Below, piece after piece: positions 1-64,000 of a stretch of DNA of 64,000 nt. The first letter of the stretch is position 1, and every line of letters starts with the position of its first letter. The notes under the pieces were generated by a model. The model made no database searches. It had not been told where the DNA came from and saw only the letters and a program-made list of their open reading frames with translations. The stretch comes from Streptomyces sp. GKU 895. Its GTDB lineage: Bacteria > Actinomycetota > Actinomycetes > Streptomycetales > Streptomycetaceae. The stretch is from assembly GCA_002027195.1 (NCBI GenBank), contig MWJO01000028.1:1-64000 (forward strand), given 5' to 3'. The position numbers and the translations under genes are program-made.

Positions 1-720
1 GTCGTTTCGGTGGACGGCTTCGTGGGGGTGGCGGGGGGGAGTCGACTCCTCGGCGGGCGGCTGGCTGGTGGGAGGCGTGCTCGGGGTGTCCGGCGTCGAC
101 TCCGAGGGCGTCGGGGTGGGGGAGTCGGGCTTGTCGGGAGTGCAGGCCTTGTCCCCGCCGTTCCACGCGGCGATGAGGTGGTACGGGGTGACGACGTTGT
201 CGGGCTGGTACGGGGCCGGGCCGTGGCCGTCCTCCGTCTTGCCGTCGTAGATGATGTCGTCGCCGTACAGGTCGATCTGGCCGTAGCAGTCGGGCGTCTT
301 CACCGTCAGCTTCTGCCAGGTGTGCTTGTCGCTGTCGGCGACGTCGGCGGCGGTGAGGTACACGGTGGCGTGGTCGACGAGGGTCTGGTGGCCGGAGGTG
401 TACCAGTTGGAACCTTCGGTGGTGTATTCCGCCAGCGACACCGGGTACTTGCAGTCGTCGCCGACCGTCTGTCCCGGGGCCAGGCGCACCTCGACCGTGC
501 CGGGGGCGGCGTCCCACTGGTGGAAGCCGCCCTGCGAGGTCCAGTCGGTGCCGACCGGCTTTCCGTCCGCGTCGACGATGCGGTACTGCACGGTGGCGGA
601 CTGGCAGCCGCCTGCCGTCGTGGCGTGCGCGGAAGCGGCCCCGAGAAGGGGCGTGGCGCAGGCGAAGAGAGCGCTTGCGGCAAGGGCGGCCGAGGTTCTG
701 GAGCGGGGGGAGCGCGTCAA
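1..720 (-). CDS. Secreted protein with Pro/Ser/Thr-rich tail, partial
   Basis: The frame is open from a TTG codon at 720 down to the window edge (240 codons), so the C-terminus is missing. The TTG start is chosen because AGAGG lies about 8 bases upstream and the following residues form a signal peptide: TRSPRSRTS, then an Ala/Leu-rich stretch ending near AHA-TTAGG. The mature part looks like a folded extracellular domain of about 150 residues (motifs QYRIVDADGKPVG, APGTVEVRLAPGQ, YGDDIIYDG) with two Cys-containing loops. A linker of PT, PS and TP repeats follows, as in cell-wall-linked Streptomyces proteins that end in a sortase signal. The end is outside the window, so anchoring cannot be checked. 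No enzymatic motif is recognised; function unknown. Confidence 0.7.
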   Translation of the reverse strand, partial: MTRSPRSRTSAALAASALFACATPLLGAASAHATTAGGCQSATVQYRIVDADGKPVGTDWTSQGGFHQWDAAPGTVEVRLAPGQTVGDDCKYPVSLAEYTTEGSNWYTSGHQTLVDHATVYLTAADVADSDKHTWQKLTVKTPDCYGQIDLYGDDIIYDGKTEDGHGPAPYQPDNVVTPYHLIAAWNGGDKACTPDKPDSPTPTPSESTPDTPSTPPTSQPPAEESTPPRHPHEAVHRND

Positions 721-1003
721 GATCTGCCTCTGTGGAATCGGGGGTGTGGGAGGTGGATGGGCGTGAGTGGCCTACATATGCGGAGACCAAGAAGGCTGGT
801 GGTAAGTCACTCACGTCACTTGGCTCACTTCAGACGCAGCGAGCGACTCGAATTCTTGTCCTCTTCCACAACCCCCGTCAAATTTTCGCGAGTTCATCAC
901 AACCGCACGCTCGTGGCGGTCGATTCCGGGAGGTGGAAAGGTAGTCGAACCCACGCAATCCCCGGGCGCCTGAGGGGCATGGCCTCGCGACTACGCTGGG
1001 GCC
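721..1003. other. Intergenic region between divergent genes
   Basis: No coding frame is convincing here. The stretch lies between the divergent genes starting at 720 (minus) and 1004 (plus) and should hold both promoters. Positions 803-835 carry closely spaced CACTCAC/TCACTT-like repeats, which could be regulator half-sites, but I could not match them to a known operator. Confidence 0.3.
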
Positions 1004-1357
1004 ATGACAAGCGAAGGCGCTCAAAGCGGCAACGGATGGGCGCGGACAGCGGGTTGGGGTGTTCTGGCGCTCTTCCTGATCGCCTTCGCGGGCTTCGAGA
1101 GTGTCAAGTACGGCCTTGCGACGACAGTTGCCGCGCTGGTGTTCTTCGCGCTGCCCGACCTGGCCCGGCTGGCGGGGGTCCGCCCACCGGGCCTCCTCTA
1201 TCAGGCGGTGCATCGCGTGTGGATACCGCTGGCGGTAGTGGTCGTCTACTCCTTCGGGCCGGTCGTATGGCCACCGCTTTTCACCGCGGGCCTCGGCTGG
1301 TTCACGCGGATCGCCATCGACAGAACGCTCGGCAAGCGACCTGCTGCCCGAGCCTGA
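1004..1357 (+). CDS. Small integral membrane protein, DUF4260-like
   Basis: A 117-residue protein with three or four hydrophobic segments (around residues 18-35, 38-55, 70-92 and 90-105) and no signal peptide. The C-terminal half, with LLYQAVHRVWIPL followed by GWFTRIAIDRTLG, resembles the Y-x-x-x-H and D-R-x-L-G pattern of DUF4260 membrane proteins; this match is from memory. Such proteins are usually single genes of unknown role. The ATG at 1004 has no strong Shine-Dalgarno sequence. It ends 26 bases before the stop of the convergent GH3 gene. No partner is evident. Confidence 0.65.
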   Translation: MTSEGAQSGNGWARTAGWGVLALFLIAFAGFESVKYGLATTVAALVFFALPDLARLAGVRPPGLLYQAVHRVWIPLAVVVVYSFGPVVWPPLFTAGLGWFTRIAIDRTLGKRPAARA

Positions 1358-1383
1358 TCCGACGCGGCGGCACAGGCGGCGGT

Positions 1384-3691
1384 TCAGGTGATGTACGTCG
1401 GTGTGTGCAGGACTCGGGTGTGTCCGACCCGGCGGACCGGGCCGGTGAGTCGGATACCGCCGCTCAGCCGGATGTCGGTGCTGGAGGCGCCGAGTCGCAC
1501 GGTGATCTCGCCCGGTTCGACGATGCGGTGATGATCGGGGCCGGTGTAGGCGAGACGGTCGGCGTGCAGGCGGAAGGTGACCCTGCGTTCTTCGCCGGGC
1601 GCCAGGCGGACTCGGACGAAGCCGGTCAACTGGGTCACCGGGCGCGGCAGTTGGGCGACCGGATCCGCGGTGTAGAGCTGAACGACCTCGGAACCGGGGC
1701 GGTCACCGGTGTTGCGGACCAGGCAACTGATCTCGACCTCACCGTCGGTGGCGATCTCCGCGGCGCTCACCTCGAACCCGTGGTAGGTGAACGTCGTGTA
1801 CGACAGTCCGTGTCCGAAGGGGTAGGCCGGGGTGGGGTCGAGGTTGCTCACGCCCTGGGTGTTGCCGCCGAGCGGGGCGTGCAGATACGTGCCGGGCTGG
1901 CCGCCCGGGGTCCGCGGGATCTGCACCGGCAGCTTGCCGGAGGGGGTGAGCCGTCCGGAGAGCACCCCGGCGAGCGCCGGGCCGCCTTCCTCGCCGGGGA
2001 AGAAGGCCTGGACGACGGCGGCGGCGCGGTCGGTGTAGGCGCCGAGCGCGTACGGGCGGCCGGAGACGACGAGCAGGACGACCGGTGTACCGGTGGCCAG
2101 CAGGGCCTCGACGAGTTCGTCCTGGACCCCCGGCAGCGACAGGTCCTCCACGTCGCAGCCCTCGCCGGAGGTGCCGAGGCCGAAGAGGGCGGCACGGTCG
2201 CCGACCACCGCGACGCAGACATCCGCCTGCCGGGCCGCCGCCACGGCCGCGTCGATGCCGCCGCGGTCGACGTCCTTGACGGGGCAGCCCTGTTCGTAGG
2301 CGATGAGGGTGCCGGGCAGTTCCGTGGCCAGGGCGTCCAGCAGTGTGCGGGCCTCGATGCCGTTGTCGTGGCCGGGGTGGTGGGGCAGGACGTGGTTGGG
2401 GAAGGAGTAGCAGCCGAAGAAGGCGTTGGCGTCGTCGGCGCACGGGCCGATGAGGGCGATGGTGCCGGTGTTTGCGGCCAGCGGGAGGTGTCCGTGGCGG
2501 TTGTCCAGCAGCACGATGCTCTGTTCGGCCAGTTCACGGGCGATGGCCCGGTGCGCGGGCGGGTCCAGGTCGATGGGGCCCTCGTCGGTCACCTGCGGGT
2601 CGAAGTCCGCGTCGAGCAGCCCCAGTTCGACCTTCTGACGCAGCACGCGCCGGACCGCGCGGTCGACGAGGTCCTCGGAGACGCGGCCCTCGCGGACGAG
2701 TTCGGCGAGCGGCTCGCCGTAGCAGAGGGTGTCGGGCAGCTCCACGTCGATGCCCGCGGTGAGAGCGCGCGCGCCGGCCTCGCCGTCGGTCGCGGCGATG
2801 CGGTGCATGGTGCGCAGGAAGGCGATGGACCAGTAGTCGGAGACGACCGTGCCCTCGAATCCCCAGGCCTCGCGCAGCAGCCGGGTCAGCAGGCCCGGGT
2901 CGGCGCCGGCCGGCATGCCGTCCACATCGGCGTAGGAGTTCATGACGGAGCGGGCGCCGCCCTCCCGTATCGCCGTCTCGAAGGGCGGCAGGATCACGTC
3001 GGCGAACTCGCGCGGGCCCATGGAGACGGGGGCGTGGTTGCGGGCGGCCTTCGAGGCCGAGTAGCCGGCGAAGTGCTTGAGGGTGGCGATGATCCCCGCG
3101 CTCTCCAGGCCGCGGACGTAGGCGGTGCCGGTCGTCGCGACGAGGTACGGGTCCTCACCGAGGGTCTCCTCCACGCGGCCCCAGCGGTAGTCGCGTACGA
3201 CATCGAGGACGGGGGGAGAGGCCCTGGTGGACGCCGACGCGGCGCATGCTCGCGCCGATGGCGTGAGCCATGCGTTCGACGAGGTCGGGGTGGAAGGTGG
3301 CGGCCCAGGCCAGGGGGGTGGGGAAGACACTGGCGTGGTGGGTGGTGAAACCCGTCAGGCACTCCTCGTGGGCGAGGGCGGGGATGCCGAGCCGGGTGCT
3401 GTCGATCAACTCCTGCTGCAAGGAGGCGAGGTGGCGCGCGCCTTCGTGTGGCTCGACCGGCTTGGTGCCGAACGGGCGGGTGAGGTGGCCGAGTCCGTCC
3501 TTGCTGGCCTGTGCGAAGTCGGTGTGGTGGGCGAAGACGTCCTGCATCGGGGCGACGTTGCCGCTGACCCGCTCGACTCCGGGCCAGGCGCTGCCGAGCT
3601 GGGCGAGCTTCTCCTCCAGGGTCATCTCCGCGAGCAGGGCCTCGACCCTGTCGTCACGAGGGCAGGCCGGATCGGCCCAAGGTGTCGTCAT
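1384..3691 (-). CDS. GH3 beta-glucosidase/beta-xylosidase (frameshift at 3211-3216)
   Basis: Glycoside hydrolase family 3 enzyme that releases glucose or xylose from the non-reducing end of short beta-linked sugars. With one base corrected it is 768 residues, the usual length for this family. Visible features are the N-terminal barrel with RWGRVEETLGEDPYL, the substrate-binding KHF, the nucleophile in VVSDYWS (Asp about 285), the second GH3 domain (PVVLLVVSGRPYAL) and a C-terminal fibronectin-III-like domain. There is no signal peptide, so it acts on imported oligosaccharides. The frame changes within a run of six G (plus strand) at 3211-3216; five would restore it, so a sequencing error is likely. 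It lies 37 bp downstream of the LacI gene on the same strand, opposite a sugar ABC importer, an arrangement like the bxl loci of streptomycetes. Xylose versus glucose specificity cannot be decided. Confidence 0.9.
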
Positions 3692-3728
3692 GGTGCGTTC
3701 CTCGGGGTGGTGGTAGGGCGCGGGGGTG

Positions 3729-4754
3729 TCAGGCGTGGGCGGGCGGCGGGGCGGTCGAGCCCCGGACGACCAGCTGGGTGGCCAGCTCGACGCGATGGCT
3801 GTCCAGGGGCTCACCGGCGGCCAGGCGGAGCAGCGTGCGCAGCGCTGCCCGGCCGATCTCGGAGAACGGCTGACGGACGGTGGTCAGGGGCGGGGCGGAG
3901 GTTGCGGCGGCGGCGGTGTCGTCGAAGCCGACGACGCTGACGTCGTCCGGCACCCGCAGACCGTTGACGCGGGCGGCCTCGATGACACCGAAGGCCTCCA
4001 GGTCGTTGCCGGCGAAGACGGCGGTCGGCGGCTCGTCGAGGGCGAAGAGTTCCAGGGCGGCCTGGTAGGCGGGTTCGAACCGGAAGGCCCCCCGCTTGAT
4101 GAGCCGGGGGTCGGGCGTGAGGCCGGCACCGCTGAGCGCGGCCTGGTAGCCGTGCAGGCGGGCCGTGTTGCAGACGGCGTCGTGCCGGCCCTCGATCATG
4201 GCGATCCGTCGGTGGCCGAGTTTCACCAGGTGTTCGGTGGCCGCCATGCCCCCGCTGAAGTTCGTGGCACCGATGCTGGGCACGCTCTCGTCGGGCACGT
4301 TCATCGGGTCGATGAGGACGAGCGGGATGCCGGCCTGAGTGAACTGCGCGCGCTGCTGCACCGTCAGTTCGGACGTCACCAGGATGAGGCCCTCCCGGCC
4401 GGCCCCCGCGATCTTCCGGGCCCATGCGGCGCCGAGCGGGTCGTCGGGCGCCGTACCGATGACGACGTCGACCCCGGCCTCGGCCGCGGCCTCCGTGACA
4501 CCCTGCGTGATCACCAGGTTGTTGGGGTTGACCAGCTCGTCGAAGGTCAGGTCGATCGTGCGCACCGGTGACTGCGCGCCGCCCGGCCCGCGGGCCACGT
4601 AGTCGTGCTCGACCAGCAGCCGCTCGATGCGGGCCCGGGTCTCGGGCGAGACGTCGCTGCGGCCGTTGACCACCTTGGAGACGGTGGCCACGGAGACCCC
4701 GGCGGCTTCCGCGATCCCGGTCAGTGTCGTCCGCTCGACGGCTCTCTTCGCCAT
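3729..4754 (-). CDS. LacI-family transcriptional regulator of the GH3/ABC sugar locus
   Basis: A 341-residue LacI/GalR repressor. The N-terminal helix-turn-helix ([20 protein letters not shown], about residues 10-29) and hinge are clear. They are followed by a periplasmic-binding-protein-like sensor domain ending in the family signature [12 protein letters not shown] and [10 protein letters not shown]. It is divergent from the sugar-binding protein gene and runs with the GH3 gene. It probably represses both units until an oligosaccharide binds. The palindromic CGAAA-N2-TTTCG element at 4901-4912 between the divergent genes is the likely operator. By gene order it resembles BxlR/XlnR-type regulators of streptomycetes; the ligand is inferred only. 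Confidence 0.9.
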
Positions 4755-4895
4755 GCTGGTCCTTTCGCTGTTTTACGGGGACCGTAGCGCAAGCTTTCGT
4801 TCGATTCCAAGGGGTTACGGAGGCGAAAAATGCTGGCTCCCTCCCTCTTGACCCTCGAACCGGCCGCACCTAACTTGTCGGCCAGAAAACGCAGA

Positions 4896-4916
4896 GGTTT
4901 CGAAAAGTTTCGAACC
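4896..4916. promoter_or_regulatory. Putative LacI-type operator between regulator and sugar importer
   Basis: Two overlapping TTTCGAA motifs give the pseudo-palindrome CGAAAAGTTTCG (4901-4912), within the larger GGTTTCGAA...TTCGAACC arrangement (4896-4916). It lies between lacI (start 4754, minus) and the binding-protein gene (start 4991, plus). From memory, BxlR of S. thermoviolaceus recognises a CGAA-N-TTCG-like repeat. Binding here is inferred. Confidence 0.55.
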
Positions 4917-4990
4917 ACGCTTCATGACATGTGATGAGCCGACGAGCCGTCCAGCGTGATCGAACCTCTGAAGAGCCGAAGGAGCTCAAG

Positions 4991-6309
4991 ATGACCCCGA
5001 GAATGTCCCGCCGCACCCTCGTCGCCGCATCGGCGGCGGCACTCACGCTCACCCTGGCCGCCTGCGGCAGCAGCGGACGCACCGCCGGCGGGGCCGGCGG
5101 GGACGGAACGCTGGCCTGGGCGCTGACACAGGGCTCGGAGGCCACCTTCCGGGCCTCGGCCACCCAGTGGAACAAGGACGGCCGGACAGCAAGATCACTT
5201 ACCAGTTCTTCCAGAACGACCCCTACAAGCAGAAGCTGCGCACCGCCGTCGGCGCGGGCAACGGCCCCGTCCTGTTCGAGAACTGGGGCGGCGGCGGACT
5301 GAAGAGCTACGTCGACGCCGGGAAGGTGGCCGACCTCACCGCCGACCTCGACGCCAGCCCCGCCTGGAAGAACCGCATCTTCCCCTCGGTACTGCAGTCC
5401 GCGACCTTCGGCGGCAGGGTCTACGGCGTCCCCGTCAACGGCGTGCAGCCCGTGGTCCTGTACTACAACAAGGACCTGCTCCAGCGGGTGGGCGCCCAGC
5501 CCCCGAAGACCTGGGACGACCTGCTCGCCCTGGTGAAGAAGCTCAAGGCCGAGGGCATAGCCCCGATCTCCATGGGCGGCGCCTCCAAGTGGCCTGACCT
5601 GATGTGGCTGGAGTACCTCGTCGACCGCGTCGGCGGGCCCGACACCTTCGCGAACATCGCCGCCGGCAAGAAGGGCGCCTGGTCCGACCCGGCCGTCCTC
5701 GAAGCCGCGCAGATGATCAAGCAGCTGGTCGACGCCGGCGGCTTCGCCAAGGGCTTCACCTCGGTCTCCGCCGACACCGGGCAGGCCGAGGCCCAGCTGT
5801 ACACCGGCAAGGCCGCGCTGCTCCTCCAGGGCAGCTGGGGCTACGGCAGCATCACCACCGGCGCACCGAAGTTCGTCTCCGCGGGCAAGCTGGGCTGGGC
5901 CGGCTTCCCGTCCGTGGCCGGCGGCAAGGGCGATGCGACGAACATCGTCGGCAACACGGCCAACTTCTTCTCCGTGTCCGCGCAGGCGAGCGCGAAGCAG
6001 AGGAAGACGGCGGTGGCGTATCTCAAGGACGGTGTCTACAACGATGCCTACGTCGACAGCCTCCTGAAGAACGGCGATGTGCCGCCGGTGAAGGACCTGG
6101 ACGCCAAGATCAAGGCGTCGGCCAACGCGGACTGGTCGTCGTACGTCTACTCCCTCGCCCGCGACGCGAAGAACTTCCAGCTCTCCTGGGACCAGGCGCT
6201 CAGCCCGGAACTCGGCAACGAGCTGCTCACCCACCTCGACCAGCTCTTCCTCGGCCAGATCAGCCCGGAGCAGTTCTGCACGCAGATGGACAAGGCGGCG
6301 GCGAAGTGA
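4991..6309 (+). CDS. Sugar ABC transporter substrate-binding lipoprotein (frameshift near 5181)
   Basis: Extracytoplasmic sugar-binding lipoprotein of the CUT1 family, about 439 residues once one missing base is restored. The ATG at 4991 follows AAGGAG with good spacing. The signal peptide has a twin-Arg-like SRR, a hydrophobic core and the lipobox LAAC, placing the protein on the outer face of the membrane. The frame shifts near GGCCGG at 5180-5185: the N-terminal frame reads WNKD and the downstream frame resumes with PDSKITYQFFQNDPY. An expected GGCCCGG read one C short would explain it. The remainder is a full SBP_bac_1-type fold (ENWGGGGLKSYVDAG, PVNGVQPVVLYYNKDLL). It overlaps the first permease by four bases (GTGA). 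The locus has no ATPase; streptomycete importers of this class usually share MsiK. Confidence 0.9.
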
Positions 6310-7205
6310 GCACCGTCAAGGTCTCCGTCTCCGCCCGGCACAGCGGCCCGCCCTTCCTCATGGCCCTGCCCGCCCTGCTGCTCTTCGCCCTCTTCGCGCT
6401 CGTGCCGATGGCGATCGTCGTCTACCTCAGCTTCACCCGCTGGGACGGACTCGGCGCTCCGGCGTGGGCGGGAGTGGACAACTGGCGTGAAGCGCTGACC
6501 AGTTCGGTCACCCGCAACGCGCTGTGGCTCACCGTGAAGCTCATGGTGTTCTCCTGGGTCGTGCAGACCCCGATCAGCCTCCTGCTGGGCGTCTTCGTGG
6601 CAGGCAAACAGCGCTACCGAGCGCTGCTCGCCGTCCTCTACTTCGTGCCGCTGCTGATCTCCACGGCCGCCATCGCCGTCATCTTCAAGAACCTCCTCGA
6701 CCCCAACTTCGGCCTCGGCGCCGCCCTGAACCTTCCCGTCCTCGGACAGGACTGGCTCGGCGACCCCCAACTCGCCTTCTACGCCGTGGTGTTCGTCATC
6801 GCCTGGCAGTTCGTGCCCTTCCACACGCTGCTCTACCAGGCCGGCGCCCGGCAGATTCCGGCGTCCCTGTACGAGGCGGCATCGATCGACGGCGCGGGCC
6901 GCGTCAAACAGTTCTGGCACATCACCCTGCCCCAACTGCGCTACACCATCGTCACCTCGTCCACGCTGATGGTCGTCGGCTCGCTCACCTACTTCGACCT
7001 GGTCTTCGTCCTCACCGGCGGCGGCCCCGGCTACTCCACCCGCATCCTGCCGCTGGACATGTACATCACCGGCTTCCAGAGCAACGAGATGGGCCTCGCC
7101 AGCGCCATCTCCGTGGTGCTCGTCCTGGCAGGACTCGTTCTCTCCCTCGCCCTCCTCCGCTTCTCCGGCTTCAGCCGGATGCGCAGCCAGCAGGCAGGTA
7201 TGTGA
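6306..7205 (+). CDS. Sugar ABC transporter permease (MalF type)
   Basis: First inner-membrane subunit of the CUT1 sugar importer, 299 residues with about six transmembrane segments. The MalFGK-type EAA loop is visible as LYEAASIDGAGRVKQFWHITLP, where the ATPase docks. The GTG start at 6306 overlaps the stop of the binding-protein gene (GTGA), indicating translational coupling. The N-terminus (FLMALPALLLFALFALVPM) is the first membrane helix. It is followed by the second permease with a one-base overlap. Confidence 0.93.
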   Translation: MSTVKVSVSARHSGPPFLMALPALLLFALFALVPMAIVVYLSFTRWDGLGAPAWAGVDNWREALTSSVTRNALWLTVKLMVFSWVVQTPISLLLGVFVAGKQRYRALLAVLYFVPLLISTAAIAVIFKNLLDPNFGLGAALNLPVLGQDWLGDPQLAFYAVVFVIAWQFVPFHTLLYQAGARQIPASLYEAASIDGAGRVKQFWHITLPQLRYTIVTSSTLMVVGSLTYFDLVFVLTGGGPGYSTRILPLDMYITGFQSNEMGLASAISVVLVLAGLVLSLALLRFSGFSRMRSQQAGM

Positions 7206-8106
7206 TGTCCGCACTCACCCACGCCCCGACCACCGATCCCCGGCCCGACGTGACACCGACCCGCACCGCGCGCCGGGCCGGCTCGCCCGACTGCGGCGCG
7301 CCAATCCCCTGGGCGCACTGGGCGGTGTGCTCTGGCTGGTGGTGGTCCTCGTCCCGGTCTACTGGGTCCTCGTCACCAGCCTGCGCACCCGAGAAGGCTT
7401 CTTCGACGCCAACCCGCTCGCCCTGCCGACCAGCCCCACCCTCGACAACTACCGCCTGGTCTGGGAGAGCGGCTTCACGCACTACCTCCTCAACAGCACC
7501 CTGGTCACCGCCGGCGCGACGCTGCTGACCCTGGTGGTGTCCTTCCTGGCCGCCTACGCCATCGTCCGCGGCACCAGCCGGGCCCTGCGCTGGGCCTTCA
7601 GCGTCTTCCTGCTGGGGCTCGCCATCCCCCTGCAGGCCACGATCATCCCCGTGTACTACCTGATCGCCAAGGCGCAGATGTACGACACCCTGCCCGCGAT
7701 CGTGCTCCCCTCGGCCGCCTTCGCCATCCCGCTCACGGTGATCATCCTGGTCAACTTCCTGCGGGACATCCCCGACGAGCTCTACGAGTCGATGCGCGCC
7801 GACGGCGCCGGGCACTGGCGGATGCTGCTGAGCCTGGCGCTGCCCCTGTCACGCCCGGCCTTGATCACGGTCACGATCTACGACGCGCTGAACGTCTGGA
7901 ACGGCTTCCTCTTCCCGCTGATCCTGACCCAGAGCCCCGACAAGCGCGTCCTGCCCCTCTTCGTGTGGAGCTTCCAAGGCGAGTTCACCATCAACGTCCC
8001 CGCGATCCTGGCCGCGGTGGTCCTGTCCACGCTGCCGATCCTCGTCCTCTACGTCCTCGGCCGCCGCCAGCTCATCGGCGGACTGACGGCGGGGTTCGGC
8101 AAATGA
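7205..8106 (+). CDS. Sugar ABC transporter permease (MalG type, frameshift near 7278)
   Basis: Second membrane subunit of the importer, 300 residues after restoring one base. The ATG at 7205 shares its A with the stop of the previous gene. The frame breaks at GGGCCGG (7275-7281): upstream reads TRTARRAG and downstream resumes with RANPLGALGGVLWLVVVLVPVYW, consistent with a missing C in GGGCCCGG, the same kind of error as in the binding-protein gene. The EAA motif LYESMRADGAGHWRMLLSLALPLS is intact. Segments such as LLTLVVSFLAAYAIV fit MalG-type topology. It ends the operon at TGA 8104-8106. Confidence 0.88.
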
Positions 8107-8118
8107 GAGACACCGGCC

Positions 8119-8330
8119 TCACCTCTGGGCCAGAGCCGCGCCCGGGTCGGTGGCACCCAGCGCGGCGCTCTGCAACGCCGTGATGCGCTCGATGACGATC
8201 CAGGCGTGCGGGGACGCGTCCGTGGGCCGCAGGTAGCGATCCCGGACCGTCGCCGCGCGGAACACGTCCGCCACGGTGGCCACCGCGATCGCCGCCTGCG
8301 CGGAGCGGGCAACGATCCAGGGGGCTTTGC
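8119..8330 (-). pseudogene. Fragment of a membrane protein, possibly DUF4328-like
   Basis: On the minus strand a protein-like stretch (KAPWIVARSAQAAIAVATVA, then VFRAATVRDRYLRP and WIVIERITALQSAALG) is open to a TGA at 8119-8121. No start codon with a ribosome-binding site precedes it. Upstream, the frame runs into the leader of the plus-strand gene at 8478 and loses coding character. The segment resembles the start of DUF4328-type membrane proteins, which run to about 200 residues, so this looks like a truncated remnant or a further frame break. Low certainty. Confidence 0.3.
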
Positions 8331-8477
8331 GGCAGCGCTCCTCATTGCAGGTGTCCGTTCCTGGCACGGGCTTGTGGCAGGTTCCGGTCAAAGGCTTGTC
8401 AAATGCCGGACGTTCTCTGTCGCCGGTGGTCGGGTTCTCCACGACGGCTGTACAACCACCCGTTTTCGGAGGACCTG
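8331..8477. other. Upstream region of the secreted beta-propeller gene
   Basis: No gene is apparent. It contains the promoter region and ribosome-binding site (GGAGGA at 8468-8473) of the gene starting at GTG 8478. The plus-strand frame stays open upstream to 8403 but without signal-peptide character there. Confidence 0.35.
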
Positions 8478-11117
8478 GTGTCAGCATCAACCCGTAAGAG
8501 ACGATGGTTCACGGTCTGTGCCATCACGGCATCCGCGACGCTGGTCGCGATACCCGCCGGCGCGGCGCCCGGCGGAGACAGCAGTCCCTTCGGGGCGCGT
8601 ACCCTGGCTCAACTCGCCGCCGAGCGGGAGCAGTCGGTGGGTGCCATGAGCCCCAGCCTGGCGGCGGAGGACGACGACGGCAACGAGGCGGACGAGATAG
8701 CGGAGGGCGCGGCCCAGTACGCCGAAGCCCGCACCTCACCCGGTGTCGTCGCGCCGGGCGCCTACGGCGCCGCCTGGGCGAGCCTGACCAAAATGCCGGG
8801 CACTGGCGGCAGTTGGCGACACGTGACCGACCGGCCCTACGACTCCGACGACCCGCGGTACCGCGACTTCGCCTCCAACTCCAGTGGCGGCGCGAGCTAT
8901 GTCACCGGCCGGACGGCCGCGATGGCGGCGGACGACGACGGGTACGTGTACGCGGGCAGCGCCGGTGGCGGGGTGTGGCGGTCGCGGACGGGTGGCAGGC
9001 GGTGGCAGCCCATCAGCGACCGGCTGTCCTCGCAGTCCACCGGAGCGCTCGCACTCGACCGGGCCGGTCGGCTGTGGCTGGGCACCGGCGAGGCGACCAC
9101 CAACGCGGACGCCTACCTCGGCAGCGGCGTCTATCTCCTGTCCGACCCGCACCACGGCACGTTCTCCGCGCGCACCCGCGTCGGCGGCGACGAACTGGAG
9201 TCCACCACCGTCCACCAACTGCGCTTCGGCGGCGGCAAGGTGTGGGCGGCGACCAGCGCCGGCGTGTGGAGCCATTCCACCAAGACGCTCAGCGGCGCCT
9301 GGAAACTGGAGTTCGCCCCCAACCCCGACTATCTGCCGGGCGGTTCGAAGGCCGACGACGAGTCGGCCCCGTACAAGAACATCGCCAACGACATCGCGAT
9401 CGACCCGAAGAACCCCGGCAAGGTCGTGCTCGCGATCGGCTGGCGCAGCGGTGACGACTACAACGGCTTCTACACCAAGGTTCACGGCGTCTGGACGCGG
9501 ATCACGAGCGGCTTCGGCGACCTGCCCACGGACGCGGACGGCGTCGGCAACGTCACGTTCGCCCGCTCCGCCGACGGTTCCCGCTACTACGCCATCGACC
9601 AGTCCCCGGAGCAGCTGAACACCAACCCCGACAGCGCCCTGGAGGGCATCTTCGTCTCCAAGTCAGGCTCTCCCACCGGCCCCTGGACGAAGATCGCCGA
9701 CTACAAGGGGCTTGCCGCGAGCGGCTCGGCACTGACCGACAGCGGCTACATGCCGGGCGTGCAGGCTTGGTACAACCAGTTCCTCACCGTCGACCCGAGC
9801 GACCCCGAGCACGTGTACGCCGGCCTTGAGGAGGTCTTCGAGACCAAGGACGGCGGCAGCAACTGGTCGGCCGTCGGCCCGTACTGGAACTTCGGCTTCC
9901 CCTGCTGGAGCATCGACCCGGCCAAGCAGACCGGCGACTGCCACCAGACCACCCACCCCGACCAGCACGCCGTCGCGATCGGCCGCCACCACGGCAGGAC
10001 CTGGGTGTACGTGGGCAACGACGGCGGCGTCTACAAGCGCCCCCTCATCGGCTCCCAGGACGCCTCCGGGCACGCCACGGACTGGACCTCGCTCAACGAC
10101 GGCACGATGGACACCCTCCAGTACTACTCGGTGGGCGTCGGCAAGGACCCGACGTTCGGTGGCCTGTCGGTCACCGGCGGCCTGCAGGACAACGGCCAGT
10201 CCATCCTGCGCGGCAATGACAAGGTGATGGGCTCCAACTTCGGCGGTGACGGCGGCGACACGCTCACGGACCCGGCCAACGGCTGCAACATCGCCGAGGA
10301 ATACGTCTACCTCGCCGTCCAGGTCACCCAGAACTGCGCGGTCAACGACGGCTCCTGGATCGACGACCCCAGCAAGATCACGTCGTACGACGTGGCCCCG
10401 GCCGACAACGCCACCGGCGAGGCCCGCTTCATCGCCCCGCTCGCGGCCGACCTGAAGGACAGCTCGACGTGGATCGCGGGCGGCCGGCACGTGTGGGTGC
10501 AGACCCACGGCTACGCCATCCGCAGCGGCGACGAGTGGAAGAGCGTCCACGACCTGGGGGCCGGCCGCACCGCGACCGCCGTCGCGTCCTCCGGCGGCAA
10601 GGTGTACGCGGCCTGGTGCGGCCCCTGCAACAACCAGGGCTTCGCCCGCGGCATCTCCGTCGGCAACGCGGACGGCACCGGCTGGCACGACATCACCCTG
10701 CCCGTCGACGGCACCGTGCCCAACCGCTACCTCAGCGGGTTCGCCATCGACCCGGAGAACTCCGCCCACGTCTACCTCGCCGTCAACGGCTTCTCCCGGC
10801 ACTGGACCGAGGGTCCCGGCGCCGGCGTCGGCCACGTCTTCGAGTCCACCGACGGCGGCACCACCTGGAAGGACATCTCCGCCGACCTGCCCGACGTGCC
10901 GGCCAACTCCGCGGTCGTCACACCGAACGGCGGCCTCGCCGTCGCCACCGACCTCGGCGTCGTCTACCGCGCCCCCGGCCGCACCAAGTGGCAGCGGGTC
11001 GGATCACTCCCGGCCGTCGCCGTGCTCCAGCTGAAGCTGAGCCCGGACGGCGGCACCCTCTACGCGGCCACCCACGGACGCGGCATCCATACCTTCAAGG
11101 TGCGCGACTGCGGCTGA
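8478..11117 (+). CDS. Secreted BNR/sortilin-like beta-propeller protein
   Basis: An 879-residue exported protein. GTG 8478 is chosen because GGAGGA lies five bases upstream and the next residues form a signal peptide (SASTRKRRWF, hydrophobic core, cleavage near PAGAAPGG). The mature part carries many BNR/Asp-box-like repeats: VYAGSAGGGVWRSRTGGRRW, HVYAGLEEVFETKDGGSNW, VYVGNDGGVYK, VFESTDGGTTWKDIS and TLYAATHGRGI. This is typical of the multi-bladed propellers of sialidases, GH74 xyloglucanases and sortilin-like proteins. The catalytic class cannot be assigned. GLQDNGQS and GGDGGDT blocks occur in uncharacterised actinobacterial 'glycosyl hydrolase' annotations. It is transcribed alone and ends at a bidirectional terminator shared with the convergent lipoprotein gene. 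Confidence 0.85.
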   Translation: MSASTRKRRWFTVCAITASATLVAIPAGAAPGGDSSPFGARTLAQLAAEREQSVGAMSPSLAAEDDDGNEADEIAEGAAQYAEARTSPGVVAPGAYGAAWASLTKMPGTGGSWRHVTDRPYDSDDPRYRDFASNSSGGASYVTGRTAAMAADDDGYVYAGSAGGGVWRSRTGGRRWQPISDRLSSQSTGALALDRAGRLWLGTGEATTNADAYLGSGVYLLSDPHHGTFSARTRVGGDELESTTVHQLRFGGGKVWAATSAGVWSHSTKTLSGAWKLEFAPNPDYLPGGSKADDESAPYKNIANDIAIDPKNPGKVVLAIGWRSGDDYNGFYTKVHGVWTRITSGFGDLPTDADGVGNVTFARSADGSRYYAIDQSPEQLNTNPDSALEGIFVSKSGSPTGPWTKIADYKGLAASGSALTDSGYMPGVQAWYNQFLTVDPSDPEHVYAGLEEVFETKDGGSNWSAVGPYWNFGFPCWSIDPAKQTGDCHQTTHPDQHAVAIGRHHGRTWVYVGNDGGVYKRPLIGSQDASGHATDWTSLNDGTMDTLQYYSVGVGKDPTFGGLSVTGGLQDNGQSILRGNDKVMGSNFGGDGGDTLTDPANGCNIAEEYVYLAVQVTQNCAVNDGSWIDDPSKITSYDVAPADNATGEARFIAPLAADLKDSSTWIAGGRHVWVQTHGYAIRSGDEWKSVHDLGAGRTATAVASSGGKVYAAWCGPCNNQGFARGISVGNADGTGWHDITLPVDGTVPNRYLSGFAIDPENSAHVYLAVNGFSRHWTEGPGAGVGHVFESTDGGTTWKDISADLPDVPANSAVVTPNGGLAVATDLGVVYRAPGRTKWQRVGSLPAVAVLQLKLSPDGGTLYAATHGRGIHTFKVRDCG

Positions 11118-11138
11118 CGCACACACGAGGGTGAACGC

Positions 11139-11169
11139 AGGGGTGATCCCGGCTCTCGGGGTCACCCCT
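11139..11169. terminator. Bidirectional hairpin terminator
   Basis: Arms AGGGGTGATCCC and complementary CGGGGTCACCCCT enclose a short GGCTCT loop, between the stop at 11117 (plus) and the stop at 11162 (minus). Arms, loop and convergent context support a shared rho-independent-type terminator without a T tract, usual in Streptomyces. Confidence 0.7.
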
Positions 11170-11650
11170 CCTGCGGGTACCGGACCACGTCGACGTCCAG
11201 CGTGAACGCGACGCGTGCCGCACCCGCGACATCCGGTGCCTTCGCCGAAGCGGTGACCTTGGCGCTGCCACCCCGGGTGCCCGCGCACCGCAGCGAGGCG
11301 TGCGCGGTGCCGTCCGCGTCCACCCGCCATCCCGACAGCAGGACGAGGACCGGCGCTGAACTCCGCACGGCCGTCCACCGCTTGTCGTCCGTACGGGGCT
11401 TCAGGACGAGCGAGATCACCGTTCCGGGCCGCACGCACAACTGCCGCCGGCCCGGGTCACCCGGCGCGACCGTGACCTCCGTCCGGCCCGCGGCACAGTC
11501 CGTGGCCGAGGGAGACGGCGTGCCGGCCGGAGGCGTCGTGGAGGGGCTCGACGAGGCACCGCTCGCTGTCGCTTCACCCTCGCCTGACGTGCCGCACGCG
11601 ACCAGGACCAGCACCGCGACGATCGAGCAACCTCCGGCCCACCACCGCAT
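11162..11650 (-). CDS. Putative lipoprotein with Ser/Thr/Pro-rich linker
   Basis: A 162-residue protein starting at ATG 11650 (MRWWAGGCSIVAVLV). The lipobox LVAC follows, so it should be a membrane-anchored lipoprotein exposed on the cell surface. A linker rich in Ser, Thr and Pro (about residues 25-55) leads to a domain of about 100 residues with two Cys (TDCAAG, QLCVRPG) and RTDDKRWTAVRSSAPVL. It ends in a beta-rich segment (AGAARVAFTLDVDVVRYPQ) resembling small Ig-like or cupredoxin-like folds. No enzymatic motif. It converges on the beta-propeller gene and shares its terminator. Confidence 0.7.
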   Translation of the reverse strand: MRWWAGGCSIVAVLVLVACGTSGEGEATASGASSSPSTTPPAGTPSPSATDCAAGRTEVTVAPGDPGRRQLCVRPGTVISLVLKPRTDDKRWTAVRSSAPVLVLLSGWRVDADGTAHASLRCAGTRGGSAKVTASAKAPDVAGAARVAFTLDVDVVRYPQEG

Positions 11651-11767
11651 CCCAGCCCCTTCCCGCCGTTCGTACGCCCACCAGCATGCTCCGCCGTCAC
11701 TGACGAGACCGCCATCCATGCGCCGCACGGGCGACCGCCGAGGCCGTCCCGTTGTTGCAGGACGGTC

Positions 11768-12535
11768 CTACGGCCGAGGTTCTCCGCTGGGAAGGGCTGC
11801 CGTGCTGAGGCGTTGGCGATGTGCTCGCTGTCGACAGGTCGCCCCGCAGTAACGCGCCGGGCGGCCGGTGGACCGGGCCTCGATCCGGGTCCCGCACTCC
11901 TCGCACCGCGGCGCTGTGCGCAGCGCGCCGGGGGTGTCACGAAAGCCCGTCCCTTGCGTGACGGAGGAGGGAGTCCGCAGGCTCTCCAGCGCGAGCCGCA
12001 CCATGCGGGTGCCGCCGTTGCGGTCGCGGTGGGCGGCCCGCATTGTTGCGCACCCGACCGTGAGGGCCGCGACATCGTCGGTGCTGACGTCGGTGCGGAC
12101 CTCGCCGGCCTGCTGAGCTGCGCGGAGCAGGTGCTCAAGTGCCTGGCGGAACCGTCGCGCCGATGCGGCCAGGCTCGGCCGGGGCCAGCTCGTCTGCGCG
12201 GTCAGGGCGTCGCATGCGTGCTTGCGGCCGTGGGACGTCTCGACGACGTCCAGAAGGAAGCCGAAGAATGCCCCGGCAGGATCGGTACGGGCCGCCCACC
12301 GGCGGGCGGTCTCCACCAGGTCGTCGACCTGCTGGGCGAGGACGGCCTCCAGCAGGATCTCCTTGCTGGGGAAGTGCCGGTACACCGTGCCGGCGCCGAC
12401 CCCCGCCTGTCGTGCGATCGCGCCGAGCGAGACGTCCAGGCCGTGCTCGTCGAACGCCTTCGATGCGGCGGCGAGCACCTTCCGGCGGTTACGGCGGGCA
12501 TCGGCCCGGCCGGCGTCCTGGGGAGCTGCCGTCAT
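11768..12535 (-). CDS. TetR-family regulator with C-terminal Cys motif
   Basis: A 255-residue TetR repressor. The N-terminal HTH reads VSLGAIARQAGVGAGTVYRH (about residues 36-55). It is followed by a ligand-binding domain of the type linked to NmrA/quinone-sensing regulators. After the usual end of the family (about residue 200) a tail adds CEECGTRIEARSTGRPARYC and a further Cys, which could form a small zinc ribbon. It is divergent from the NmrA-like gene at 12640 with a 104-bp spacer holding an inverted repeat. The likely target is that gene and itself. Confidence 0.88.
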   Translation of the reverse strand: MTAAPQDAGRADARRNRRKVLAAASKAFDEHGLDVSLGAIARQAGVGAGTVYRHFPSKEILLEAVLAQQVDDLVETARRWAARTDPAGAFFGFLLDVVETSHGRKHACDALTAQTSWPRPSLAASARRFRQALEHLLRAAQQAGEVRTDVSTDDVAALTVGCATMRAAHRDRNGGTRMVRLALESLRTPSSVTQGTGFRDTPGALRTAPRCEECGTRIEARSTGRPARYCGATCRQRAHRQRLSTAALPSGEPRP

Positions 12536-12569
12536 GTCACGTAATCCCTTGTCCGTGCCACTCAACCGG

Positions 12570-12583
12570 GTGGAGCATTCCAC
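12570..12583. promoter_or_regulatory. Inverted repeat, putative TetR operator
   Basis: GTGGA-GCAT-TCCAC lies in the 104-bp divergent promoter region between the TetR gene and the NmrA-like gene. Position and symmetry fit a TetR operator; binding is inferred. Confidence 0.45.
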
Positions 12584-12639
12584 ATCGATCCCGGGCCCAA
12601 CCGCACCGCACCCACCGACCATCCCGGGTGGAGGACGAC

Positions 12640-13539
12640 ATGACCACAGACCGCTTGGTCGTTGTGACCGGTGCGACCGGCCGGCAGGGCGGCGCCACCG
12701 CGCACCGGCTCCTGGCGGCCGGCAGGCCGGTGCGTGCTCTCGTGCGGGACACGACCGCCCCCGCCGCCAAGACGCTTGAGGCCGCGGGAGCGCAGCTCGT
12801 GCGCGGCGACCTCGACGACCCGTCGAGTCTGCCCGCGGCGCTGGAGGGAGCAGCGGCACTGTTCGCCGTACCGCCCGTGGCGGTCGGGCCGACCGGGCTC
12901 GACACGGAGCGGGAGTTCGCCCGTGGGCGGGCACTGGCCGACGCCGCGGCCCTGGTGGGAGTCGAGCACATCGTGTTCACGGGGGTCGCGTCCACGCCGG
13001 GCCGTCCGGGAGGCTCCGAGGTGAAGAAGCGCGTAGAGGACCATCTGCGGGAGCGGATCCGGTCGGTGACCGTGCTGCGCCCCGTGCGGTTCATGTCGAA
13101 CTATCTCGGGTCGACGGCCATCGGCATCGACGGCATCACCGGCGGCATGCACCGGCACATCTTCCCGCCGGACGAGCCTGCCCAGATCATCGCGGTGGAG
13201 GACATCGCCGAGTTCGCGGCGCTGGCCTTCGACCAGCCGGACCGGTTCGCGGGACGGAGCCTGGAGCTGGCCGGCGACGCACCTACCCCGGCCGCGGCGG
13301 TCGCCGCGATCAGCGAGGCCACGGGTGTCGCCATGCGCTACGAGCAGATCACCCACGCCGAGGCGACTGCACTCAACCCCGAGATCGCCCAGGCGTGGGA
13401 ACGCTGGGCGGCCGGATCACGCTGGCACGCCGACATCGAGGCGCTGCGGGTCATCCATCCCGGACTGCGTACGCTCGCGGACTGGCTCGCCGAATCCGGC
13501 GCCGCCCTGCTGCGGAAGCGACTGCGCGACACCGCCTAG
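12640..13539 (+). CDS. NmrA-like NAD(P)-binding protein
   Basis: A 299-residue atypical short-chain dehydrogenase of the NmrA/QOR2 type. It starts at ATG 12640 after GGAGGACGAC. The N-terminal Rossmann motif is VVVTGATGRQGGATAHRLL. A DLDDPSSL block and HIVFTGVAST follow, and the active-site Tyr/Lys pair of true SDRs is not evident, as expected for NmrA-like redox sensors. It is divergently transcribed from the TetR gene. This pair is common in actinobacteria, where TetR senses a quinone or electrophile and the NmrA-like protein may reduce it. The substrate is unknown. Confidence 0.87.
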   Translation: MTTDRLVVVTGATGRQGGATAHRLLAAGRPVRALVRDTTAPAAKTLEAAGAQLVRGDLDDPSSLPAALEGAAALFAVPPVAVGPTGLDTEREFARGRALADAAALVGVEHIVFTGVASTPGRPGGSEVKKRVEDHLRERIRSVTVLRPVRFMSNYLGSTAIGIDGITGGMHRHIFPPDEPAQIIAVEDIAEFAALAFDQPDRFAGRSLELAGDAPTPAAAVAAISEATGVAMRYEQITHAEATALNPEIAQAWERWAAGSRWHADIEALRVIHPGLRTLADWLAESGAALLRKRLRDTA

Positions 13540-13627
13540 CCAAGGGGGTGTCTTGTGAAGGGAGCAGCCCCGCCGGCCAACGCGGCTGGAAGGCGGGCTT
13601 GTTGAGCGATCATATTCAGGAGACACT

Positions 13628-13643
13628 TCTACAGCACTGTAGA
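13628..13643. promoter_or_regulatory. BlaI/MecI-type operator upstream of tatA
   Basis: TCTACA-GCAC-TGTAGA, a 16-bp inverted repeat 30 bp upstream of the tatA ATG. It has the TACA-N4-TGTA core of BlaI/MecI operators and matches sites at 17084-17099 and 19548-19563 in this window. Confidence 0.75.
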
Positions 13644-13673
13644 CACTATCGCCTCGCCGGGAGAGCAGCCCTG

Positions 13674-13838
13674 ATGTTCGGCATGAGTGAACTGGCCCTG
13701 ATCCTTCTCGTCGTGGTGGTGGTCCTCGGCATCAAGAAACTGCCCGAGCTGACGCGTTCGGCGGGCAAGGCCGCCCGGATCTTCAAGAGCGAGGCGAAGG
13801 CGCTCAAGGAACAGGACGAGCCCCCGACGCGTGCCTGA
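13674..13838 (+). CDS. tatA: TatA/TatE-family Sec-independent translocase subunit
   Basis: A 54-residue protein. A short N-terminus leads into one transmembrane helix (LALILLVVVVVLGI), then the hinge KKLPEL and an amphipathic helix (TRSAGKAARIFKSEAKALKE), the signature of TatA/TatE. These subunits oligomerise to pass folded twin-arginine proteins across the membrane. The tail is shorter than in the housekeeping TatA of Streptomyces, so this is probably an accessory paralogue. A BlaI-type inverted repeat lies 30 bp upstream of the ATG, which suggests control by the BlaI homologue 3.5 kb away. No tatB or tatC is nearby. Confidence 0.85.
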   Translation: MFGMSELALILLVVVVVLGIKKLPELTRSAGKAARIFKSEAKALKEQDEPPTRA

Positions 13839-13886
13839 CCCCCGGTGCGCCCGGAGCCCCTGCCCGGACGCCACCGATGCACCCGA

Positions 13887-14906
13887 TCAGGCCGACTGCG
13901 GCTGCAGATAGCGGGCGAGCAGGTCGTCCAGCGTCACCATGCCCGTCAGGCGACCGGACCCGTCCCGCACGACGGCCAGTGAGGCACGGCGTCCGCGCAG
14001 CACCTCGATCGCGTCCCCGACCGTGGTCTCCTCCGCCAGCTCCGGCACCGGTCGCGCCAGTGCCCGGGCGACGGCGGTACGGCCCCGCGCGCGGGCCACG
14101 AGGGCGTCGCGGGCGTGCACCGAGCCGACGACGGTGTCCCCGTCACGGACCAGCAGCCGGGTGCGGTCGTCGGCGTCGGCCACCCGAAGGATCTCCTCGA
14201 TGCCGGCGTGCCCGGCGACCGAGGTGATCCGGGCGGCCGGGATCTGGAGGTCGACGACGGGTGTCTCGGGCTCGACGAGCGAGCGGGTGAGCAGCTCCGA
14301 GTCGGTCTCGCTGATCAGCCCGAGCCGCTCGGACTCCTCGACGAGATGCGTGAGTTGCTCGCGGTTGTGGACCGAGGCCAGCTCGTCACGCGGGGTCACC
14401 CGGCACAGTCGTACGAGTGCGTTGCTGATCCGGTTGAGGACGCCGATCAGTGGCCGTACGACCTTGACCACGGCCCGGAACGGGGGCGAGAGCAGCATCG
14501 CGGAGCGCTCGGGGTGGGCGATGGCCCAGGACTTGGGGGCCATCTCGCCGACCACCATGTGCAGGAACACGACCACGATCATGGCCACGGCGAAGGCGAT
14601 GCCGTAGCTGACGGCGCTGGGCAGGCCCAACTTGTGCAGCAGCGGGTCGAGTTCATGGGAGATGGCGGGCTTGGAGACCGAGCCCAGGCCCAGGGTGCAG
14701 ACGGTGATGCCGAGTTGGGCGCCCGCCAGCATCAGCGACAGCTCCCGCATCCCGGCGAGCGCCGCTTTCGCGCCGCCGCGGCCTTCGGCGGCCGCCTTCT
14801 CCACGCGGTGCCGTTTGGCGGCGACGAGCGCGAACTCGGCGGCGACGAAGAAGCCGCTGCCGATCAGCAGCAGTACGGTGACGAAGAGCGCCATCGGGAA
14901 GCTCAT
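13887..14906 (-). CDS. CNNM/CorC-type membrane protein with CBS domains
   Basis: A 339-residue 'hemolysin-like' protein. An N-terminal DUF21/CNNM domain with about four membrane segments (residues 1-180; motifs LAGAQLGITVCTLGLG and VVGEMAPKSWAI) is followed by a CBS pair (about 200-335; MVTLDDLLARYL). The family is linked to Mg2+/Co2+ homeostasis. The usual C-terminal CorC_HlyC transporter-associated domain is absent, unlike its neighbour. Its ATG overlaps the stop of the upstream paralogue (ATGA), so the two are translationally coupled and probably form a heteromer. Confidence 0.9.
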   Translation of the reverse strand: MSFPMALFVTVLLLIGSGFFVAAEFALVAAKRHRVEKAAAEGRGGAKAALAGMRELSLMLAGAQLGITVCTLGLGSVSKPAISHELDPLLHKLGLPSAVSYGIAFAVAMIVVVFLHMVVGEMAPKSWAIAHPERSAMLLSPPFRAVVKVVRPLIGVLNRISNALVRLCRVTPRDELASVHNREQLTHLVEESERLGLISETDSELLTRSLVEPETPVVDLQIPAARITSVAGHAGIEEILRVADADDRTRLLVRDGDTVVGSVHARDALVARARGRTAVARALARPVPELAEETTVGDAIEVLRGRRASLAVVRDGSGRLTGMVTLDDLLARYLQPQSA

Positions 14907-16231
14907 GCCGGCTCCTCCGCCGTCTGCTGGATGCGGACCCGCTCCGGTACGTGTCGGTCGAGGGTGCGTACGTCGATCAGGGCGCGACCCCCGTCGGCGA
15001 GGTCGACGGTGAGCCGGTCACCGACGGCCGGGAAGCGGCCGAGGCGGTCCACGATCAGACCGGCCACGGTGTCGTAGTCCTCTTCCTCGGGCAGTTCGAT
15101 GCCGGTGGCCTCGGCGACCTCGTCGAGGCGGCGGCCGGCGTCCACCAGCCAGCCCTCGCCGTCAGACACGGCCACCTCGATGACCTTGTCGGTCTCGTCG
15201 GCGATGTCACCGACCAGTTCCTCGGCGATGTCCTCGTAGGTGACGATGCCGGCCACGCCGCCGTGCTCGTCGAGGACGACCGCGAACTCGTCGTCGGCCG
15301 CGCGCATCTGCTCCACGGCCTCCGGCAGCGGCAGGGTGTCGGGCAGCAGCAGCGGACGTCGGGCGACGGCACCCGCGGGGGTGTCGGTGAGCGCGTCGGC
15401 GGGCAGTCGCATCAGCTCGCGCACGCCCAGCACGCCGGACACGTCGTCGGGGTGGTCACCGAGGACCGGGTAGTTCGAGTGGCCGTGTGTGCCGATCAGG
15501 CCGACGGCGTCGGCCGCGGTGGCGTCCTTGCGGACGAAGACGGCGTCCGCGCGCGGGACCATGACCTCGTCCAGGGTGCGCTCGGAGAACTCCAGCGCAT
15601 GGTCGATCAGAACAGCGGTGTCCTTGGGCAGCTCGCCCTGCTCATGGGACTCACCGATCAGATGGCCGAGCTCCTCCAGGGTGGCGCCGTGGTGCAGTTC
15701 CTCGACGGGCTCGATGCCGGCCTTGCGCAGCAGCCGGTTGGCGGCGCCGTCGAAGATGTGCACGACCGGTCCGACGACCTTGAGATAGGTCAGGGTCGAA
15801 CCCGCCAGCGACTTGGCCAGGCGTTCCGGCACCGCGATCGCGAGGTTCTTCGGCGCCAGCTCGCCCAGCACCATCTGCACGACCGTTGCGCCCACGAAGG
15901 CGAGGACGACCGAGATGCCGCCGACCACGCCCTCGGGGATGCCGATGCCGGTCAGCACGGGCTTGAGCAGGGCGGACACGGACGGTTCGGCGATGAAGCC
16001 GACGACCAGGCCGGTGACGGTGATGCCGAGCTGGGCGCCGGACAGCATGAACGACAGCCGCTCCAGCACCTTCAGGGCTCCGGCGGCCTTTCTGTCACCG
16101 GCCTCGGCCTCACGGGAGAGGGCCAGCCGGTCGGCGGAGACGTACGCGAACTCCTGGGCGACGAAATAGCCGGTACCGGCGGTCAGCACCAGGACGGCCA
16201 GTACGCCGAGCCAGGCTTCCACGGCACTCAC
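14903..16231 (-). CDS. CNNM/CorC-type membrane transporter with CBS and CorC_HlyC domains
   Basis: A 442-residue member of the same family with the full set of domains. The DUF21/CNNM membrane part covers about residues 1-200 (LSGAQLGITVTGLVVGF, VLGELAPKNLAI). The CBS pair covers about 210-335 (DEVMVPRADAVFV, GIVTYEDIAEELVGDI), and the C-terminal CorC_HlyC domain about 350-430 (DYDTVAGLIVDRLGRFP). Likely role: Mg2+ or Co2+ efflux or regulation of ion transport. The GTG start at 16231 overlaps the TGA of a small upstream ORF (GTGA), so translation is probably coupled to that leader. It is followed by a coupled paralogue. Confidence 0.92.
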   Translation of the reverse strand: MSAVEAWLGVLAVLVLTAGTGYFVAQEFAYVSADRLALSREAEAGDRKAAGALKVLERLSFMLSGAQLGITVTGLVVGFIAEPSVSALLKPVLTGIGIPEGVVGGISVVLAFVGATVVQMVLGELAPKNLAIAVPERLAKSLAGSTLTYLKVVGPVVHIFDGAANRLLRKAGIEPVEELHHGATLEELGHLIGESHEQGELPKDTAVLIDHALEFSERTLDEVMVPRADAVFVRKDATAADAVGLIGTHGHSNYPVLGDHPDDVSGVLGVRELMRLPADALTDTPAGAVARRPLLLPDTLPLPEAVEQMRAADDEFAVVLDEHGGVAGIVTYEDIAEELVGDIADETDKVIEVAVSDGEGWLVDAGRRLDEVAEATGIELPEEEDYDTVAGLIVDRLGRFPAVGDRLTVDLADGGRALIDVRTLDRHVPERVRIQQTAEEPA

Positions 16232-16323
16232 AGAACACCACCCCGCCCTGTGCCGTGCTCAGGAGAGTCCTGGCGGGATGGTCGGGGACTGTGCCCCGAG
16301 GGGTCCGTCGGGCTGGCGGACAC
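16228..16323 (-). CDS. Upstream leader ORF coupled to CNNM transporter gene
   Basis: A 31-codon ORF starting at GTG 16323, with GGAGGA about 9 bases upstream (complement of 16333-16338), whose TGA overlaps the GTG of the transporter gene (GTGA at 16228-16231). The peptide has five Pro (positions 5, 8, 13, 15, 21), two Asp (7, 19), one Glu (22) and many Ser and Arg, and no folded-protein character. Pro/acid-rich leader ORFs upstream of Mg2+ transporters are known to sense ribosome stability at low Mg2+ (MgtL type). Here only the ORF, its ribosome-binding site and the overlap are seen; a sensing role is inferred. Confidence 0.5.
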   Translation of the reverse strand: MSASPTDPSGHSPRPSRQDSPEHGTGRGGVL

Positions 16324-16436
16324 GGGCGGTACTCCTCCAAGGGTGAGCGGATCAGGTAAACGATTCTGGCCACATTCCGGTTCCGGGCGCCTCCCGGCCC
16401 GCACTGCGGGCGCCGGCCGGGCGGTGCCCGCGCGCG

Positions 16437-17012
16437 TCAGACGTTGACGCCGAAGTCGGAGGCGATGCCGGCCAGGCCGGAGGCGTAGCCCTGGCCGACC
16501 GCGCGGAACTTCCATTCGGCCCCGTTCCGGTAGAGCTCGCCGAAGACCATCGCGGTCTCGGTCGAGGCGTCTTCGGAGAGGTCGTAGCGGGCGATCTCCG
16601 CGCCGCCCGCCTGGTTCACGACCCGTATGAAGGCGTTGCGGACCTGACCGAAGCTCTGGCCGCGGTTCTCGGCGTCGTGGATGGAGACCGGGAACACGAT
16701 CTTGTCGACCTCGGCCGGTACGGCGGCGAGGTTCACCTTGACGCTCTCGTCGTCGCCCTCGCCCTCACCGGTGAGGTTGTCGCCGGTGTGCTCGACGGAG
16801 CCGTCCGGGCTGCGCAGGTTGTTGTAGAAGACGAAGTGCTGGTCGGACAGGACCTTGCCCGAGGCGTCCAGGAGCAGCGCGGAGGCGTCGAGGTCGTAGT
16901 CGGTGCCCGTGGTGGTGCGCACGTCCCAGCCGAGCCCGACCACAACCGCCGTGAGGCCCGGCGCCTCCTTGCTGAGCGAGACGTTGCCGCCTTTGGACAG
17001 GGAAACTCCCAT
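16437..17012 (-). CDS. terD: TerD-family calcium-binding stress protein
   Basis: A 191-residue TerD-domain protein starting at ATG 17012 ([14 protein letters not shown]) after GGAGAGCACC. It shows the family motifs [15 protein letters not shown]-like [33 protein letters not shown], the acidic Ca2+-binding loop GEGDDES, and [10 protein letters not shown]. TerD proteins are cytoplasmic. In Streptomyces they are linked to tellurite, oxidative stress, Ca2+ and development. It is transcribed divergently from the BlaI gene, with the BlaI-type palindrome (17084-17099) between the two, so repression by BlaI is likely. No other ter genes are adjacent. Confidence 0.92.
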
Positions 17013-17083
17013 GGTGCTCTCCTTCTCCATCGTCAGCGGCGTACTCTTCGCGCGCCGCGGAGGAACGTTCCGACAGCCTATCT

Positions 17084-17099
17084 TCTACACTCCTGTAGA
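17084..17099. promoter_or_regulatory. BlaI/MecI-type operator between terD and blaI
   Basis: TCTACA-CTCC-TGTAGA, 62 bp upstream of the BlaI GTG (17161) and 72 bp upstream of the TerD ATG (17012, minus). It has the same TCTACA-N4-TGTAGA form as the site before tatA. The position allows control of both divergent genes and autoregulation. Confidence 0.78.
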
Positions 17100-17160
17100 T
17101 AGAGGCCGCCTCTACGATGGACCGCTCATGAACCGCGGTGCGGCGGAAGGGAGAGAAGGC

Positions 17161-17550
17161 GTGACGAACCAGCGGCAGCGGCGCCCGCGCCGGGGACAGG
17201 GCGAGTTGGAAGGGCTGGTCCTGTCTGCTCTGCGGGAGGCGGACGGCCCGCAGACGGCCGGCTCGGTGCAGGAGCGGCTCGGCGGCGGCCTGGCCTACAC
17301 GACGGTGATCACGATCCTGACCCGGCTGCTGGCCAAGGGAGTGGTCACCCGTGAGCGAGCGGGCCGTTCCTTCGTCTGGACGCCGGTGTCCGACCATGCG
17401 GGACTCGCCGCGCACAAGATGCGCAGGCTGCTGGACGGCGAGAGCGACCGGGAAGCGGTCCTCGCCAGCTTCGTCACCTCGCTGGAGCCAGGGGACGAGC
17501 GCCTCCTGAGGGAGCTGCTGGGTCGCGCGAAGGAAGAAGGGGAAAACTGA
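17161..17550 (+). CDS. BlaI/MecI/CopY-family transcriptional repressor
   Basis: A 129-residue winged-helix repressor of the BlaI/MecI (penicillinase repressor) family. Visible parts are the basic N-terminus, the helix-turn-helix (LVLSALREADGPQTAGSVQE, then LAYTTVITILTRLLAKGVVTRE) and a C-terminal dimerisation helix region (LAAHKMRRLLDG ... LLRELLGRAKEE). GTG 17161 is preferred because GGAGAGAAGG precedes it; an in-frame ATG at 17128 lacks a ribosome-binding site. It is followed seven bases later by an M56-type protease gene, as in BlaI-BlaR1 pairs, where the protease inactivates the repressor. Operators of the expected type lie before tatA, terD/blaI and spo0M. Confidence 0.9.
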   Translation: MTNQRQRRPRRGQGELEGLVLSALREADGPQTAGSVQERLGGGLAYTTVITILTRLLAKGVVTRERAGRSFVWTPVSDHAGLAAHKMRRLLDGESDREAVLASFVTSLEPGDERLLRELLGRAKEEGEN

Positions 17551-17556
17551 AGCCTC

Positions 17557-18496
17557 ATGGGGGTGTTCGTCTTTCTTCCGCTGGTCCTGCCGCTCACGGC
17601 ATGGCCGATCGCCCGCCTCGCCGACCGGCATCTGCACCCGAGGGCCGCCACCCGGCTGCTGACGGCACTGGCAGGAGTCATGGCCGTGTGCAGCACCGTG
17701 TGCCTTGGGCTGCTGATGGTGGTGGGCACGGCCCAACTGCCCGGCAACCCGCTGCCCGACGGCTGGTCCGACCCGGAGGTGCGGGCGGCGGTGCCGTACG
17801 ACGGGATCGCCGGCCGGGCGGCCGTACCGGCACTGCTCGCGGTGGTCGCCGCGTGCGCGGTCACCCTGCGGCGGCACCGGCGCCTGACCCGCAGCGCTCA
17901 CCAGGCGCTGGCCGGGCTGCCGCGCACCGAGGTGGCCGTCCTGCCCGACACGGAGCCCTATGCGTACGCGCTGCCCCGCGGGGGCCGCGTCACAGGACCG
18001 GGTCGTCGTGTCGACGGCGATGCTGACCTGCCTCGAACCGGCCGAACGCCGCGCCCTGTTCGCCCATGAGCGCGCCCATCTCGCCGCCCGCCACCACCGC
18101 CATCTGCTCGCGGTACGCCTGGCGGCACAGGCCAACCCGTTCCTGCACCCGCTGCGCAAGGCCGTCTCCTATGCGGCCGAGCGTTGGGCGGACGAGGAAG
18201 CGGCCGAGACGGTCGGCAGCCGTCGCACCGTGGCCCGCGCGATCGGCAAGGCGGCGCTCGTCTCCCGAGGCACTCCTGTCCCGACGCTCGCCGGTCTCGC
18301 CGCCCCCGGCCCGGTGCCACGCCGCGTGGCAGCGCTGCTCGGCCCGGCGCCCACGGCCCGTACCTGGCCGTCCGCGTTCACCGCCGTAGGCATGGCGGCG
18401 TGGACGGCCGCCGCCGGCACGGCCGTATCGGCGATGTCGTCCGCCAACTCCGCGCTCACGCTGGCTGTCCTGCTGCACGCGGCGACGCCCCTGTAG
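17557..18496 (+). CDS. BlaR1-like M56 family membrane metallopeptidase (frameshift at 17974-17977)
   Basis: A membrane protease of the M56/BlaR1 type, 312 residues after removing one base. Membrane segments lie near residues 3-15, 35-58 and 88-104. The zinc motif is HERAH (about 170-174) followed by the downstream Glu in ERWADEEAAE, and a C-terminal membrane helix is present. Full BlaR1 carries an extracellular penicillin-binding sensor, which is absent here, so the trigger is unknown. The frame shifts at CCCC (17974-17977): with three C the reading runs smoothly through YALPAGAASQDRVVVSTAML. It is co-transcribed with the BlaI repressor and is expected to relieve repression by proteolysis. 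Confidence 0.87.
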
Positions 18497-18509
18497 CAGG
18501 GCGCCGCCG

Positions 18510-18525
18510 GGCACCGGGTGGTGCC
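18510..18525. terminator. Hairpin between convergent genes
   Basis: GGCACC-GGGT-GGTGCC lies in the 33-bp gap between the stop of the M56 protease gene (18496) and the stop of spo0M (18530, minus). Position and symmetry suggest a short bidirectional terminator. Confidence 0.5.
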
Positions 18526-18529
18526 GGGG

Positions 18530-19519
18530 TCAGTCCTCGTCCTCCCCCTCCTCTTCCTCGCCCTCGAAGAAGTCGCCGATCTCGTCGACGACTTCGGCGG
18601 CCACCATGCCGCCGACGACGCCGACGGCCAGTCCCGCCGCACCGGCGGCGACCGCGGTGCCGACGCCGGGGCCGGAGCGATGGTGGTCGTCATGGTCGTG
18701 GTGTCCGCCGTAAGGGCCCTCGTGCCCGTACGACGCGTGCGATCCGTACGAGGCCCGGTGCTCGACCAACTGCCGGATCCAGCCGTCGACTTCCGTGTTC
18801 CAGTCACGGTCGTCGTGGTGCCCGACCGTGAAGCGGGTGAGCGTGTCGTGGCCCTCGGAGAGGAGACCGCCGCGCTTGTCGGCCTCCAGGACCACCTCCA
18901 GGCCGGCCGGGCCCGCGAGGAAGGTCAGCTCGATCTCGGCGACCTGGTGGGCGTATTGCGGGGCCGGGGTGAGCTCGATCTCCTGGTAGAAGGGGAGTTG
19001 CTGGCCCGTGCCGCCGATACGGCCGTACTCCAGGTCTGCGGAGCGGAAGCCGAAGCCGAGTTGGCCGAGGGCTTCCAGGATCGCCTCCTGGGCGGGCAGC
19101 GGGGCCACGGTGAGCTGGTCGAGGTCGCCCTTGTCCTTGGCGCCGGTGACGGACAGTTCGGTGCGCACCCCCAGCACGATGCCCAGTGGCTGGCCGTACA
19201 GCTCGCTCACCGGTGTCTCCCAGGGCAGCGTCACGCTGAACGGCACGGACCGCTCCTCGCCCTCGCCGAGCCGGAAGCCGCCCCCGGCGACGAACCGGTC
19301 GAAGGCGACCGTCCCCTCGCTCTCGCCCTCGTTGTGCTCGGCCTCGACCCGGGCCACCAGTTCCAGGGCGATGTGCTCGATGTCGAAGTCGACGTTGCCG
19401 CCCTTGAGACGGACCTGCCCGGTGAGTGTGCCGCCGGGGCGGACCGCGCCGGGATCGAGGACCGTGTCGACCGTGGGGCCGCCCACACCGAGCGAGCCGA
19501 GCAGCCGTTTGAACACCAT
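18530..19519 (-). CDS. spo0M: Spo0M-like sporulation-control protein
   Basis: A 329-residue cytoplasmic protein of the Spo0M (SpoOM, arrestin-like) family. It starts at ATG 19519 (VFKRLLGSLGVGGPTVDTVL), with GGAG upstream. The N-terminal two-thirds carry the arrestin-like beta-sandwich (GGTLTGQVRLKGGNVDFDIE, FSVTLPWETPVSELYG, LGFGFRSADLEYG). The tail has a His-rich segment around residues 265-285 (HHDHDDHH), a Gly/Ala/Val-rich hydrophobic stretch and an acidic C-terminus. Family members affect sporulation and cell shape. A BlaI-type operator 29 bp upstream of the start suggests it belongs to the local BlaI regulon. Confidence 0.9.
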   Translation of the reverse strand: MVFKRLLGSLGVGGPTVDTVLDPGAVRPGGTLTGQVRLKGGNVDFDIEHIALELVARVEAEHNEGESEGTVAFDRFVAGGGFRLGEGEERSVPFSVTLPWETPVSELYGQPLGIVLGVRTELSVTGAKDKGDLDQLTVAPLPAQEAILEALGQLGFGFRSADLEYGRIGGTGQQLPFYQEIELTPAPQYAHQVAEIELTFLAGPAGLEVVLEADKRGGLLSEGHDTLTRFTVGHHDDRDWNTEVDGWIRQLVEHRASYGSHASYGHEGPYGGHHDHDDHHRSGPGVGTAVAAGAAGLAVGVVGGMVAAEVVDEIGDFFEGEEEEGEDED

Positions 19520-19547
19520 CGCGGCGTTCACTCCTTCACATCTGGTT

Positions 19548-19563
19548 TCTACAAGTGCGTAGA
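19548..19563. promoter_or_regulatory. BlaI/MecI-type operator upstream of spo0M
   Basis: TCTACA-AGTG-CGTAGA, 29 bp upstream of the Spo0M ATG. It differs from the two other sites in the window at one arm position only (CGTAGA for TGTAGA). Confidence 0.7.
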
Positions 19564-19669
19564 AGCATAGGGCGGCCGGATGTGTCGGCAGGGGCATCGC
19601 GGCCCTCGGCGCGGGATTGTCCGAAAACCGTCCCGAAGCAGCGATGACCAGCCACGTGACCAGCACGCT

Positions 19670-20707
19670 TTACGCGCTCTTTGTCGTTGTCCCGATGCCG
19701 TGGGCGAGGAGGCTCTCGGCGGTGTCCTCGATGGTGTCGGCGATGGGGCGTGCTCGCCATCCGAGGAGTTTCTCCGCCTTGGCGCTTGTGGCGTCGAGGT
19801 CCCGGCCGAGCTGATGGCGGAGCAGGCGCAGTTCTGGGTTCACCAGGCCCAGTGCGCGGGCGGCCCAGAGGGGCAGTTCACGGGTGGGGGCTTTCGCGGC
19901 GCGTGCACCGAGTCGGTCGTGCAGGATGCGGGCGATGTCGATGACGCGCAGGCTGTGCCCGGCGATGGCCAGGAAGCGCTCGCCGGCGGCTGCCGGATCG
20001 GTCATCGCGCGCAGATGCAGATCCGCGACGTCCCGGACGTCGACGAAGCCCATCCCGAAGGGCGGACACGCGGGCACCTGTCCTTCGAGCATTCTGCGGA
20101 CCAGCCGCAGGGAGGGCGGGTCGTCCGGGCCGAGCAGGGGGCCGAGGACTCCTACGGGGTGGACCGCCGCCAGTTCCAGGCCGCCGCCTTCGTCCTGGAC
20201 GAACTGCCAGGCGGCGCGTTCGGCGAGTGTCTTGGAGCGCTGGTAGGGCGGGATGTCGCTGTCGACGTTTGTCCAGTCGTCCTCGGTGAACGGGGTCGAA
20301 CGCGGCGGGTGTCCGATCCCGATGGCACCGAAGGCGCTGGTCAGGACCACCCGGCGGACTCCCGCGTCGCGGGCGGCGCGCAGCACGCGCAGGACGCCCT
20401 CGCGTGCCGGGATCACCAGGTCGTCGTCGTGGGCCGGCGTGTGGCGCAGGGTCGGCGAGGCGACGTGCAGGACGAACTCGCAGCCGGCTGTGGCGGCATC
20501 CCAGCCTTCGGGCTGCTCGAGATCGGCGCGTACGACGGTGAGGCGGTCGTCGTCGAACGGTGTGGCCGCGTGCAGCCAGGACCGCAGTGCCGGCTCGCGT
20601 CGCAGGTCGCGGACCGTGGTGCGGACAGTGTGCCCGGCCTCCAGCAGGGCCTGGGCGCACCAGCTTCCGATGAAGCCGGTCCCTCCGGTGACCAGTACGT
20701 GTGCCAT
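19670..20707 (-). CDS. NAD-dependent epimerase/dehydratase (extended SDR)
   Basis: A 345-residue extended short-chain dehydrogenase, starting at ATG 20707 after GGAGAGACAG. It has the Rossmann motif VLVTGGTGFIGSW and the active-site Ser region VVLTSAFGAIG. The YxxxK motif is YQRSK, followed by HPVGVLGPLL. It resembles dihydroflavonol-4-reductase/cinnamyl-alcohol-dehydrogenase-type enzymes that reduce aldehydes or ketones. It is the last gene of an apparent three-gene operon with the aldo/keto reductase and DUF998 genes. The substrate is unknown. Confidence 0.88.
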   Translation of the reverse strand: MAHVLVTGGTGFIGSWCAQALLEAGHTVRTTVRDLRREPALRSWLHAATPFDDDRLTVVRADLEQPEGWDAATAGCEFVLHVASPTLRHTPAHDDDLVIPAREGVLRVLRAARDAGVRRVVLTSAFGAIGIGHPPRSTPFTEDDWTNVDSDIPPYQRSKTLAERAAWQFVQDEGGGLELAAVHPVGVLGPLLGPDDPPSLRLVRRMLEGQVPACPPFGMGFVDVRDVADLHLRAMTDPAAAGERFLAIAGHSLRVIDIARILHDRLGARAAKAPTRELPLWAARALGLVNPELRLLRHQLGRDLDATSAKAEKLLGWRARPIADTIEDTAESLLAHGIGTTTKSA

Positions 20708-20718
20708 CTGTCTCTCCA

Positions 20719-21438
20719 TCAGCTGTTGGTTCGGGCGGTGAGGGGGGCCACCGGGTGCGTCGCGCGGTGGCGCTGGGTGGCGGCCACGCTGCTTCCCAGG
20801 AGGGCGTGGCCGATCATGATCGGGTAGATGACGGCGCGCTCGAACAGGCCGATGTTCCACATCCAGCCGGTGAACACGTCGGTCATGAAGAGGGGGAACG
20901 CGATCAGTCCGGCGGTGCCGAGCGCCGTGCTCGCGATCGAGCGGCGCCGGGTGAGGCCGATGCGGGCGCCGCCGGTTCCGACGGCGATCGCCATGAGGTT
21001 GCCGGCGAGCATGACGCCCTGCGCGCCGAAGGTGTGGAAGGCGATGAGGCCGTTGTCGACGTTGGCGTTGGAGCCCTGGAAGATGCCGACGAGTGAGACC
21101 CCGGTGCCGGCGAGGACGGCGAGGATCATGATGGTGATCGGGCGTGCCCCCTTGCGCGGGTCGAACACGAGGAACGTGCCGGCGATCAGGAGGGTGCCGT
21201 AGACCACCCAGCCGGTGTCCATGACGGCGCCCAGGGGGGAGTTGGCGGCCTGGCCGAACGCGGTCTGCGGCGGGCCGGTCAGGCCGAGGTGGCTGACCCA
21301 GTTGTACAGGGGCGAGTACGGGGGGTCCTGCCATGCGGCGGCGGTGACGAACTCGGCGACCCAGGACACGAGCGGACCGAGCAGGATGAGGAGGGCTCCG
21401 GCGCGGGCGGCGGCGCCGGAGCGGACGATGGGGGTCAT
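20719..21438 (-). CDS. DUF998 integral membrane protein
   Basis: A 239-residue membrane protein with about six hydrophobic segments. The first (RAGALLILLGPLVSWVAEFV) and the pattern YSPLYNWVSHLG followed by a small-residue-rich helix are typical of DUF998. Start ATG 21438 overlaps the stop of the aldo/keto reductase gene (ATGA), implying coupling. Function unknown. The middle position between two oxidoreductases hints at a shared condition of expression rather than a direct enzymatic role. Confidence 0.85.
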   Translation of the reverse strand: MTPIVRSGAAARAGALLILLGPLVSWVAEFVTAAAWQDPPYSPLYNWVSHLGLTGPPQTAFGQAANSPLGAVMDTGWVVYGTLLIAGTFLVFDPRKGARPITIMILAVLAGTGVSLVGIFQGSNANVDNGLIAFHTFGAQGVMLAGNLMAIAVGTGGARIGLTRRRSIASTALGTAGLIAFPLFMTDVFTGWMWNIGLFERAVIYPIMIGHALLGSSVAATQRHRATHPVAPLTARTNS

Positions 21439-22484
21439 GACAGGGCCATCCCGGGCACGCGACGGCGGATGGCCTCCATCTCGGCTTCGTCGGATATGCC
21501 CTGCCAGTCGTGGCGGGGTGTGTACGGGGCCTCCAGAGCGCGTACGTCGTCGTCGGTCAGCTCGATGTCGAGGGAGGCCACGGCCTCGTCGATCTGGCGG
21601 ACCGAACCGGCGCCGACCAGCGGCGCGGTGACGACCGGCTGGCGGCGCAGCCAGGCGAGCGCGACCTGTGCGCGGGTGACGCCGTGGGCGTCGGCGACCT
21701 TCCCGACCGCGTCGATGATCGCGTGGTTGGATGCCTCCTCGGCCGGCGAGTAGAGAAGGTCCGCGAAGGCGCCGTCCGTCTCGGAGCGCGCTGTCGAGCG
21801 GGCGTCGTCCCACGCGCGGGCGAGACGGCCGCGGGCCAGCGGCGACCAGATGATCGTGCCCACGCCCTCGTCCAGGCACAGCGGGATCATCTCCCGCTCC
21901 TCCTCGCGGGCGAGCAGGTTGTAGTGGTCCTGCATCGACACGAAACGCGCCCAGCCGTGCTGCCTCTGCAGGTGCAGCGCCTTCGCGAACTCCCAGGCGT
22001 GCATGGACGAGGCGCCGAGATAGCGGACCTTGCCGGCCTTCACGAGGTCGCTGAGCGCTTCGAGGGTCTCCTCCCAGGGGGTGGCGTGGTCGTTGCGGTG
22101 GATCTGGTAGAGGTCGATGTAGTCCGTGCCGAGGCGGCGCAGTGAGTGGTCGACCTCGGTCATGACCGCCTTGCGTGACAGGCCGCGGCCGTTGGGGCCC
22201 AGCCGCATCGGGTGGCGCAGCTTCGTGGCGATCACCACGGCATCGCGGTCGGCGAAGTCCTTGAGCGCGCGGCCGAGGATCTCCTCGCTGGAGCCGTTGG
22301 AGTACATGTTGGCGGTGTCGAAGAAGTTGATCCCCGCCTCCAGCGCGTGCCTGATGAGCGGGCGCGCGTCCGCTTCGCCCTTCGACCAGACGGGATGCCC
22401 GCGGTCGGGTTCGCCGTAGGTCATGGCACCGATCGCGATGGGGGACACGTCGAGGCCGGTCGTGCCGAGCTTGATGTAATGCAT
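21435..22484 (-). CDS. Aldo/keto reductase
   Basis: A 349-residue NADPH-dependent oxidoreductase of the aldo/keto reductase family. It starts at ATG 22484 after AAGGAG. Catalytic elements are visible: the Asp/Tyr region NFFDTANMYSNGSSEEILGR, the Lys in VIATKLRH, and the His in YIDLYQIHRND. The C-terminal cofactor-binding part (LVGAGSVRQIDEAV) is intact. It is the first gene of the operon with DUF998 and the epimerase. It is divergent from a TetR gene, with two palindromes in the 75-bp spacer, so induction through that repressor is likely. Confidence 0.92.
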   Translation of the reverse strand: MHYIKLGTTGLDVSPIAIGAMTYGEPDRGHPVWSKGEADARPLIRHALEAGINFFDTANMYSNGSSEEILGRALKDFADRDAVVIATKLRHPMRLGPNGRGLSRKAVMTEVDHSLRRLGTDYIDLYQIHRNDHATPWEETLEALSDLVKAGKVRYLGASSMHAWEFAKALHLQRQHGWARFVSMQDHYNLLAREEEREMIPLCLDEGVGTIIWSPLARGRLARAWDDARSTARSETDGAFADLLYSPAEEASNHAIIDAVGKVADAHGVTRAQVALAWLRRQPVVTAPLVGAGSVRQIDEAVASLDIELTDDDVRALEAPYTPRHDWQGISDEAEMEAIRRRVPGMALS

Positions 22485-22503
22485 GACGCTCCTTAAAGTA
22501 TGT

Positions 22504-22515
22504 GGAGAGCTCTCC
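22504..22515. promoter_or_regulatory. Palindrome 1, putative TetR operator
   Basis: GGAGAGCTCTCC, a perfect 12-bp palindrome 20 bp upstream of the aldo/keto reductase start. It shares the GGAGAG/CTCTCC arms with the second palindrome 24 bp away. Confidence 0.6.
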
Positions 22516-22524
22516 GGATAACGT

Positions 22525-22542
22525 AGTGGAGAACTCTCCACT
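22525..22542. promoter_or_regulatory. Palindrome 2, putative TetR operator
   Basis: AGTGGAGAACTCTCCACT, an 18-bp inverted repeat with one central mismatch, 18 bp upstream of the TetR GTG. The GTGGAGA/TCTCCAC arms match palindrome 1, giving two TetR-type sites in one divergent promoter. Confidence 0.65.
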
Positions 22543-22559
22543 TAGCAACGTGAGGTCCC

Positions 22560-23095
22560 GTGGTCCGTTCAGACGCCCGTGAGAACAGGGCACGCATCCT
22601 CGCCGCCGCACGCGAAGCGCTCGCCGCGGACGGCAGTACGTCGATGAACCAGATCGCCCAGCGCGCTGCGTCGGCGCCGGCACCCTGTACCGCAACTTCC
22701 CCACACGCGAGGCGCTCGTCCTGGCCGTCAACCAGGACGAGGTCGCCCGCATCACCGGCACCGTGTCCGACCTGCTGGCCCGCATGTCCCCGCTGGAAGC
22801 CCTCCGGCACTGGACGCTGGACCTCGTCGAGGCCATGCGGCGCAAGCACGGCCTCGGCGACGCACTCACCCCTGCCGTGCACCAGGCGATCAACGAGCAG
22901 AGCTACGGCCCGGTCATCGCCGCGATCACCCAGCTCCTCGACGCCGGCAAGAAGGACGGAAGCATCCGTGACGACGCCACGCCCGAGGACTTCCTCCAGC
23001 TGACCGGCGCGTTGTGGCGGGCCGCGTCCAGCCCCGTGGACCGGGCCCCCCACATGCTCGCGCTCATCCTCGACGGACTCCGCACCCACCGGTAG
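22560..23095 (+). CDS. TetR-family regulator of the aldo/keto reductase operon (frameshift near 22668)
   Basis: A TetR repressor of about 178 residues after restoring one base. It starts at GTG 22560, with GAGG four bases upstream. The HTH is split: SMNQIAQRA in the first frame, then, with one extra G after GCT (22665-22667), GVGAGTLYRNFPTREALVLA follows in the second frame. The C-terminal domain (VSDLLARMSPLEALRHW, EDFLQLTGALWRA) is of the TetR type seen in small regulators of oxidoreductase genes. It is divergent from the AKR-DUF998-epimerase operon, with two matching palindromes between them. Confidence 0.85.
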
Positions 23096-23182
23096 GCGAG
23101 GGCCGCGCGGTGCCGGAGGACGTCGACTTCCGGGCAGCCGGCGCGCCCGGTCCGCCCTCATACCGGATACGGTGTTGCTGTT

Positions 23183-23905
23183 ATGGAGTCTGCGGAGGAG
23201 GCGGGACGTTTCGTGGCAGCAGCTGATCCGAGGCGAGCGGGCACCGCACCGGCGCGGCGTTCTCCTGGGCGCCCGCCCATGCCGCTGGAACGCATGGTCG
23301 CCACGGCCCTGCAGATCGTGGACGAGGAGGGCGCCGACGCTCTGTCGATGCGGACGCTGGCCCAGCGTCTGGGCTCGGGCACGGCCACGCTGTACCGGCA
23401 CTTCGATAGCCGGTCAGCGCTGATCGCCCACGTCGTGGACCGCATGTTCGGCGCTGTGGAACTCAACGGCGACGAGCTCCGGGCGATGTCCTGGCAGCAG
23501 GCGCTGCGGACAGGCGCACAGGCCATGTTCGACGCCTTGTCCCGGCACCAGAACGCGGCACGCCTGATGGTCGAGCAGGTTCCCCTGGGGCCGAAGGCGA
23601 TGGCAGTGCGCGAGCGCTGTGTCGCGGTGCTGCTCGACGGCGGTTTCCCGCCGCGGCAGGCCGCGCACGCGTATGCGACCCTGGCCCGCTACGTTCTCGG
23701 CTTTGCCGTACAGGTCAACCGAGAAGGGGGAGCGGGCCAGTCCGACGAGGCACAGGCGGCGGCCCTCTTCCAGAGCGTGGATCCGAACCTGTTCCCGGCG
23801 ACCCTCACCGTTGCCTCCGAGCTGCCCGTCCCGCTGGAGGAAGAGTTCTCCTTCGGCCTCGAACTTCTCCTCGGCGGACTTGAGCGCCTGCGCGACGAGG
23901 GCTGA
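23183..23905 (+). CDS. TetR-family regulator (TetR_C type)
   Basis: A 240-residue TetR regulator. After a Pro/Arg-rich N-terminal extension the HTH is ADALSMRTLAQRLGSGTATLYRHF (about residues 48-73). The C-terminal domain, with LMVEQVPLGPKAMAVRERC and YATLARYVLGFAVQVNREG, is of the TetR_C_1 (tetracycline-repressor-like) type that binds drugs. Transcribed alone; no transporter gene is adjacent, so its target lies elsewhere or is its own promoter. Confidence 0.87.
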   Translation: MESAEEAGRFVAAADPRRAGTAPARRSPGRPPMPLERMVATALQIVDEEGADALSMRTLAQRLGSGTATLYRHFDSRSALIAHVVDRMFGAVELNGDELRAMSWQQALRTGAQAMFDALSRHQNAARLMVEQVPLGPKAMAVRERCVAVLLDGGFPPRQAAHAYATLARYVLGFAVQVNREGGAGQSDEAQAAALFQSVDPNLFPATLTVASELPVPLEEEFSFGLELLLGGLERLRDEG

Positions 23906-23920
23906 CCGAACCGGCGACGT

Positions 23921-23934
23921 GCGCCCGCGGGCGC
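23921..23934. terminator. GC-rich palindrome after TetR gene
   Basis: GCGCCCGCGGGCGC, 15 bp after the TetR stop, could form the stem of a terminator. The loop would be minimal and no T tract follows, so this is tentative. Confidence 0.3.
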
Positions 23935-24086
23935 CTCCGCGGGCCGCGGCGTCAGCCGAGAGGCAGCGGACCAGTGGGGTGCGGAGGGTCGGCCTCGCCG
24001 TCACCGCTCTTCCGGTCGCAGAGGCACGCCGAGCCGGGGCGGTCGCTGGACGACCGGCCCCGGCGGCCACTCACCGTGTCACAGGG

Positions 24087-25829
24087 TTACGGCAGCGGCG
24101 GGTAGGCGTTCTGCATGAGCTGCTGGAACTGGGCGGAGAACCAGTGCCCGGCGAGCGGTGCGTTCGGCAGCGCGCCGGTGGGGTTGTTGCCGTTGCGGGC
24201 GTTGCCGCCGTACGTCGGGTCGCACATGCGGTCGAAGCCCTTGCCCTCGTCGTTCGGGATGGCGGCGCTGTTGCCGTCGGACTCACCCGGCGGCTTGACC
24301 CACACGTAGGCGTCGATCCCGGCGGCGGGCGCCGCGGTGGGTCGCTCGCCGAGTCCGGCACCGCTCTGGTTGCACCAGTTGCCGGCGTGGATGCGCCGGT
24401 CGATGCGGCTGCCGTCGACGTAGGCGTCCACGGAGGTCTGCGGACCGGGGCCGGTGGGCCGGGCGGTGCCGCCCCAGCCGTTGCGGGAGGTGTCGATCAG
24501 CATGCCGAGCCCGGAGTCGAATCCGGCTGCCACCAGCTTCTCCCGCAGCCCGAGGGCGAACGACTGCTCGTCCACGTACTGGTTCCAGTCCACCCACTTC
24601 GACTGGCGTATCGTCTGCCCGTTCACCGTGTCGGTGACCTTGAAGTTCGGCTCCTTGGCCGGGCTGTAGTTGGCGGTGTTGACGATGAAGCCGGTCACAT
24701 CGCTCATGCTCGCGCCGTTGGACGTGGCGACCTTGGCGAACTCCTGCACCGACGGACCCAGGTTGCTGTCCCAGCCGAGCCAGCCGTGGTGGCCGGCGTC
24801 GATGTAGTTGTAGACGTTCGCCAGGGCACCGAGCTTGTCCAGGGCGTACGAGACGCCCTTCTCGTAGTTGCCGTTGCTCTTCATGGTCACGCACGCGTCG
24901 GTGGTGGTGTTGGTGCCGCCCGCGTTGGTGACCAGGTTGGGCAGCGAGTCGGGCTCGATGACGGTGGCGATCCGCAGGCCCGCGTACTTCGACTCGGAGA
25001 GGATCGAGACGATCGGGTCGATGTACTGGGACTTGTACTTGTCGAGGTCGTTCGGCCCCAGTTCGCCGTTGGAGGCCAGGGCCGCGCAGTCCCGCCCGGG
25101 CAGGTCGTAGATGACCAGCTGGACGACGAGTTCACCGCTGCCCTTCTGCTTCAGCGCCTCGTCCAGGTGAGCGCGCAGGCCCATGCCGCCGTTGACGCCG
25201 TTGATGGCGGCGATCCGGTCCAGCCACACCGCGGTGGGCTGGTTGGAGATACGGCTGCCGCCCGGTTCGGCGGCCGCCCTCGCGGACCACTCGGGGTTCA
25301 CGTACACCTTCGCGCCGACATAGGGGTTGGCGGCCTTCCCGCCCGGTCCGGGATCGGTCGGCCCCGGGTCCGTCGGTCCGGGGTCCGTCGGTCCGGGGTC
25401 GGTGGGCCCGCCGTCCACGTTGCAGGTCACGCCGTCGAGCGTGAACGTGGCCGGAATCGCGTTGGTCCCGCTGTAGGACGCCTGGAAACCGAAACTGGCC
25501 GAACCACCGGTGGGGATCGTGCCGTTGTAGCTCTCGTTGGCGGCCGTGACGGCGGAGCCGCTCTGGCTGACCTTCGCGTTCCAGCCGTTGCTGATCTTCT
25601 GGTTGCCTGCGTACGACCACTTCAGCGACCAACTCGACTTGGCAGCGCCGTTGTTGGTGATCGTGACGGCGGCGGTGAAGCCGGTGTCCCACTGGTTCTG
25701 CACCTTGTAGTCCACGGTGCAGGGCGTGGCCGCCGTGCTGGCGCCGGCCGGGGCAGCGATGAGCGCGGCGCCCGAGGTCCCGGTGAGCAGGGCCAGCGCG
25801 GTGAGCAGTGACATTCTCGTGCGACTCAT
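24087..25829 (-). CDS. Secreted GH6 cellulase with N-terminal CBM2
   Basis: A 580-residue exported cellulase starting at ATG 25829 (SRTRMSLLTALALLTG). The signal peptide ends near GAS-TAATPC. A CBM2 cellulose-binding domain follows (about residues 33-135; two Cys and Trp-rich SWSLKWSY). A linker with four TDPGP repeats leads to the GH6 catalytic domain (about 165-580), with the catalytic Asp region IYDLPGRDCAALASNGE (Asp about 247) and VIEPDSLPNL. CBM2 before GH6 and the length match cellobiohydrolases such as Thermobifida Cel6B, so cutting from the non-reducing chain end is likely. It is divergent from the GH48 gene. A degenerate CebR box lies in the shared 600-bp promoter region. Confidence 0.93.
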   Translation of the reverse strand: MSRTRMSLLTALALLTGTSGAALIAAPAGASTAATPCTVDYKVQNQWDTGFTAAVTITNNGAAKSSWSLKWSYAGNQKISNGWNAKVSQSGSAVTAANESYNGTIPTGGSASFGFQASYSGTNAIPATFTLDGVTCNVDGGPTDPGPTDPGPTDPGPTDPGPGGKAANPYVGAKVYVNPEWSARAAAEPGGSRISNQPTAVWLDRIAAINGVNGGMGLRAHLDEALKQKGSGELVVQLVIYDLPGRDCAALASNGELGPNDLDKYKSQYIDPIVSILSESKYAGLRIATVIEPDSLPNLVTNAGGTNTTTDACVTMKSNGNYEKGVSYALDKLGALANVYNYIDAGHHGWLGWDSNLGPSVQEFAKVATSNGASMSDVTGFIVNTANYSPAKEPNFKVTDTVNGQTIRQSKWVDWNQYVDEQSFALGLREKLVAAGFDSGLGMLIDTSRNGWGGTARPTGPGPQTSVDAYVDGSRIDRRIHAGNWCNQSGAGLGERPTAAPAAGIDAYVWVKPPGESDGNSAAIPNDEGKGFDRMCDPTYGGNARNGNNPTGALPNAPLAGHWFSAQFQQLMQNAYPPLP

Positions 25830-26218
25830 GAGGGGAGTCCTTCTCCTTCTGGGTGCGAGCGGCCCCACGTGGGGAAGCGATCGCAGACCCGGAGCGGTAG
25901 GGGGCGACTGCCGCCATCAGGGCATGGGCAGGCGGCCGGGCGAGATGCCGGCGGGGTGGAGCGGTCCCGTCGGATCACCGCACGGCGGCCATCTGCCCGG
26001 TGGCGGACAGGCGTTGGTGGTGCCGGTGTGCTGGAAGGCCTGCGATCAGGCGCTGAGAAGCGCTGAAGCGCCGGCCGTAGCCGTAGCCGTCGCTGAATGC
26101 GGATTCGGCGACCGACGGCACGCGCCGCAGGCGTCGGCGCGGAAAGGTGCGGTGTGCGGAGGGTGTCGCATGAGCGACTCCTTTCAGCTGGGCGCATCGT
26201 GATGGCTGCGCCTAGTGA

Positions 26219-26232
26219 TGGAACCGCTCCCA
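26219..26232. promoter_or_regulatory. Degenerate CebR box for GH6 gene
   Basis: TGGAACCGCTCCCA matches the CebR consensus TGGGAGCGCTCCCA at 12 of 14 positions. It lies 390 bp upstream of the GH6 start, in the divergent promoter region. Confidence 0.55.
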
Positions 26233-26362
26233 CTGGTGCGAGGGACGCTAGCGCCAACCGCCGTGGTTTCACAGGGTGGTTGCTTAACTTTTTTGTACGC
26301 GAAACCCATTCGAACGATTCAACTCCTCAACGTATTGACGCGCACGGTGTCCGTCCCCAAGA

Positions 26363-26376
26363 TGGGAGCGCTCCCA
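26363..26376. promoter_or_regulatory. CebR box upstream of GH48 gene
   Basis: TGGGAGCGCTCCCA, a perfect match to the streptomycete CebR operator, which is released in the presence of cellobiose. It lies 55 bp upstream of the GH48 ATG. Confidence 0.88.
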
Positions 26377-26431
26377 CTGGTTCAGGCCTTGATCCCCCAC
26401 CGAGCCGTGTACGGCAAGGAGGAACCAGCAC

Positions 26432-29350
26432 ATGGATCCCGGACGTAAGCGCAGAGCCGCGCGGCGGTTGTGGACCGCCGTGGCGGCCGCGTTCGCCCTG
26501 CCCCTGTCGATGCTCGCCGTCGCCCCAACCCCTGCTCAGGCGGCAGGTGTTCAGTGCAGCGTCGACTACAAGACCAACGACTGGGGCTCCGGCTTCACCG
26601 TCGATCTGACCCTCACCAACCGCGGAACCGACGCCATCAACGGCTGGACCGTGACGTACGGCTACACGGGCAACCAGAAGCTCGTGAACGGCTGGAACGG
26701 CACGTGGTCGCAGTCCGGCCAGACGGTCACCGTGCAGAACGCCCCGTACAACGCCACCATCGCCGCAGGCGCCGCGGTGACCGCCGGCGCGCAGTTCGGC
26801 TACAGCGGAACCAATGCGGCGCCCACCTCCTTCGCGGTGAACGGCACGCCCTGCAACGGTGCGCACCAGCCTCCGATGACCGTGCTGACCAGCCCCAAGC
26901 CGGGCGCCGTCTACACCAAGGGGGACCCGGTCCCGCTCGCGGCGACCGCGGCGGCCGCCGACAACGCCACGATCAGCAAGGTGGAGTTCTACGACGACAC
27001 CACCCTGCTCGGCACCGACACGAGCGCCCCGTACTCGCTGTCCGTTTCAGATTTGACCGTGGGCAGTCATTCCCTGGTGGCGAAGGCGTACGACAGCCTG
27101 GGCACCTCCGGTGAGTCCACGCCCGTGGGCGTCACCGTCGCGGCGGGACCGGCCCTTGTCGTGTCGCCCGGTCAACTCGCCGTGCAGCAGGGCAAGTCGG
27201 GAACCTTCTCCGTGAAGCTCTCCACGCAGCCGGCCTCGAACGTGACCGTGAGCGTGGAGCGTACGAGCGGCAACACCGGACTGTCGGTGACCAGCGGCTC
27301 GTCGTTGACCTTCACGCCGTCCAACTGGGACACCGCGCAGCAGGTGACCGTGACCGCGGACTCCTCGGGGACCGGCGCGGCCACGTTCACGGCATCGGCC
27401 ACCGGCTACGCGAAGGCGGCCGTCACCGTCACGGAGCTGGCCGCGTCCAAGACGTACGACGCGCGCTTCCTGGACCTCTACGGCAAGATCACCAACCCGG
27501 CGAACGGTTACTTCTCCCCGCAGGGCATTCCGTACCACTCGGTGGAGACACTGATCGTCGAGGCGCCGGACCAGGGCCACGAGACGACGTCGGAGGCCTA
27601 CGGCTATCTGCTGTGGCTGCAGGCGATGTACGGCAGGGTCACGGGGGACTGGTCCAAGTTCAACGGTGCGTGGGCGCTGATGGAGAAGTACATGATCCCC
27701 ACCCACGCCGACCAGCCCACCAGCGGCTCCTACAACGCCTCCAAGCCGGCCACCTACGCGCCGGAGGCGGACACGCCGAACGAGTACCCCGTGAAGCTCG
27801 ACGCGTCGGTCTCCGTCGGAACGGACCCGATCGCCGGCGAGCTGAAGTCCGCCTACGGCACGGACGACGTCTACGGCATGCACTGGATCGAGGACGTGGA
27901 CAACGTCTACGGCTTCGGCAACACGCCGGGCGGCAGCTGCGAGGCCGGCCCCACGGCGAGCGGACCGTCGTACATCAACACCTTCCAGCGGGGTCCGCAG
28001 GAGTCGGTCTGGGAGACCGTGCCGCAGCCGACCTGCGACGCCTTCAAGTACGGCGGCAAGAACGGCTATCTGGACCTGTTCACCGGTGACAGCTCCTACG
28101 CCAAGCAGTGGAAGTACACGGACGCCCCGGACGCCGACGCGCGGGCCGTGCAGGCCGCGTACTGGGCGGACGTCTGGGCGAAGGAACAGGGCAAGGGCGG
28201 CGACGTGTCGGCGACCGTCGCCAAGGCGGCCAAGATGGGCGACTACCTGAGGTACGCCATGTTCGACAAGTACTTCAAGAAGATCGGCAACTGCGTGGGC
28301 CCGAGCACCTGCCCGGCCGGCACCGGCAAGGACGCCTCGCACTACCTGCTGTCCTGGTACTACGCCTGGGGCGGCGCCGCCGACACCAGCGCCGGCTGGT
28401 CCTGGCGGATCGGCTCCAGTCACGCCCACAGCGGCTACCAGAACCCGCTGGCGGCCTACGCGCTGAGCTCCTACGCCGACCTGAAGCCCAAGTCGGCGAC
28501 GGGTGCGGGCGACTGGAGCAAGTCACTGCAGCGCCAGATCGAGTTCTACCGGTGGCTGCAGTCGGACGAGGGCGCCATCGCGGGCGGGGCCACCAACAGC
28601 TGGCAGGGCCGCTACGCCACGCCGCCGTCGGGTACACCGACCTTCTACGGCATGTACTACGACGAGAAGCCGGTCTACCACGACCCGCCGTCCAACCAGT
28701 GGTTCGGGTTCCAGGCGTGGTCGATGGAGCGGGTGGCCGAGCTGTACCAGCAGACGGGGAACGCGCAGGCCAAGGCGGTCCTCGACAAGTGGGTCAAGTG
28801 GGCGCTGTCCAAGACCACGATCAACCCGGACGGCACCTACCAGATCCCCTCCACGCTCCAGTGGTCGGGCAAGCCCGACACGTGGAACGCGTCAAATCCC
28901 GGTGCCAACAGCGGACTTCACGTCACCGTCGCCGACTACACCAACGACGTCGGGGTGGCCGCCGCGTACGCCAAGACGCTCGCCTACTACGGGGCCAAGT
29001 CCGGGGACGCCACGGCCAAGTCGACGGCGAAGGCCCTGCTGGACGGCATGTGGAACAACTACCGGGACAGCCTGGGCATCGCCGTCCCCGAGACCCGCAC
29101 CGACTACAGCAGGTTCAACGACAGCGTCTACGTGCCGAGCGGCTGGACCGGCACGATGCCCAACGGCGAGGCCGTCAACTCCTCGTCGACCTTCCTGTCC
29201 CTCCGGTCCTTCTACAAGAACGACCCGGCGTGGTCGAAGATCGAGGCCTACCTGAAGGGCGGCGCCGCCCCCGTCTTCACCTACCACCGGTTCTGGGCCC
29301 AGGCCGACATCGCACTGGCCATGGGCTCGTACGCGGAGCTCCTCGAATAG
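26432..29350 (+). CDS. Secreted GH48 cellulase with CBM2 and Ig-like domains
   Basis: A 972-residue exported processive cellulase. ATG 26432 follows AAGGAGG. Signal peptide about residues 1-38 (ends AQAAG); CBM2 about 39-145 ([27 protein letters not shown]); an Ig-like domain about 150-235 ([19 protein letters not shown]); a second beta-domain about 240-335 ([17 protein letters not shown]). The GH48 catalytic domain covers about 345-972, with the general-acid Glu in [10 protein letters not shown] (E388). GH48 enzymes release cellobiose from reducing ends and act in synergy with GH6 exoenzymes, which fits the divergent neighbour. A perfect CebR box lies upstream. The gene is intact, and two hairpins follow it. 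Confidence 0.95.
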
Positions 29351-29373
29351 CCCCCGCCACGGCTCCGCGTACC

Positions 29374-29432
29374 TGACCCCGCCCCAGGCGGACGGGGTCA
29401 CCTGGCCGACGGCCCCGCCCCTCGGGGCCGTC
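29374..29432 (+). terminator. Double hairpin terminator after GH48 gene
   Basis: Two consecutive stems: TGACCCC/GGGGTCA (29374-29380 with 29394-29400) and GACGGCCCC/GGGGCCGTC (29408-29416 with 29424-29432). They start 23 bp after the stop and precede the promoter of the GH12 gene. Confidence 0.72.
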
Positions 29433-29529
29433 CGGCACCTCGAAATCAGTGACGGCGCACCCGAATCGCACGAGGACGCCCCTCACTCCCTTGTCAGGGG
29501 CATGCACGCAATCGTGTGTGTCCGAATTT

Positions 29530-29543
29530 TGGGAGCGCTCCCA
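29530..29543. promoter_or_regulatory. CebR box upstream of GH12 gene
   Basis: TGGGAGCGCTCCCA, identical to the box before the GH48 gene and flanked symmetrically by T and A tracts (TTT...AAA). It lies 52 bp upstream of the GH12 ATG. Confidence 0.88.
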
Positions 29544-29595
29544 AAGCTCTGGCCAACGCTCGGCCACTTCTTGAAAGCACCCGCGGAGGAACGGC

Positions 29596-30726
29596 ATGCA
29601 ATCCGTACAGCACAAGCCAGGAGCACGAGCCCTGTGGGGCGCCGTGCTCACCACTCTCGTCGCACTCGCCGCGCTGCTCGGCGCGGCTCCCGCCTCGCAG
29701 GCCGACACGACGATCTGCGAGGAGTTCGGCTCCACCACCATCCAGGGCCGCTACGTCGTGCAGAACAACCGCTGGGGGACCAGCGCCACCCAGTGCATCT
29801 CCGTCACCGACTCCGGCTTCCGGATCACCCAGGCCGACGGCTCGGTCCCCACCAACGGCGCCCCGAAGTCGTACCCCTCCGTCTACAACGGCTGCCACTA
29901 CACCAACTGCTCGCCCGGCACGAACCTCCCGGCCCGGCTCAGCTCCATCTCCAGCGCGCCCTCGGGCATCTCCTACAGCTATGTGAGCGGTGCGGCCTAC
30001 GACGCCGCGTACGACATCTGGCTGGACCCGACGCCCCGCACCGACGGGGTGAACCGCACCGAGATCATGATCTGGTTCAACCGGGTGGGCTCCGTGCAGC
30101 CGGTGGGTTCGGTCGTCGGCTCCGCCACGGTGGGCGGACGCCAGTGGCAGGTGTGGTCGGGCAACAACGGCGGCAACGACGTCCTGTCCTTCGTCGCTCC
30201 GTCGGCGATCGACAGCTGGAACTTCGACGTGATGGACTTCGTCCGCCAGGCCGTCTCCCGCGGACTCGCCCAGGACAATTGGTACCTGACGAGCATTCAG
30301 GCGGGCTTCGAGCCCTGGCAGAACGGCGCGGGCCTGGCGGTCAACTCGTTCTCCTCCAGCGTGAACCTCGGCGGCGGCAATGGCGGCGGCGGAGGTACGG
30401 GTGGCTCGTCGGCCTGCAAGGTGGCCTACGGCACGAACGTCTGGCAGGGCGGCTTCACGGCGGACGTCACCGTGACCAACACGGGGTCGTCGCCCGTGGA
30501 CGCGTGGAAACTCGCGTTCACCCTGCCGTCCGGGCAGACCATCACGAGTGCGTGGAGCGCCCAGATCTCACCCTCGTCAGGAGCGGTGACGGCCGGCGGC
30601 ATGGCCTACAACGCGTCCATCCCGGCGGGCGGCCAGGTCTCCTTCGGGTTCCAGGGCACCTACAACGGAGCCTTCGCCAAGCCGGCCGGGTTCAGCCTGA
30701 ACGGCACGTCCTGCACCACCGCGTGA
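29596..30726 (+). CDS. Secreted GH12 endoglucanase with C-terminal CBM2
   Basis: A 376-residue exported endo-beta-1,4-glucanase, ATG 29596 after GGAGGAACGGC. The signal peptide ends near ASQADTT. The GH12 jelly-roll domain (about 37-255) carries the nucleophile in TEIMIWFNRVG (E156) and the acid/base in GFEPWQNG (E239). A Gly-rich linker (GGGNGGGGGTGG) leads to a CBM2 (about 275-376; VWQGGFTADVTVTNTG, QVSFGFQGTYNG). The architecture matches CelB of S. lividans. It cuts internal bonds and supplies ends for the GH6 and GH48 enzymes next door. A perfect CebR box lies upstream. Confidence 0.95.
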   Translation: MQSVQHKPGARALWGAVLTTLVALAALLGAAPASQADTTICEEFGSTTIQGRYVVQNNRWGTSATQCISVTDSGFRITQADGSVPTNGAPKSYPSVYNGCHYTNCSPGTNLPARLSSISSAPSGISYSYVSGAAYDAAYDIWLDPTPRTDGVNRTEIMIWFNRVGSVQPVGSVVGSATVGGRQWQVWSGNNGGNDVLSFVAPSAIDSWNFDVMDFVRQAVSRGLAQDNWYLTSIQAGFEPWQNGAGLAVNSFSSSVNLGGGNGGGGGTGGSSACKVAYGTNVWQGGFTADVTVTNTGSSPVDAWKLAFTLPSGQTITSAWSAQISPSSGAVTAGGMAYNASIPAGGQVSFGFQGTYNGAFAKPAGFSLNGTSCTTA

Positions 30727-30800
30727 CGGCACGGGGACGGACGGAACGGTCCCGGCCGTCCTGATGACCCGTCCTCGTCCCGTCGCGCGCACCCGGCACT

Positions 30801-30843
30801 GCGGATCCGCCCGGCAGACGTGTCTGCCGCCGAGCGGATCCGC
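30801..30843. promoter_or_regulatory. Nested palindromes upstream of the CebR-like gene
   Basis: GCGGATCCGC occurs at 30801-30810 and again at 30834-30843, flanking CGGCAGAC-GT-GTCTGCCG (30812-30829). The symmetrical set lies between the GH12 gene and the LacI/CebR-like regulator. It could be the GH12 terminator or a regulator site; the sequence differs from the CebR box. Confidence 0.45.
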
Positions 30844-30969
30844 GGCGCCGCCCCAGCGGACGTGAGCAGGACCTGCTTCCGGCCGACCCTGTCCGATCAT
30901 GTGCGGAAGGCATGTGCCCGGCTGCTCCGCCCCGTAAGATCGGTGATCTCGCGGGTGGGGGAGGTGGTC

Positions 30970-31992
30970 ATGGCCGGGCGACGACCTGGAGCGCCGACTC
31001 TGGAAGAGGTGGCTGCCCACGCCGGGGTCGGACGGGGCACGGTGTCCCGGGTGATCAACAACGCGGCCGGCGTGAAGGAATCGACGCGCCAAGCCGTGCA
31101 ACAAGCCATCGAAGAACTCGGGTACGTGCCCAATTTCGCGGCCCGTTCCCTGGCCGCCCGGCGTGCGGACGCCGTGGCCCTCGTGCTGACAGAACCGGAC
31201 TGGAGGCAGTTCGCGGAGCCGTTCTTCTCCGAGATCGTTCGCTCACTCGGCGACGCGCTGGCGGACACCGGGATGCAGCTGATGCTGACCCTGGTCCGCT
31301 CGAAGACCGAACGGCAGCGGTTCCTGGAGTACGCCCGAGGAGGCCGGGTCGACGGCGTGCTGCTGATGTCGGTGCACGCCGACGACAGACTGCCGGACAT
31401 GCTCGCCGAGGCGCGCGTGCCGACGGTGTTGATGGGGCGCCGCTCGGGTGACGAGTACGTGAGCTACGTCGACGCGGACAACGTGGGCGGCGCCCGAAAC
31501 GCCGTGTCCCACCTGCTGAAACAGGGCCGCAGAGCGATCGCCACCATCACCGGCCCACTGGACATGTACGCCGCGCAGTGCCGACTGCGCGGCTATCAGG
31601 ACGCGTTGGCGACGGCAGGCCAGAAGACGTCGCGGTCCTGGGTGGCGGAGAGCGACTTCTCGGAGGAGAGCGGACGCCGCGCCATGACGGAACTCCTCGA
31701 ACGCCACCCCGAGCTCGACGCCGTCCTCGCCGCCTCGGACACCACGGCGGCCGGGGCGCTGCACGCACTGCGCGCGGCCGGCCGCCGGGTCCCCGAGGAC
31801 GTCGCCGTCATCGGCTTCGACGACTTTCCCCTGGCCCAGCGCACGGAGCCGCCCCTGACCACGGTGCGCCAGCCGCTGGAGCAGATGGGCCGGGCCATGA
31901 TCAAGCTGCTGCTGGAGGAGATGGAGGAACAGTCCGTGGCCTGGCGCCACGTCATCCTCCGGACGGAACTGGTCGTCCGCGAGTCGTCCTGA
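30970..31992 (+). CDS. CebR-like LacI-family regulator
   Basis: A 340-residue LacI-family repressor. ATG 30970 is preceded by GGGGGAGGTGGTC. The HTH reads TLEEVAAHAGVGRGTVSRVI (about residues 10-29). The sensor domain contains EPFFSEIVRSLGDALADTGM, LLMSVHADD and VAVIGFDDFPLAQRTEPPLT. These are very similar in layout to CebR of S. griseus, which binds TGGGAGCGCTCCCA and is released by cellobiose. The cellulase genes upstream carry exactly that operator, so this is probably their repressor or a close paralogue of the housekeeping CebR. The usual cebEFG-bglC neighbours are absent here. Confidence 0.85.
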   Translation: MAGRRPGAPTLEEVAAHAGVGRGTVSRVINNAAGVKESTRQAVQQAIEELGYVPNFAARSLAARRADAVALVLTEPDWRQFAEPFFSEIVRSLGDALADTGMQLMLTLVRSKTERQRFLEYARGGRVDGVLLMSVHADDRLPDMLAEARVPTVLMGRRSGDEYVSYVDADNVGGARNAVSHLLKQGRRAIATITGPLDMYAAQCRLRGYQDALATAGQKTSRSWVAESDFSEESGRRAMTELLERHPELDAVLAASDTTAAGALHALRAAGRRVPEDVAVIGFDDFPLAQRTEPPLTTVRQPLEQMGRAMIKLLLEEMEEQSVAWRHVILRTELVVRESS

Positions 31993-32410
31993 GGCGTTCA
32001 GCCGCTCGGCTCCCTCAGGTGACGATCCGGCAGGGAAGCCTGCCCAGACCGTCCAGGGTGTTGTTCACGATGAACTCGGCCTTGCCGATCTCGAACCTGC
32101 GCGCCCGCGCCAGGTGAGGGGCCCGCAGGGCGTCCCCCTGGTCGGGGTGTCGGGCGAACAGCCGGCCGGCGGCCGCGCCCAGGACACGAAGGGCATCGCA
32201 AAGTGGTGATGACTTCCTCGCACGATCCCGGCGCCACCCTTGACGGAGCAATGTGTCAGCCTTGATGATTCCTTCATTACGGCTTTGTTGCCCAGGGATG
32301 GGTAGTCAAGTGTCTGGGTCGGCGCCCACTCCTGCGGCTTGCCGCCCACGAACCTGCCCGCCACACAGGCTCGCCTCCGCGCGCCGACGGCTCCTTGAGG
32401 AGGACTGTTG
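31993..32410. other. Long intergenic region with possible gene remnant on the minus strand
   Basis: No intact gene. On the minus strand, 32018-32200 reads as plausible protein (AAAGRLFARHPDQ, HLARARRFEIGKAEF, NNTLDGLGRLPCR) ending at a TGA near 32015. It has no start codon with a ribosome-binding site and no recognisable family, so it may be the tail of a lost gene. GAGGAGGA just before 32411 is the ribosome-binding site of the P450 gene. Confidence 0.35.
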
Positions 32411-33594
32411 ATGCCCACGAGCACAGAGATTCCCGTATACCACCCCGACTTGTACTCGGCGTCGGCCATCCGCGACACGTATCCCCACTACGCCGCGCTG
32501 CGTCACCTGGGCCCCGTGGTGTGGCTGAGCAAGCACAAGGTCTACGCCCTGCCGCGGTACGCCGAATGCAAGCAAGTCCTGCTGGACGACCAGACCTTCA
32601 TCTCCTCGGGCGGCGTCGCCCTGAACCCCGTCGCCAACCGCGTGGGCCAGGGCACCACCCTGTTCAGTGACGGCGACGACCATGCCCGCCGTCGCTCCCT
32701 CCTCGCGCACCGCCTCACCCCCCGGGCGTTGCGCACCATGAAGGACATGGTCGACGAGCAGGCGGTCGCGGTGGTGGAGGCCGCTGTCGCCCAGCGCACC
32801 GTCGATGCGGTGGAGGTCGCCACGCCCTGCCGATGTCCGTCGTCCCCGACCTGGTCGGCTGGCCCCGGCAGGGCCGCGAGCACCTGCTGCGCTGGGCCGG
32901 CGCCACCTTCGACGCCCTGGGCCCGCTCAACTGCCAGTCGGTACGCACACTTCCCGCGTCCCTCGGCATGATGCGCTACGCGCGCGGTGTCGTCCGTGAC
33001 CGGTCCGTGCTGGACAGCAGCCTGGGCCACGACCTGCTGTGCGCGGCCGACGACGGCCGGATCATGCCGGCCGAGTGCGCCACGATGATGATCGACTATC
33101 TGGCCCCCTCCCTCGACACCACCATCAGCGCCATCTCCAGCGCGCTGCACCTGTTCGCCACCCACCCCGAACAGTGGCGCCTGCTGAAGGCGGACCCAGA
33201 CCTCGTGTCGACCGCGGTCAACGAGGTCGTCCGGTACCAGTCCCCGATCCGGGGCTTCTCCCGGACCACGGCCCACGACACGGAACTTGCCGGCATCTCC
33301 CTGCCCAAAGGCTCCCGGGTGCTGGTCCTGTACGGCTCCGCCAACCGCGACCCGCTGGAGTGGGACGACCCGGACACGTTCGACATCCGCCGCGACGCCG
33401 CCCGCCAACTCGGCTTCGGGCAGGGCACCCACGGCTGCGCCGGCCAGGGCCTGGCCCGCATGGAGACCTCCGCGATCCTGCACGCCCTGGTCGAACGCGT
33501 CGACCGCATCGAGTTGGCCGGCACACCCCAATGGGCCCTGAACAACGTCATCCACCGCCTCGAGCGCCTGCCGCTCGAACTCATCCCGGCCTGA
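32411..33594 (+). CDS. Cytochrome P450 (frameshift near 32823)
   Basis: A 394-residue heme monooxygenase after restoring one base. ATG 32411 follows GAGGAGGA. Motifs: HARRRSLLAHRLTPRAL (C-helix), the I-helix LAPSLDTTISAISS (Asp-Thr oxygen-activation pair kept, although the usual AG is AP), ExxR in NEVVRYQSP (E272, R275), and the heme loop FGQGTHGCAGQGLAR (C343). The frame breaks at CACGCC (32821-32826): VEVAT in one frame, ALPMSVVPDLVGWP in the next, consistent with a missing C in CACCGCC. The I-helix and heme-loop sequences recall CYP199-like enzymes that act on para-substituted benzoates; this comes from memory. Ferredoxin and reductase genes follow directly, giving a complete electron chain. 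Confidence 0.92.
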
Positions 33595-33626
33595 ACCCCA
33601 CCGCACGCCCTTGTGAGGACCGCACG

Positions 33627-33824
33627 ATGAAGATCTCCGTCGACTACGCCCGCTGCGAAGGCCACGGCCTGTGTGCCGATCAGGCGTCCGGCGTTTTCAG
33701 CCTGGACGACGACGCCGAACTGACCTACCACTTCGAGGGCTCCGAGGTTCCCGAGGAGCATCAGCAGGCCTCCCGCGCGGCGGTCAACGCGTGCCCGGTC
33801 GCCGCCCTGCGAGTCCTGTCGTGA
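33627..33824 (+). CDS. [3Fe-4S] ferredoxin
   Basis: A 65-residue ferredoxin partner of the P450, ATG 33627. Cluster ligands are Cys10, Cys16 and Cys56 in RCEGHGLC and NACPVAALR. His replaces the second Cys of the normal CxxCxxC, which is the pattern of [3Fe-4S] ferredoxins that serve bacterial P450s. It delivers electrons from the reductase encoded next. Its TGA overlaps the GTG of that gene (GTGA at 33821-33824). Confidence 0.92.
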   Translation: MKISVDYARCEGHGLCADQASGVFSLDDDAELTYHFEGSEVPEEHQQASRAAVNACPVAALRVLS

Positions 33825-34993
33825 CCGCACCACGCTCGGTGCTCATCGTCGGCGAGTCACTCGCCGGCACCACCGCCGCCCGCCACCTGCGCACCCTCGG
33901 TCACACCGGACCGGTCACGATCATCGGCGCGGAGGAAGAGGGCGCCTACTCCCGCCCACCCCTTTCGAAGGCAGTCCTGAAAGACCCGGCAGTCGACCAC
34001 ACCCTGGGGCTGAGCCTCGACGGCCTCGACATCGGCGTCATCCGCTCGGCCGCCGTTGCGGCCGACCCCCGGCGCCGCACCGTCACGACCGCCGACGGCC
34101 GGCAGGTCGGCTACGACGCACTGATCGTCGCCACCGGCGCGGCCGCCCGCCGACTCGCCGCCCCCGGGCAGCGGGGCGAACTGGTCCTGCGCACCCTGGA
34201 CGACGCCCGCCTGCTCCGCACCCGCCTGGCCGACGCCGCCACGGCGATCGTGATCGGCGCCGGCTTCCTGGGCATGGAGGTGGCCAGCGCCTGCGCCGCC
34301 CGCGGTATCCCGGTCACCGTCGTGGACACCGACCGGCCGCTGCACCGCATCCTCGGCGACCACCTGTCCGCTGCCATCACCGCGCGGGCCGCGGCGTATG
34401 GCATCGGCTTCGTGCAGGCCACCGGATTCGCCGCCCTCACCGGCGACCCCGTGCACGGCGTGCTGCTCCCCGACGGCACCGAGCTCACCGCAGACCTCGT
34501 GGTGACCTGTGCCGGAGAGGTGCCCTGCGTCGACTGGCTGGCCGGTACGGGCCTTGCCGACCGCCTCGGCGTCGGCGTCGACGACGCGTGTGCCACCACC
34601 GTTCCTGGCGTGTTTGCCGCCGGCGACGTCACATACCTGCGCGGCAACGCCACCCGGCCGCACCGGCGCGCGCCGTTCTGGTCGAACGCCGTCGCCCAGG
34701 GCAGGACCGCGGCCGCCTCCGCCCTGGGTCTCCCTCTCTCCGGACCGGCGCAGGACGACTACTTCTGGACCGAGGTAGCCGGTCTGTCCATCAAGATCGT
34801 CGGCCCCCTGCCGCTCCTTGGCGAACCGGCCACGGTCGAGGGCAGTGTGGCCGAGGGCCGTGCCCTGCTGACCTGGACCCACACCGACGGAACAGCGACG
34901 GCAGTCGCGTACGGACGACGCAAACCCGTCACCGCGCTCAGGCAGTTGGCTGCCACATCAACCAGTCCAGGAGCATTGAGCCCGGTTCGTTGA
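33821..34993 (+). CDS. FAD-dependent ferredoxin reductase
   Basis: A 390-residue NAD(P)H:ferredoxin reductase of the putidaredoxin-reductase type. GTG 33821 overlaps the ferredoxin stop. Motifs: the FAD site VLIVGESLAGTTAARHLR, YSRPPLSKAVL, LIVATGAAARRLA, the NAD(P)H site AIVIGAGFLGMEVASACA, and the second FAD motif TTVPGVFAAGDVT followed by HRRAPFWSNAVAQGRTAA. It completes the three-component monooxygenase P450-ferredoxin-reductase. Its stop lies inside the first copy of a 45-bp tandem repeat. Confidence 0.93.
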   Translation: MTAPRSVLIVGESLAGTTAARHLRTLGHTGPVTIIGAEEEGAYSRPPLSKAVLKDPAVDHTLGLSLDGLDIGVIRSAAVAADPRRRTVTTADGRQVGYDALIVATGAAARRLAAPGQRGELVLRTLDDARLLRTRLADAATAIVIGAGFLGMEVASACAARGIPVTVVDTDRPLHRILGDHLSAAITARAAAYGIGFVQATGFAALTGDPVHGVLLPDGTELTADLVVTCAGEVPCVDWLAGTGLADRLGVGVDDACATTVPGVFAAGDVTYLRGNATRPHRRAPFWSNAVAQGRTAAASALGLPLSGPAQDDYFWTEVAGLSIKIVGPLPLLGEPATVEGSVAEGRALLTWTHTDGTATAVAYGRRKPVTALRQLAATSTSPGALSPVR

Positions 34994-35060
34994 TCTACCC
35001 GTGGCCGGCGTCGCCGAGCATTGAGCCGGCTTCGTTGATCCACCCGTGGCCGGCGTCGCC
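34971..35060. repeat. Two tandem copies of a 45-bp repeat
   Basis: Copy 1 runs 34971-35015 and copy 2 runs 35016-35060. They share GAGCATTGAGCC, TTCGTTGAT and ACCCGTGGCCGGCGTCGCC, with four mismatches in between. The last five codons of the reductase gene lie in copy 1. The block sits between convergent genes. No longer array is present. Confidence 0.8.
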
Positions 35061-35067
35061 CGCTTGG

Positions 35068-36114
35068 TCAAGCGGATGGTGCGGCCAGGACGGCGATGTC
35101 ACCGCCGAACCCCACCACCAACCGCCCGTCGGGCGCCATGGCCACCGCGGTCACCTCCGAGGGGAACAACACATCCGAGCCCACCTGGCGGTGCGCGACA
35201 AGGTCCCACACGCGTACGGTCCGGTCGTCGCCACCCGTGGCGACGACCGGACGGCCGTCCACCACAGCCGTCGCGATGGCCCACACCGGACCGGTGTGGG
35301 CGGTCAGGGGCGTACGGCCGGTCATTCCCGTGGGGGTGGCCAGTTCCCACACCTCGATTCGGCCGTCCCAGCCGCCGGTGACGGCGACCAAGCGGCCCTC
35401 CACCACGGCGGCGGTCAGCGACACCCGCTGGCGGCTGCCGCCGGCCGGAGAAAGCACCCGGCCCTCGTGTCGGCGTTCCGTCAGGTCCCATACGTGGACG
35501 GCGCTGTCGTCGTGCAGGGTGAGGGCCTTGGGGTGGCCATCCACCACGGCTGTCACCACCACTACCACAGAGCCGACGCGACCCTTCGAGGCTTCCCCCG
35601 TCAGGGCGCCCAAGAGTTCGCCCGTGGCCGGGTCCCACATGTGCAGGCGCGGAGCGCTTCCGCCGGTGAGGACCACGCAACGACCGTCCACCACGGCCGT
35701 CGCAGCCGTCCACGCCCCACCGACGCGGCCCGCAAGGGGCTGGCGCCCCGTCAGATCCCAAAACTGCGCCAGCGTGTACGGATCGGTGACAACGGCGACG
35801 GGGCGACCGTCCACCATCCCCGTCACCACCGCCCACACCGAGCCACGGGCGGGCAACGCGTCGCCCATCCGCTCACCGGTCGACAGGTCCCAAACCAAAA
35901 CGAATTCGTCGTCACCGCCCGTAATAGCGACCGCGCGCCCCTCGACCACCGCCGTCGCGGCCGACCGCACCAAGTCGCGATGGCCGACCCCTCCGACGAC
36001 CCCACCGATCAAGTCACCGGTGGCCCATTCCACTCGCCGGCCCATGCCCACGTCCGCAGCCTGTGCCGCGGCCAACTCGGCACGGGCACTGCCCTCATGA
36101 ACCGGGTCCGTCAT
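35068..36114 (-). CDS. WD40-like repeat protein
   Basis: A 349-residue cytoplasmic protein made of seven or so WD40-type blades. Recurring units read VVDGRPV...GGDD...VWDL, for example ITGGDDEFVLVWDLSTG, VTGGWDGRIEVWEL and ATGGDDRTVRVWDL, giving a beta-propeller for protein binding. No catalytic or membrane region. ATG 36114 (TDPVHEGSARAELAAAQ) is the likely start, but no clear ribosome-binding site precedes it; an in-frame ATG at 36174 is an alternative. Such stand-alone WD40 proteins are common in Streptomyces, sometimes near kinases or conflict systems. No partner is evident here. Confidence 0.82.
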   Translation of the reverse strand: MTDPVHEGSARAELAAAQAADVGMGRRVEWATGDLIGGVVGGVGHRDLVRSAATAVVEGRAVAITGGDDEFVLVWDLSTGERMGDALPARGSVWAVVTGMVDGRPVAVVTDPYTLAQFWDLTGRQPLAGRVGGAWTAATAVVDGRCVVLTGGSAPRLHMWDPATGELLGALTGEASKGRVGSVVVVVTAVVDGHPKALTLHDDSAVHVWDLTERRHEGRVLSPAGGSRQRVSLTAAVVEGRLVAVTGGWDGRIEVWELATPTGMTGRTPLTAHTGPVWAIATAVVDGRPVVATGGDDRTVRVWDLVAHRQVGSDVLFPSEVTAVAMAPDGRLVVGFGGDIAVLAAPSA

Positions 36115-36483
36115 GATCGGGAGGCTAACCGTTCCGCTCCTGGAGACGAACCGAGAATCCCACCCCCGTTCCACGCTGCGGCGAAATACGGGACAGGCGA
36201 GCGGCCGCAGGCCGGGACATCAACTGGGCGGCAGGGAGAGGCGGCACAGTACGCCGCCCCTCCGGGCGTGCCGAAGTACGCCTCGGCCAGGCCCCTTCGC
36301 CGCGGAGCACGATCCGCACCAACTCCAGGGCCACGGCGAGGGAGACCCGCGCTGCGATCGCTGCGAGGCATGCGGCTTCCACCGACCCGTCATCACCGGG
36401 CGTGCCGTCGTCCCCGATGTTGTGGCCGTGCTCGTCTCGGTCGGCGGGGCCATGCTCTCCGCAACTTCCCTAGGATCGCTGGG
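36115..36483. other. Intergenic region without recognisable gene
   Basis: About 370 bases between divergent genes. All frames lack family similarity or codon bias that I can recognise. Short protein-like stretches (plus: RCDRCEACGFHRPV near 36355; minus: RVSLAVALELVRIVLRGEG near 36330) could be debris of a lost gene. AGGATCGCTGGG at 36472-36483 precedes the next start. Confidence 0.3.
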
Positions 36484-36705
36484 ATGACGCCCAACACTAT
36501 TGACCCGTCGGCGATCACACGGGAGATGGCTGCTCAGATCCGCGCCTGGCGATGCGATGAGGGCTACTCCTGGCGCGCTGTGGCCCAGGCCGCGACCGAC
36601 CTGTGGGGCTCCCCATGGGGCAGCAATCAGCTTTTCGGTGAAGACCTCTGCGTGGCCGCAGCGAAGCTACTGGGCGAAAACCCCTATCGGGAACCTTGGA
36701 ACTGA
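36484..36705 (+). CDS. Small conserved hypothetical protein
   Basis: A 73-residue protein from ATG 36484, with AGGA upstream. The sequence, ITREMAAQIRAWRCDEGYSW then RAVAQAATDLWG and GENPYREPWN, is helical and rich in Trp. From memory, similar short proteins occur in many streptomycetes as single genes. No motif allows a function to be assigned. It lies upstream of a zinc-ribbon ORF on the same strand. Confidence 0.65.
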   Translation: MTPNTIDPSAITREMAAQIRAWRCDEGYSWRAVAQAATDLWGSPWGSNQLFGEDLCVAAAKLLGENPYREPWN

Positions 36706-36830
36706 CGCTCGTCAGATGCCTTCACTCGGACCAGCGAGCAGACCGGGCGCAGGGGCCAACTCGTCTCCCACCAGGCCCGGGCGAGCAGCTGCGGCCTCGG
36801 TCGGGCAGAATGCCGGACATGACGACTTGA

Positions 36831-37172
36831 AGAGCACCGGACGGGCGGCAGCACTGGCGCAAAGTCGGGAGCGGCTGGTCTGTTCTGGACGGTGAACGAC
36901 GGATCTGTGCCGCATGCGGGACGCCTGTCCGCTCGTACCAGTATCGCTTCTACCCGCCTGAGTCCTCCATGTTCGAGCGCTGCGTCGGGTTCGGCTGGTG
37001 CTCAACCTGCAGGATTTACTCGGGGAACATGGTCCACATCCCACGGAAGCGGGTTCTGGTCGATGCCCTCGCATCCCTTCCCTCTGAGGAACGCGAGCGG
37101 TTGAAGCGTTCGGAGACGGGACTGGTCGAGTTCCTGGACCACTGGCTCCGAGGCGGGGAAGAGCAGCGCTGA
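36831..37172 (+). CDS. Zinc-ribbon protein, start not resolved
   Basis: A coding frame open from the stop at 36828-36830 to TGA 37170-37172. It shows two Cys pairs, ICAACGTPVRSYQYRFYPPE and FGWCSTCRIYSGNMVHIPR, which together fit a zinc ribbon. A helical tail follows (LVDALASLPSEERERLKRSE). No ATG, GTG or TTG precedes the first Cys pair in this frame; the only in-frame ATG (36969) would drop half of the ribbon. Either the start was lost by a sequencing error near 36820, where ATGACGACT runs into TGA, or a non-standard start is used. No function recognised. Confidence 0.5.
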   Translation, partial: RAPDGRQHWRKVGSGWSVLDGERRICAACGTPVRSYQYRFYPPESSMFERCVGFGWCSTCRIYSGNMVHIPRKRVLVDALASLPSEERERLKRSETGLVEFLDHWLRGGEEQR

Positions 37173-37336
37173 CCTCAAGGCGGTTGGTCGCGAGATCGGC
37201 GTGCGCACGGATTGAGGCATTTGCCTGAGCATGAAGGCTGGCGCCACTAATCTGATGGGTCCTCACATCATTGCCGTTACGTGAGGAACCTTCCGCTGTC
37301 CTGTTGCTGTCCTGATCTTGTCCCGGGGGATCCGTC

Positions 37337-37819
37337 ATGAGTGAAGCACTGCCCGTACCTCGCCTTGTCCCGTCACTGCGGGATTGGACGAGAGCGGTCG
37401 TGGAAGCGCGGAGGCCCCAGGAGAGCGCCGCTTTCGACACCTTGATCGACCCCTACCTGACTCCTCGCGGCAGACTCCGCAGAGAGCGCGGCTCCGACGA
37501 CAGCGCATTGGGCAGCGGCGTGGACACCGCCTTGGGGCTGCTCACGCCGATCGCCGTACTGGTGTGCGCGGCGGCGCGCGACGCTTTGATCGGCACGGTC
37601 CAGGACGAGGTGGCAGGTCGGATCAGCCGACTGTTGCGCCGTGCGCGCCACCGCGGCGGCGCGGAAGAGGCCGACACGTCGGTGGCGCTGACCGTCGAGA
37701 CCTTGGCCGTGGTACGGGATGCCGCACTGCGAGCCGCACGATCAGCAGGCCTCGACGAAACCGAAGCACACGCTCTCACGGACGCCGTCACGGGTGCCCT
37801 GCTGAATCCCGAAAGGTGA
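37337..37819 (+). CDS. Hypothetical protein coupled to M48-Clp-N membrane protein
   Basis: A 160-residue protein, ATG 37337 with GGGGGA upstream. It is mainly helical, with a central hydrophobic stretch (ALGLLTPIAVLVCAAARDAL, about residues 62-85) that may be one membrane segment. It ends in an Ala-rich helical pair (AALRAARSAGLDETEAHALTDAV). No family recognised. Its stop overlaps the start of the following M48 gene (GTGA at 37816-37819), so the two proteins are probably made in fixed ratio and may interact. Confidence 0.7.
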   Translation: MSEALPVPRLVPSLRDWTRAVVEARRPQESAAFDTLIDPYLTPRGRLRRERGSDDSALGSGVDTALGLLTPIAVLVCAAARDALIGTVQDEVAGRISRLLRRARHRGGAEEADTSVALTVETLAVVRDAALRAARSAGLDETEAHALTDAVTGALLNPER

Positions 37820-40566
37820 ACGCCCCCTACCAACGCGGTCGTGCCGACGGCGGTGCGCTCGACGTACGCGAATTTCCCGAGAACACCACAATCTTGCTGG
37901 TGCTGCTCGGACTGGCGGTCGCCACCATCACCTTGTACGTCAACGTGCTCTTCACCAGCGGCGACATCCCGCCGTGCCTCCAGTACGTCGACGGCCTGGC
38001 CGCAGGCCACTTTCGATCCCCAGACGAGATCCACTGTGTCGCCCGGTCCTTGCACGCGATGGGAGCCGGGGCGCTGAAGCGCATGGGGCAGCCTTTGCTG
38101 TTCGGGCTGATGCTCTATGCCGGCGCCTCCTCGCTGCGGCTGCGCACGTTGAAACCCCTCGGCGCCTCCCACGCGCCTCAGGCCCGGCGGATCCGCGCCC
38201 TGGCCGAGCGGACCGACCTGCGCCGCCGCCCACTCATCTTCGGCGCTCGTCGAGGGCGGCACACGACGGGAGTGGGCGGATCGCCGCGCAAGTACTACAT
38301 CCGCGTGTCCAACAACCACCTGGCCTGGTATGAACTCGGCGCCCGGCGGCGGGATGCCTTCGATGCCGTGATCCTCCACGAGCTCGCCCACCTCGATACC
38401 GGCGATCTCCGCCGCTACCAAGCGGCGCGTGCGATGCGTCGGTTGGCCTTCGCGTACTGCTTCGCAGCACTGCTGACCCTGCCGACGCTGGCCGAAACAC
38501 AGGCACTCCTCCTGATCACTCAGATGGCACTGCTGTCTGTGGGGGTGGAACTGCTGGTCCGCGCGTTCTTGCGAGCCCGCGAGTTCCGCGCTGATGCCCG
38601 AGCCGCAGCGGTGGCGCCTGAAGGCATGTCGTACTCGGCCGAGCTCGCGGCACAGGGCAAGAAGGCACGAGGCGGTCTCGGCAGACTGCTTGCCCGGCAC
38701 CCCGACGCGGCACATCGCCTGGCCGCACTGCGTGATCCGCTGAGCGTGTTGCGGTTCCCGGTGTCTCACGCGTTGAGCGCCGGGTTCTTCGGCGGGCTCG
38801 CCCTCTCCGTGCTTGCCACCGTGTTCGGCTACTTGTACTGGCAGCCGGGTGGCCCGGTCGGCAGAGAGACGTCCCTTGCAGCCATGGTGGTCGGCGCCCC
38901 GCTCACCGTGGCTGTCTGCCTGGGCACGTTGCGGCACGCTTGGGCGGATCTGCTGGCTGGTCGGAGCACGCGGACGGTTCCACTGATCATGGCGCTGACA
39001 TGCGGGCTGATCGTGGGGCGCTACGTGTCGCCGTTCTTTTCGGTCGTCGCGGATACAGGCGCCGGTGACGCCTTCTGGCCCATGGCCGTGGCGACCCTGC
39101 TCATGGCCGTGATTGCCGTACGGTGGCCCGTCGCCGTCGCGGCCGGATGGTTCCCCGTGGATGAGGACTCGGAAAGCCGCCGGGCCACTGGCGATGCCCA
39201 CAGCGGGACCTTCAGATTCATGAAGCGGGTAGCCATTGTTGTCGGGTGCCTGCTGTACTTCCGCATCATTGCCGCCTGGGGACTGTTCGGTCGACTTGCC
39301 GACAGCGTTGCCTCACAAGTCGTGAGCGGGCCCCCTGGGCTTCCCGACCGCTTGGATCTCGATGGCCTTCGACGACTGGTTCTCCTCGTTCTCGAATCGG
39401 CCAGCGGTGGTTGGCCGGCAGCCGTGGTTCTGACGCTCGCATGGTCATTACCTCTCGTACCTCGGCTCGTGTTGCCGACCCACTCACCACCGGCACAGGA
39501 ACTGCGATACGGACGCCGCGCGCGCCGCTCGGGCGTACTGTGGGCCGGCGCTGCCTGGGTCGCCGGGCTCGCGGGCGTATTCCTCGGTGCCGAGCTGAGT
39601 CTCTGGGCAGGGCTCGGCCTCTCACTCCCGAACCGGATGGCGCTGGTGGTCGGCTCGATGGTGATCGCGTCGGCGCTGACCACATTGCGGGTTCGCGGTC
39701 CTCTCGCAGGTCCGTACGCCATGGCGGCGGCGTTCACGGCTGCCCTCGTGGGCATGCTCCTTCACCTGGGGTCGGAAGCTGGCCGGCATGAACTGTCGAC
39801 GGCTCTGACGCACGTCCTGGCAGCCGGGCAGATGTTGGCCGCTCTCACTACCTTGGCCGTGGGCAGCGTCAAACGGCTGTTTGGCCAAGCGGCGAGCCTC
39901 TTGCCGGACAACGTCGGCGGCGAGAGAGCTTCTGACGAGGCGTCCGCCCCGTCGACTGCTGCCGGTCCTCTCGCGGAGTCGGTGCGTCGGGCTCTCAACC
40001 GTTCCGACCCCACAGGGGGGCAGGGACTCAAGGTGCCCTCAGCGCCGGTGCGAGGACCCGTCACATCTGAGCCCACTGGAACACCTGCTGCTCCAGAAGA
40101 ACTGCCGGTGACCGATACGGTTCGTCAAGCACTCGATCGCGCAGCGACCCTGGCCCGTGCGAACACGTTCCTGCTGAGTACCCAAGACCTGCTCGTTGCC
40201 TTGATGCAAACCGACGGTGCGGCCGAGTGGGACCGGATCTGGCTGCACACCCGGCCTGTCGAGCACCTGCGCAATCATTCGCTCCCGGACCCTCCGACTG
40301 CGAGGCCCCTGACACGGCACGGCCACCTGATGACGGCGGCCTGCGCCGAGTCCCTGAGAAGGGCCGAACGTATTGCGCGACACTGTGCCATGCCCCTGAC
40401 GAGTGGCGCTGTCACTCTTGCGCTGGTGTCCGACCCCGCCTCCGCTGCCGCGCGGGCCCTGGGTGTCGGTACCGGGATAACGGAGACGGAACTCCTGGAT
40501 CTGGTTCAGGAGTGCGTCCTCGGCTTCAGAATCGAGAACCTGCCGCAGCTCCTCGAAGCCTCCTGA
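37816..40566 (+). CDS. M48-family membrane metallopeptidase with C-terminal Clp-N-like domain
   Basis: A 916-residue membrane protein starting at GTG 37816, which overlaps the previous stop. Membrane helices lie near residues 25-45 and 90-105. Then comes the HtpX/M48 zinc site VILHELAHLDTGD (HELAH about 188-192) with the downstream AREFRADARA. A long region of eight or more further helices follows (about 210-700). The C-terminal 150 residues carry a Clp-N-like repeat domain (ARANTFLLSTQDLLVALMQ, HGHLMTAACAESLRRAERIA, GAVTLALVSDP). M48 enzymes degrade misfolded membrane proteins. The Clp-N fold normally selects substrates or adaptors for Clp ATPases, so the fusion could couple the two. The pairing with the upstream gene is tight. 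Confidence 0.82.
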   Translation: MNAPYQRGRADGGALDVREFPENTTILLVLLGLAVATITLYVNVLFTSGDIPPCLQYVDGLAAGHFRSPDEIHCVARSLHAMGAGALKRMGQPLLFGLMLYAGASSLRLRTLKPLGASHAPQARRIRALAERTDLRRRPLIFGARRGRHTTGVGGSPRKYYIRVSNNHLAWYELGARRRDAFDAVILHELAHLDTGDLRRYQAARAMRRLAFAYCFAALLTLPTLAETQALLLITQMALLSVGVELLVRAFLRAREFRADARAAAVAPEGMSYSAELAAQGKKARGGLGRLLARHPDAAHRLAALRDPLSVLRFPVSHALSAGFFGGLALSVLATVFGYLYWQPGGPVGRETSLAAMVVGAPLTVAVCLGTLRHAWADLLAGRSTRTVPLIMALTCGLIVGRYVSPFFSVVADTGAGDAFWPMAVATLLMAVIAVRWPVAVAAGWFPVDEDSESRRATGDAHSGTFRFMKRVAIVVGCLLYFRIIAAWGLFGRLADSVASQVVSGPPGLPDRLDLDGLRRLVLLVLESASGGWPAAVVLTLAWSLPLVPRLVLPTHSPPAQELRYGRRARRSGVLWAGAAWVAGLAGVFLGAELSLWAGLGLSLPNRMALVVGSMVIASALTTLRVRGPLAGPYAMAAAFTAALVGMLLHLGSEAGRHELSTALTHVLAAGQMLAALTTLAVGSVKRLFGQAASLLPDNVGGERASDEASAPSTAAGPLAESVRRALNRSDPTGGQGLKVPSAPVRGPVTSEPTGTPAAPEELPVTDTVRQALDRAATLARANTFLLSTQDLLVALMQTDGAAEWDRIWLHTRPVEHLRNHSLPDPPTARPLTRHGHLMTAACAESLRRAERIARHCAMPLTSGAVTLALVSDPASAAARALGVGTGITETELLDLVQECVLGFRIENLPQLLEAS

Positions 40567-40725
40567 CCATCGAACGGTTTTCCGCAGAGCCTTTCGAACG
40601 GTGCCGCTCAAGGATCAGGATGACTTCGCCGCTCGCGACTTTGGTCGATGTCGCCGCTACCGAAGGACGACTGCGCATCCTCCCGTGCTGCTCCAGGGTG
40701 GAACTCCGTCCATCAAGGAGGCAGC

Positions 40726-42723
40726 ATGGCGATCTTCCGTGTGCGGACGAGGGCAGGCGTCGTGGCGCAGGTGGTGGTGGCGATCGGGCTCTCGGTGGCG
40801 GCCGTGGCCTCTTCGGCGGCGGCCTTACCGGCTCCGACGGAGACTCCCACGCAGTTGTACGTCGCCTCCTGGGGCAAGGACTCGTGGCCCGGCACCCTGG
40901 ACCGGCCCTTCGCCACGCCGGCACGCGCGCAACAGGCCGTGCGTGCGCGGATGCCGCGGATGACGTCGGACCTGGTGGTGAACCTGCGCGGCGGGACGTA
41001 CCAACTGAAGGCGCCGCTGCGACTGTCGGAGGCCGCGGGGGACTCCGGCCGGGGCGGTCACCGGGTGATCTACCAGGCGTACGGCTACGGGACACCGCGG
41101 CAGGAGCGGGTGACGATCAGTGGCGGTCGTCAGATCGCCGGGTGGCGGCCGGACCGACGGATGAAGGGGCTCTGGCGCGCGGACGTGGGCGGGCTCGAGA
41201 CGCGCCAGTTGTATGTCGGGGACCGGCGGGCCGCGCGGCTCACGCGCACCGGTGCGGGGTTCCCGGGCACGCTGAAGGCCACGCGGACCGGTTACGTCAC
41301 CACCAGTGCCGTCCCCCGGACCTGGCGGAACCCCGGCGACATCGAGTTCGTCTACCGGGCCGGCTATCTCGAGGGCCGCTGCGGAGTCGCGGGCGTCTCC
41401 GCAAGCGCCCGCCGGACTGTCATCACCATGGACCAGCCGTGCTGGGATCTGGCCCAAGGGCTGTACGGGGGAACGGAGTTGCTCGAAGCGCCGCACAGTG
41501 TGGAGAACTCGCCCACCTTCGCACCCAGGCCGGGCAGTTGGTATCTCGACCGATCCCGGCCCGGACACCATGAGCTGTTCTACTTCCCGCGGCGCGGGGA
41601 GGACATGCGCCGCGTCGGCGTGGTCGCCCCGGTCCTCGATGCCCTGGTCACCGGCACCGGCCGCCCGGGTCGTCCCGTTCACGACATCGGCTTCCACGGC
41701 TTGACGTTCGCCCACGCCACCTGGCTCGCGCCCAGCGAACCCGCCGGGTTTCCCGCCGCGTGGAGCATGTACCTGCGGCCGGGGAAGCGCGGGGACGCGA
41801 GGCTGCTCACGGTGCCCGGCACGGTCGCCTTCCGCACCGCCGAGCGCATCACCTTCGAGGGCAACCGTTTCACCCACCTGGGCGCCCAGGCACTGGAACT
41901 CTCCGAGAACAGCTCGCACAACGTCGTCGACGGCAATGTCATCAGCGACGTCTCCGACGGCGGCATCCTGATGGGGGTGGTCCCGCCCGACCAGAAGGGG
42001 ACCAACCGCGGCAACCGGATCACCAACAACTGGATCCATCACATCGGCGCGGAGTACCACGCGGCCTCCGGCATCTGGGACACCGCGACCCGGGAGACCA
42101 CCATCGCGCACAACCAGGTCAACGACGTGCCCTACAGCGGCATCCTCTCCGGGCCCGGCGACGACCTGCGCGGCATCATGCACCGCAACCGCATCCTCGA
42201 CAACCGCGTCTTCGCGACGAACCAGGAACTCCAGGACGGAGGCGGCATCTACCTGCGCGGCGAACAAGGCAGCTCCTTCGCCGACGGAGCCGTCATCAGC
42301 GGCAACGCGGTCACCGACAGCAAGTACGGCGACTGGAACGTGGGGATCTACACCGACGACAGCACCAACTGGGTCACCGTGGACCGCAACACGGTCTACG
42401 ACTACGTCGCCTCCATCGGCGGCTGCAGCGAGGAATGGGGCGACCGCCCCGTCCAGAACGTGCGCTTCCGCGGCAACTTCTGGGACGACGCCGTACCCGA
42501 ATGGGTCGAACGGCGGGAGTATCCCGGAGCCTGGCCCCCGGCCAACCATCAGGACCCGGACGACAAGGGGTGCGGTGACCCGCACGGTCTCTCCTTCGCC
42601 GACAACACCCTGCTTCGTGCCCGCGACCCCGGCCCGGCCTGCGCTGCCGACACCGCCTGCGCCGCCGTCCTGGCGAACGCCGGCCCTCTCCCGGCCTACC
42701 GCCAGCGCTTGGGCATGCCATGA
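40726..42723 (+). CDS. Secreted right-handed beta-helix protein (GH141/pectate-lyase-like)
   Basis: A 665-residue exported protein. ATG 40726 follows AAGGAGGCAGC. The signal peptide ends near SSAAALPAP. The mature start QLYVASWGKDSWPGTLDRPF, then GGTYQL and ISGGRQIAGWRP, is typical of parallel beta-helix polysaccharide enzymes annotated as GH141 or 'right-handed parallel beta-helix repeat'. Repeated NRFTHLG, NVISDVSDGGI, NWIHHIG and NRILDNRVF units form the coils. GH141 members act as alpha-L-fucosidase or xylanase; the substrate here is not known. It stands alone and converges on the transporter operon. Confidence 0.85.
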   Translation: MAIFRVRTRAGVVAQVVVAIGLSVAAVASSAAALPAPTETPTQLYVASWGKDSWPGTLDRPFATPARAQQAVRARMPRMTSDLVVNLRGGTYQLKAPLRLSEAAGDSGRGGHRVIYQAYGYGTPRQERVTISGGRQIAGWRPDRRMKGLWRADVGGLETRQLYVGDRRAARLTRTGAGFPGTLKATRTGYVTTSAVPRTWRNPGDIEFVYRAGYLEGRCGVAGVSASARRTVITMDQPCWDLAQGLYGGTELLEAPHSVENSPTFAPRPGSWYLDRSRPGHHELFYFPRRGEDMRRVGVVAPVLDALVTGTGRPGRPVHDIGFHGLTFAHATWLAPSEPAGFPAAWSMYLRPGKRGDARLLTVPGTVAFRTAERITFEGNRFTHLGAQALELSENSSHNVVDGNVISDVSDGGILMGVVPPDQKGTNRGNRITNNWIHHIGAEYHAASGIWDTATRETTIAHNQVNDVPYSGILSGPGDDLRGIMHRNRILDNRVFATNQELQDGGGIYLRGEQGSSFADGAVISGNAVTDSKYGDWNVGIYTDDSTNWVTVDRNTVYDYVASIGGCSEEWGDRPVQNVRFRGNFWDDAVPEWVERREYPGAWPPANHQDPDDKGCGDPHGLSFADNTLLRARDPGPACAADTACAAVLANAGPLPAYRQRLGMP

Positions 42724-42761
42724 CGGATCGTCAAGTCACGGAACCCGGCGGTGAGCACCGG

Positions 42762-43790
42762 CTATGAGGCCGCCCGGGAACGGACCGTGTGGCGCACCGG
42801 GAAGACGGCGAAACCCGTGCGATGGGCCAGCGTTCCCCACAGCCCGCGCGGCAGGTACAGCGAGACCACGATGGCCGCCGCGCCGACCACGACCAGGTAC
42901 CAGACACCGCTCTGCGCGAAGTACTTGTCGAGCAGGAAGTAGGCGACCGCGCCGACGACCGGACCCTCGACCGTGCCGATGCCGCCGATGACCACCATGA
43001 ACACCATCAGGGCCGAGTACTGGACCCCGAAGATCTGCGTCGGCGAGGCAACGCCCAGGCTGTTCACGCAGATCACCGCGCCCGCCGCCGCACAGCCCGC
43101 CGCCGCGGTGACGTAGATGATCCGCTTGCCGCGGGTGACGTTCACGCCGAGGGAGGCCGCCGCGGTGTCGTCGTCGCGGATGGCCTGCAGGCCCAGCCCG
43201 AGCCGGCTGCGCAGGACGGCGTACGTTCCGAGCACGGCCGCCGCCATGACGGCGAGTGCGAGCCAGTAGGTGTACGCCCGCCGCAGCACCGGATCGGCGG
43301 TCACATCGGACAGGGTGCGCCCGCTCGCCGCTCCCAGGGAGTCGAAGCGGACCACGATCAGGCGGACGACCTCGGCGATCACCCAGGTTCCGACGGCGAA
43401 GTAGCCGCCGCGCAGCCGGAAGGCGAGGTACGACAGCGGCCAGGCGACCAGGGCCACCAGCGCGGAGACCACGAGGGTGCCCGTGTAGACGTTCAGCCCG
43501 TGGTCGTTGACGACGAACAGGAGGTAGGCCCCCAGGCCGATGAAGGCCTGCTGGCCCATGGACATCATGCCCGCGTAGCCCGTGAGCAGGTTCCACATGG
43601 AGGCGAGGGCCACCAGGTAGCAGAGCTTGACGAGTTGAGCGGTGACGCCGGTGGCGACCAGGTAGGGCAGGCTGGCCATCGCCAGCAGGACGACGGCCGT
43701 TCCGGTCAGGCCGAGGGTGGTGGCGCGGCCACCGCGGTGGACGGCCGGTAGCGCGGTCGCCTCGGCGGCGGGGGCTGTCTGGACGGTCAT
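42762..43790 (-). CDS. Branched-chain-amino-acid-type ABC permease (LivM-like)
   Basis: A 342-residue LivM-type permease, ATG 43790, with about ten membrane segments and the family motif LLTGYAGMMSMGQQAFIGLGAY. The cytoplasmic loop LGLGLQAIRDDDTAAASLGVN contacts the ATPases. Its start overlaps the LivH stop by four bases (ATGA). It is last in the operon SBP-LivG-LivF-LivH-LivM. The HAAT family imports amino acids but also urea, amides and aromatic acids. The neighbouring nitrile and amide genes suggest an amide or aromatic substrate rather than leucine. Confidence 0.92.
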   Translation of the reverse strand: MTVQTAPAAEATALPAVHRGGRATTLGLTGTAVVLLAMASLPYLVATGVTAQLVKLCYLVALASMWNLLTGYAGMMSMGQQAFIGLGAYLLFVVNDHGLNVYTGTLVVSALVALVAWPLSYLAFRLRGGYFAVGTWVIAEVVRLIVVRFDSLGAASGRTLSDVTADPVLRRAYTYWLALAVMAAAVLGTYAVLRSRLGLGLQAIRDDDTAAASLGVNVTRGKRIIYVTAAAGCAAAGAVICVNSLGVASPTQIFGVQYSALMVFMVVIGGIGTVEGPVVGAVAYFLLDKYFAQSGVWYLVVVGAAAIVVSLYLPRGLWGTLAHRTGFAVFPVRHTVRSRAAS

Positions 43791-44659
43791 GCGAGCACAC
43801 TCCTGCCGAACAGGCCCTGGGGGCGGACCACCAGGATGAGGAGGAAGACCAGGTGCCCCGCGAGCAGGGGCAGGTCAGGGGAGATCTGGGCACCGAGGGA
43901 CTGCGCGATGCCCAGGACCATGCCGCCGGCGAGGGTGCCCCACAGCGACCCCAGGCCGCCGATGATGACGGTCTCGAAGGCGAACAGGACGGTGAGCTGG
44001 CCTTCGTACGGGGTCACCCCGCCCTGGCGCATGGTGTAGAGCGAACCGGCCAGGGCGACCGTGGCGAACGCGATGACCGACGTCAGGGCGTAGATCCGGC
44101 GGTTGTCCACGGCCATCAGGCGGACCGTGGTGCGGTCGTCGGCCGTGGCGCGGACGATACGGCCCGGCTGGGTGCGGTGCAGGAAGAGGTGCAGGGCGGT
44201 GAGGACGGCGACCGCCGCCACCACGGTGATCAGCGGGAACCAGCCGATCGCCAGGCCGCCGCCGAGGTCGAAGCTCGCGGTGCCCAGGGAGCCCGTGGAC
44301 AGGGGCTGGGCGTCGTTGCTGAAAACCTGGACGAGGACGTTCGGGATGATGAGGGAGATGCCGAATGTGACCAGCATCGGCGTGAGTTCGCCCAGGCTCA
44401 TCGCGCGGTCCAGCATGGAGCGTTGGACGAGGTAGCCGAGCGCGCCGACGGCGGTCATCGACACCAGGACGGTGAGCGGGACGGGGACTCCGTAGTGGGC
44501 GGCCGCCACGGAGGCGACGTAGCCGCCGAGGATCATCAGGTCGCCGTGGGCGAGGTTGGCGATCCGCATCACGCCGAAGATCAGGGACAGTCCGGCGGCG
44601 GCCATGGCGAAGATGCCGCCGAGCAGCATGCCCTGCACGATCGCGTTGATCCAGGTCAT
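43787..44659 (-). CDS. Branched-chain-amino-acid-type ABC permease (LivH-like)
   Basis: A 290-residue LivH-type permease, ATG 44659. The signature AAAGLSLIFGVMRIANLAHGDLMILGGY is at the N-terminus, the loop GRIVRATADDRTTVRLMAVD lies in the middle, and eight membrane helices are seen. It overlaps LivF (ATGA) and LivM (ATGA), so all subunits are translationally coupled. Confidence 0.93.
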   Translation of the reverse strand: MTWINAIVQGMLLGGIFAMAAAGLSLIFGVMRIANLAHGDLMILGGYVASVAAAHYGVPVPLTVLVSMTAVGALGYLVQRSMLDRAMSLGELTPMLVTFGISLIIPNVLVQVFSNDAQPLSTGSLGTASFDLGGGLAIGWFPLITVVAAVAVLTALHLFLHRTQPGRIVRATADDRTTVRLMAVDNRRIYALTSVIAFATVALAGSLYTMRQGGVTPYEGQLTVLFAFETVIIGGLGSLWGTLAGGMVLGIAQSLGAQISPDLPLLAGHLVFLLILVVRPQGLFGRSVLA

Positions 44660-45384
44660 GAGGAGGTCACCTCCGGGAGAGTGCCGGTGCCGAAGTAGGC
44701 GGCGGTCACCTGGTCGCGGGTGAGCCGGTCGGCCCGCCCGGTGAGCACGATGCGCCCTTCCAGGACGCAGGCGACACGGTCCGCGACGGCGAGCGTGCGG
44801 TTGAGGTCCTGTTCGACGAGGACCACCGTCGTTCCTTCGGCGCGGATGCCCGGCAGCGCCGTGTACAGCTGGTCCACCACGACCGGGGCCAGCCCCAGGG
44901 ACACCTCGTCGAGGAGCAGCAGACGCGGATTGCCCATCAGGGCGCGGCCGATGGCGACGGCCTGCTGTTCACCGCCGGAGAGCCGGGCCGCCCTGCGGGT
45001 ACGGCGGTCGGCGACCAGGGGCATCGCCTCGTACACCTTGGCCAGGGTCCAGGGACCCTTGCGCCCGGTGGCGGCGCCCACCTGGAGGTTCTCCTCCACG
45101 GTGAGGGACGCAAAGAGGCGGCGGCCCTCCGGGACCAGGCCGATGCCCATGCGGGCGCGCCGGATGTCGGGCTCCGCGGTGACGTCCTCGCCGGCGAAGC
45201 GGACGGTGCCGCCGAACGGCTTCAAGGCCCCGGCGATGGTCCGCAACAGCGTTGACTTCCCTGCCCCGTTGGCGCCGACCAGAGCCAGCAGCTCGCCCTC
45301 GTCCACCTCGAGGTCGATGCCGAACAGGGCCTGGAAGTCCCCGTATCCGGCGTCGACCTTCGCCACGCTCAGCAGTGCGCTCAT
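44656..45384 (-). CDS. ABC transporter ATP-binding protein (LivF-like)
   Basis: A 242-residue ATPase, ATG 45384. Walker A GANGAGKST, signature LSGGEQQAVAIGRAL, Walker B LLLLDEVSLGLAP, and the H-loop is replaced by VLVEQDLNRTLAVADR, as usual in LivF. It energises uptake together with LivG. It overlaps the stop of LivG and the start of LivH. Confidence 0.93.
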   Translation of the reverse strand: MSALLSVAKVDAGYGDFQALFGIDLEVDEGELLALVGANGAGKSTLLRTIAGALKPFGGTVRFAGEDVTAEPDIRRARMGIGLVPEGRRLFASLTVEENLQVGAATGRKGPWTLAKVYEAMPLVADRRTRRAARLSGGEQQAVAIGRALMGNPRLLLLDEVSLGLAPVVVDQLYTALPGIRAEGTTVVLVEQDLNRTLAVADRVACVLEGRIVLTGRADRLTRDQVTAAYFGTGTLPEVTSS

Positions 45385-46109
45385 GCCGCCGTACCTCCCA
45401 GATAGACCTCGGCGACCTCGTCGCTGGCCAGTACCTCGTGCGGGTCGCCGTCGACGCGGATGCGGCCGTAGGCGAGGCAGACCAGCCGGTCGACGACCTG
45501 GACCAGGGCCTTGACGACGTGCTCGATCCACAGGATCGTCACGCCGGACTCCTTCAGGGACAGCACGGTGGCGACGAGTTCCTCCGCCTCGGCCTCGGTG
45601 AGCCCGCCCGCGATCTCGTCGAGGAGGAGCAGGTCGGGGCCGGTGGCGAGCGCCCGTGCCAGCTCCAGCCGCTTGCGGCCCAGGAGGGGCAGGGAACCGG
45701 CGGGCTGGTTGGCGAGTCCGAGCAACCCGGCGGTCTCCAGCGCGTGCAGGGCCTGCTCGCGGGCGTGAGCGCCGCGCAGCCCGGCTCCGCGCTCGGCGCC
45801 GACCAGGGCGTTCTCGAACACGGTCAGGTCGGCGAAGGGGCGCGGTATCTGGAAGGAGCGGCCGACGCCGAGCCGGCATCGCTCGGCCGCGGAGGTGCGG
45901 GTGACGTCGCGGCCCGCGAGCCGTACGGCCCCCGCGGTCGCGCGCTCGACGCCCGAGATCGCGCTCAGCAGGGTGGACTTGCCCGCGCCGTTGGGGCCGA
46001 CGATACCGACGGCCTGCCCCCGGGGGACGGTCAGCTCGACGTCTTCCAGGACCCGCAACTCGCCGAAGCTGACGGCGAGATGGTCCACTTCGAGCAGTGG
46101 GGTGGTCAC
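45381..46109 (-). CDS. ABC transporter ATP-binding protein (LivG-like)
   Basis: A 242-residue ATPase, GTG 46109 overlapping the binding-protein stop (GTGA). Walker A GPNGAGKSTLL, Walker B LLLLDEIAGGLTEAEAEEL, and LivG-type RLGVGRSFQIPRPF. The usual LSGGQ signature appears as LPLLGRKRLELARAL, a variant common in LivG-like proteins. It is the second ATPase of the importer. Confidence 0.92.
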   Translation of the reverse strand: MTTPLLEVDHLAVSFGELRVLEDVELTVPRGQAVGIVGPNGAGKSTLLSAISGVERATAGAVRLAGRDVTRTSAAERCRLGVGRSFQIPRPFADLTVFENALVGAERGAGLRGAHAREQALHALETAGLLGLANQPAGSLPLLGRKRLELARALATGPDLLLLDEIAGGLTEAEAEELVATVLSLKESGVTILWIEHVVKALVQVVDRLVCLAYGRIRVDGDPHEVLASDEVAEVYLGGTAA

Positions 46110-47425
46110 AGTCCCGCCGCCTTGGCGTCGGTCTTGACCTGCGGCAGCAGGTCGTTGCTGACCACCTTCAGGTCGTACGCCCCACCGCTGCCCTTCACCC
46201 ACTGGGTACCGACCATCGGGATGGTGGCGACGTTCCTGACCGGGTTGGCCGCACCGCCGCCGGTCCAGGAGAAGTGGCCGAGGACGGTGTCGAGGCTGGT
46301 CTTCGCGATCTGGGCGGCGACGGCCTCCCGGTCCTTGGGGTTGGCGTTGCGCAGGACGTGGTTGGCGACCTCGAACAGCGCGTGGTTGGGGCCGAGTCCC
46401 TGGTTCCACGTTCGGCCCTTCGCCAGCGGGGACTTCTCGTAGTCGTCGGCCAGGGCGGTGGCCGTCTGGCCGGTGAGGGTGGAGGTGAACGGGAACTGCG
46501 GTACCCACCAGCTCGCCGTGCACAGCCCGTTGCCGAGGTCGTTCGGCAGGGAGGACACCGACGACTCGAAGAGGATCGCCTTGGAGATGGTGGCGACCTT
46601 GGGCTTGAAGTTCTGTTGCGCGGCCTGCGTCCAGAACGTCGCGAAGTCGGGCGGCGAGGGCACGCCGGCGAGGATCTCGACGCCCTCCTTCTTGAACTTC
46701 GCGATGATCGACGAGAAGTCCTTGGTGCCGGGCTCGTAGGAACCCGGGTCGACGAACGTGAAGCCCTTGGTCGGGGGCTGCGCGCGGTATCCGGTGGCCT
46801 TGTCCCGGAAGGCGTTGCCGTCGGAGTCGTTCGGCCACAGCACGCCGACCTTCTTGTTGGTGGCGTGCTGCCGCCACATGTCGCTCTCGACCCTGGCCAG
46901 GTGCTCGATGCCGTCGAAGAAGTGGAAGGTGTACTTGAAGGTCTTCTTCGGTGTGCCGCCGCGCCCGAAGAACCAGGCCTGCCAGGGCTCGATGGTCGAG
47001 ACGCAGGGCACGCCCTCGCTCTCGCACTTGGCCGCCACCGGGTGGATCGTGTCCGGCGTCGCGGTGACGAGGACCAGGTCGACCTGCTCCTGGGAGATCA
47101 GCTCGTCCGCGATGGTGGCCGCCTGCTGGGGGTCCGAGCCCGTGTCGCGGTCGAGGATCTTCACGTCGTACTTCTTGCCGTCGTACGTGATCCCCTTGGC
47201 GAAGAAGGCGCGCACCTGCTGGAGGATGTACGCGTCGGACTCGGCGAAAGCCGCGTAGGCGCCGGTGCGCGGGCTGATGTAACCGATCTTGATGGTGTCG
47301 CCGGTCGAACTGCCCGAGCCCTTGAGGCCGGAGGAACAGGCGGACAGGATCGGGGCGGCCACGGCGGTGGCTCCGAGGCCCCTGAGGACGTTGCGGCGGG
47401 ACGGCTGGATCGCGGGGTGTTCCAT
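46106..47425 (-). CDS. ABC transporter substrate-binding lipoprotein (LivK-like)
   Basis: A 439-residue periplasmic-binding-protein-like lipoprotein, ATG 47425. The N-terminus has the twin-arginine motif PSRRNVLRGLG and the lipobox LSAC, so export by Tat and lipid anchoring are likely. The domain shows IKIGYISPRTGAYAAFAESD, DRDTGSDPQQAATIADEL and YEPGTKDFSSIIAKFKKEG, typical of the HAAT family that includes amide-binding proteins. It is first in the importer operon and divergent from the amidase gene. The 249-bp spacer contains the putative IclR site. Confidence 0.92.
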   Translation of the reverse strand: MEHPAIQPSRRNVLRGLGATAVAAPILSACSSGLKGSGSSTGDTIKIGYISPRTGAYAAFAESDAYILQQVRAFFAKGITYDGKKYDVKILDRDTGSDPQQAATIADELISQEQVDLVLVTATPDTIHPVAAKCESEGVPCVSTIEPWQAWFFGRGGTPKKTFKYTFHFFDGIEHLARVESDMWRQHATNKKVGVLWPNDSDGNAFRDKATGYRAQPPTKGFTFVDPGSYEPGTKDFSSIIAKFKKEGVEILAGVPSPPDFATFWTQAAQQNFKPKVATISKAILFESSVSSLPNDLGNGLCTASWWVPQFPFTSTLTGQTATALADDYEKSPLAKGRTWNQGLGPNHALFEVANHVLRNANPKDREAVAAQIAKTSLDTVLGHFSWTGGGAANPVRNVATIPMVGTQWVKGSGGAYDLKVVSNDLLPQVKTDAKAAGL

Positions 47426-47618
47426 GGCGGGCTCCGGAGGGCCTTGAGCCGCAGGTCACGGGCTGCGGCGGAGTGGTGGAAGTGGCCGCGAACGTAGGGC
47501 GCCGTCCGCGCCTGGACAGGGCACGGATTCGATATGAGAGACGGCGCGGCCGTCGGTGACCTGAAAGAGACCTCAGCCGTAGGCAGAGAGCCCGCAGCGG
47601 GAGGTGCGGGCCGCGGTC

Positions 47619-47630
47619 TCGCATTGCGAA
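47619..47630. promoter_or_regulatory. Putative IclR operator upstream of amidase-nitrilase unit
   Basis: TCGCATTGCGAA, within the inverted repeat GTCTCGCA-T-TGCGAAAC, 44 bp upstream of the amidase ATG. The same 12-mer with two changes (TCGCATAGTGAA) lies upstream of the decarboxylase gene. The IclR gene sits between them. Confidence 0.6.
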
Positions 47631-47674
47631 ACAGCCCTGTTCACCGCCCGTGCCAAGGCCCCTATGGTCCGCCC

Positions 47675-49042
47675 ATGCACACCGCCCTCTCCCGGCTCGC
47701 CGCCGGGACGCTCACCAGCGTCTCGCTCACCGAGGAACTCATCGCGCGCGCGGAGCGGGCGGACGACCTGGGAGCCTTCGTCACCCTCGACGCCGACCGC
47801 GCGCTCGCCGAAGCCGCGGCCGCGGACCGCCGCCCCGTGCGGGGTCCGCTGCACGGGCTGCCGATCGCGGTCAAGGACAACATCCACGTCGCCGGGCTCC
47901 CCAACACCGCGGGCTGCGCGGTCCTCGCCGGATTCGTCCCGGAGCAGGACGCGCAGGCGGTCACCCGGCTGCGCGCGGCAGGTGCGATCGTGCTGGGCAA
48001 GACGAACATGCACGAACTGGCCTTGGGAGCCACCAGCGCGGGCGGCCCCTACGGGCGGCCCGCAACCCCGCCGACCCCACCCGATTCGCGGGCGGAAGCA
48101 GCGGCGGAACCGCGACCGCCGTCGCCGCCGGTCTGGCGCCGGCCGGGCTCGGCACCCGACACCGGGGGCTCGGTCCGCGTCCCGGCCGCCCTGACCGGCA
48201 TCGCCGGTCTTCGCCCGACGACCGGCCGCTACCCGGCCGACGGGGTGACCCCGCTGTCGTGGACCCGCGACACGATCGGTCCCATGGCCCCGACCGTCGC
48301 GGACCTGGTCCTGCTGGACACCGTCCTCGCCGCTGACCGAGACCCGGCCGAGGCACCCAACCCCCACGAGGTCGTGCTCGCCGTCCCCGAGCACCACTTC
48401 ACCGAGCCGTTGCATCCGCGCACCGCCCAGGTCTGGGAGCACACCCTGCACGTACTGGGCAGTGCCGGGGTCCGGCTCGTGCCGGCCCGGCTGCCCGAGG
48501 TCGAGGCGGCCGAAGAACGGGCCGGATTCCCGATCACCCTCCACGAGGCGGCCAGGCAGCTGCCCGGGTATCTGCGCGCGGCGACGAACGGCGCGGATCC
48601 GGCGGAAATCCTGGCCCGGATCACCGATGCCGACGTCCGCACGACGATGGAGCGGGTCGTGTTCCCGCAGGCGATCACCGAGTCGGCGTACAAGGCCGCC
48701 CTCGACATCCGCGACCGTGTGCTCGTGGACGGCTACCGGCGGATCTTCCGCGCCACCGGGGCCCACGCCGTGCTCTTCCCCACCACGCCCCTTCCCGCCG
48801 GACGGATCGACACCGACACCGATCGGGTCCCGCTCGACGGCGTGATGCGTCCGGCCTTCCCCACCTACATCCGCAACACGGGACCCGGCAGCGTCGCCGC
48901 TCTTCCCGGCCTCACCGTGCCCGTCCGGTCGGCGGACCCGGGACTGCCGGTCGGTGTGGCGCTCGACGCGCCCTGGAACACCGACCGACGGCTCCTGGGC
49001 CTCGGCCTGCTGGTCGAAAAGCTCCTGGAAGCGGGAGCATGA
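47675..49042 (+). CDS. Amidase-signature enzyme (two compensating frameshifts)
   Basis: A 455-residue amidase that would hydrolyse an amide to the acid and ammonia. ATG 47675; a weak AAGG precedes it. The catalytic Lys is in PIAVKDNIHVAG (K67) and the Ser nucleophile in DTGGSVRVP (S166). Between 48052 and 48157 the nominal frame is nonsense (Pro/Arg-rich). Reading with one extra G at 48052-48054 and one C fewer at 48155-48157 recovers the signature AARNPADPTRFAGGSSGGTA, so two opposite single-base errors are likely. It is the first gene of a unit with nitrilase and IclR. The enzyme could hydrolyse the amide side product that arylacetonitrilases form, or imported amides. Confidence 0.9.
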   Translation: MHTALSRLAAGTLTSVSLTEELIARAERADDLGAFVTLDADRALAEAAAADRRPVRGPLHGLPIAVKDNIHVAGLPNTAGCAVLAGFVPEQDAQAVTRLRAAGAIVLGKTNMHELALGATSAGGPYGRPATPPTPPDSRAEAAAEPRPPSPPVWRRPGSAPDTGGSVRVPAALTGIAGLRPTTGRYPADGVTPLSWTRDTIGPMAPTVADLVLLDTVLAADRDPAEAPNPHEVVLAVPEHHFTEPLHPRTAQVWEHTLHVLGSAGVRLVPARLPEVEAAEERAGFPITLHEAARQLPGYLRAATNGADPAEILARITDADVRTTMERVVFPQAITESAYKAALDIRDRVLVDGYRRIFRATGAHAVLFPTTPLPAGRIDTDTDRVPLDGVMRPAFPTYIRNTGPGSVAALPGLTVPVRSADPGLPVGVALDAPWNTDRRLLGLGLLVEKLLEAGA

Positions 49043-49062
49043 AGAGAAGGAGACGATCGGAC

Positions 49063-50073
49063 ATGACAGACACCATCCGCCGCTTCAAGGCCGCGGCCGT
49101 CCAGGCCGAGCCCGCCTGGCTCGACGCGGACGCCGGGGTCGCCAAGACCGTCGACCTGATCGCGGAAGCGGCCCGGGGAGGTGCCTCGCTCATCGCCTTC
49201 CCCGAAGTGTGGATCCCCGGCTACCCGCACTTCCTGTGGCTGGGCGCCGTCGCCGACCAGGTCCCCTTCGTCGGCCGCTACCACGCCGCCTCTCTCGCCC
49301 CCGACAGCGACGGGCTGACCACGATCCGCCGGGCGGCCCGGCGGCACGGCATCACCGTCGCGCTCGGATACAGCGAGAAGGACCACGGCACCCTCTACAT
49401 CAGCCAGACCGTGATCGCCGCCGACGGCAGCGTGCTGCTGCACCGCCGCAAGCTCAAGCCGACCCACGTCGAGCGCAGCCTGTTCGGCGAGGGCGACGGC
49501 AGCGACCTCAAGGTCGTCGACAGCGTGCTCGGCCGCCTCGGCGCCCTGAACTGCGCCGAGCACGTCCAACCGCTCAGCAAGTACGCCCTGTACGCGCAGA
49601 ACGAGCAGGTGCACGTGGCCAGTTGGCCGTGCTTCGGCCTCTACCGCGACCTCGCCTTCCAGCTCAGCGCCGAGGCCAACATCGCCGCGACCCAGGTGTA
49701 CGCCATCGAGGGCAGCGCCTTCGTCCTGATGGCCACCCAGGTCATCTCCCCGGCCAGCATCGACGTCTTCGCCTCCACACCCGAGCAACGCCGCCTGCTC
49801 ACCGCCGGAGGCGGCTGCTCACGGATCTTCGGCCCCGACGGACGTACCCTCACCAAGGACGTCGATGAGGGCGAGGAGGCTCTGGTGTACGCCGACATCG
49901 ACCTCGACGAGATCGACCTCGCGAAGAACTCCTACGACCCGGCCGGGCACTATGCGCGCGCCGATGCCACCTATCTCGTTCACCGGCGCGAAGGCCGCCG
50001 GCCCGTGGCCGGGGAGGACACCCCCGCCGAGAGCGTGTTCCCGGCACTGGACGAGGAGATCCCCGAGCCATGA
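49063..50073 (+). CDS. Nitrilase (arylacetonitrilase-like)
   Basis: A 336-residue nitrilase converting R-CN to R-COOH and NH3. ATG 49063 follows AAGGAG; an ATG at 49039 overlapping the amidase stop is an alternative. The catalytic triad is E48 (IAFPEVWIPGYP), K130 (HRRKLKPTHVER) and C164 (GALNCAEHVQPL). Most nitrilases have Trp after the Cys; here it is Ala165. From memory, the arylacetonitrilase of Pseudomonas fluorescens EBC191 has the same Cys164-Ala165 pair and converts mandelonitrile to mandelate plus mandelamide. That fits an amidase gene next door and the 2-hydroxyacid-degrading enzymes downstream. Cytoplasmic, probably oligomeric. Confidence 0.93.
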   Translation: MTDTIRRFKAAAVQAEPAWLDADAGVAKTVDLIAEAARGGASLIAFPEVWIPGYPHFLWLGAVADQVPFVGRYHAASLAPDSDGLTTIRRAARRHGITVALGYSEKDHGTLYISQTVIAADGSVLLHRRKLKPTHVERSLFGEGDGSDLKVVDSVLGRLGALNCAEHVQPLSKYALYAQNEQVHVASWPCFGLYRDLAFQLSAEANIAATQVYAIEGSAFVLMATQVISPASIDVFASTPEQRRLLTAGGGCSRIFGPDGRTLTKDVDEGEEALVYADIDLDEIDLAKNSYDPAGHYARADATYLVHRREGRRPVAGEDTPAESVFPALDEEIPEP

Positions 50074-50806
50074 CCGGACCCGCCGAAGACCCCCCGTCGC
50101 CGGGCCGGCCCCCCGTCCAGACCCTGGACCGGGGGCTGCGGCTGCTGGAGGTGATCGCGCTGTCGGACGTACCCCTGACGCTGGCCGAACTGAGCCAGCA
50201 GATGGGGCTGCACCGCTCGATCGTCTACCGGCTGCTGCGCACCCTCCAGGACCATCACCTGGTCGCGCACACCACCCACGGGTACGTCATCGGCACCCGC
50301 GCCCAGTCACTGGGCCGGCGCACCCTGCCCATGCTCCAGCGCATCGCCAAACCAGAGATCGCCAAGCTGGCCGCGCGCGTGGGCCTGACCTCCTTCTTCG
50401 TCGTCCGGGACGGCGAAGAAGCGGTCACGCTGGTCTCCGTCGAGGTCGAGAGCACCCGCTCGCGCACCGTCTACAGCCCCGGCGACCGGCATCCGCTGAC
50501 CCTCGGCTCCCCGGGCATCGCGATGCTGTCCGCCGAGCCGCAACTGCTCGGTGAGCGACCGGAGATCAGCCGGGCCCGGGCCAGCGGCTACGCCACCACA
50601 CGCAACGAGGTCGTGCGCGGCCTCGGGACGGTCTCGGCGCCGGTCGTGTCGGCGCCGGGCCACGCCGTCGCCGCCGTGTCCATCGCCTTCACCGTCGAGC
50701 TCCCGGGCCGCCGCAGATCGAGGCCGTCCTCGACACCGCCCGCCTCATCACCGGCCGGCTGCGCGCGGAACTGTCCACCGGCGCGGTCCTGCCCGGGGTT
50801 GACTGA
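50070..50806 (+). CDS. IclR-family regulator of the nitrile/2-hydroxyacid cluster (frameshift near 50707)
   Basis: A 245-residue IclR-type regulator. ATG 50070 overlaps the nitrilase stop (ATGA). The winged HTH is LTLAELSQQMGLHRSIVYRLL (residues 36-56). The effector domain follows (FFVVRDGEEAVTLVSVE, LGSPGIAMLSAEP, GTVSAPVVSAPGHAVAAVSI). The frame breaks at GGGCCGCCG (50705-50713); adding one C gives PPQIEAVLDTARLITGRLRA to the stop at 50804-50806. IclR proteins often control aromatic-acid genes. Two copies of a near-identical 12-bp motif, before the amidase and before the decarboxylase, are good candidates for its sites. Confidence 0.9.
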
Positions 50807-50823
50807 TTCACGTACGGCACGTT

Positions 50824-50835
50824 TCGCATAGTGAA
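50824..50835. promoter_or_regulatory. Putative IclR operator upstream of decarboxylase unit
   Basis: TCGCATAGTGAA, 65 bp upstream of the decarboxylase ATG, flanked by the inverted repeat GCACGTT/AACGTGC. It matches the motif at 47619-47630 at 10 of 12 positions. Confidence 0.58.
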
Positions 50836-50900
50836 CGTGCCCGTGGCCCTGCGGGGGTTGGGCGGCTTAGCGTCCAGTCCTGTCAGAAAGGGGACCCGCG

Positions 50901-52531
50901 ATGACCACGGCTGCCCATGCCAGGACCGTCAAGGAACAGACCTTCGACGTCCTGCGCGCGTACGAACTCACCACCCTCTTCAGCAATCCGGGCTCCACCG
51001 AGGTCGGCTTCCTCGCCGACCTGCCGGCCGACATCTCGTTCGTGCTCGGCCTGCACGAGGGCTCGGTCGTCGGAATGGCCTCCGGCAGCGCCCTGGCCAC
51101 CGGTCGTCCGGCGCTCGTCCTGCTGCACACCACCGCCGGATACGGCAACGCGGTCAGCGCCCTCGCCACCGCCCGCGCGAACCGCGCGCCCCTGGTGGTG
51201 ATCGTCGGCCAGCAGGACCGCCGGCATCTGGCCCACGAGCCGTTCCTGGCGGGGAAGTTGGACGGCCTGGCGGGGGATTACCCGGTGTGGCAGCACACGC
51301 CGGCCCGTGCCCAGGACGTGCCCGGTGCCGTGGCCCGCGCCTGGCACGAGGCCCAGGAAGGCCGTGGTCCGGCGGTGGTGGTCGTCCCGATGGACGACTG
51401 GTTCGCCGCGGCCGACGAGGAGGTCGCGCAGGCCGCGCCGCGGGGGCCGGTCGCGGTACGAGGGGGTCGTACGGCCTCCGACGACGCGCTGGCCGCCCTC
51501 GCCGCGCTCCTGGCGGCGGCCGATGCGCCGTGTCTGGTGGCGGGGGCCGGCAACGACACGGCGGACGGCTGGGAGGGTTTGGTCGCGCTGGCAGAGCGCC
51601 TGGACTGCCCGGTCTATCAGGAGCCGTTCGGCGCCGCGCGGGCTTCCCCCAGGACCACCGTCTCTTCGCCGGGCACCTGCCCGCGGTCCGCCCCGCACTG
51701 CGTGAGGTGCTCACGAGGTACGACACGGTCCTCACGGTCGGAGCCGCAGCCTTCCGCCAATACACCTATGCTCCGGGCGACTTCACCGATCCGGGCACCC
51801 GGGTCGCCGTCATCACGGACGATCCGGAGGAGGCCCACCGCAGCCCCGCGGAGCTGGTGCTGCTCGCCGAACCGGCCGACACCGTAAGCCGGTTGGTCCC
51901 GCTGGTGCCCGCCGTCCCGCGTACCTCGACACTGAGCCGGCCGACGACTCCCCCGGCCCCCCCGCGGCCGGTGAGCCTATGCGGGCCGCTCATGTGCTGG
52001 CCGCCCTCGCCGAGCGGCTGGACCCGAAGGCCGTGGTGGTCGAGGAGACCCCCTCCAGCCGCCCGGACCTGCACCGGCTGCTGCCCGCCCCGAGCGCCGC
52101 TCGGCTTCCTGAGCGCGGCCATGGGCGGCTTGGGCTTCGCCATGCCGGCCGCGATCGGCGTCCGCCACGGCGCTCCGGACCGGCCGGTCGTGGCCGTGCT
52201 CGGCGACGGCTCCTCGCTCTACTCGATCCAGGCCCTGTGGAGCGCCGCCCACTACGGCATCGGCGTCCTGTTCGTCGTCCTCGCCAACGGCCGCTACGCG
52301 ATCATGGACCGTCTCTCCGAACGCGAGGGCTCCACCGCCCCGGCCTGGCCCGCGTTCACCGAACTGAGCGTGTCGACCCTCGCCAGGGGCCTGGGCTGCC
52401 CGGCCGAACGGGTCGAGGACCACGCCGCGTTGCTGTCCGCCCTGGACAAGGTCCTGCCGTCACTCGCGGACCGATGTGAGCCGCTCGTGCTCGAAGTCGC
52501 CGTCGAGGCCGACGCCCACTACTCCTCCTGA
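50901..52531 (+). CDS. Benzoylformate-decarboxylase-like ThDP enzyme (three frameshifts)
   Basis: A thiamine-diphosphate enzyme, 543 residues after correction, that would decarboxylate an aromatic 2-oxoacid to the aldehyde. ATG 50901 follows AAAGGGG. The N-terminal domain aligns by eye with Pseudomonas MdlC: FSNPGSTEVGFLADLP (Ser32, Glu34), LHEGSVVGMASG and LLHTTAGYGNAVSAL (His76). The ThDP/Mg motif is GDGSSLYSIQALW with LANGRYAIMD. The MdlC His281 region (FRYHQY) is FRQYTY here, so that His is missing. Indels: G lost at 51640-51642, C lost at 51916-51918, C gained at 52088-52091. Correcting these joins EPFGAARGFPQDHRLFAG, AYLDTEPADDSPG and RAPLGFLSAAMGGLGF. It heads the unit with dehydrogenase and aldehyde dehydrogenase. 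Confidence 0.9.
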
Positions 52532-52556
52532 CTCGCTGATCGGAAGGCACAGACCC

Positions 52557-53498
52557 GTGAAGGTCGTCATCATCGGAGGCGCCGGCGGCATCGGCTCCTC
52601 CGCCGCGTTCAACCTGCTCTCCGCGCAGGGGACGTACGAGATCGTGCTCGTCGACACCCGACCGCACATGATCACCAGTCACACCATGGACCTGGAGAAC
52701 GCCCTCGGCCTCGGCACCACCGCCGACACCGTGCGCGGCGGCACCCCCGAGGACGCCCTCGACGCCGACGTGGTCGTGCTCAGCGCCGCCGTCCCGCTGC
52801 GGCTGAACTCCTCCCGTTCGGTCTTCCTCGCCGACAACGCGCGGATCGTGGAGGAGTGCCTGCGCCCGGTCCGGGAAGCCGGAGCGGACTTCGGCGGTGT
52901 GGTCCTCATGCTCACCAACCCGGTCGACCCACTGCTGACCTGGGTGCACCGGCAGGGCTGGCTGCCCCGCGAGCGGCTGATCGGCTACACCCTCAACGAC
53001 AGCCTCCGGCTGCGCACCGGCATCGCCTTCGCGCTCGGCGTCCCGGTGAAGGACGTCGGCGCCTGGATGCTGGGCGAGCACGGTGAGGGCCAGGTCCCGC
53101 TGTACAGCCGCGTCACCGTCGGCGGCGAGCGGGTCGCCCTCACCGAGGCGCAGCGCACGGTGGCCGAGGAGTACGTGGACACCTGGTACGCCAAGCACGT
53201 CGCCCTCGACTCCGGCCGCACCTCCACCTGGACCACGGGGCTCGGAACCGCCCGCATCATCGAGGCGCTGCACACCGGGTCCGGCACCGTCGTCCCCGCC
53301 TCGGTCGTCCTGGACGGCGAGTACGGCGTGTACGGCGCCAGCCTCACCGTGCCCGTCGAACTGCGGCCCGAAGGCGTGCGCCGCATCGTGACCTGGGACC
53401 TTCCGGCGGAGGAACTGGCCGGAATGAGCCAGGCGGCGGCCAATGTCGAGGCAGCGGCCTCCGAACTCACCGCCCACCACGCGACCCAGCTTTCCTGA
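52557..53498 (+). CDS. Malate/lactate-type 2-hydroxyacid dehydrogenase
   Basis: A 313-residue NAD-dependent dehydrogenase of the lactate/malate family, GTG 52557 after GGAAGG. It has the glycine-rich NAD loop VVIIGGAGGIGSSAAF, DTRPHMITSHTMDLENAL, the mobile-loop Arg region VPLRLNSSRS, TNPVDPLLTW, and the catalytic His in GEHGEGQVPLYS (H175). The substrate loop differs from that of housekeeping malate dehydrogenase. Its place between a benzoylformate-decarboxylase-like gene and an aldehyde dehydrogenase suggests oxidation of a 2-hydroxyacid such as mandelate to the 2-oxoacid, as L-2-hydroxyisocaproate dehydrogenases of this fold can do. Ordinary L-malate or L-lactate remains possible. Confidence 0.88.
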   Translation: MKVVIIGGAGGIGSSAAFNLLSAQGTYEIVLVDTRPHMITSHTMDLENALGLGTTADTVRGGTPEDALDADVVVLSAAVPLRLNSSRSVFLADNARIVEECLRPVREAGADFGGVVLMLTNPVDPLLTWVHRQGWLPRERLIGYTLNDSLRLRTGIAFALGVPVKDVGAWMLGEHGEGQVPLYSRVTVGGERVALTEAQRTVAEEYVDTWYAKHVALDSGRTSTWTTGLGTARIIEALHTGSGTVVPASVVLDGEYGVYGASLTVPVELRPEGVRRIVTWDLPAEELAGMSQAAANVEAAASELTAHHATQLS

Positions 53499-53547
53499 CC
53501 TGGTTCACCGCGTACCGACGACGTTACGTAGCAAGGAGATCATCCCC

Positions 53548-55007
53548 ATGGCCATCGCCCGACACTTGTTCATCGCCGGCAGAGACGTACCCGCTGCCTC
53601 CGGCCGGACCACCGACGACATCAGCCCCTTCACCGGGGAGGTGTACGCCACCGTGGCCGCCGCAGGCCACGACGACGTCGTGCGCGCCGTGGACGCGGCC
53701 CACGCGGCGTTCGAGCAGTGGGCTTCGACGACCCCCTTCGCACGGCGGGCCGTCTTCCTCAAGGCGGCGACCTGCTGGACGGGCGAGGTGACGAGGTCGC
53801 TGACCTCATGGCGCAGGAGGCGGGCGGCACCCGGCCGTGGGCGTACTTCAACGTGGCTCTGGCGGCGAACATCCTGCGCGAGGCGGCGGCGGCCGTCACC
53901 GCACCGCGCGGCGAGGTCCTGAGTGCCCAGGAACCGGGCGCGCTGGGTCTGGCCGTGCGCGAACCACTGGGTGTGGTCGCCGCGTTCGCCCCGTGGAACG
54001 CGCCGGTCATCCTCGGCGTACGGGCGGTCGCGGCGCCCTTGGCCGCCGGCAACACGGTCGTCGTCAAGGCCAGCGAGGACGCGCCGATCGCCTGCGGACT
54101 GCTGGTCGCCGACGTGCTGCGGGAAGCCGGACTGCCGGACGGTGTACTGAACGTCCTCACCAACGCCCGCGAGGACGCCGCCGAGATCGCCGAGACGCTG
54201 ATCGCCGACGAACGGGTACGGGCGGTGAACTTCACCGGCTCCACGCGGGTGGGCCGCATCATCGGCGAACTGGCGGCCCGCCATCTCAAGCCCGCCGTGC
54301 TGGAGTTGGGCGGCAAGAACGCGGTGATCGTGCTGGCCGACGCGGACGTGGACTACGCCGTCGACGCCGTGACCTTCAGCGTGTTCATGAACGCCGGGCA
54401 GATCTGCATGTCCGGCGACCGGATCCTCGTACACGAGTCGGTGGCCGAGGAGTTCACCCAGAAGTTCACCGCCAAGGCGGCCTCGCTCCAGGCCGGCGAT
54501 CCCGGGCATCCGCACACGGTGGTGGGGCCGCTGGTGAGCGCCCAGGCCGCACAGCGGGTCGCCGGGCTGGTGGCGGACGCCGCGGCCAAGGGCGCGAAGG
54601 TTCTCGTCGGTGGCGGCGAACCGGACGGGGCGGTCCACCCGGCGACCGTTCTCACCAACGTGCCGGCGGAGGCGGAACTGTACGCGGCGGAATCCTTCGG
54701 CCCCGTCTGCGTCGTCGAGACGTTCACCGACGACGATGCCGCAGCGGCCCTCGCCAATGACACCGAGCACGGTCTGACCTGCGGCATCATTACCGAGAAC
54801 GCCACTCATGGGCTCACCGTCGCCCGCCGCATCCGCACCGGCATCGTGCACATCAACGACCAGTCGGTGGCCGACGAGCCCCAGGCGCCGTTCGGCGGGG
54901 CGAAGGCATCCGGGTACGGTCGCTTCGGCGGCCGCTGGGGGATCGAGGCGTTCTCCAACACCCGCTGGGTGACCATCGCCACCCAGCAGGCGCACTTCCC
55001 GTTCTGA
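53548..55007 (+). CDS. Benzaldehyde/vanillin-type aldehyde dehydrogenase (frameshift at 53768)
   Basis: A 486-residue NAD(P)-dependent aldehyde dehydrogenase after adding one base. ATG 53548 follows AAGGAG. The N-terminal frame ends RRAVFLKAA; with GGCCGAC instead of GGCGAC at 53766-53771 it continues as DLLDGRGDEVADLMAQE. Motifs: AFAPWNAPV, FTGSTRVGRIIGE, the general base in LELGGKNAV (E253), the nucleophile in NAGQICMSGDR (C287) and ESFGPVCVVE. It resembles benzaldehyde/vanillin dehydrogenases. It would oxidise the aldehyde made by the decarboxylase to the aromatic acid, ending the pathway. Confidence 0.92.
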
Positions 55008-55010
55008 ACC

Positions 55011-55022
55011 ACGGGCGCCCGT
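55011..55022. terminator. Short palindrome after aldehyde dehydrogenase gene
   Basis: ACGGGCGCCCGT, four bases after the stop, is a perfect 12-bp palindrome and may be the end of the catabolic unit. The tiny loop makes this tentative. Confidence 0.35.
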
Positions 55023-55104
55023 CTGCTCGCGTGAGGGACGCTCAGTGGGTTGCCTCGGTGGAGTTGCAGGTCAATGGCGTCCCGTGAGCAGGGAAATGCT
55101 CGGC

Positions 55105-55848
55105 CTACCAGCGGGCGAGAATTGCCTCTGGGACGCTGAAGAGGACACCGCAGTGGGCGCAGTGGGCGTGGCCGAACACGTAGGGAAGTTTGGCTGCGAC
55201 CTCGGGATGCCCATCCGAGAGGGCGCGCGCGTGGAGTCTTGGTAGCAGCCCCTCGGCGGTGGCCAGGTCTCGAGGCTGGAGTGGGATCGTGTCAGCCGGT
55301 GGCCGCTTGAAGTACATCTCGTCGGCGGTGGAGTAGTGGCCGCCCTCTCCGAAGACGATGAAGTTCTCCGAGAAGCATGCCGGGCAGGGGACTTCGTACT
55401 CCTCTCCGTTCACCTGGTCGAGGTGCTCGCCCCAGCCTTCGACTCCCTCGAAGCTGAGCAACGTCGACAGGAGCTGAACGTAGTTCAGGGAGTCACCGGC
55501 CAGGGCGGGGTCACCCAGTGCTTCGTCTGTCAGGGCCAGCAGTTCGGCGATCACGGCAGAGTGGATGACGAAGGGATCCACGACCTCGTCCCGGATGTCG
55601 CGGCTGGCCACGATCTGGCTGGCCAGATACAGCGGCATGCGCCGTTCAGCGAGTGACCACTGCCTGGCCTTCTCCGCCAGTTTCGGCAGGGCAGCGTAGC
55701 TGGCCGAGTAGACGCCACCCTGGTGGTAGAGGCGGGAAGCCAGGGCGTCCCAGCCAGGGTCCCGCGGGTCCGGGCCGACTGCGTCGAGCAGGCCGGGGAT
55801 GTCTTCCGCGGTCCCGTATGCGTGGTGAAGCCGAGACCAGTCCGTCAT
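55105..55848 (-). CDS. Hypothetical protein with two Cys pairs
   Basis: A 247-residue cytoplasmic protein from ATG 55848 (TDWSRLHHAYGTAEDIPGLL). It opens with a helical repeat-like region (WDALASRLYHQGGVYSASYA, PKLAEKA) seen, from memory, in many actinobacterial proteins of unknown role that resemble immunity or scaffold proteins. CPACFSEN and CAHCGVLF, about 75 residues apart, could bind one zinc ion. No enzymatic motif. Its neighbours are unrelated. Confidence 0.72.
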   Translation of the reverse strand: MTDWSRLHHAYGTAEDIPGLLDAVGPDPRDPGWDALASRLYHQGGVYSASYAALPKLAEKARQWSLAERRMPLYLASQIVASRDIRDEVVDPFVIHSAVIAELLALTDEALGDPALAGDSLNYVQLLSTLLSFEGVEGWGEHLDQVNGEEYEVPCPACFSENFIVFGEGGHYSTADEMYFKRPPADTIPLQPRDLATAEGLLPRLHARALSDGHPEVAAKLPYVFGHAHCAHCGVLFSVPEAILARW

Positions 55849-55878
55849 GCGGAGATCTAAGCAGAGAACGATCAGCAC

Positions 55879-56182
55879 GTATCTCAGGGGGCGCTAAACG
55901 GGCGGCTCCAGCGGCAACGATGCGTCGGCATGCGCGAGCTGTGGCGCCAGGCGCCCCGCCAGGGCCGCCGGGTTGAGCACGTCGAGGCGTACGGCGACGC
56001 CTGCGGACCGACGGGACATGACCGGGGCCGTGCGGGGTATCCGGACGGTGCTCAACAGGGGAGGGCCGTGAACGCCTGGGGAGGTCGCAGCGGCCCTCCC
56101 GTCGGATTTCCGCGATGCGGGGTGAGCGGCTGAAGCAGACACGGCCCCCGTGCCCCGATGCCGCGGCCGTCGTTGCCAGGGC
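55879..56182. other. Intergenic region, no supported gene
   Basis: About 300 bases. On the minus strand, 55897-56022 can be read as 41 codons (SRRSAGVAVRLDVLNP...) from an ATG to TAG, but there is no ribosome-binding site or known family, so it is not called. The promoter of the small secreted protein gene at 56183 should lie here. Confidence 0.3.
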
Positions 56183-56419
56183 ATGAAGAAGATCATCACG
56201 CTGACCGCGCTCACCGTCGTCGGCCTCGCCCTCGCCGCCCCCGCCCATGCCGACAACGACAGCAACTTCGGCTCCGGTGTCAACGCCGCCAACAACTGGA
56301 ACTTCAGCGCGGCATCCGTGTGTTTCCAGGAGCTCGCCGTAGTGCCGGTCGGAGGTGCCTGGGACGGCAACACGGTCAACCACTGCGTCAACGGCAACGT
56401 GCTCAACCACACCCCCTGA
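56183..56419 (+). CDS. Small secreted protein
   Basis: A 78-residue exported protein, ATG 56183. The signal peptide (KKIITLTALTVVGLALAAPA) is cleaved near HADND. The mature 55 residues are Asn-rich with two Cys (SVCFQELAVVPVGG and NHCVNGNVLNHT). Size, Asn/Gly content and two Cys recall small surface proteins of streptomycetes such as rodlin-like proteins, but no chaplin domain is present. The ribosome-binding site is weak. Probably secreted to the cell surface; role unknown. Confidence 0.72.
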   Translation: MKKIITLTALTVVGLALAAPAHADNDSNFGSGVNAANNWNFSAASVCFQELAVVPVGGAWDGNTVNHCVNGNVLNHTP

Positions 56420-56869
56420 CGCCACCCCCACCCACGGCCAGGCCGAGAGGCGTCCGGGGCAACCTCTACGGTGTTGCCTCGGACGCAGCTGCCGTCTCGT
56501 CTGCTTCATTCCCGGCGCATCCCCAAGTCGGTGCGGGCGTCGCGTAGTTCGGGGCTGGGCTTGTCGGGTCGGCAGCGTCTTGTTCGAGTGAACGACGGTC
56601 AGCCCCGGCAACTCCTGTCGACGGCTGTGGACGCGGACTGACGCGCCGGCTCCACGGAGTTCGCCCACTACGCCGCGCACTTCGGCTCCTATGACCGGGC
56701 GTACGGGAGCCGCGCGGCCGCATGGGAAAGCGAACGCGCCATCATGCAGGGGCTCCCCGCCGATCAGGAGCCGTGCATGACCCTGCGCGGTTTGGTGAGG
56801 ATCCACGATGACGCCCTGTGACACGGAGGGCGCCGGCCGACAGGCGAACTGGGAAGAGGTGGGCGGGTC
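56420..56869. other. Gene-poor stretch with remnants
   Basis: No intact gene in 450 bases apart from the start-less fragment at 56648-56821. Another protein-like but start-less stretch is read at about 56521-56640 (QRLVRVNDGQPRQLLSTAVD), ending in TGA just before it. The two may be parts of one decayed or frame-broken gene. AGAGGTGGG at 56855-56863 may serve the Nudix-like gene. Confidence 0.35.
56648..56821 (+). pseudogene. C-terminal gene fragment without start
   Basis: The frame from about 56648 to TGA 56819-56821 has clear coding character (FAHYAAHFGSYDRAYGSRAA, WESERAIMQGLPADQEPC, LRGLVRIHDDAL). It begins right after a stop and has no start codon with a ribosome-binding site. It may be the tail of a gene cut by deletion or by a sequencing error. 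Family not recognised. Confidence 0.35.
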
Positions 56870-57250
56870 ATGACGATGGAGCAGACCACCGAGGGCGCGG
56901 TGGACGCGGTCGTGCTCTACGACGGCCGGTTGCTGATGGTGAACGCGGGGGACCACTGGACCTTGCCCTCAGGTGATCCCGAGCCCGCCGAATCGGCGTC
57001 GGCCACCGCGGCGCGCGTGGTGTACGAGCTCACCGGCTACCTCGTCGACGGCTCGACGCCCCTGTCGCAGCAGGGAGCGGAGGCGGCAGGCGCGCGAAGG
57101 GCCGTGGTGTGCCAACTGCTGAGCGAGACCCCATCGGGCGACGCGCGGCTCGAAGCGGACCAGGTCCGCTGGTCCTCGCTCGCGGAGGCGGTCGATGCGG
57201 GGCTTTCCGAGACGGTGCGGGTCTATCTGGAAGGCCACACGCCGGTGTAA
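56870..57250 (+). CDS. Nudix-like protein with degenerate Nudix box
   Basis: A 126-residue protein of Nudix-fold length, ATG 56870. The start (EGAVDAVVLYDGRLLMVN, HWTLPSGDPEPAE) follows the Nudix pattern. The box reads G-x5-E-x7-RVVYELTGY, where the standard form is REUxEExGU. Two of the metal-binding Glu are thus Val and Leu, so pyrophosphatase activity is doubtful and a binding role is possible. Stand-alone gene. Confidence 0.75.
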   Translation: MTMEQTTEGAVDAVVLYDGRLLMVNAGDHWTLPSGDPEPAESASATAARVVYELTGYLVDGSTPLSQQGAEAAGARRAVVCQLLSETPSGDARLEADQVRWSSLAEAVDAGLSETVRVYLEGHTPV

Positions 57251-57437
57251 GCGCCCGAGCACCGGGGCCGGCGGTCGTCCGGGGGTGACGGATCGACGAA
57301 CGTCCCTGCTGCACTGCGCAATGACCGTTGGCAGAGCCCCCCTCTGGAGAGGGGGGCGGCTGAGGGTTACGACGACGCCCGTGTGTGCCGCCGCCCGCTC
57401 GCGAGAGCCGGCCGGGCGGCGTGCGGGAGGGGGCATC

Positions 57438-57812
57438 TCACGGGTTGGAGTGGATGAGATCTCCGATGGACCATGCGCTGACGTCTTTGATCGCGACGCG
57501 GTACATGCCGCCCGTCTCCGGAATCCCGAGGGTGCCCTGCAGGATCCGGGCGAGATGGAAGTGCAGGTGCGTGGGCGCCTCGTTGCGGCCGGACTGGTTT
57601 CCCGGGGCCTTGCGCGCGAAGACGTCCGCGAAGGGGCCGAGACGGTCCGAGTCCTTGAGTACCTCAGCCACCCGCTCCCTCCAGACCGCCTCGGGAGCCA
57701 GCCGGCCGGTGATGACGGCGCCACCGACGACCACGGTCAGCGACATCTGGTTGCTTCCCCCCGTCTCCACCGCGGTGGAGACGGCGACGAGCAGTTCATC
57801 AGGGTTCGACAT
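57438..57812 (-). CDS. gvpU: Gas vesicle accessory protein GvpU-like
   Basis: A 124-residue protein, ATG 57812 (SNPDELLVAVSTAVETGGSN). The pattern SLTVVVGGAVITGRLAPEAVW, then EAPTHLHFHLARIL and GMYRVAIKDVSAWSIGDLI, fits the GvpU family found in actinobacterial gas-vesicle clusters. The rest of a gvp cluster is absent here. Orphan gvpU genes occur, and the nearby hsp20/dnaK/DUF2267 genes are of types that often accompany gvp loci. Function in Streptomyces is unknown. Confidence 0.8.
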   Translation of the reverse strand: MSNPDELLVAVSTAVETGGSNQMSLTVVVGGAVITGRLAPEAVWRERVAEVLKDSDRLGPFADVFARKAPGNQSGRNEAPTHLHFHLARILQGTLGIPETGGMYRVAIKDVSAWSIGDLIHSNP

Positions 57813-58339
57813 GACAGCAGAGCTTATGCGGCTCACCCGTATCCGGCGTAGCTGGGGCTGATGTGGCTGCGCGGACGACGGGCAGGGGCAGCCGAGCGGT
57901 GAGGGCCGGCCGCGGCAGGAACCTCCTTCACCGCAGGAGTGAAATCTGCACTCGCAGAAGTAGAATTTTGCTTCTGACCGGGGTATGCTTCTTGCAGTAC
58001 ACAAGGTCGACGAGATCCGCCAGACACGAACTGGCGGGTGACTGAATACGAAGCAGTACCTGTTCAATCAGTGGTTCAAGGAAGGAACGGAGGAACAGAC
58101 GCCATCAGGATCGCCCGGTCCGGAGCACATACGTGGCCCGGGCACCGCAAGACCCCGGAATGGATGGTGGTCCCCGGTCGAGCAGATGAGATCCCCCCGC
58201 ACCCCCCTCTCTCGAGCCGGGTAGCGGACAACAGAAGGTCGGCACAGCAGTAGAGCCGACAGATGGTGTTGAATTTCCTTCGGGGCCCTGGTGCCGTACG
58301 GCACCAGGGCCCCTCGACACGTTTCAGCAGCGAGGTGGC
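57813..58339. other. Long leader region before MerR gene, possible small transcript
   Basis: Over 500 bases without a convincing protein gene. It includes AGAAGTAGAATTTTGCTTCT (imperfect inverted repeat around 57956-57975), a likely promoter, CCGCCAG/CTGGCGG arms (58017-58023, 58031-58037), GGAGGA near 58088, and a 32-bp perfect palindrome at 58282-58313. A GTG-initiated frame 58038-58253 exists but has no family or ribosome-binding site. The order promoter - body - strong hairpin suggests a small RNA or an attenuated leader. Confidence 0.4.
58282..58313. terminator. 32-bp perfect palindrome, strong hairpin
   Basis: Arms GGGGCCCTGGTGCC and GGCACCAGGGCCCC around GTAC make a perfect 32-bp palindrome, 26 bp upstream of the MerR ATG. 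It can form a 14-bp stem. It is either the terminator of an upstream small transcript or an attenuator in the MerR leader. Confidence 0.7.
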
Positions 58340-58690
58340 ATGACATCGGACAACCCCCTGAATGATCATCTGGACGACGACGACTACCCCGCCTACACGA
58401 TGGGCCGGGCAGCCGAGATGCTCGGCACCACCCCGGCCTTCCTGCGGGCCATCGGCGAGGCGCGTCTGATCACTCCGCTGCGCTCGGAGGGAGGGCACCG
58501 CCGCTACTCCCGCTATCAACTGCGCATCGCCGCGCGCGCCCGGGAGCTCGTCGACAAGGGGACCCCGATCGAGGCCGCGTGCCGCATCATCATCCTCGAG
58601 GACCAGCTCGAGGAAGCCCAGCGCATCAACGCCGCCTACCGCCGTGCCGTCGGCGATTCAGCGGGCCGCGTCGAGTCCGAGTCCGCCTGA
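58340..58690 (+). CDS. MerR-family regulator, HspR-like
   Basis: A 116-residue MerR-type regulator, ATG 58340 after GAGGTGG. The acidic N-terminus leads to the HTH YTMGRAAEMLGTTPAFLRA, wing LRSEGGHRRYSRYQLR, and a C-terminal helix with IEAACRIIILEDQLEEAQRI. No Cys-based effector domain is present. In size and in the last helix it resembles HspR, the repressor of dnaK operons that binds HAIR sites, and three HAIR-like sites lie within 5 kb. It could be their regulator, though it is not in the classical dnaK-grpE-dnaJ-hspR order. Confidence 0.8.
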   Translation: MTSDNPLNDHLDDDDYPAYTMGRAAEMLGTTPAFLRAIGEARLITPLRSEGGHRRYSRYQLRIAARARELVDKGTPIEAACRIIILEDQLEEAQRINAAYRRAVGDSAGRVESESA

Positions 58691-58840
58691 ACGCGCTGCC
58701 TCGCACAGGGGCAGCGGCGGTCAGGACCTGGCAGCGGCCCAGGCCACGACCTTCGACCGGAAGTCCCGACAGCAGGACGGGCAGGCACGAGGCTGTACTC
58801 ACAACGCCGTCTTGCGGTCAACGCAGGGCACTGGAACGGG

Positions 58841-59236
58841 TCAGGTGGGCTGAGGACGGCCGAAGAGCAGGTCGTAGCCGGTGGGAAGCTGGAGCAGGAC
58901 CTGGTCCAGGAGCTCGTGCTCGGCGGCGTCGGCGACAGTGCTGAGGACGGCGCTGACGTCCCAGGCCGCGGTCTGCTCGGTGGCTCCCTCGATCCAGGCC
59001 GCCGTGGCCCGCACGAACCTTTCCGGCGTCAGTGGCTCGGCGCTCTGTAGGGGGTTGAGCAGGATGAGGGCGAATTCGTCCGGCAGGCGCGCCGCCAGGT
59101 GGGCGCGCACCTCGCCGACCAGGTGGGCACCCAGCAGGGCGAGAACCACGCGCGCGGCCCGTTCGGCTTCGTGCTCGGTTTCGTACTCGCCGCGTTCCTT
59201 CACCTGCTTGAGGAAGGCTTCACGTCGCAGGGTCAC
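58841..59236 (-). CDS. DUF2267 protein
   Basis: A 131-residue cytoplasmic protein, GTG 59236 with AAAGGTGG upstream. The family pattern is clear: LRREAFLKQVKERGEYETEHEAERAARVVLALLGAHL, then RLPDEFALILLNP and FVRATAAWIEG (listed separately here). DUF2267 proteins are common near heat-shock and stress genes of actinobacteria, and their biochemical role is unknown. It follows grpE on the same strand by 153 bp and may belong to the heat-shock unit. Confidence 0.82.
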   Translation of the reverse strand: MTLRREAFLKQVKERGEYETEHEAERAARVVLALLGAHLVGEVRAHLAARLPDEFALILLNPLQSAEPLTPERFVRATAAWIEGATEQTAAWDVSAVLSTVADAAEHELLDQVLLQLPTGYDLLFGRPQPT

Positions 59237-59389
59237 CTTGCAACCACCTTTCTTGGTCTCGTGGCTCGGGCGGGGACGAAGGCGGGGCGCGGGGGAGGCA
59301 GGTGCCCGAGCGCGACTCCACGGCCGGCCCGGCGACCTTCGCTCAGAGCGCTGGGCGGGCATGGTCAGCACCGCGTGGGTGGCCTTCGC

Positions 59390-59868
59390 TCAGGGTTCCG
59401 GTGCGCTGCCCGCGGGCGGAGCCGGCCCGGTGACCGCTACCGTCGCGGGGCGCAGCAGGCTCTTGCCCAGCCGGTAGCCGGGACGCAGGACCGCCGAGCA
59501 CATCAAGCCGCCCGTCCGGCGACATGGTGCGTCACCGCTTCGTGGCAGGCAGGGTCGAAGCGGTCGCCCACCGCACCGAACGAGGTCACGCCCAGCGAAC
59601 CGAGCTGTTCTTCGAGTGTGTCGGCGATGTCTTCGAGGCCGGGCGTGAGCGGTTCGTCGGCGCACGCCCGGTCGACGGCGTCCAGCACGGGCAGCAGCGC
59701 CCGGACCACGTTGGCCGCGGCGATCTCGCGCACGGCCAGGCGGTCCCGCCGGACCCGCTTGCGGTAGTTGTCGTACTCGGCCTTGAGCCGCTGCAGGTCG
59801 GCGGTCCGCTCCCGCTCCAGGCGCCGCAGCTGGTCCAGCTCGGTGCTCTGCGGACCGCTTGTGGTCAT
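59390..59868 (-). CDS. grpE: GrpE nucleotide exchange factor (frameshift near 59510)
   Basis: A 159-residue co-chaperone that releases ADP from DnaK. ATG 59868 lies two bases after the DnaK stop. The N-terminal coiled coil (LDQLRRLERERTADLQRLKA), NYRKRVRRDR and RFDPACHEAV are typical. In the nominal frame the protein ends early after HHVAGRAA. Adding one C (CGGGCCGGC for CGGGCGGC, plus strand 59508-59513) gives GLMCSAVLRPGYRLGKSLLR, the conserved GrpE end. It is encoded after dnaK and shorter than the housekeeping GrpE of streptomycetes, so this is a secondary copy. Confidence 0.9.
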
Positions 59869-59870
59869 CG

Positions 59871-61729
59871 TCAGCCTGCCTCCCGCGTGTCGTCATCGAC
59901 GATCTCTGCATCCACCACGTCCTCCTCGGGCGAACCACCGCTCGTACCACCGCCCGCTGAGGAACCGGCCGACTGCTCGGCCTGGGACTGCTGATACAGG
60001 GCGGTGCCGATCTTCTGCGCCGCCTGGGCTGTGCGGTCGACTGCCTGCCGGATCGCGGCGGTGTCCTCGCCCTTCAGCTTCTCCTTCAGCTCAGCCAGTG
60101 CCGACTCGGTCTCGCTCCTCGCGTCCGCCGGAATCTTGTCCGGGTTGTCCCCCAGGAGCTTCTCGGTGGAGTAGACGAGCTGTTCACCCTGGTTGCGGGT
60201 CTCGGCTGCCTCACGCCGCTTGCGGTCCTCCTCGGCGTGCTGCTCCGCTTCCCGGACCATGCGGTCGATGTCGTCCTTGGGCAGGGCCGAGCCGCCGGTG
60301 ACGGTCATCTTCTGCTCCTTGCCGGTGCCCAGGTCCTTGGCGGAGACGTGCATGATTCCGTTGGCGTCGATGTCGAAGGTGACCTCGATCTGGGGCACCC
60401 CGCGGGGCGCCGGGGGCAGACCGGTCAGGTCGAACATGCCGAGCTTCTTGTTGTACGCGGCGATCTCCCGTTCGCCCTGGTAGACCTGCACGGTCACCGA
60501 CGGCTGGTTGTCCTCGGCGGTGGTGAAGATCTCCGCACGCTTCGTCGGGATGGTGGTGTTGCGTTCGATGAGCTTGGTCATGATGCCGCCCTTGGTCTCG
60601 ATGCCCAAGGACAGCGGGGTGACGTCCAGCAGCAGGACGTCCTTGACCTCGCCCTTGAGGACACCGGCCTGCAGGCTGGCGCCGACGGCGACGACCTCGT
60701 CGGGGTTGACACCCTTGTGCGGGTCCTTGCCCGTCAGCTTCTTCACCAGCTCGGTCACGGCAGGCATGCGCGTGGAGCCACCCACCAGGACGACGTGGTC
60801 GATGTCGGAGACTTCGATCCCGGCGTCCTTGATCGCGTTGTGGAACGGGGCCTCGCACCGCTCCAGCAGATCGGCCGTCCGTTGCTGGAACTGGGCGCGG
60901 GTCAGCTTCTCGTCGAGGTGCAGCGGGCCCTCGGCCGAGGCGGTGACGTAGGGCAGGTTGATGGTCGTCTCGGTGGACGACGACAGCTCGACCTTCGCCT
61001 TCTCCGCCGCCTCCCTGAGACGCTGCACGGCAATCTTGTCCTGGGACAGATCCACGCCGTAGTGGTTCTTGAACTGTGTGATCAGGTGGTCGACGACCCG
61101 CTGGTCCCAGTCGTCACCGCCCAGGTGCGTATCGCCGTTGGTGGCCTTGACCTCGATGACACCCTCGCCCATTTCCAGGAGAGACACGTCGAAGGTGCCG
61201 CCGCCCAGGTCGAAGACGAGGACGGTCTGGTCGTTCTCCTTGTCCAGCCCGTAGGCCAGCGCTGCCGCCGTCGGTTCGTTGATGATCCGCAGCACGTTGA
61301 GGCCCGCGATCTCCCCGGCCTCCTTGGTCGCCTGCCTCTGGGTGTCGTCGAAGTACGCGGGCACGGTGATGACGGCGTCGGTGACGTCCTCACCCAGATA
61401 GGACTCCGCGTCCCGCTTCAGCTTCTGCAGTACACGCGCGGAGATCTCCTGGGCGGTGTACTGCTTGCCGTCGACATCTCCGTCCTGGGGGAAACGCCAG
61501 CCGTGGTCGCCCATGTGCCGTTTGACGGAGCGTGCGGTGCGCTCGACGTTCGTCACGGCCTGCCGCTTGGCCACCTCGCCGACCAGCACCTCACCGCTCT
61601 TGGAGAACGCCACCACCGACGGGGTTGTCCGCGCTCCTTCGGCGTTGGTGATGACGGTGGGCTCGCCGCCTTCCAGGACCGAGACCACCGAGTTCGTCGT
61701 ACCAAGTCGATACCGACCGCCCGTGCCAT
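59871..61729 (-). CDS. dnaK: DnaK (Hsp70) chaperone, second copy (frameshift near 61703)
   Basis: A 619-residue Hsp70 after adding one base. ATG 61729 reads ARAVGID, then needs one base in CTTGGT (61701-61706 complement) to continue [14 protein letters not shown]; the rest is intact. ATPase motifs: [44 protein letters not shown] and [13 protein letters not shown]. The substrate domain starts at [17 protein letters not shown], and the end [11 protein letters not shown] is the usual Hsp70 tail. Such a break in a chaperone gene argues for sequencing error. Order J-domain - dnaK - grpE on one strand, behind a HAIR-like operator, indicates a heat-inducible secondary DnaK system. Confidence 0.93.
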
Positions 61730-61767
61730 CTGTGCGCTCCCTTCTCGTCGTCACCTCGTTCTTCGTC

Positions 61768-62151
61768 TCAGCGGTCCGGAATCCACCGGACAGGCCCGGC
61801 ACGCAGCGGCGGGTCACGCCGGACGTCCCCGAGCACCACGGCGTACGGCCGCGCGGACCTCGTCGGTGCTGTGCGGGCGTCACCTCGATCGGACGCCGAC
61901 AGCCTGCGCTCGAAGCGCTGGTCGTAAGCTGCCCGCAGGACGGGATCGCGCAGCGTCTCGTATGCCGCCCGCACTTCACCGAACCGAGTCGCGGTGTCCG
62001 CGTCCACGCGGGTGTCGGGGCGCAGTTGCCGCACCCGAGCGCGGAAGGCCGAGGTGATCGCCTCGGCCGTCGCCGAAGGCTTCACTCCCAGCACCGCGTA
62101 CAGGTCAGATCCCGGCTCCGGAGCCCACACGTCGGCCACCTCCCCGCCCAT
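61768..62151 (-). CDS. Short J-domain protein with altered HPD motif
   Basis: A 127-residue DnaJ-like co-chaperone, ATG 62151. A J domain (about residues 15-85) is recognisable: [26 protein letters not shown]-like RARVRQL, then [20 protein letters not shown] and AAYDQRF. The HPD tripeptide that activates Hsp70 is RPD here (QLRPDTR). Loss of His usually abolishes ATPase stimulation, so it may tether or inhibit DnaK. The zinc and C-terminal domains of DnaJ are absent. First gene of the dnaK unit; a HAIR-like site lies 49 bp upstream. Confidence 0.82.
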
Positions 62152-62199
62152 GTGCTGAGCTGCGACTTCCTGCCTCTTGCCTACCTTTCTGAGATAAAA

Positions 62200-62220
62200 C
62201 TTGAGTCACGTCTTGTCAAG
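62200..62220. promoter_or_regulatory. HAIR-like operator upstream of J-domain/dnaK unit
   Basis: CTTGAGT-N7-TGTCAAG (minus strand: CTTGACA-N7-ACTCAAG) matches the HspR-associated inverted repeat CTTGAGT-N7-ACTCAAG at 12 of 14 arm positions. An AT-rich stretch (62187-62203) next to it is probably the promoter. Confidence 0.75.
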
Positions 62221-62280
62221 ACTGGCCAGGGTGTGAGGTGTGAGCTGGGGCATTGCCGGTCCGCGCGGCCGGGCTGCACG

Positions 62281-62471
62281 ATGACCGGACCGGACGAGGC
62301 CAAGGAGGCTGGCTCCTCATGGGTGATCATGTGCATGTGCGGCTCAGGCAAGGGTTGAGCGTGTCGGCCGAGGGAGAGCTGATCGAGCACTCCCGCTGCC
62401 GGTGCGGGGCCACCTTCACCAAGGTGTTTGATGTGGACGGCGGGACGCCGGAGGGTCAGTCCCCCTCCTGA
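62281..62471 (+). CDS. Small protein with two CxC motifs (frameshift at 62352-62354)
   Basis: A protein of about 63 residues if one G is added. The frame from ATG 62281 reads GPDEAKEAGSSWVIMCMCGS and stops. The frame used after the G run at 62352-62354 continues LSVSAEGELIEHSRCRCGAT and FDVDGG to TGA 62469-62471. The joined product has two C-x-C pairs (MCMC, RCRC) and could bind one zinc. No ribosome-binding site is seen, so the mRNA may be leaderless. It is divergent from the dnaK unit, whose HAIR-like site lies 60 bp upstream. Without correction, a 50-codon frame from ATG 62320 would be used. Confidence 0.5.
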
Positions 62472-62552
62472 CGTCCCCCGGCGCCAGAGGCGAGACGGCG
62501 GAACTCCTTGCTGCCTCGCTCGCCTCCATGGGGAGGCGTCGAAACGGCGTCA

Positions 62553-62578
62553 GGGCCCCGGGCTGGTGCCCGAGGCCC
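62553..62578. terminator. Hairpin terminator between convergent genes
   Basis: GGGCCCCGGGC and GCCCGAGGCCC pair around TGGT with one internal mismatch. It lies between the stop at 62471 (plus) and the stop of hsp20 at 62603 (minus). Confidence 0.65.
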
Positions 62579-62602
62579 TTGTGGAGAGGAGTTGCCGTCA
62601 CA

Positions 62603-63025
62603 TCAGCTGCCCAGCTCCTTGCGATCGCCGGCGCCGCTGATGGCGATCTTGCGGGGCTTGGCCTGGTCGGCGACCGGGATCCGCAGCCTCAGTACACCGG
62701 CCTCGTAGGTGGCCTCGATCTTCTCGGCGTCGAGGGTCTCGCCGAGGAACAGCTGCCGGCTGAACGTCCCCGCGGGCCGCTCGGTGACCACCGTCTCGGT
62801 CTTCTCGCCGTACGCCGACTTGCGTTCGGCCTTCACGGTCAGGACGTTGCGCTCGACATCGAGATCGATCGACTCCGCGTCCACGCCTGGCAGGTCCAGC
62901 TCCACGAAGAACGTGTCACCTTCACGCCAGGCGTCCAGCGGCATGCTCGCCGGGTGCGCGGACGTGCCCCAGACCCGCTCGACGAGCCGGTCAAGCTCGC
63001 GGAAGGGATCCGTACGCATCAGCAT
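62603..63025 (-). CDS. Hsp20/alpha-crystallin family small heat-shock protein
   Basis: A 140-residue small heat-shock protein that holds unfolded proteins for DnaK. ATG 63025 is preferred because GGAGGG ends ten bases before it; the ATG at 63034 touches the ribosome-binding site. The alpha-crystallin domain covers about residues 37-130 ([43 protein letters not shown] with the AGVL motif). It is divergent from the second hsp20 gene (63383). A TTGA-N11-TCAA HAIR-like repeat lies 74 bp upstream. Confidence 0.92.
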
Positions 63026-63098
63026 CGTTGTCATCCCTCCATCTCGTCGTTCCTGCGTTCCAATCCGCTCTGGTTCTGATATAGCACCGCATCGGAAA

Positions 63099-63119
63099 GT
63101 TGACAACTGTCGGCTCAAC
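63099..63119. promoter_or_regulatory. HAIR-like operator upstream of first hsp20
   Basis: GTTGACA-N7-GCTCAAC has the TTGA-N11-TCAA core of the HspR-associated inverted repeat. An outer AAG/CTT extension makes a longer symmetric element (63097-63121). Confidence 0.6.
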
Positions 63120-63248
63120 TTATTGGCGGCCGGGAGGTGATCTGCCGTAGCCGGGCTGCGGGGCGCAGCCGCAGCAGTGCACCCACCGGTCACCGACGCG
63201 GCAGCCGAGCCGCCATCGCCAGGCAAGCTCTCATGCCGCAGGCGTAAG

Positions 63249-63269
63249 GTTGAGTCCTTTACTGTCAAC
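63249..63269. promoter_or_regulatory. HAIR-like operator upstream of second hsp20
   Basis: GTTGAGT-N7-TGTCAAC shares the TTGA-N11-TCAA core with the sites at 62200 and 63099, 113 bp upstream of the hsp20 ATG at 63383. An AT-richer promoter-like stretch follows. Confidence 0.62.
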
Positions 63270-63382
63270 TTCATACAGTGGGGACTTGTCAGGGAATCTC
63301 TCGCCGGGTTATACGAATAGGCGGGTACTCGATCATCAAGCCGCAGTGCCCGCGGCCCGTTTTCAAGAAGGAGAGGTTGGAC

Positions 63383-63805
63383 ATGCTTGCGCGTACGGGT
63401 GCTCTGGTCGATCTCGATCGGCTCATGCAGCAGCTGGAGAACGGCTCTGACCTGGCGGACACCGTCATTCCAGCGGATGCCTGGCGCGACGACGAAGCGC
63501 TCTACCTGCAGTTCGATCTTCCCGGTATGGACCGCTCCAGCATCGAGCTGACCACGGAGCATCAGACGCTGACTCTGACCGCCCAGCGGCCCTCCCCGAT
63601 CCCGGCCGATGCCCGTCCCGTGCTCACCGAGCGGCCCGTCGGCCGCTTCACCCGCCGCCTGGCCCTGTCCAACGCCCTGGACACCGCGGCCGCCGAGGCC
63701 GCCTACGACAACGGCGTCCTCACCCTCCGCATCCCACTGGCCGCGCATGCCAAGCCCCGGAAGATCGCCATCTCGGGCGGCGTACCCAAGCAGCTGACCG
63801 CCTGA
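63383..63805 (+). CDS. Hsp20/alpha-crystallin family small heat-shock protein
   Basis: A 140-residue paralogue of the previous protein, ATG 63383 after AAGGAGAGG. It has the alpha-crystallin domain ([42 protein letters not shown]) and the same C-terminal [11 protein letters not shown] as its divergent neighbour, so they arose by duplication. It probably forms mixed oligomers with it. HAIR-like operator upstream. Confidence 0.92.
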
Positions 63806-63850
63806 GTCGCGCCCGCCCGTCGGCCTAACGCATCGAAGGAGGTTCACGCC

Positions 63851-64000
63851 ATGGGCGCCCTGCTGTGGCTGCTCATTCCCCTCGTCACCGGTCTCGCCGC
63901 CGGCGGCTGGGCCTGGTTCGCCGGACGTCGCAACCCCAGCCGACCCGACCACGACACCTGGGAAGACCTCGACCGCTACCAGCGACTGCGCAGCGTCCTG
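63851..64000 (+). CDS. Small membrane protein, partial at window end
   Basis: ATG 63851 follows AAGGAGG with ideal spacing. The first 50 codons show one membrane helix ([20 protein letters not shown]), then a charged stretch ([20 protein letters not shown]). The frame is open at the window end. It is 45 bp behind hsp20 and probably co-transcribed. Function unknown. Confidence 0.75.

What the first reader, a model, noticed from the sequence alone, without database searches (positions are those of the whole stretch)
37337..40566. Two-gene unit: small hypothetical protein coupled to an M48 peptidase fused to a Clp-N-like domain
A 916-residue polytopic membrane protein combines an HELAH zinc protease with a C-terminal repeat domain resembling Clp-N, the substrate/adaptor part of Clp ATPases. 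It overlaps by GTGA with an upstream 160-residue protein of unknown family. The fusion suggests membrane proteolysis linked to Clp-type substrate recognition, or a stress or conflict module. This is the clearest unknown system in the hypothetical region.
Basis: partly seen in the sequence, partly recalled or inferred. Interest (0 to 1): 0.6.

Follow-up and report, generated by a model that had tools for sequence, protein, structure and literature searches.

The report
Membrane protease pair with Clp-N tail
A pair of neighbouring bacterial genes, a small unknown protein and a many-times membrane-spanning zinc protease, stays together across distant bacteria; in this genome the protease carries an unusual tail predicted to fold like the client-binding end of Clp protein-degradation machines.

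Summary
In detail: window 37337-37819 (P2, 160 aa) overlaps by GTGA an ORF at 37816-40566 (916 aa) with an M48 HELAH site (Pfam E=4e-10). The pair travels together: 89 of 100 fetched P2 loci have this M48 type adjacent; conversely 39 of 41 such M48 genes, window included, have P2 alongside. It also occurs on Caballeronia plasmids. P2 matched no family searched. The Clp-N tail is exceptional: 2 of 92 M48 partners have it, the window and Actinacidiphila oryziradicis; others have little tail or one that looks extracytoplasmic. ClpC's phosphoarginine and cyclomarin residues are not kept, so ClpC-like recognition or antibiotic capture is unsupported. Best reading: a self-contained membrane sensor-protease module with interchangeable tails, P2 being its dedicated membrane partner or substrate; here a Clp-N-type receptor, probably cytosolic, replaces the outer sensor. 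Architecture and pairing are well supported; sidedness is a crude prediction; mechanism is inferred.

The parts
37337..37819 (+). P2: 160-aa small partner protein. Predicted helices 14-24, 31-40, 61-106, 120-136, 141-156; hydrophobic stretch 62-80 (window 37520-37576) at the start of the long helix
   Evidence: no convincing Pfam/NCBIfam/PADLOC/PDB relative; purifying selection
37816..40566 (+). Polytopic M48 metalloprotease with C-terminal Clp-N-fold domain, 916 aa, GTG start overlapping the P2 stop (GTGA)
37885..38139 (+). TM1 - loop with conserved Cys54 and Cys74, predicted outside - TM2
   Evidence: GES hydropathy; C54 in 34 of 37 and C74 in 33 of 37 aligned sequences
38347..38736 (+). M48 catalytic domain, residues 178-307: HELAH 188-192 (38377-38391), third ligand E256 (38581-38583), HP 295-296; predicted cytosolic
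38770..39870 (+). Ten further predicted membrane helices (TM5-TM14), followed by the basic KR at residues 687-688
   Evidence: helices; sequence VKRLFG after the last helix
40096..40530 (+). Double Clp-N-fold domain, residues 761-905, predicted cytosolic
   Evidence: AlphaFold pLDDT 75.8, pTM 0.73 in the best of five models; Foldseek E 2.8e-4, prob 1.00; VIA Z 14.3 over 127 residues

Best explanation
A self-contained two-gene membrane sensor-protease module. Supported: a polytopic M48 protease with an intact zinc-site sequence and a Cys-paired outer loop is encoded next to a dedicated small helical partner, P2, and the pair moves as a unit. Its C-terminal region is interchangeable: little or none, apparently outside the membrane, or, here, a Clp-N-fold domain. 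Inferred: the tail senses a ligand or misfolded client and gates or feeds the cytosolic zinc site; P2, which is co-inherited with the protease and has a long helix that begins hydrophobic and turns basic, is the membrane-bound regulatory subunit or regulated substrate through which the signal takes effect. In the window's version the trigger or client is cytosolic (side predicted), taken up by the Clp-N fold as in Clp unfoldases but without a AAA+ motor.
For: Pairing: 89 of 100 P2 loci have this M48 adjacent (87 same strand with P2 first, one of them with a 477-base gap and one a broken copy; 1 convergent; 1 with order reversed); 3 more have another HExxH-bearing ORF next door and 2 are cut by contig ends. 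Converse: of 41 M48 matches of this type (E<=2.8e-34, a limit set at the gap before the next match at 1.3e-22) in 150 genomes, the window's included, 39 have P2 alongside (36, 3 weak ones at 3e-10 to 9e-7). M48-first searches led to the pair in a Streptosporangiaceae MAG (convergent) and in Caballeronia (3 of 3 records; one small protein matches the P2 profile at 2.2e-31, the two others are 72% and 65% identical to it). P2 and M48 identities correlate, r=0.76 over 30 pairs, 0 of 5000 permutations reach it. Catalytic residues and Cys pair conserved. Tails: by an automatic cut, of 83 complete M48 partners 22 have tails under 60 aa; of 61 tailed, 44 have a basic loop before a last helix and 38 have exactly two Cys; one tail resembles the PknH_C extracellular domain (E 4.9e-5, below cut-off). 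In the window and L022 the last helix of typical relatives is missing. Clp-N fold; with a third tail, profile comparison aligns 123 columns, E 1.6e-4; that third tail sits in L092 after a canonical Clp_N.
Against: No biochemical data; P2 as substrate or subunit is inferred from linkage alone. The r=0.76 is not corrected for shared ancestry. Topology rests on a hydropathy scale; predicted helices inside the tails of the window and L022 were discounted, as was one in L022's linker, and residues 505-523 of L022 are doubtful, so helix parity alone does not settle the side. The tail cut is crude: L024 was counted as short though it has a soluble C-terminus. Only one of five AlphaFold tail models was confident (75.8; the others 50.1 to 39.2), from two sequences. 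P2 has kept 66% identity to a homologue whose M48 partner is only 22% identical in the core and ends without a tail, which argues against P2 being specific to the Clp-N tail. 22 of 83 partners were scored as having little or no tail. Six P2 loci show no protease neighbour and 2 of 41 M48 genes show no P2.
Confidence: 0.45

Rival explanations
1. An ordinary HtpX-like membrane quality-control protease; P2 is an accessory folding or assembly subunit and the Clp-N tail a generic binding domain for unfolded clients, without signalling.
For: M48 with HtpX-like order TM-loop-TM-HExxH-TM-TM (the HtpX order is recalled); weak NCBIfam HtpX similarity (E 5e-4); Clp N-domains associate with adaptors and deliver substrates (passage of PMC10030653).
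Against: HtpX cut-off far from met (19.5 against 245 bits); the window's genome has a separate match of about 324 aa at 7.8e-21, and many genomes listed have one like it, which are probably the HtpX proper (not tested), far from this family's scores; the pair is patchy (80 of 394 family genomes) and tails vary.
Confidence: 0.25
2. P2 is a membrane-active toxin or effector held in check or released by the M48 protease: a defence or conflict module, with the tail as sensor of infection or of rival products.
For: Patchy occurrence, presence on Streptomyces and Caballeronia plasmids, third-position GC 0.76 against 0.82-0.96 in seven nearby genes, exchange of the M48 partner, variable tails, hydrophobic-then-basic helix in P2.
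Against: No PADLOC hit, no third gene recurring in more than 6 of 37 loci, no match to P0001 in the phage collection; six P2 genes stand without a protease neighbour.
Confidence: 0.2
3. The Clp-N tail is a decoy or sensor for natural products that attack ClpC1, as ClpC2 is for cyclomarin, coupled to a membrane protease.
For: Same predicted fold; ClpC2 domains are among the Foldseek matches; ClpC2 works as a sponge for cyclomarin, which a Streptomyces makes (PMC10030653 passages).
Against: F2, F80 and E89, named there as critical, align to gap, M and R in the window tail; only three strong tails of this type in 394 genomes.
Confidence: 0.07
4. The tail docks phosphoarginine-marked proteins exactly as the ClpC N-domain does, handing them to M48.
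For: Fold match over both repeats.
Against: The two phosphoarginine-site glutamates (E32, E106; PMC12583610 passages) align to Q and G in window and L022.
Confidence: 0.03

Closest known systems
HtpX / M48 membrane metalloproteases
   Same: Pfam M48; TM1-loop-TM2-HExxH-TM3-TM4 order (the order in HtpX is recalled)
   Different: About ten more membrane helices, a Cys-paired outer loop, C-terminal tails in many members, adjacent partner P2; HtpX equivalog cut-off not met
Clp_N domains (ClpC/ClpA/ClpB N-domain, ClpC2, plant ClpT)
   Same: Double helical repeat fold on the predicted model, Z 11-14 in the 50 rows shown
   Different: No sequence-profile hit; residues for phosphoarginine and cyclomarin changed; fused to a membrane protease instead of a AAA+ ATPase
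BlaR1/MecR1 (M56) sensor proteases with BlaI/MecI (recalled, no call)
   Same: Membrane-embedded zinc protease with a C-terminal sensor, encoded beside a small partner
   Different: M48 not M56, many more helices; among 35 P2 members one weak HTH match (E 0.029); no beta-lactam sensor seen
G272 586-aa protein (L092)
   Same: Carries the same tail-type domain (E 8.4e-26), after a canonical Clp_N
   Different: No M48 and no P2 by profile in the 19 kb fetched; lies among ORFs that look like transposases (by eye)

Membership tests
Peptidase M48 | Pfam profile above gathering score | tested here: met
   40.3 against 20.3 bits
Peptidase M48 | HExxH plus downstream Glu ligand | tested here: met
   present in the window; H188 37, E189 36, H192 36, E256 36, D260 36 of 37 aligned sequences
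Peptidase M48 | Zinc-dependent proteolysis | not testable with these tools
   no assay
HtpX | NCBIfam HtpX equivalog cut-off | tested here: not met
   best 19.5 bits against 245
Clp_N (PF02861) | Profile hit above gathering score | tested here: not met
   no hit in P0001 or in the tail alone; absent from the own-genome list of 13 matches
Clp_N (PF02861) | Double-repeat Clp-N fold | tested here: met
   on a predicted model only: Foldseek E 2.8e-4, Z 14.3, 127 residues, rmsd 2.5
Clp_N (PF02861) | Phosphoarginine-site glutamates E32/E106 as in ClpC | tested here: not met
   Q and G; not general to Clp_N: the own-genome ClpB keeps only the second
ClpC2-type antibiotic sponge | F2, F80, E89 for cyclomarin | tested here: not met
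   gap, M, R
BlaR1/BlaI-type sensor protease pair | Partner is an HTH repressor | tested here: inconclusive
   no Pfam HTH in P2 itself; 1 of 35 members HTH_31 at E 0.029
BlaR1/BlaI-type sensor protease pair | Protease is of family M56 | tested here: not met
   M48 is the only Pfam family listed for P0001 at E<=10
Known anti-phage defence systems | PADLOC profile hit | tested here: not met
   0 families for P0001, P0002, P0003 at E<=1

The most novel reading that the evidence does not exclude
The P2-M48 pair is an undescribed, cross-phylum class of modular sensor proteases with exchangeable sensors, and this version has turned its sensor inside out: a Clp-N-type receptor recruits cytosolic clients or signals to a membrane zinc protease, giving Clp-like recognition without an ATP motor that acts on the membrane partner P2.
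Probability: 0.22. Interest if true: 0.75.

Novelty: new variant of a known kind. Interest (0 to 1): 0.52.

Why it matters
P2 defines a protein family for which I found no name or function, yet it is tied to one type of membrane protease in Streptomycetaceae, a few other Actinomycetota and Caballeronia, so it is the obvious candidate partner or substrate and can be tested directly. The window's version is a rare natural domain swap in which a tail that usually looks extracytoplasmic has been replaced by a Clp-N fold predicted inside, which would tell whether Clp-N receptors can serve a protease without a AAA+ motor. Six searches of the held open-access library aimed at M48 or the pair and one at ClpC2 listed no paper that, by title and start of abstract, describes the pair; one search listed 10 of 20 papers, and most subscription journals are not in that library.

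Tried and rejected
Clp-N by sequence: Pfam at E<=10 and a PDB sequence search found nothing relevant. A two-sequence profile comparison gave hhalign probability 3.6; against single own-genome Clp_N sequences, 33, 232, 37 and 2 of 400 pieces scored at least as high as ClpC, ClpB, L061 and L062, two of the 400 being the tail's own genes. Only the fold search and the three-sequence profile (probability 50%) speak for it. Tail profile over 394 genomes: besides three strong hits, eight at E 0.0018-0.006, of which one (L087) is a Clp ATPase by its sequence and the others I looked at seem chance. P2 fold: Foldseek's best E is 0.37, globins at rmsd 16-18, taken as noise. P2 profile against PDB sequences: nothing below E 0.12. 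P2 members against Pfam and NCBIfam: nine families each, 1 or 2 members apiece, taken as chance (best Trypan_PARP 9e-4 and RsbA_anti_sig 5.1e-5, each in 1 of 35, not followed up). Literature: searches returned no paper; 45, 107, 108 nothing relevant by title and abstract start. Plasmids and phages with P0001: no match. IMG/VR viral contigs: none. First genome-contig scan with P0001 alone: none. The conflict and ClpC2 readings were weighed and kept as rivals.

Full report
Observation. Window 37337-37819 encodes a 160-aa protein (P2) whose TGA overlaps the GTG start of a 916-aa ORF, 37816-40566. The long protein matches Pfam M48 at E=4e-10 over residues 178-307 and only weakly HtpX (19.5 bits against a cut-off of 245). 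HELAH is residues 188-192. In an alignment of 37 sequences the zinc-site residues and H295-P296 are conserved in 36 or 37, and two cysteines of the first outer loop, C54 and C74, in 34 and 33. Both genes have third-position GC of 0.76 against 0.82-0.96 for seven genes nearby, which suggests arrival as a unit. A search of the own genome with the whole protein finds only itself; a profile of the M48 core finds three matches there, one of about 324 aa at 7.8e-21 being listed besides the window's.

The tail. No sequence method finds Clp_N in P0001 or in the tail alone, and the window is not among the 13 PF02861 matches of the own genome. AlphaFold on the tail with its one close relative gave a confident model in one of five runs (pLDDT 75.8, pTM 0.73; the others 50.1 to 39.2). 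Foldseek's best matches are ClpC N-domains (E 2.8e-4, probability 1.00; the 50 rows shown are ClpC, ClpA, ClpB, ClpD, ClpC2, ClpT and a malarial relative). VIA-align gives Z 14.3 over 127 residues at 2.5 A, covering both repeats. The tool warns that helical models can reach such Z by chance; here the rows shown are one family and the whole domain is covered. A third tail of the same type (L092, from G272, E 8.4e-26) lies in a 586-aa protein right after a canonical Clp_N (E 2.7e-11). With that third sequence, profile comparison aligns 123 columns to Clp_N (E 1.6e-4, probability 50%), and a six-sequence Clp_N profile ranks the three tails 2nd, 3rd and 5th of 808 pieces (window E 0.0038), behind a protein that scores as a true Clp_N.

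What the tail has lost. ClpC binds phosphoarginine through E32 and E106 (PMC12583610, passages seen), and ClpC1 binds cyclomarin through F2, F80 and E89 (PMC10030653, passages seen). In an alignment of nine sequences these become Q, G, gap, M and R in the window. So the fold appears to be Clp-N, but these two known binding functions are not supported.

The pair. A search with P2 hit 32 of 297 genomes of the family, the own genome included; a 35-sequence profile hit 80 of 394, in 9 of 17 genera, and 5 of 396 in a phylum sample, two of these outside the family. I fetched 100 P2 loci besides the window (35, 65). By profile, 87 have the M48 gene next on the same strand with P2 first (one with a 477-base gap, one a broken copy), one is convergent, one has the order reversed and 11 have none. 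Of the 11, two end at contig ends, three have another HExxH-bearing ORF next door that the profile misses, and in six I saw no protease neighbour. Conversely, a profile of the M48 core over 150 genomes gave 41 matches at E<=2.8e-34, then a gap to 1.3e-22, where matches of about 300 aa begin that are probably HtpX. Of the 41, window included, 39 have P2 alongside (36 seen; three weaker ones, E 3e-10 to 9e-7), while L196 and L197 show none. M48-first searches also led to P2 in a Streptosporangiaceae MAG (L072) and in three Caballeronia plasmid records, where a 'hypothetical protein' lies just upstream of an 'M48 family metalloprotease'. Streptomyces anulatus linear plasmids carry the pair with the same labels. 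In 37 loci no third gene family occurs in more than 6, and the three Caballeronia neighbourhoods differ.

Modularity. P2 and M48 identities correlate over 30 pairs (r=0.76, 0 of 5000 permutations; common ancestry is not removed). The window and G317 are a sharp exception: P2 66% but M48 core 22% identical, 7 standard deviations off. DNA similarity between them (71%, window 37432-37827) stops about 8 bases after the P2 stop, and the G317 protease ends without a tail. The simplest reading is that one protease was exchanged for another under a kept P2. By an automatic and crude cut, of 83 complete M48 partners 22 have tails under 60 aa (at least one, L024, wrongly so); of the 61 others, 44 have a basic loop followed by one last helix and 38 have exactly two cysteines, as expected for tails outside. 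One such tail resembles the PknH extracellular domain below Pfam's cut-off. The window's tail type is in 2 of 92 partner ORFs. The window and L022 lack that last helix of typical relatives, so their tails should be inside, in line with a Clp-N fold. This rests on a hydropathy scale, not on a trained predictor; I discounted predicted helices within the tails and in L022's linker.

Mechanism. I take the pair to be a membrane sensor-protease module with P2 as dedicated membrane partner or substrate (inferred). In the window's lineage a Clp-N-type receptor stands in for the outer sensor (fold shown on a model, side predicted, function inferred). P2 has a predicted 46-residue helix, hydrophobic then basic, and a C-terminal hairpin (best of five models 76.1), and no convincing relatives in the libraries searched. 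A toxin/effector role for P2 and a plain quality-control role for the protease remain open.

Novelty. The parts are known kinds; the P2 family, its tie to this protease and the Clp-N tail swap were not met in my searches of the open-access library (of which I saw listings only, besides passages of the two ClpC papers).

Noticed in passing
window 32408-33594: A cytochrome P450-like reading frame appears split over two overlapping ORFs (187 and 253 aa), followed by a small ferredoxin-like and a reductase-like ORF; names are from recall.
   Followed up: no
window 35068-36174 (-): A WD40-repeat-like protein of 368 aa (name by eye) upstream of the pair on the other strand, with somewhat low GC3 (0.82).
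   Followed up: partly
L092:8232-9992: 586-aa protein with canonical Clp_N followed by the window's tail-type domain and a hydrophobic stretch, surrounded by ORFs that look like transposases.
   Followed up: partly
L152, L153, L156: Distant P2 relatives sit just upstream of a different HExxH-bearing ORF (HELAHD in L153, HELGHD in L156), perhaps a second branch of the same pairing.
   Followed up: partly
L159:3439-6229: The Caballeronia grimmiae pair lies beside type VI secretion vgrG and hcp genes; this neighbourhood is not seen in the two other Caballeronia records.
   Followed up: yes
L053:6900-8200: A broken copy of the pair, P2 and a fragment of M48 in disturbed frames.
   Followed up: no
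L198:4780-8399: In G135 an M48 ORF of about 1011 aa scoring only 3e-20, in the range of the HtpX-like matches, also has a weak P2-like ORF (1e-8) just upstream.
   Followed up: no
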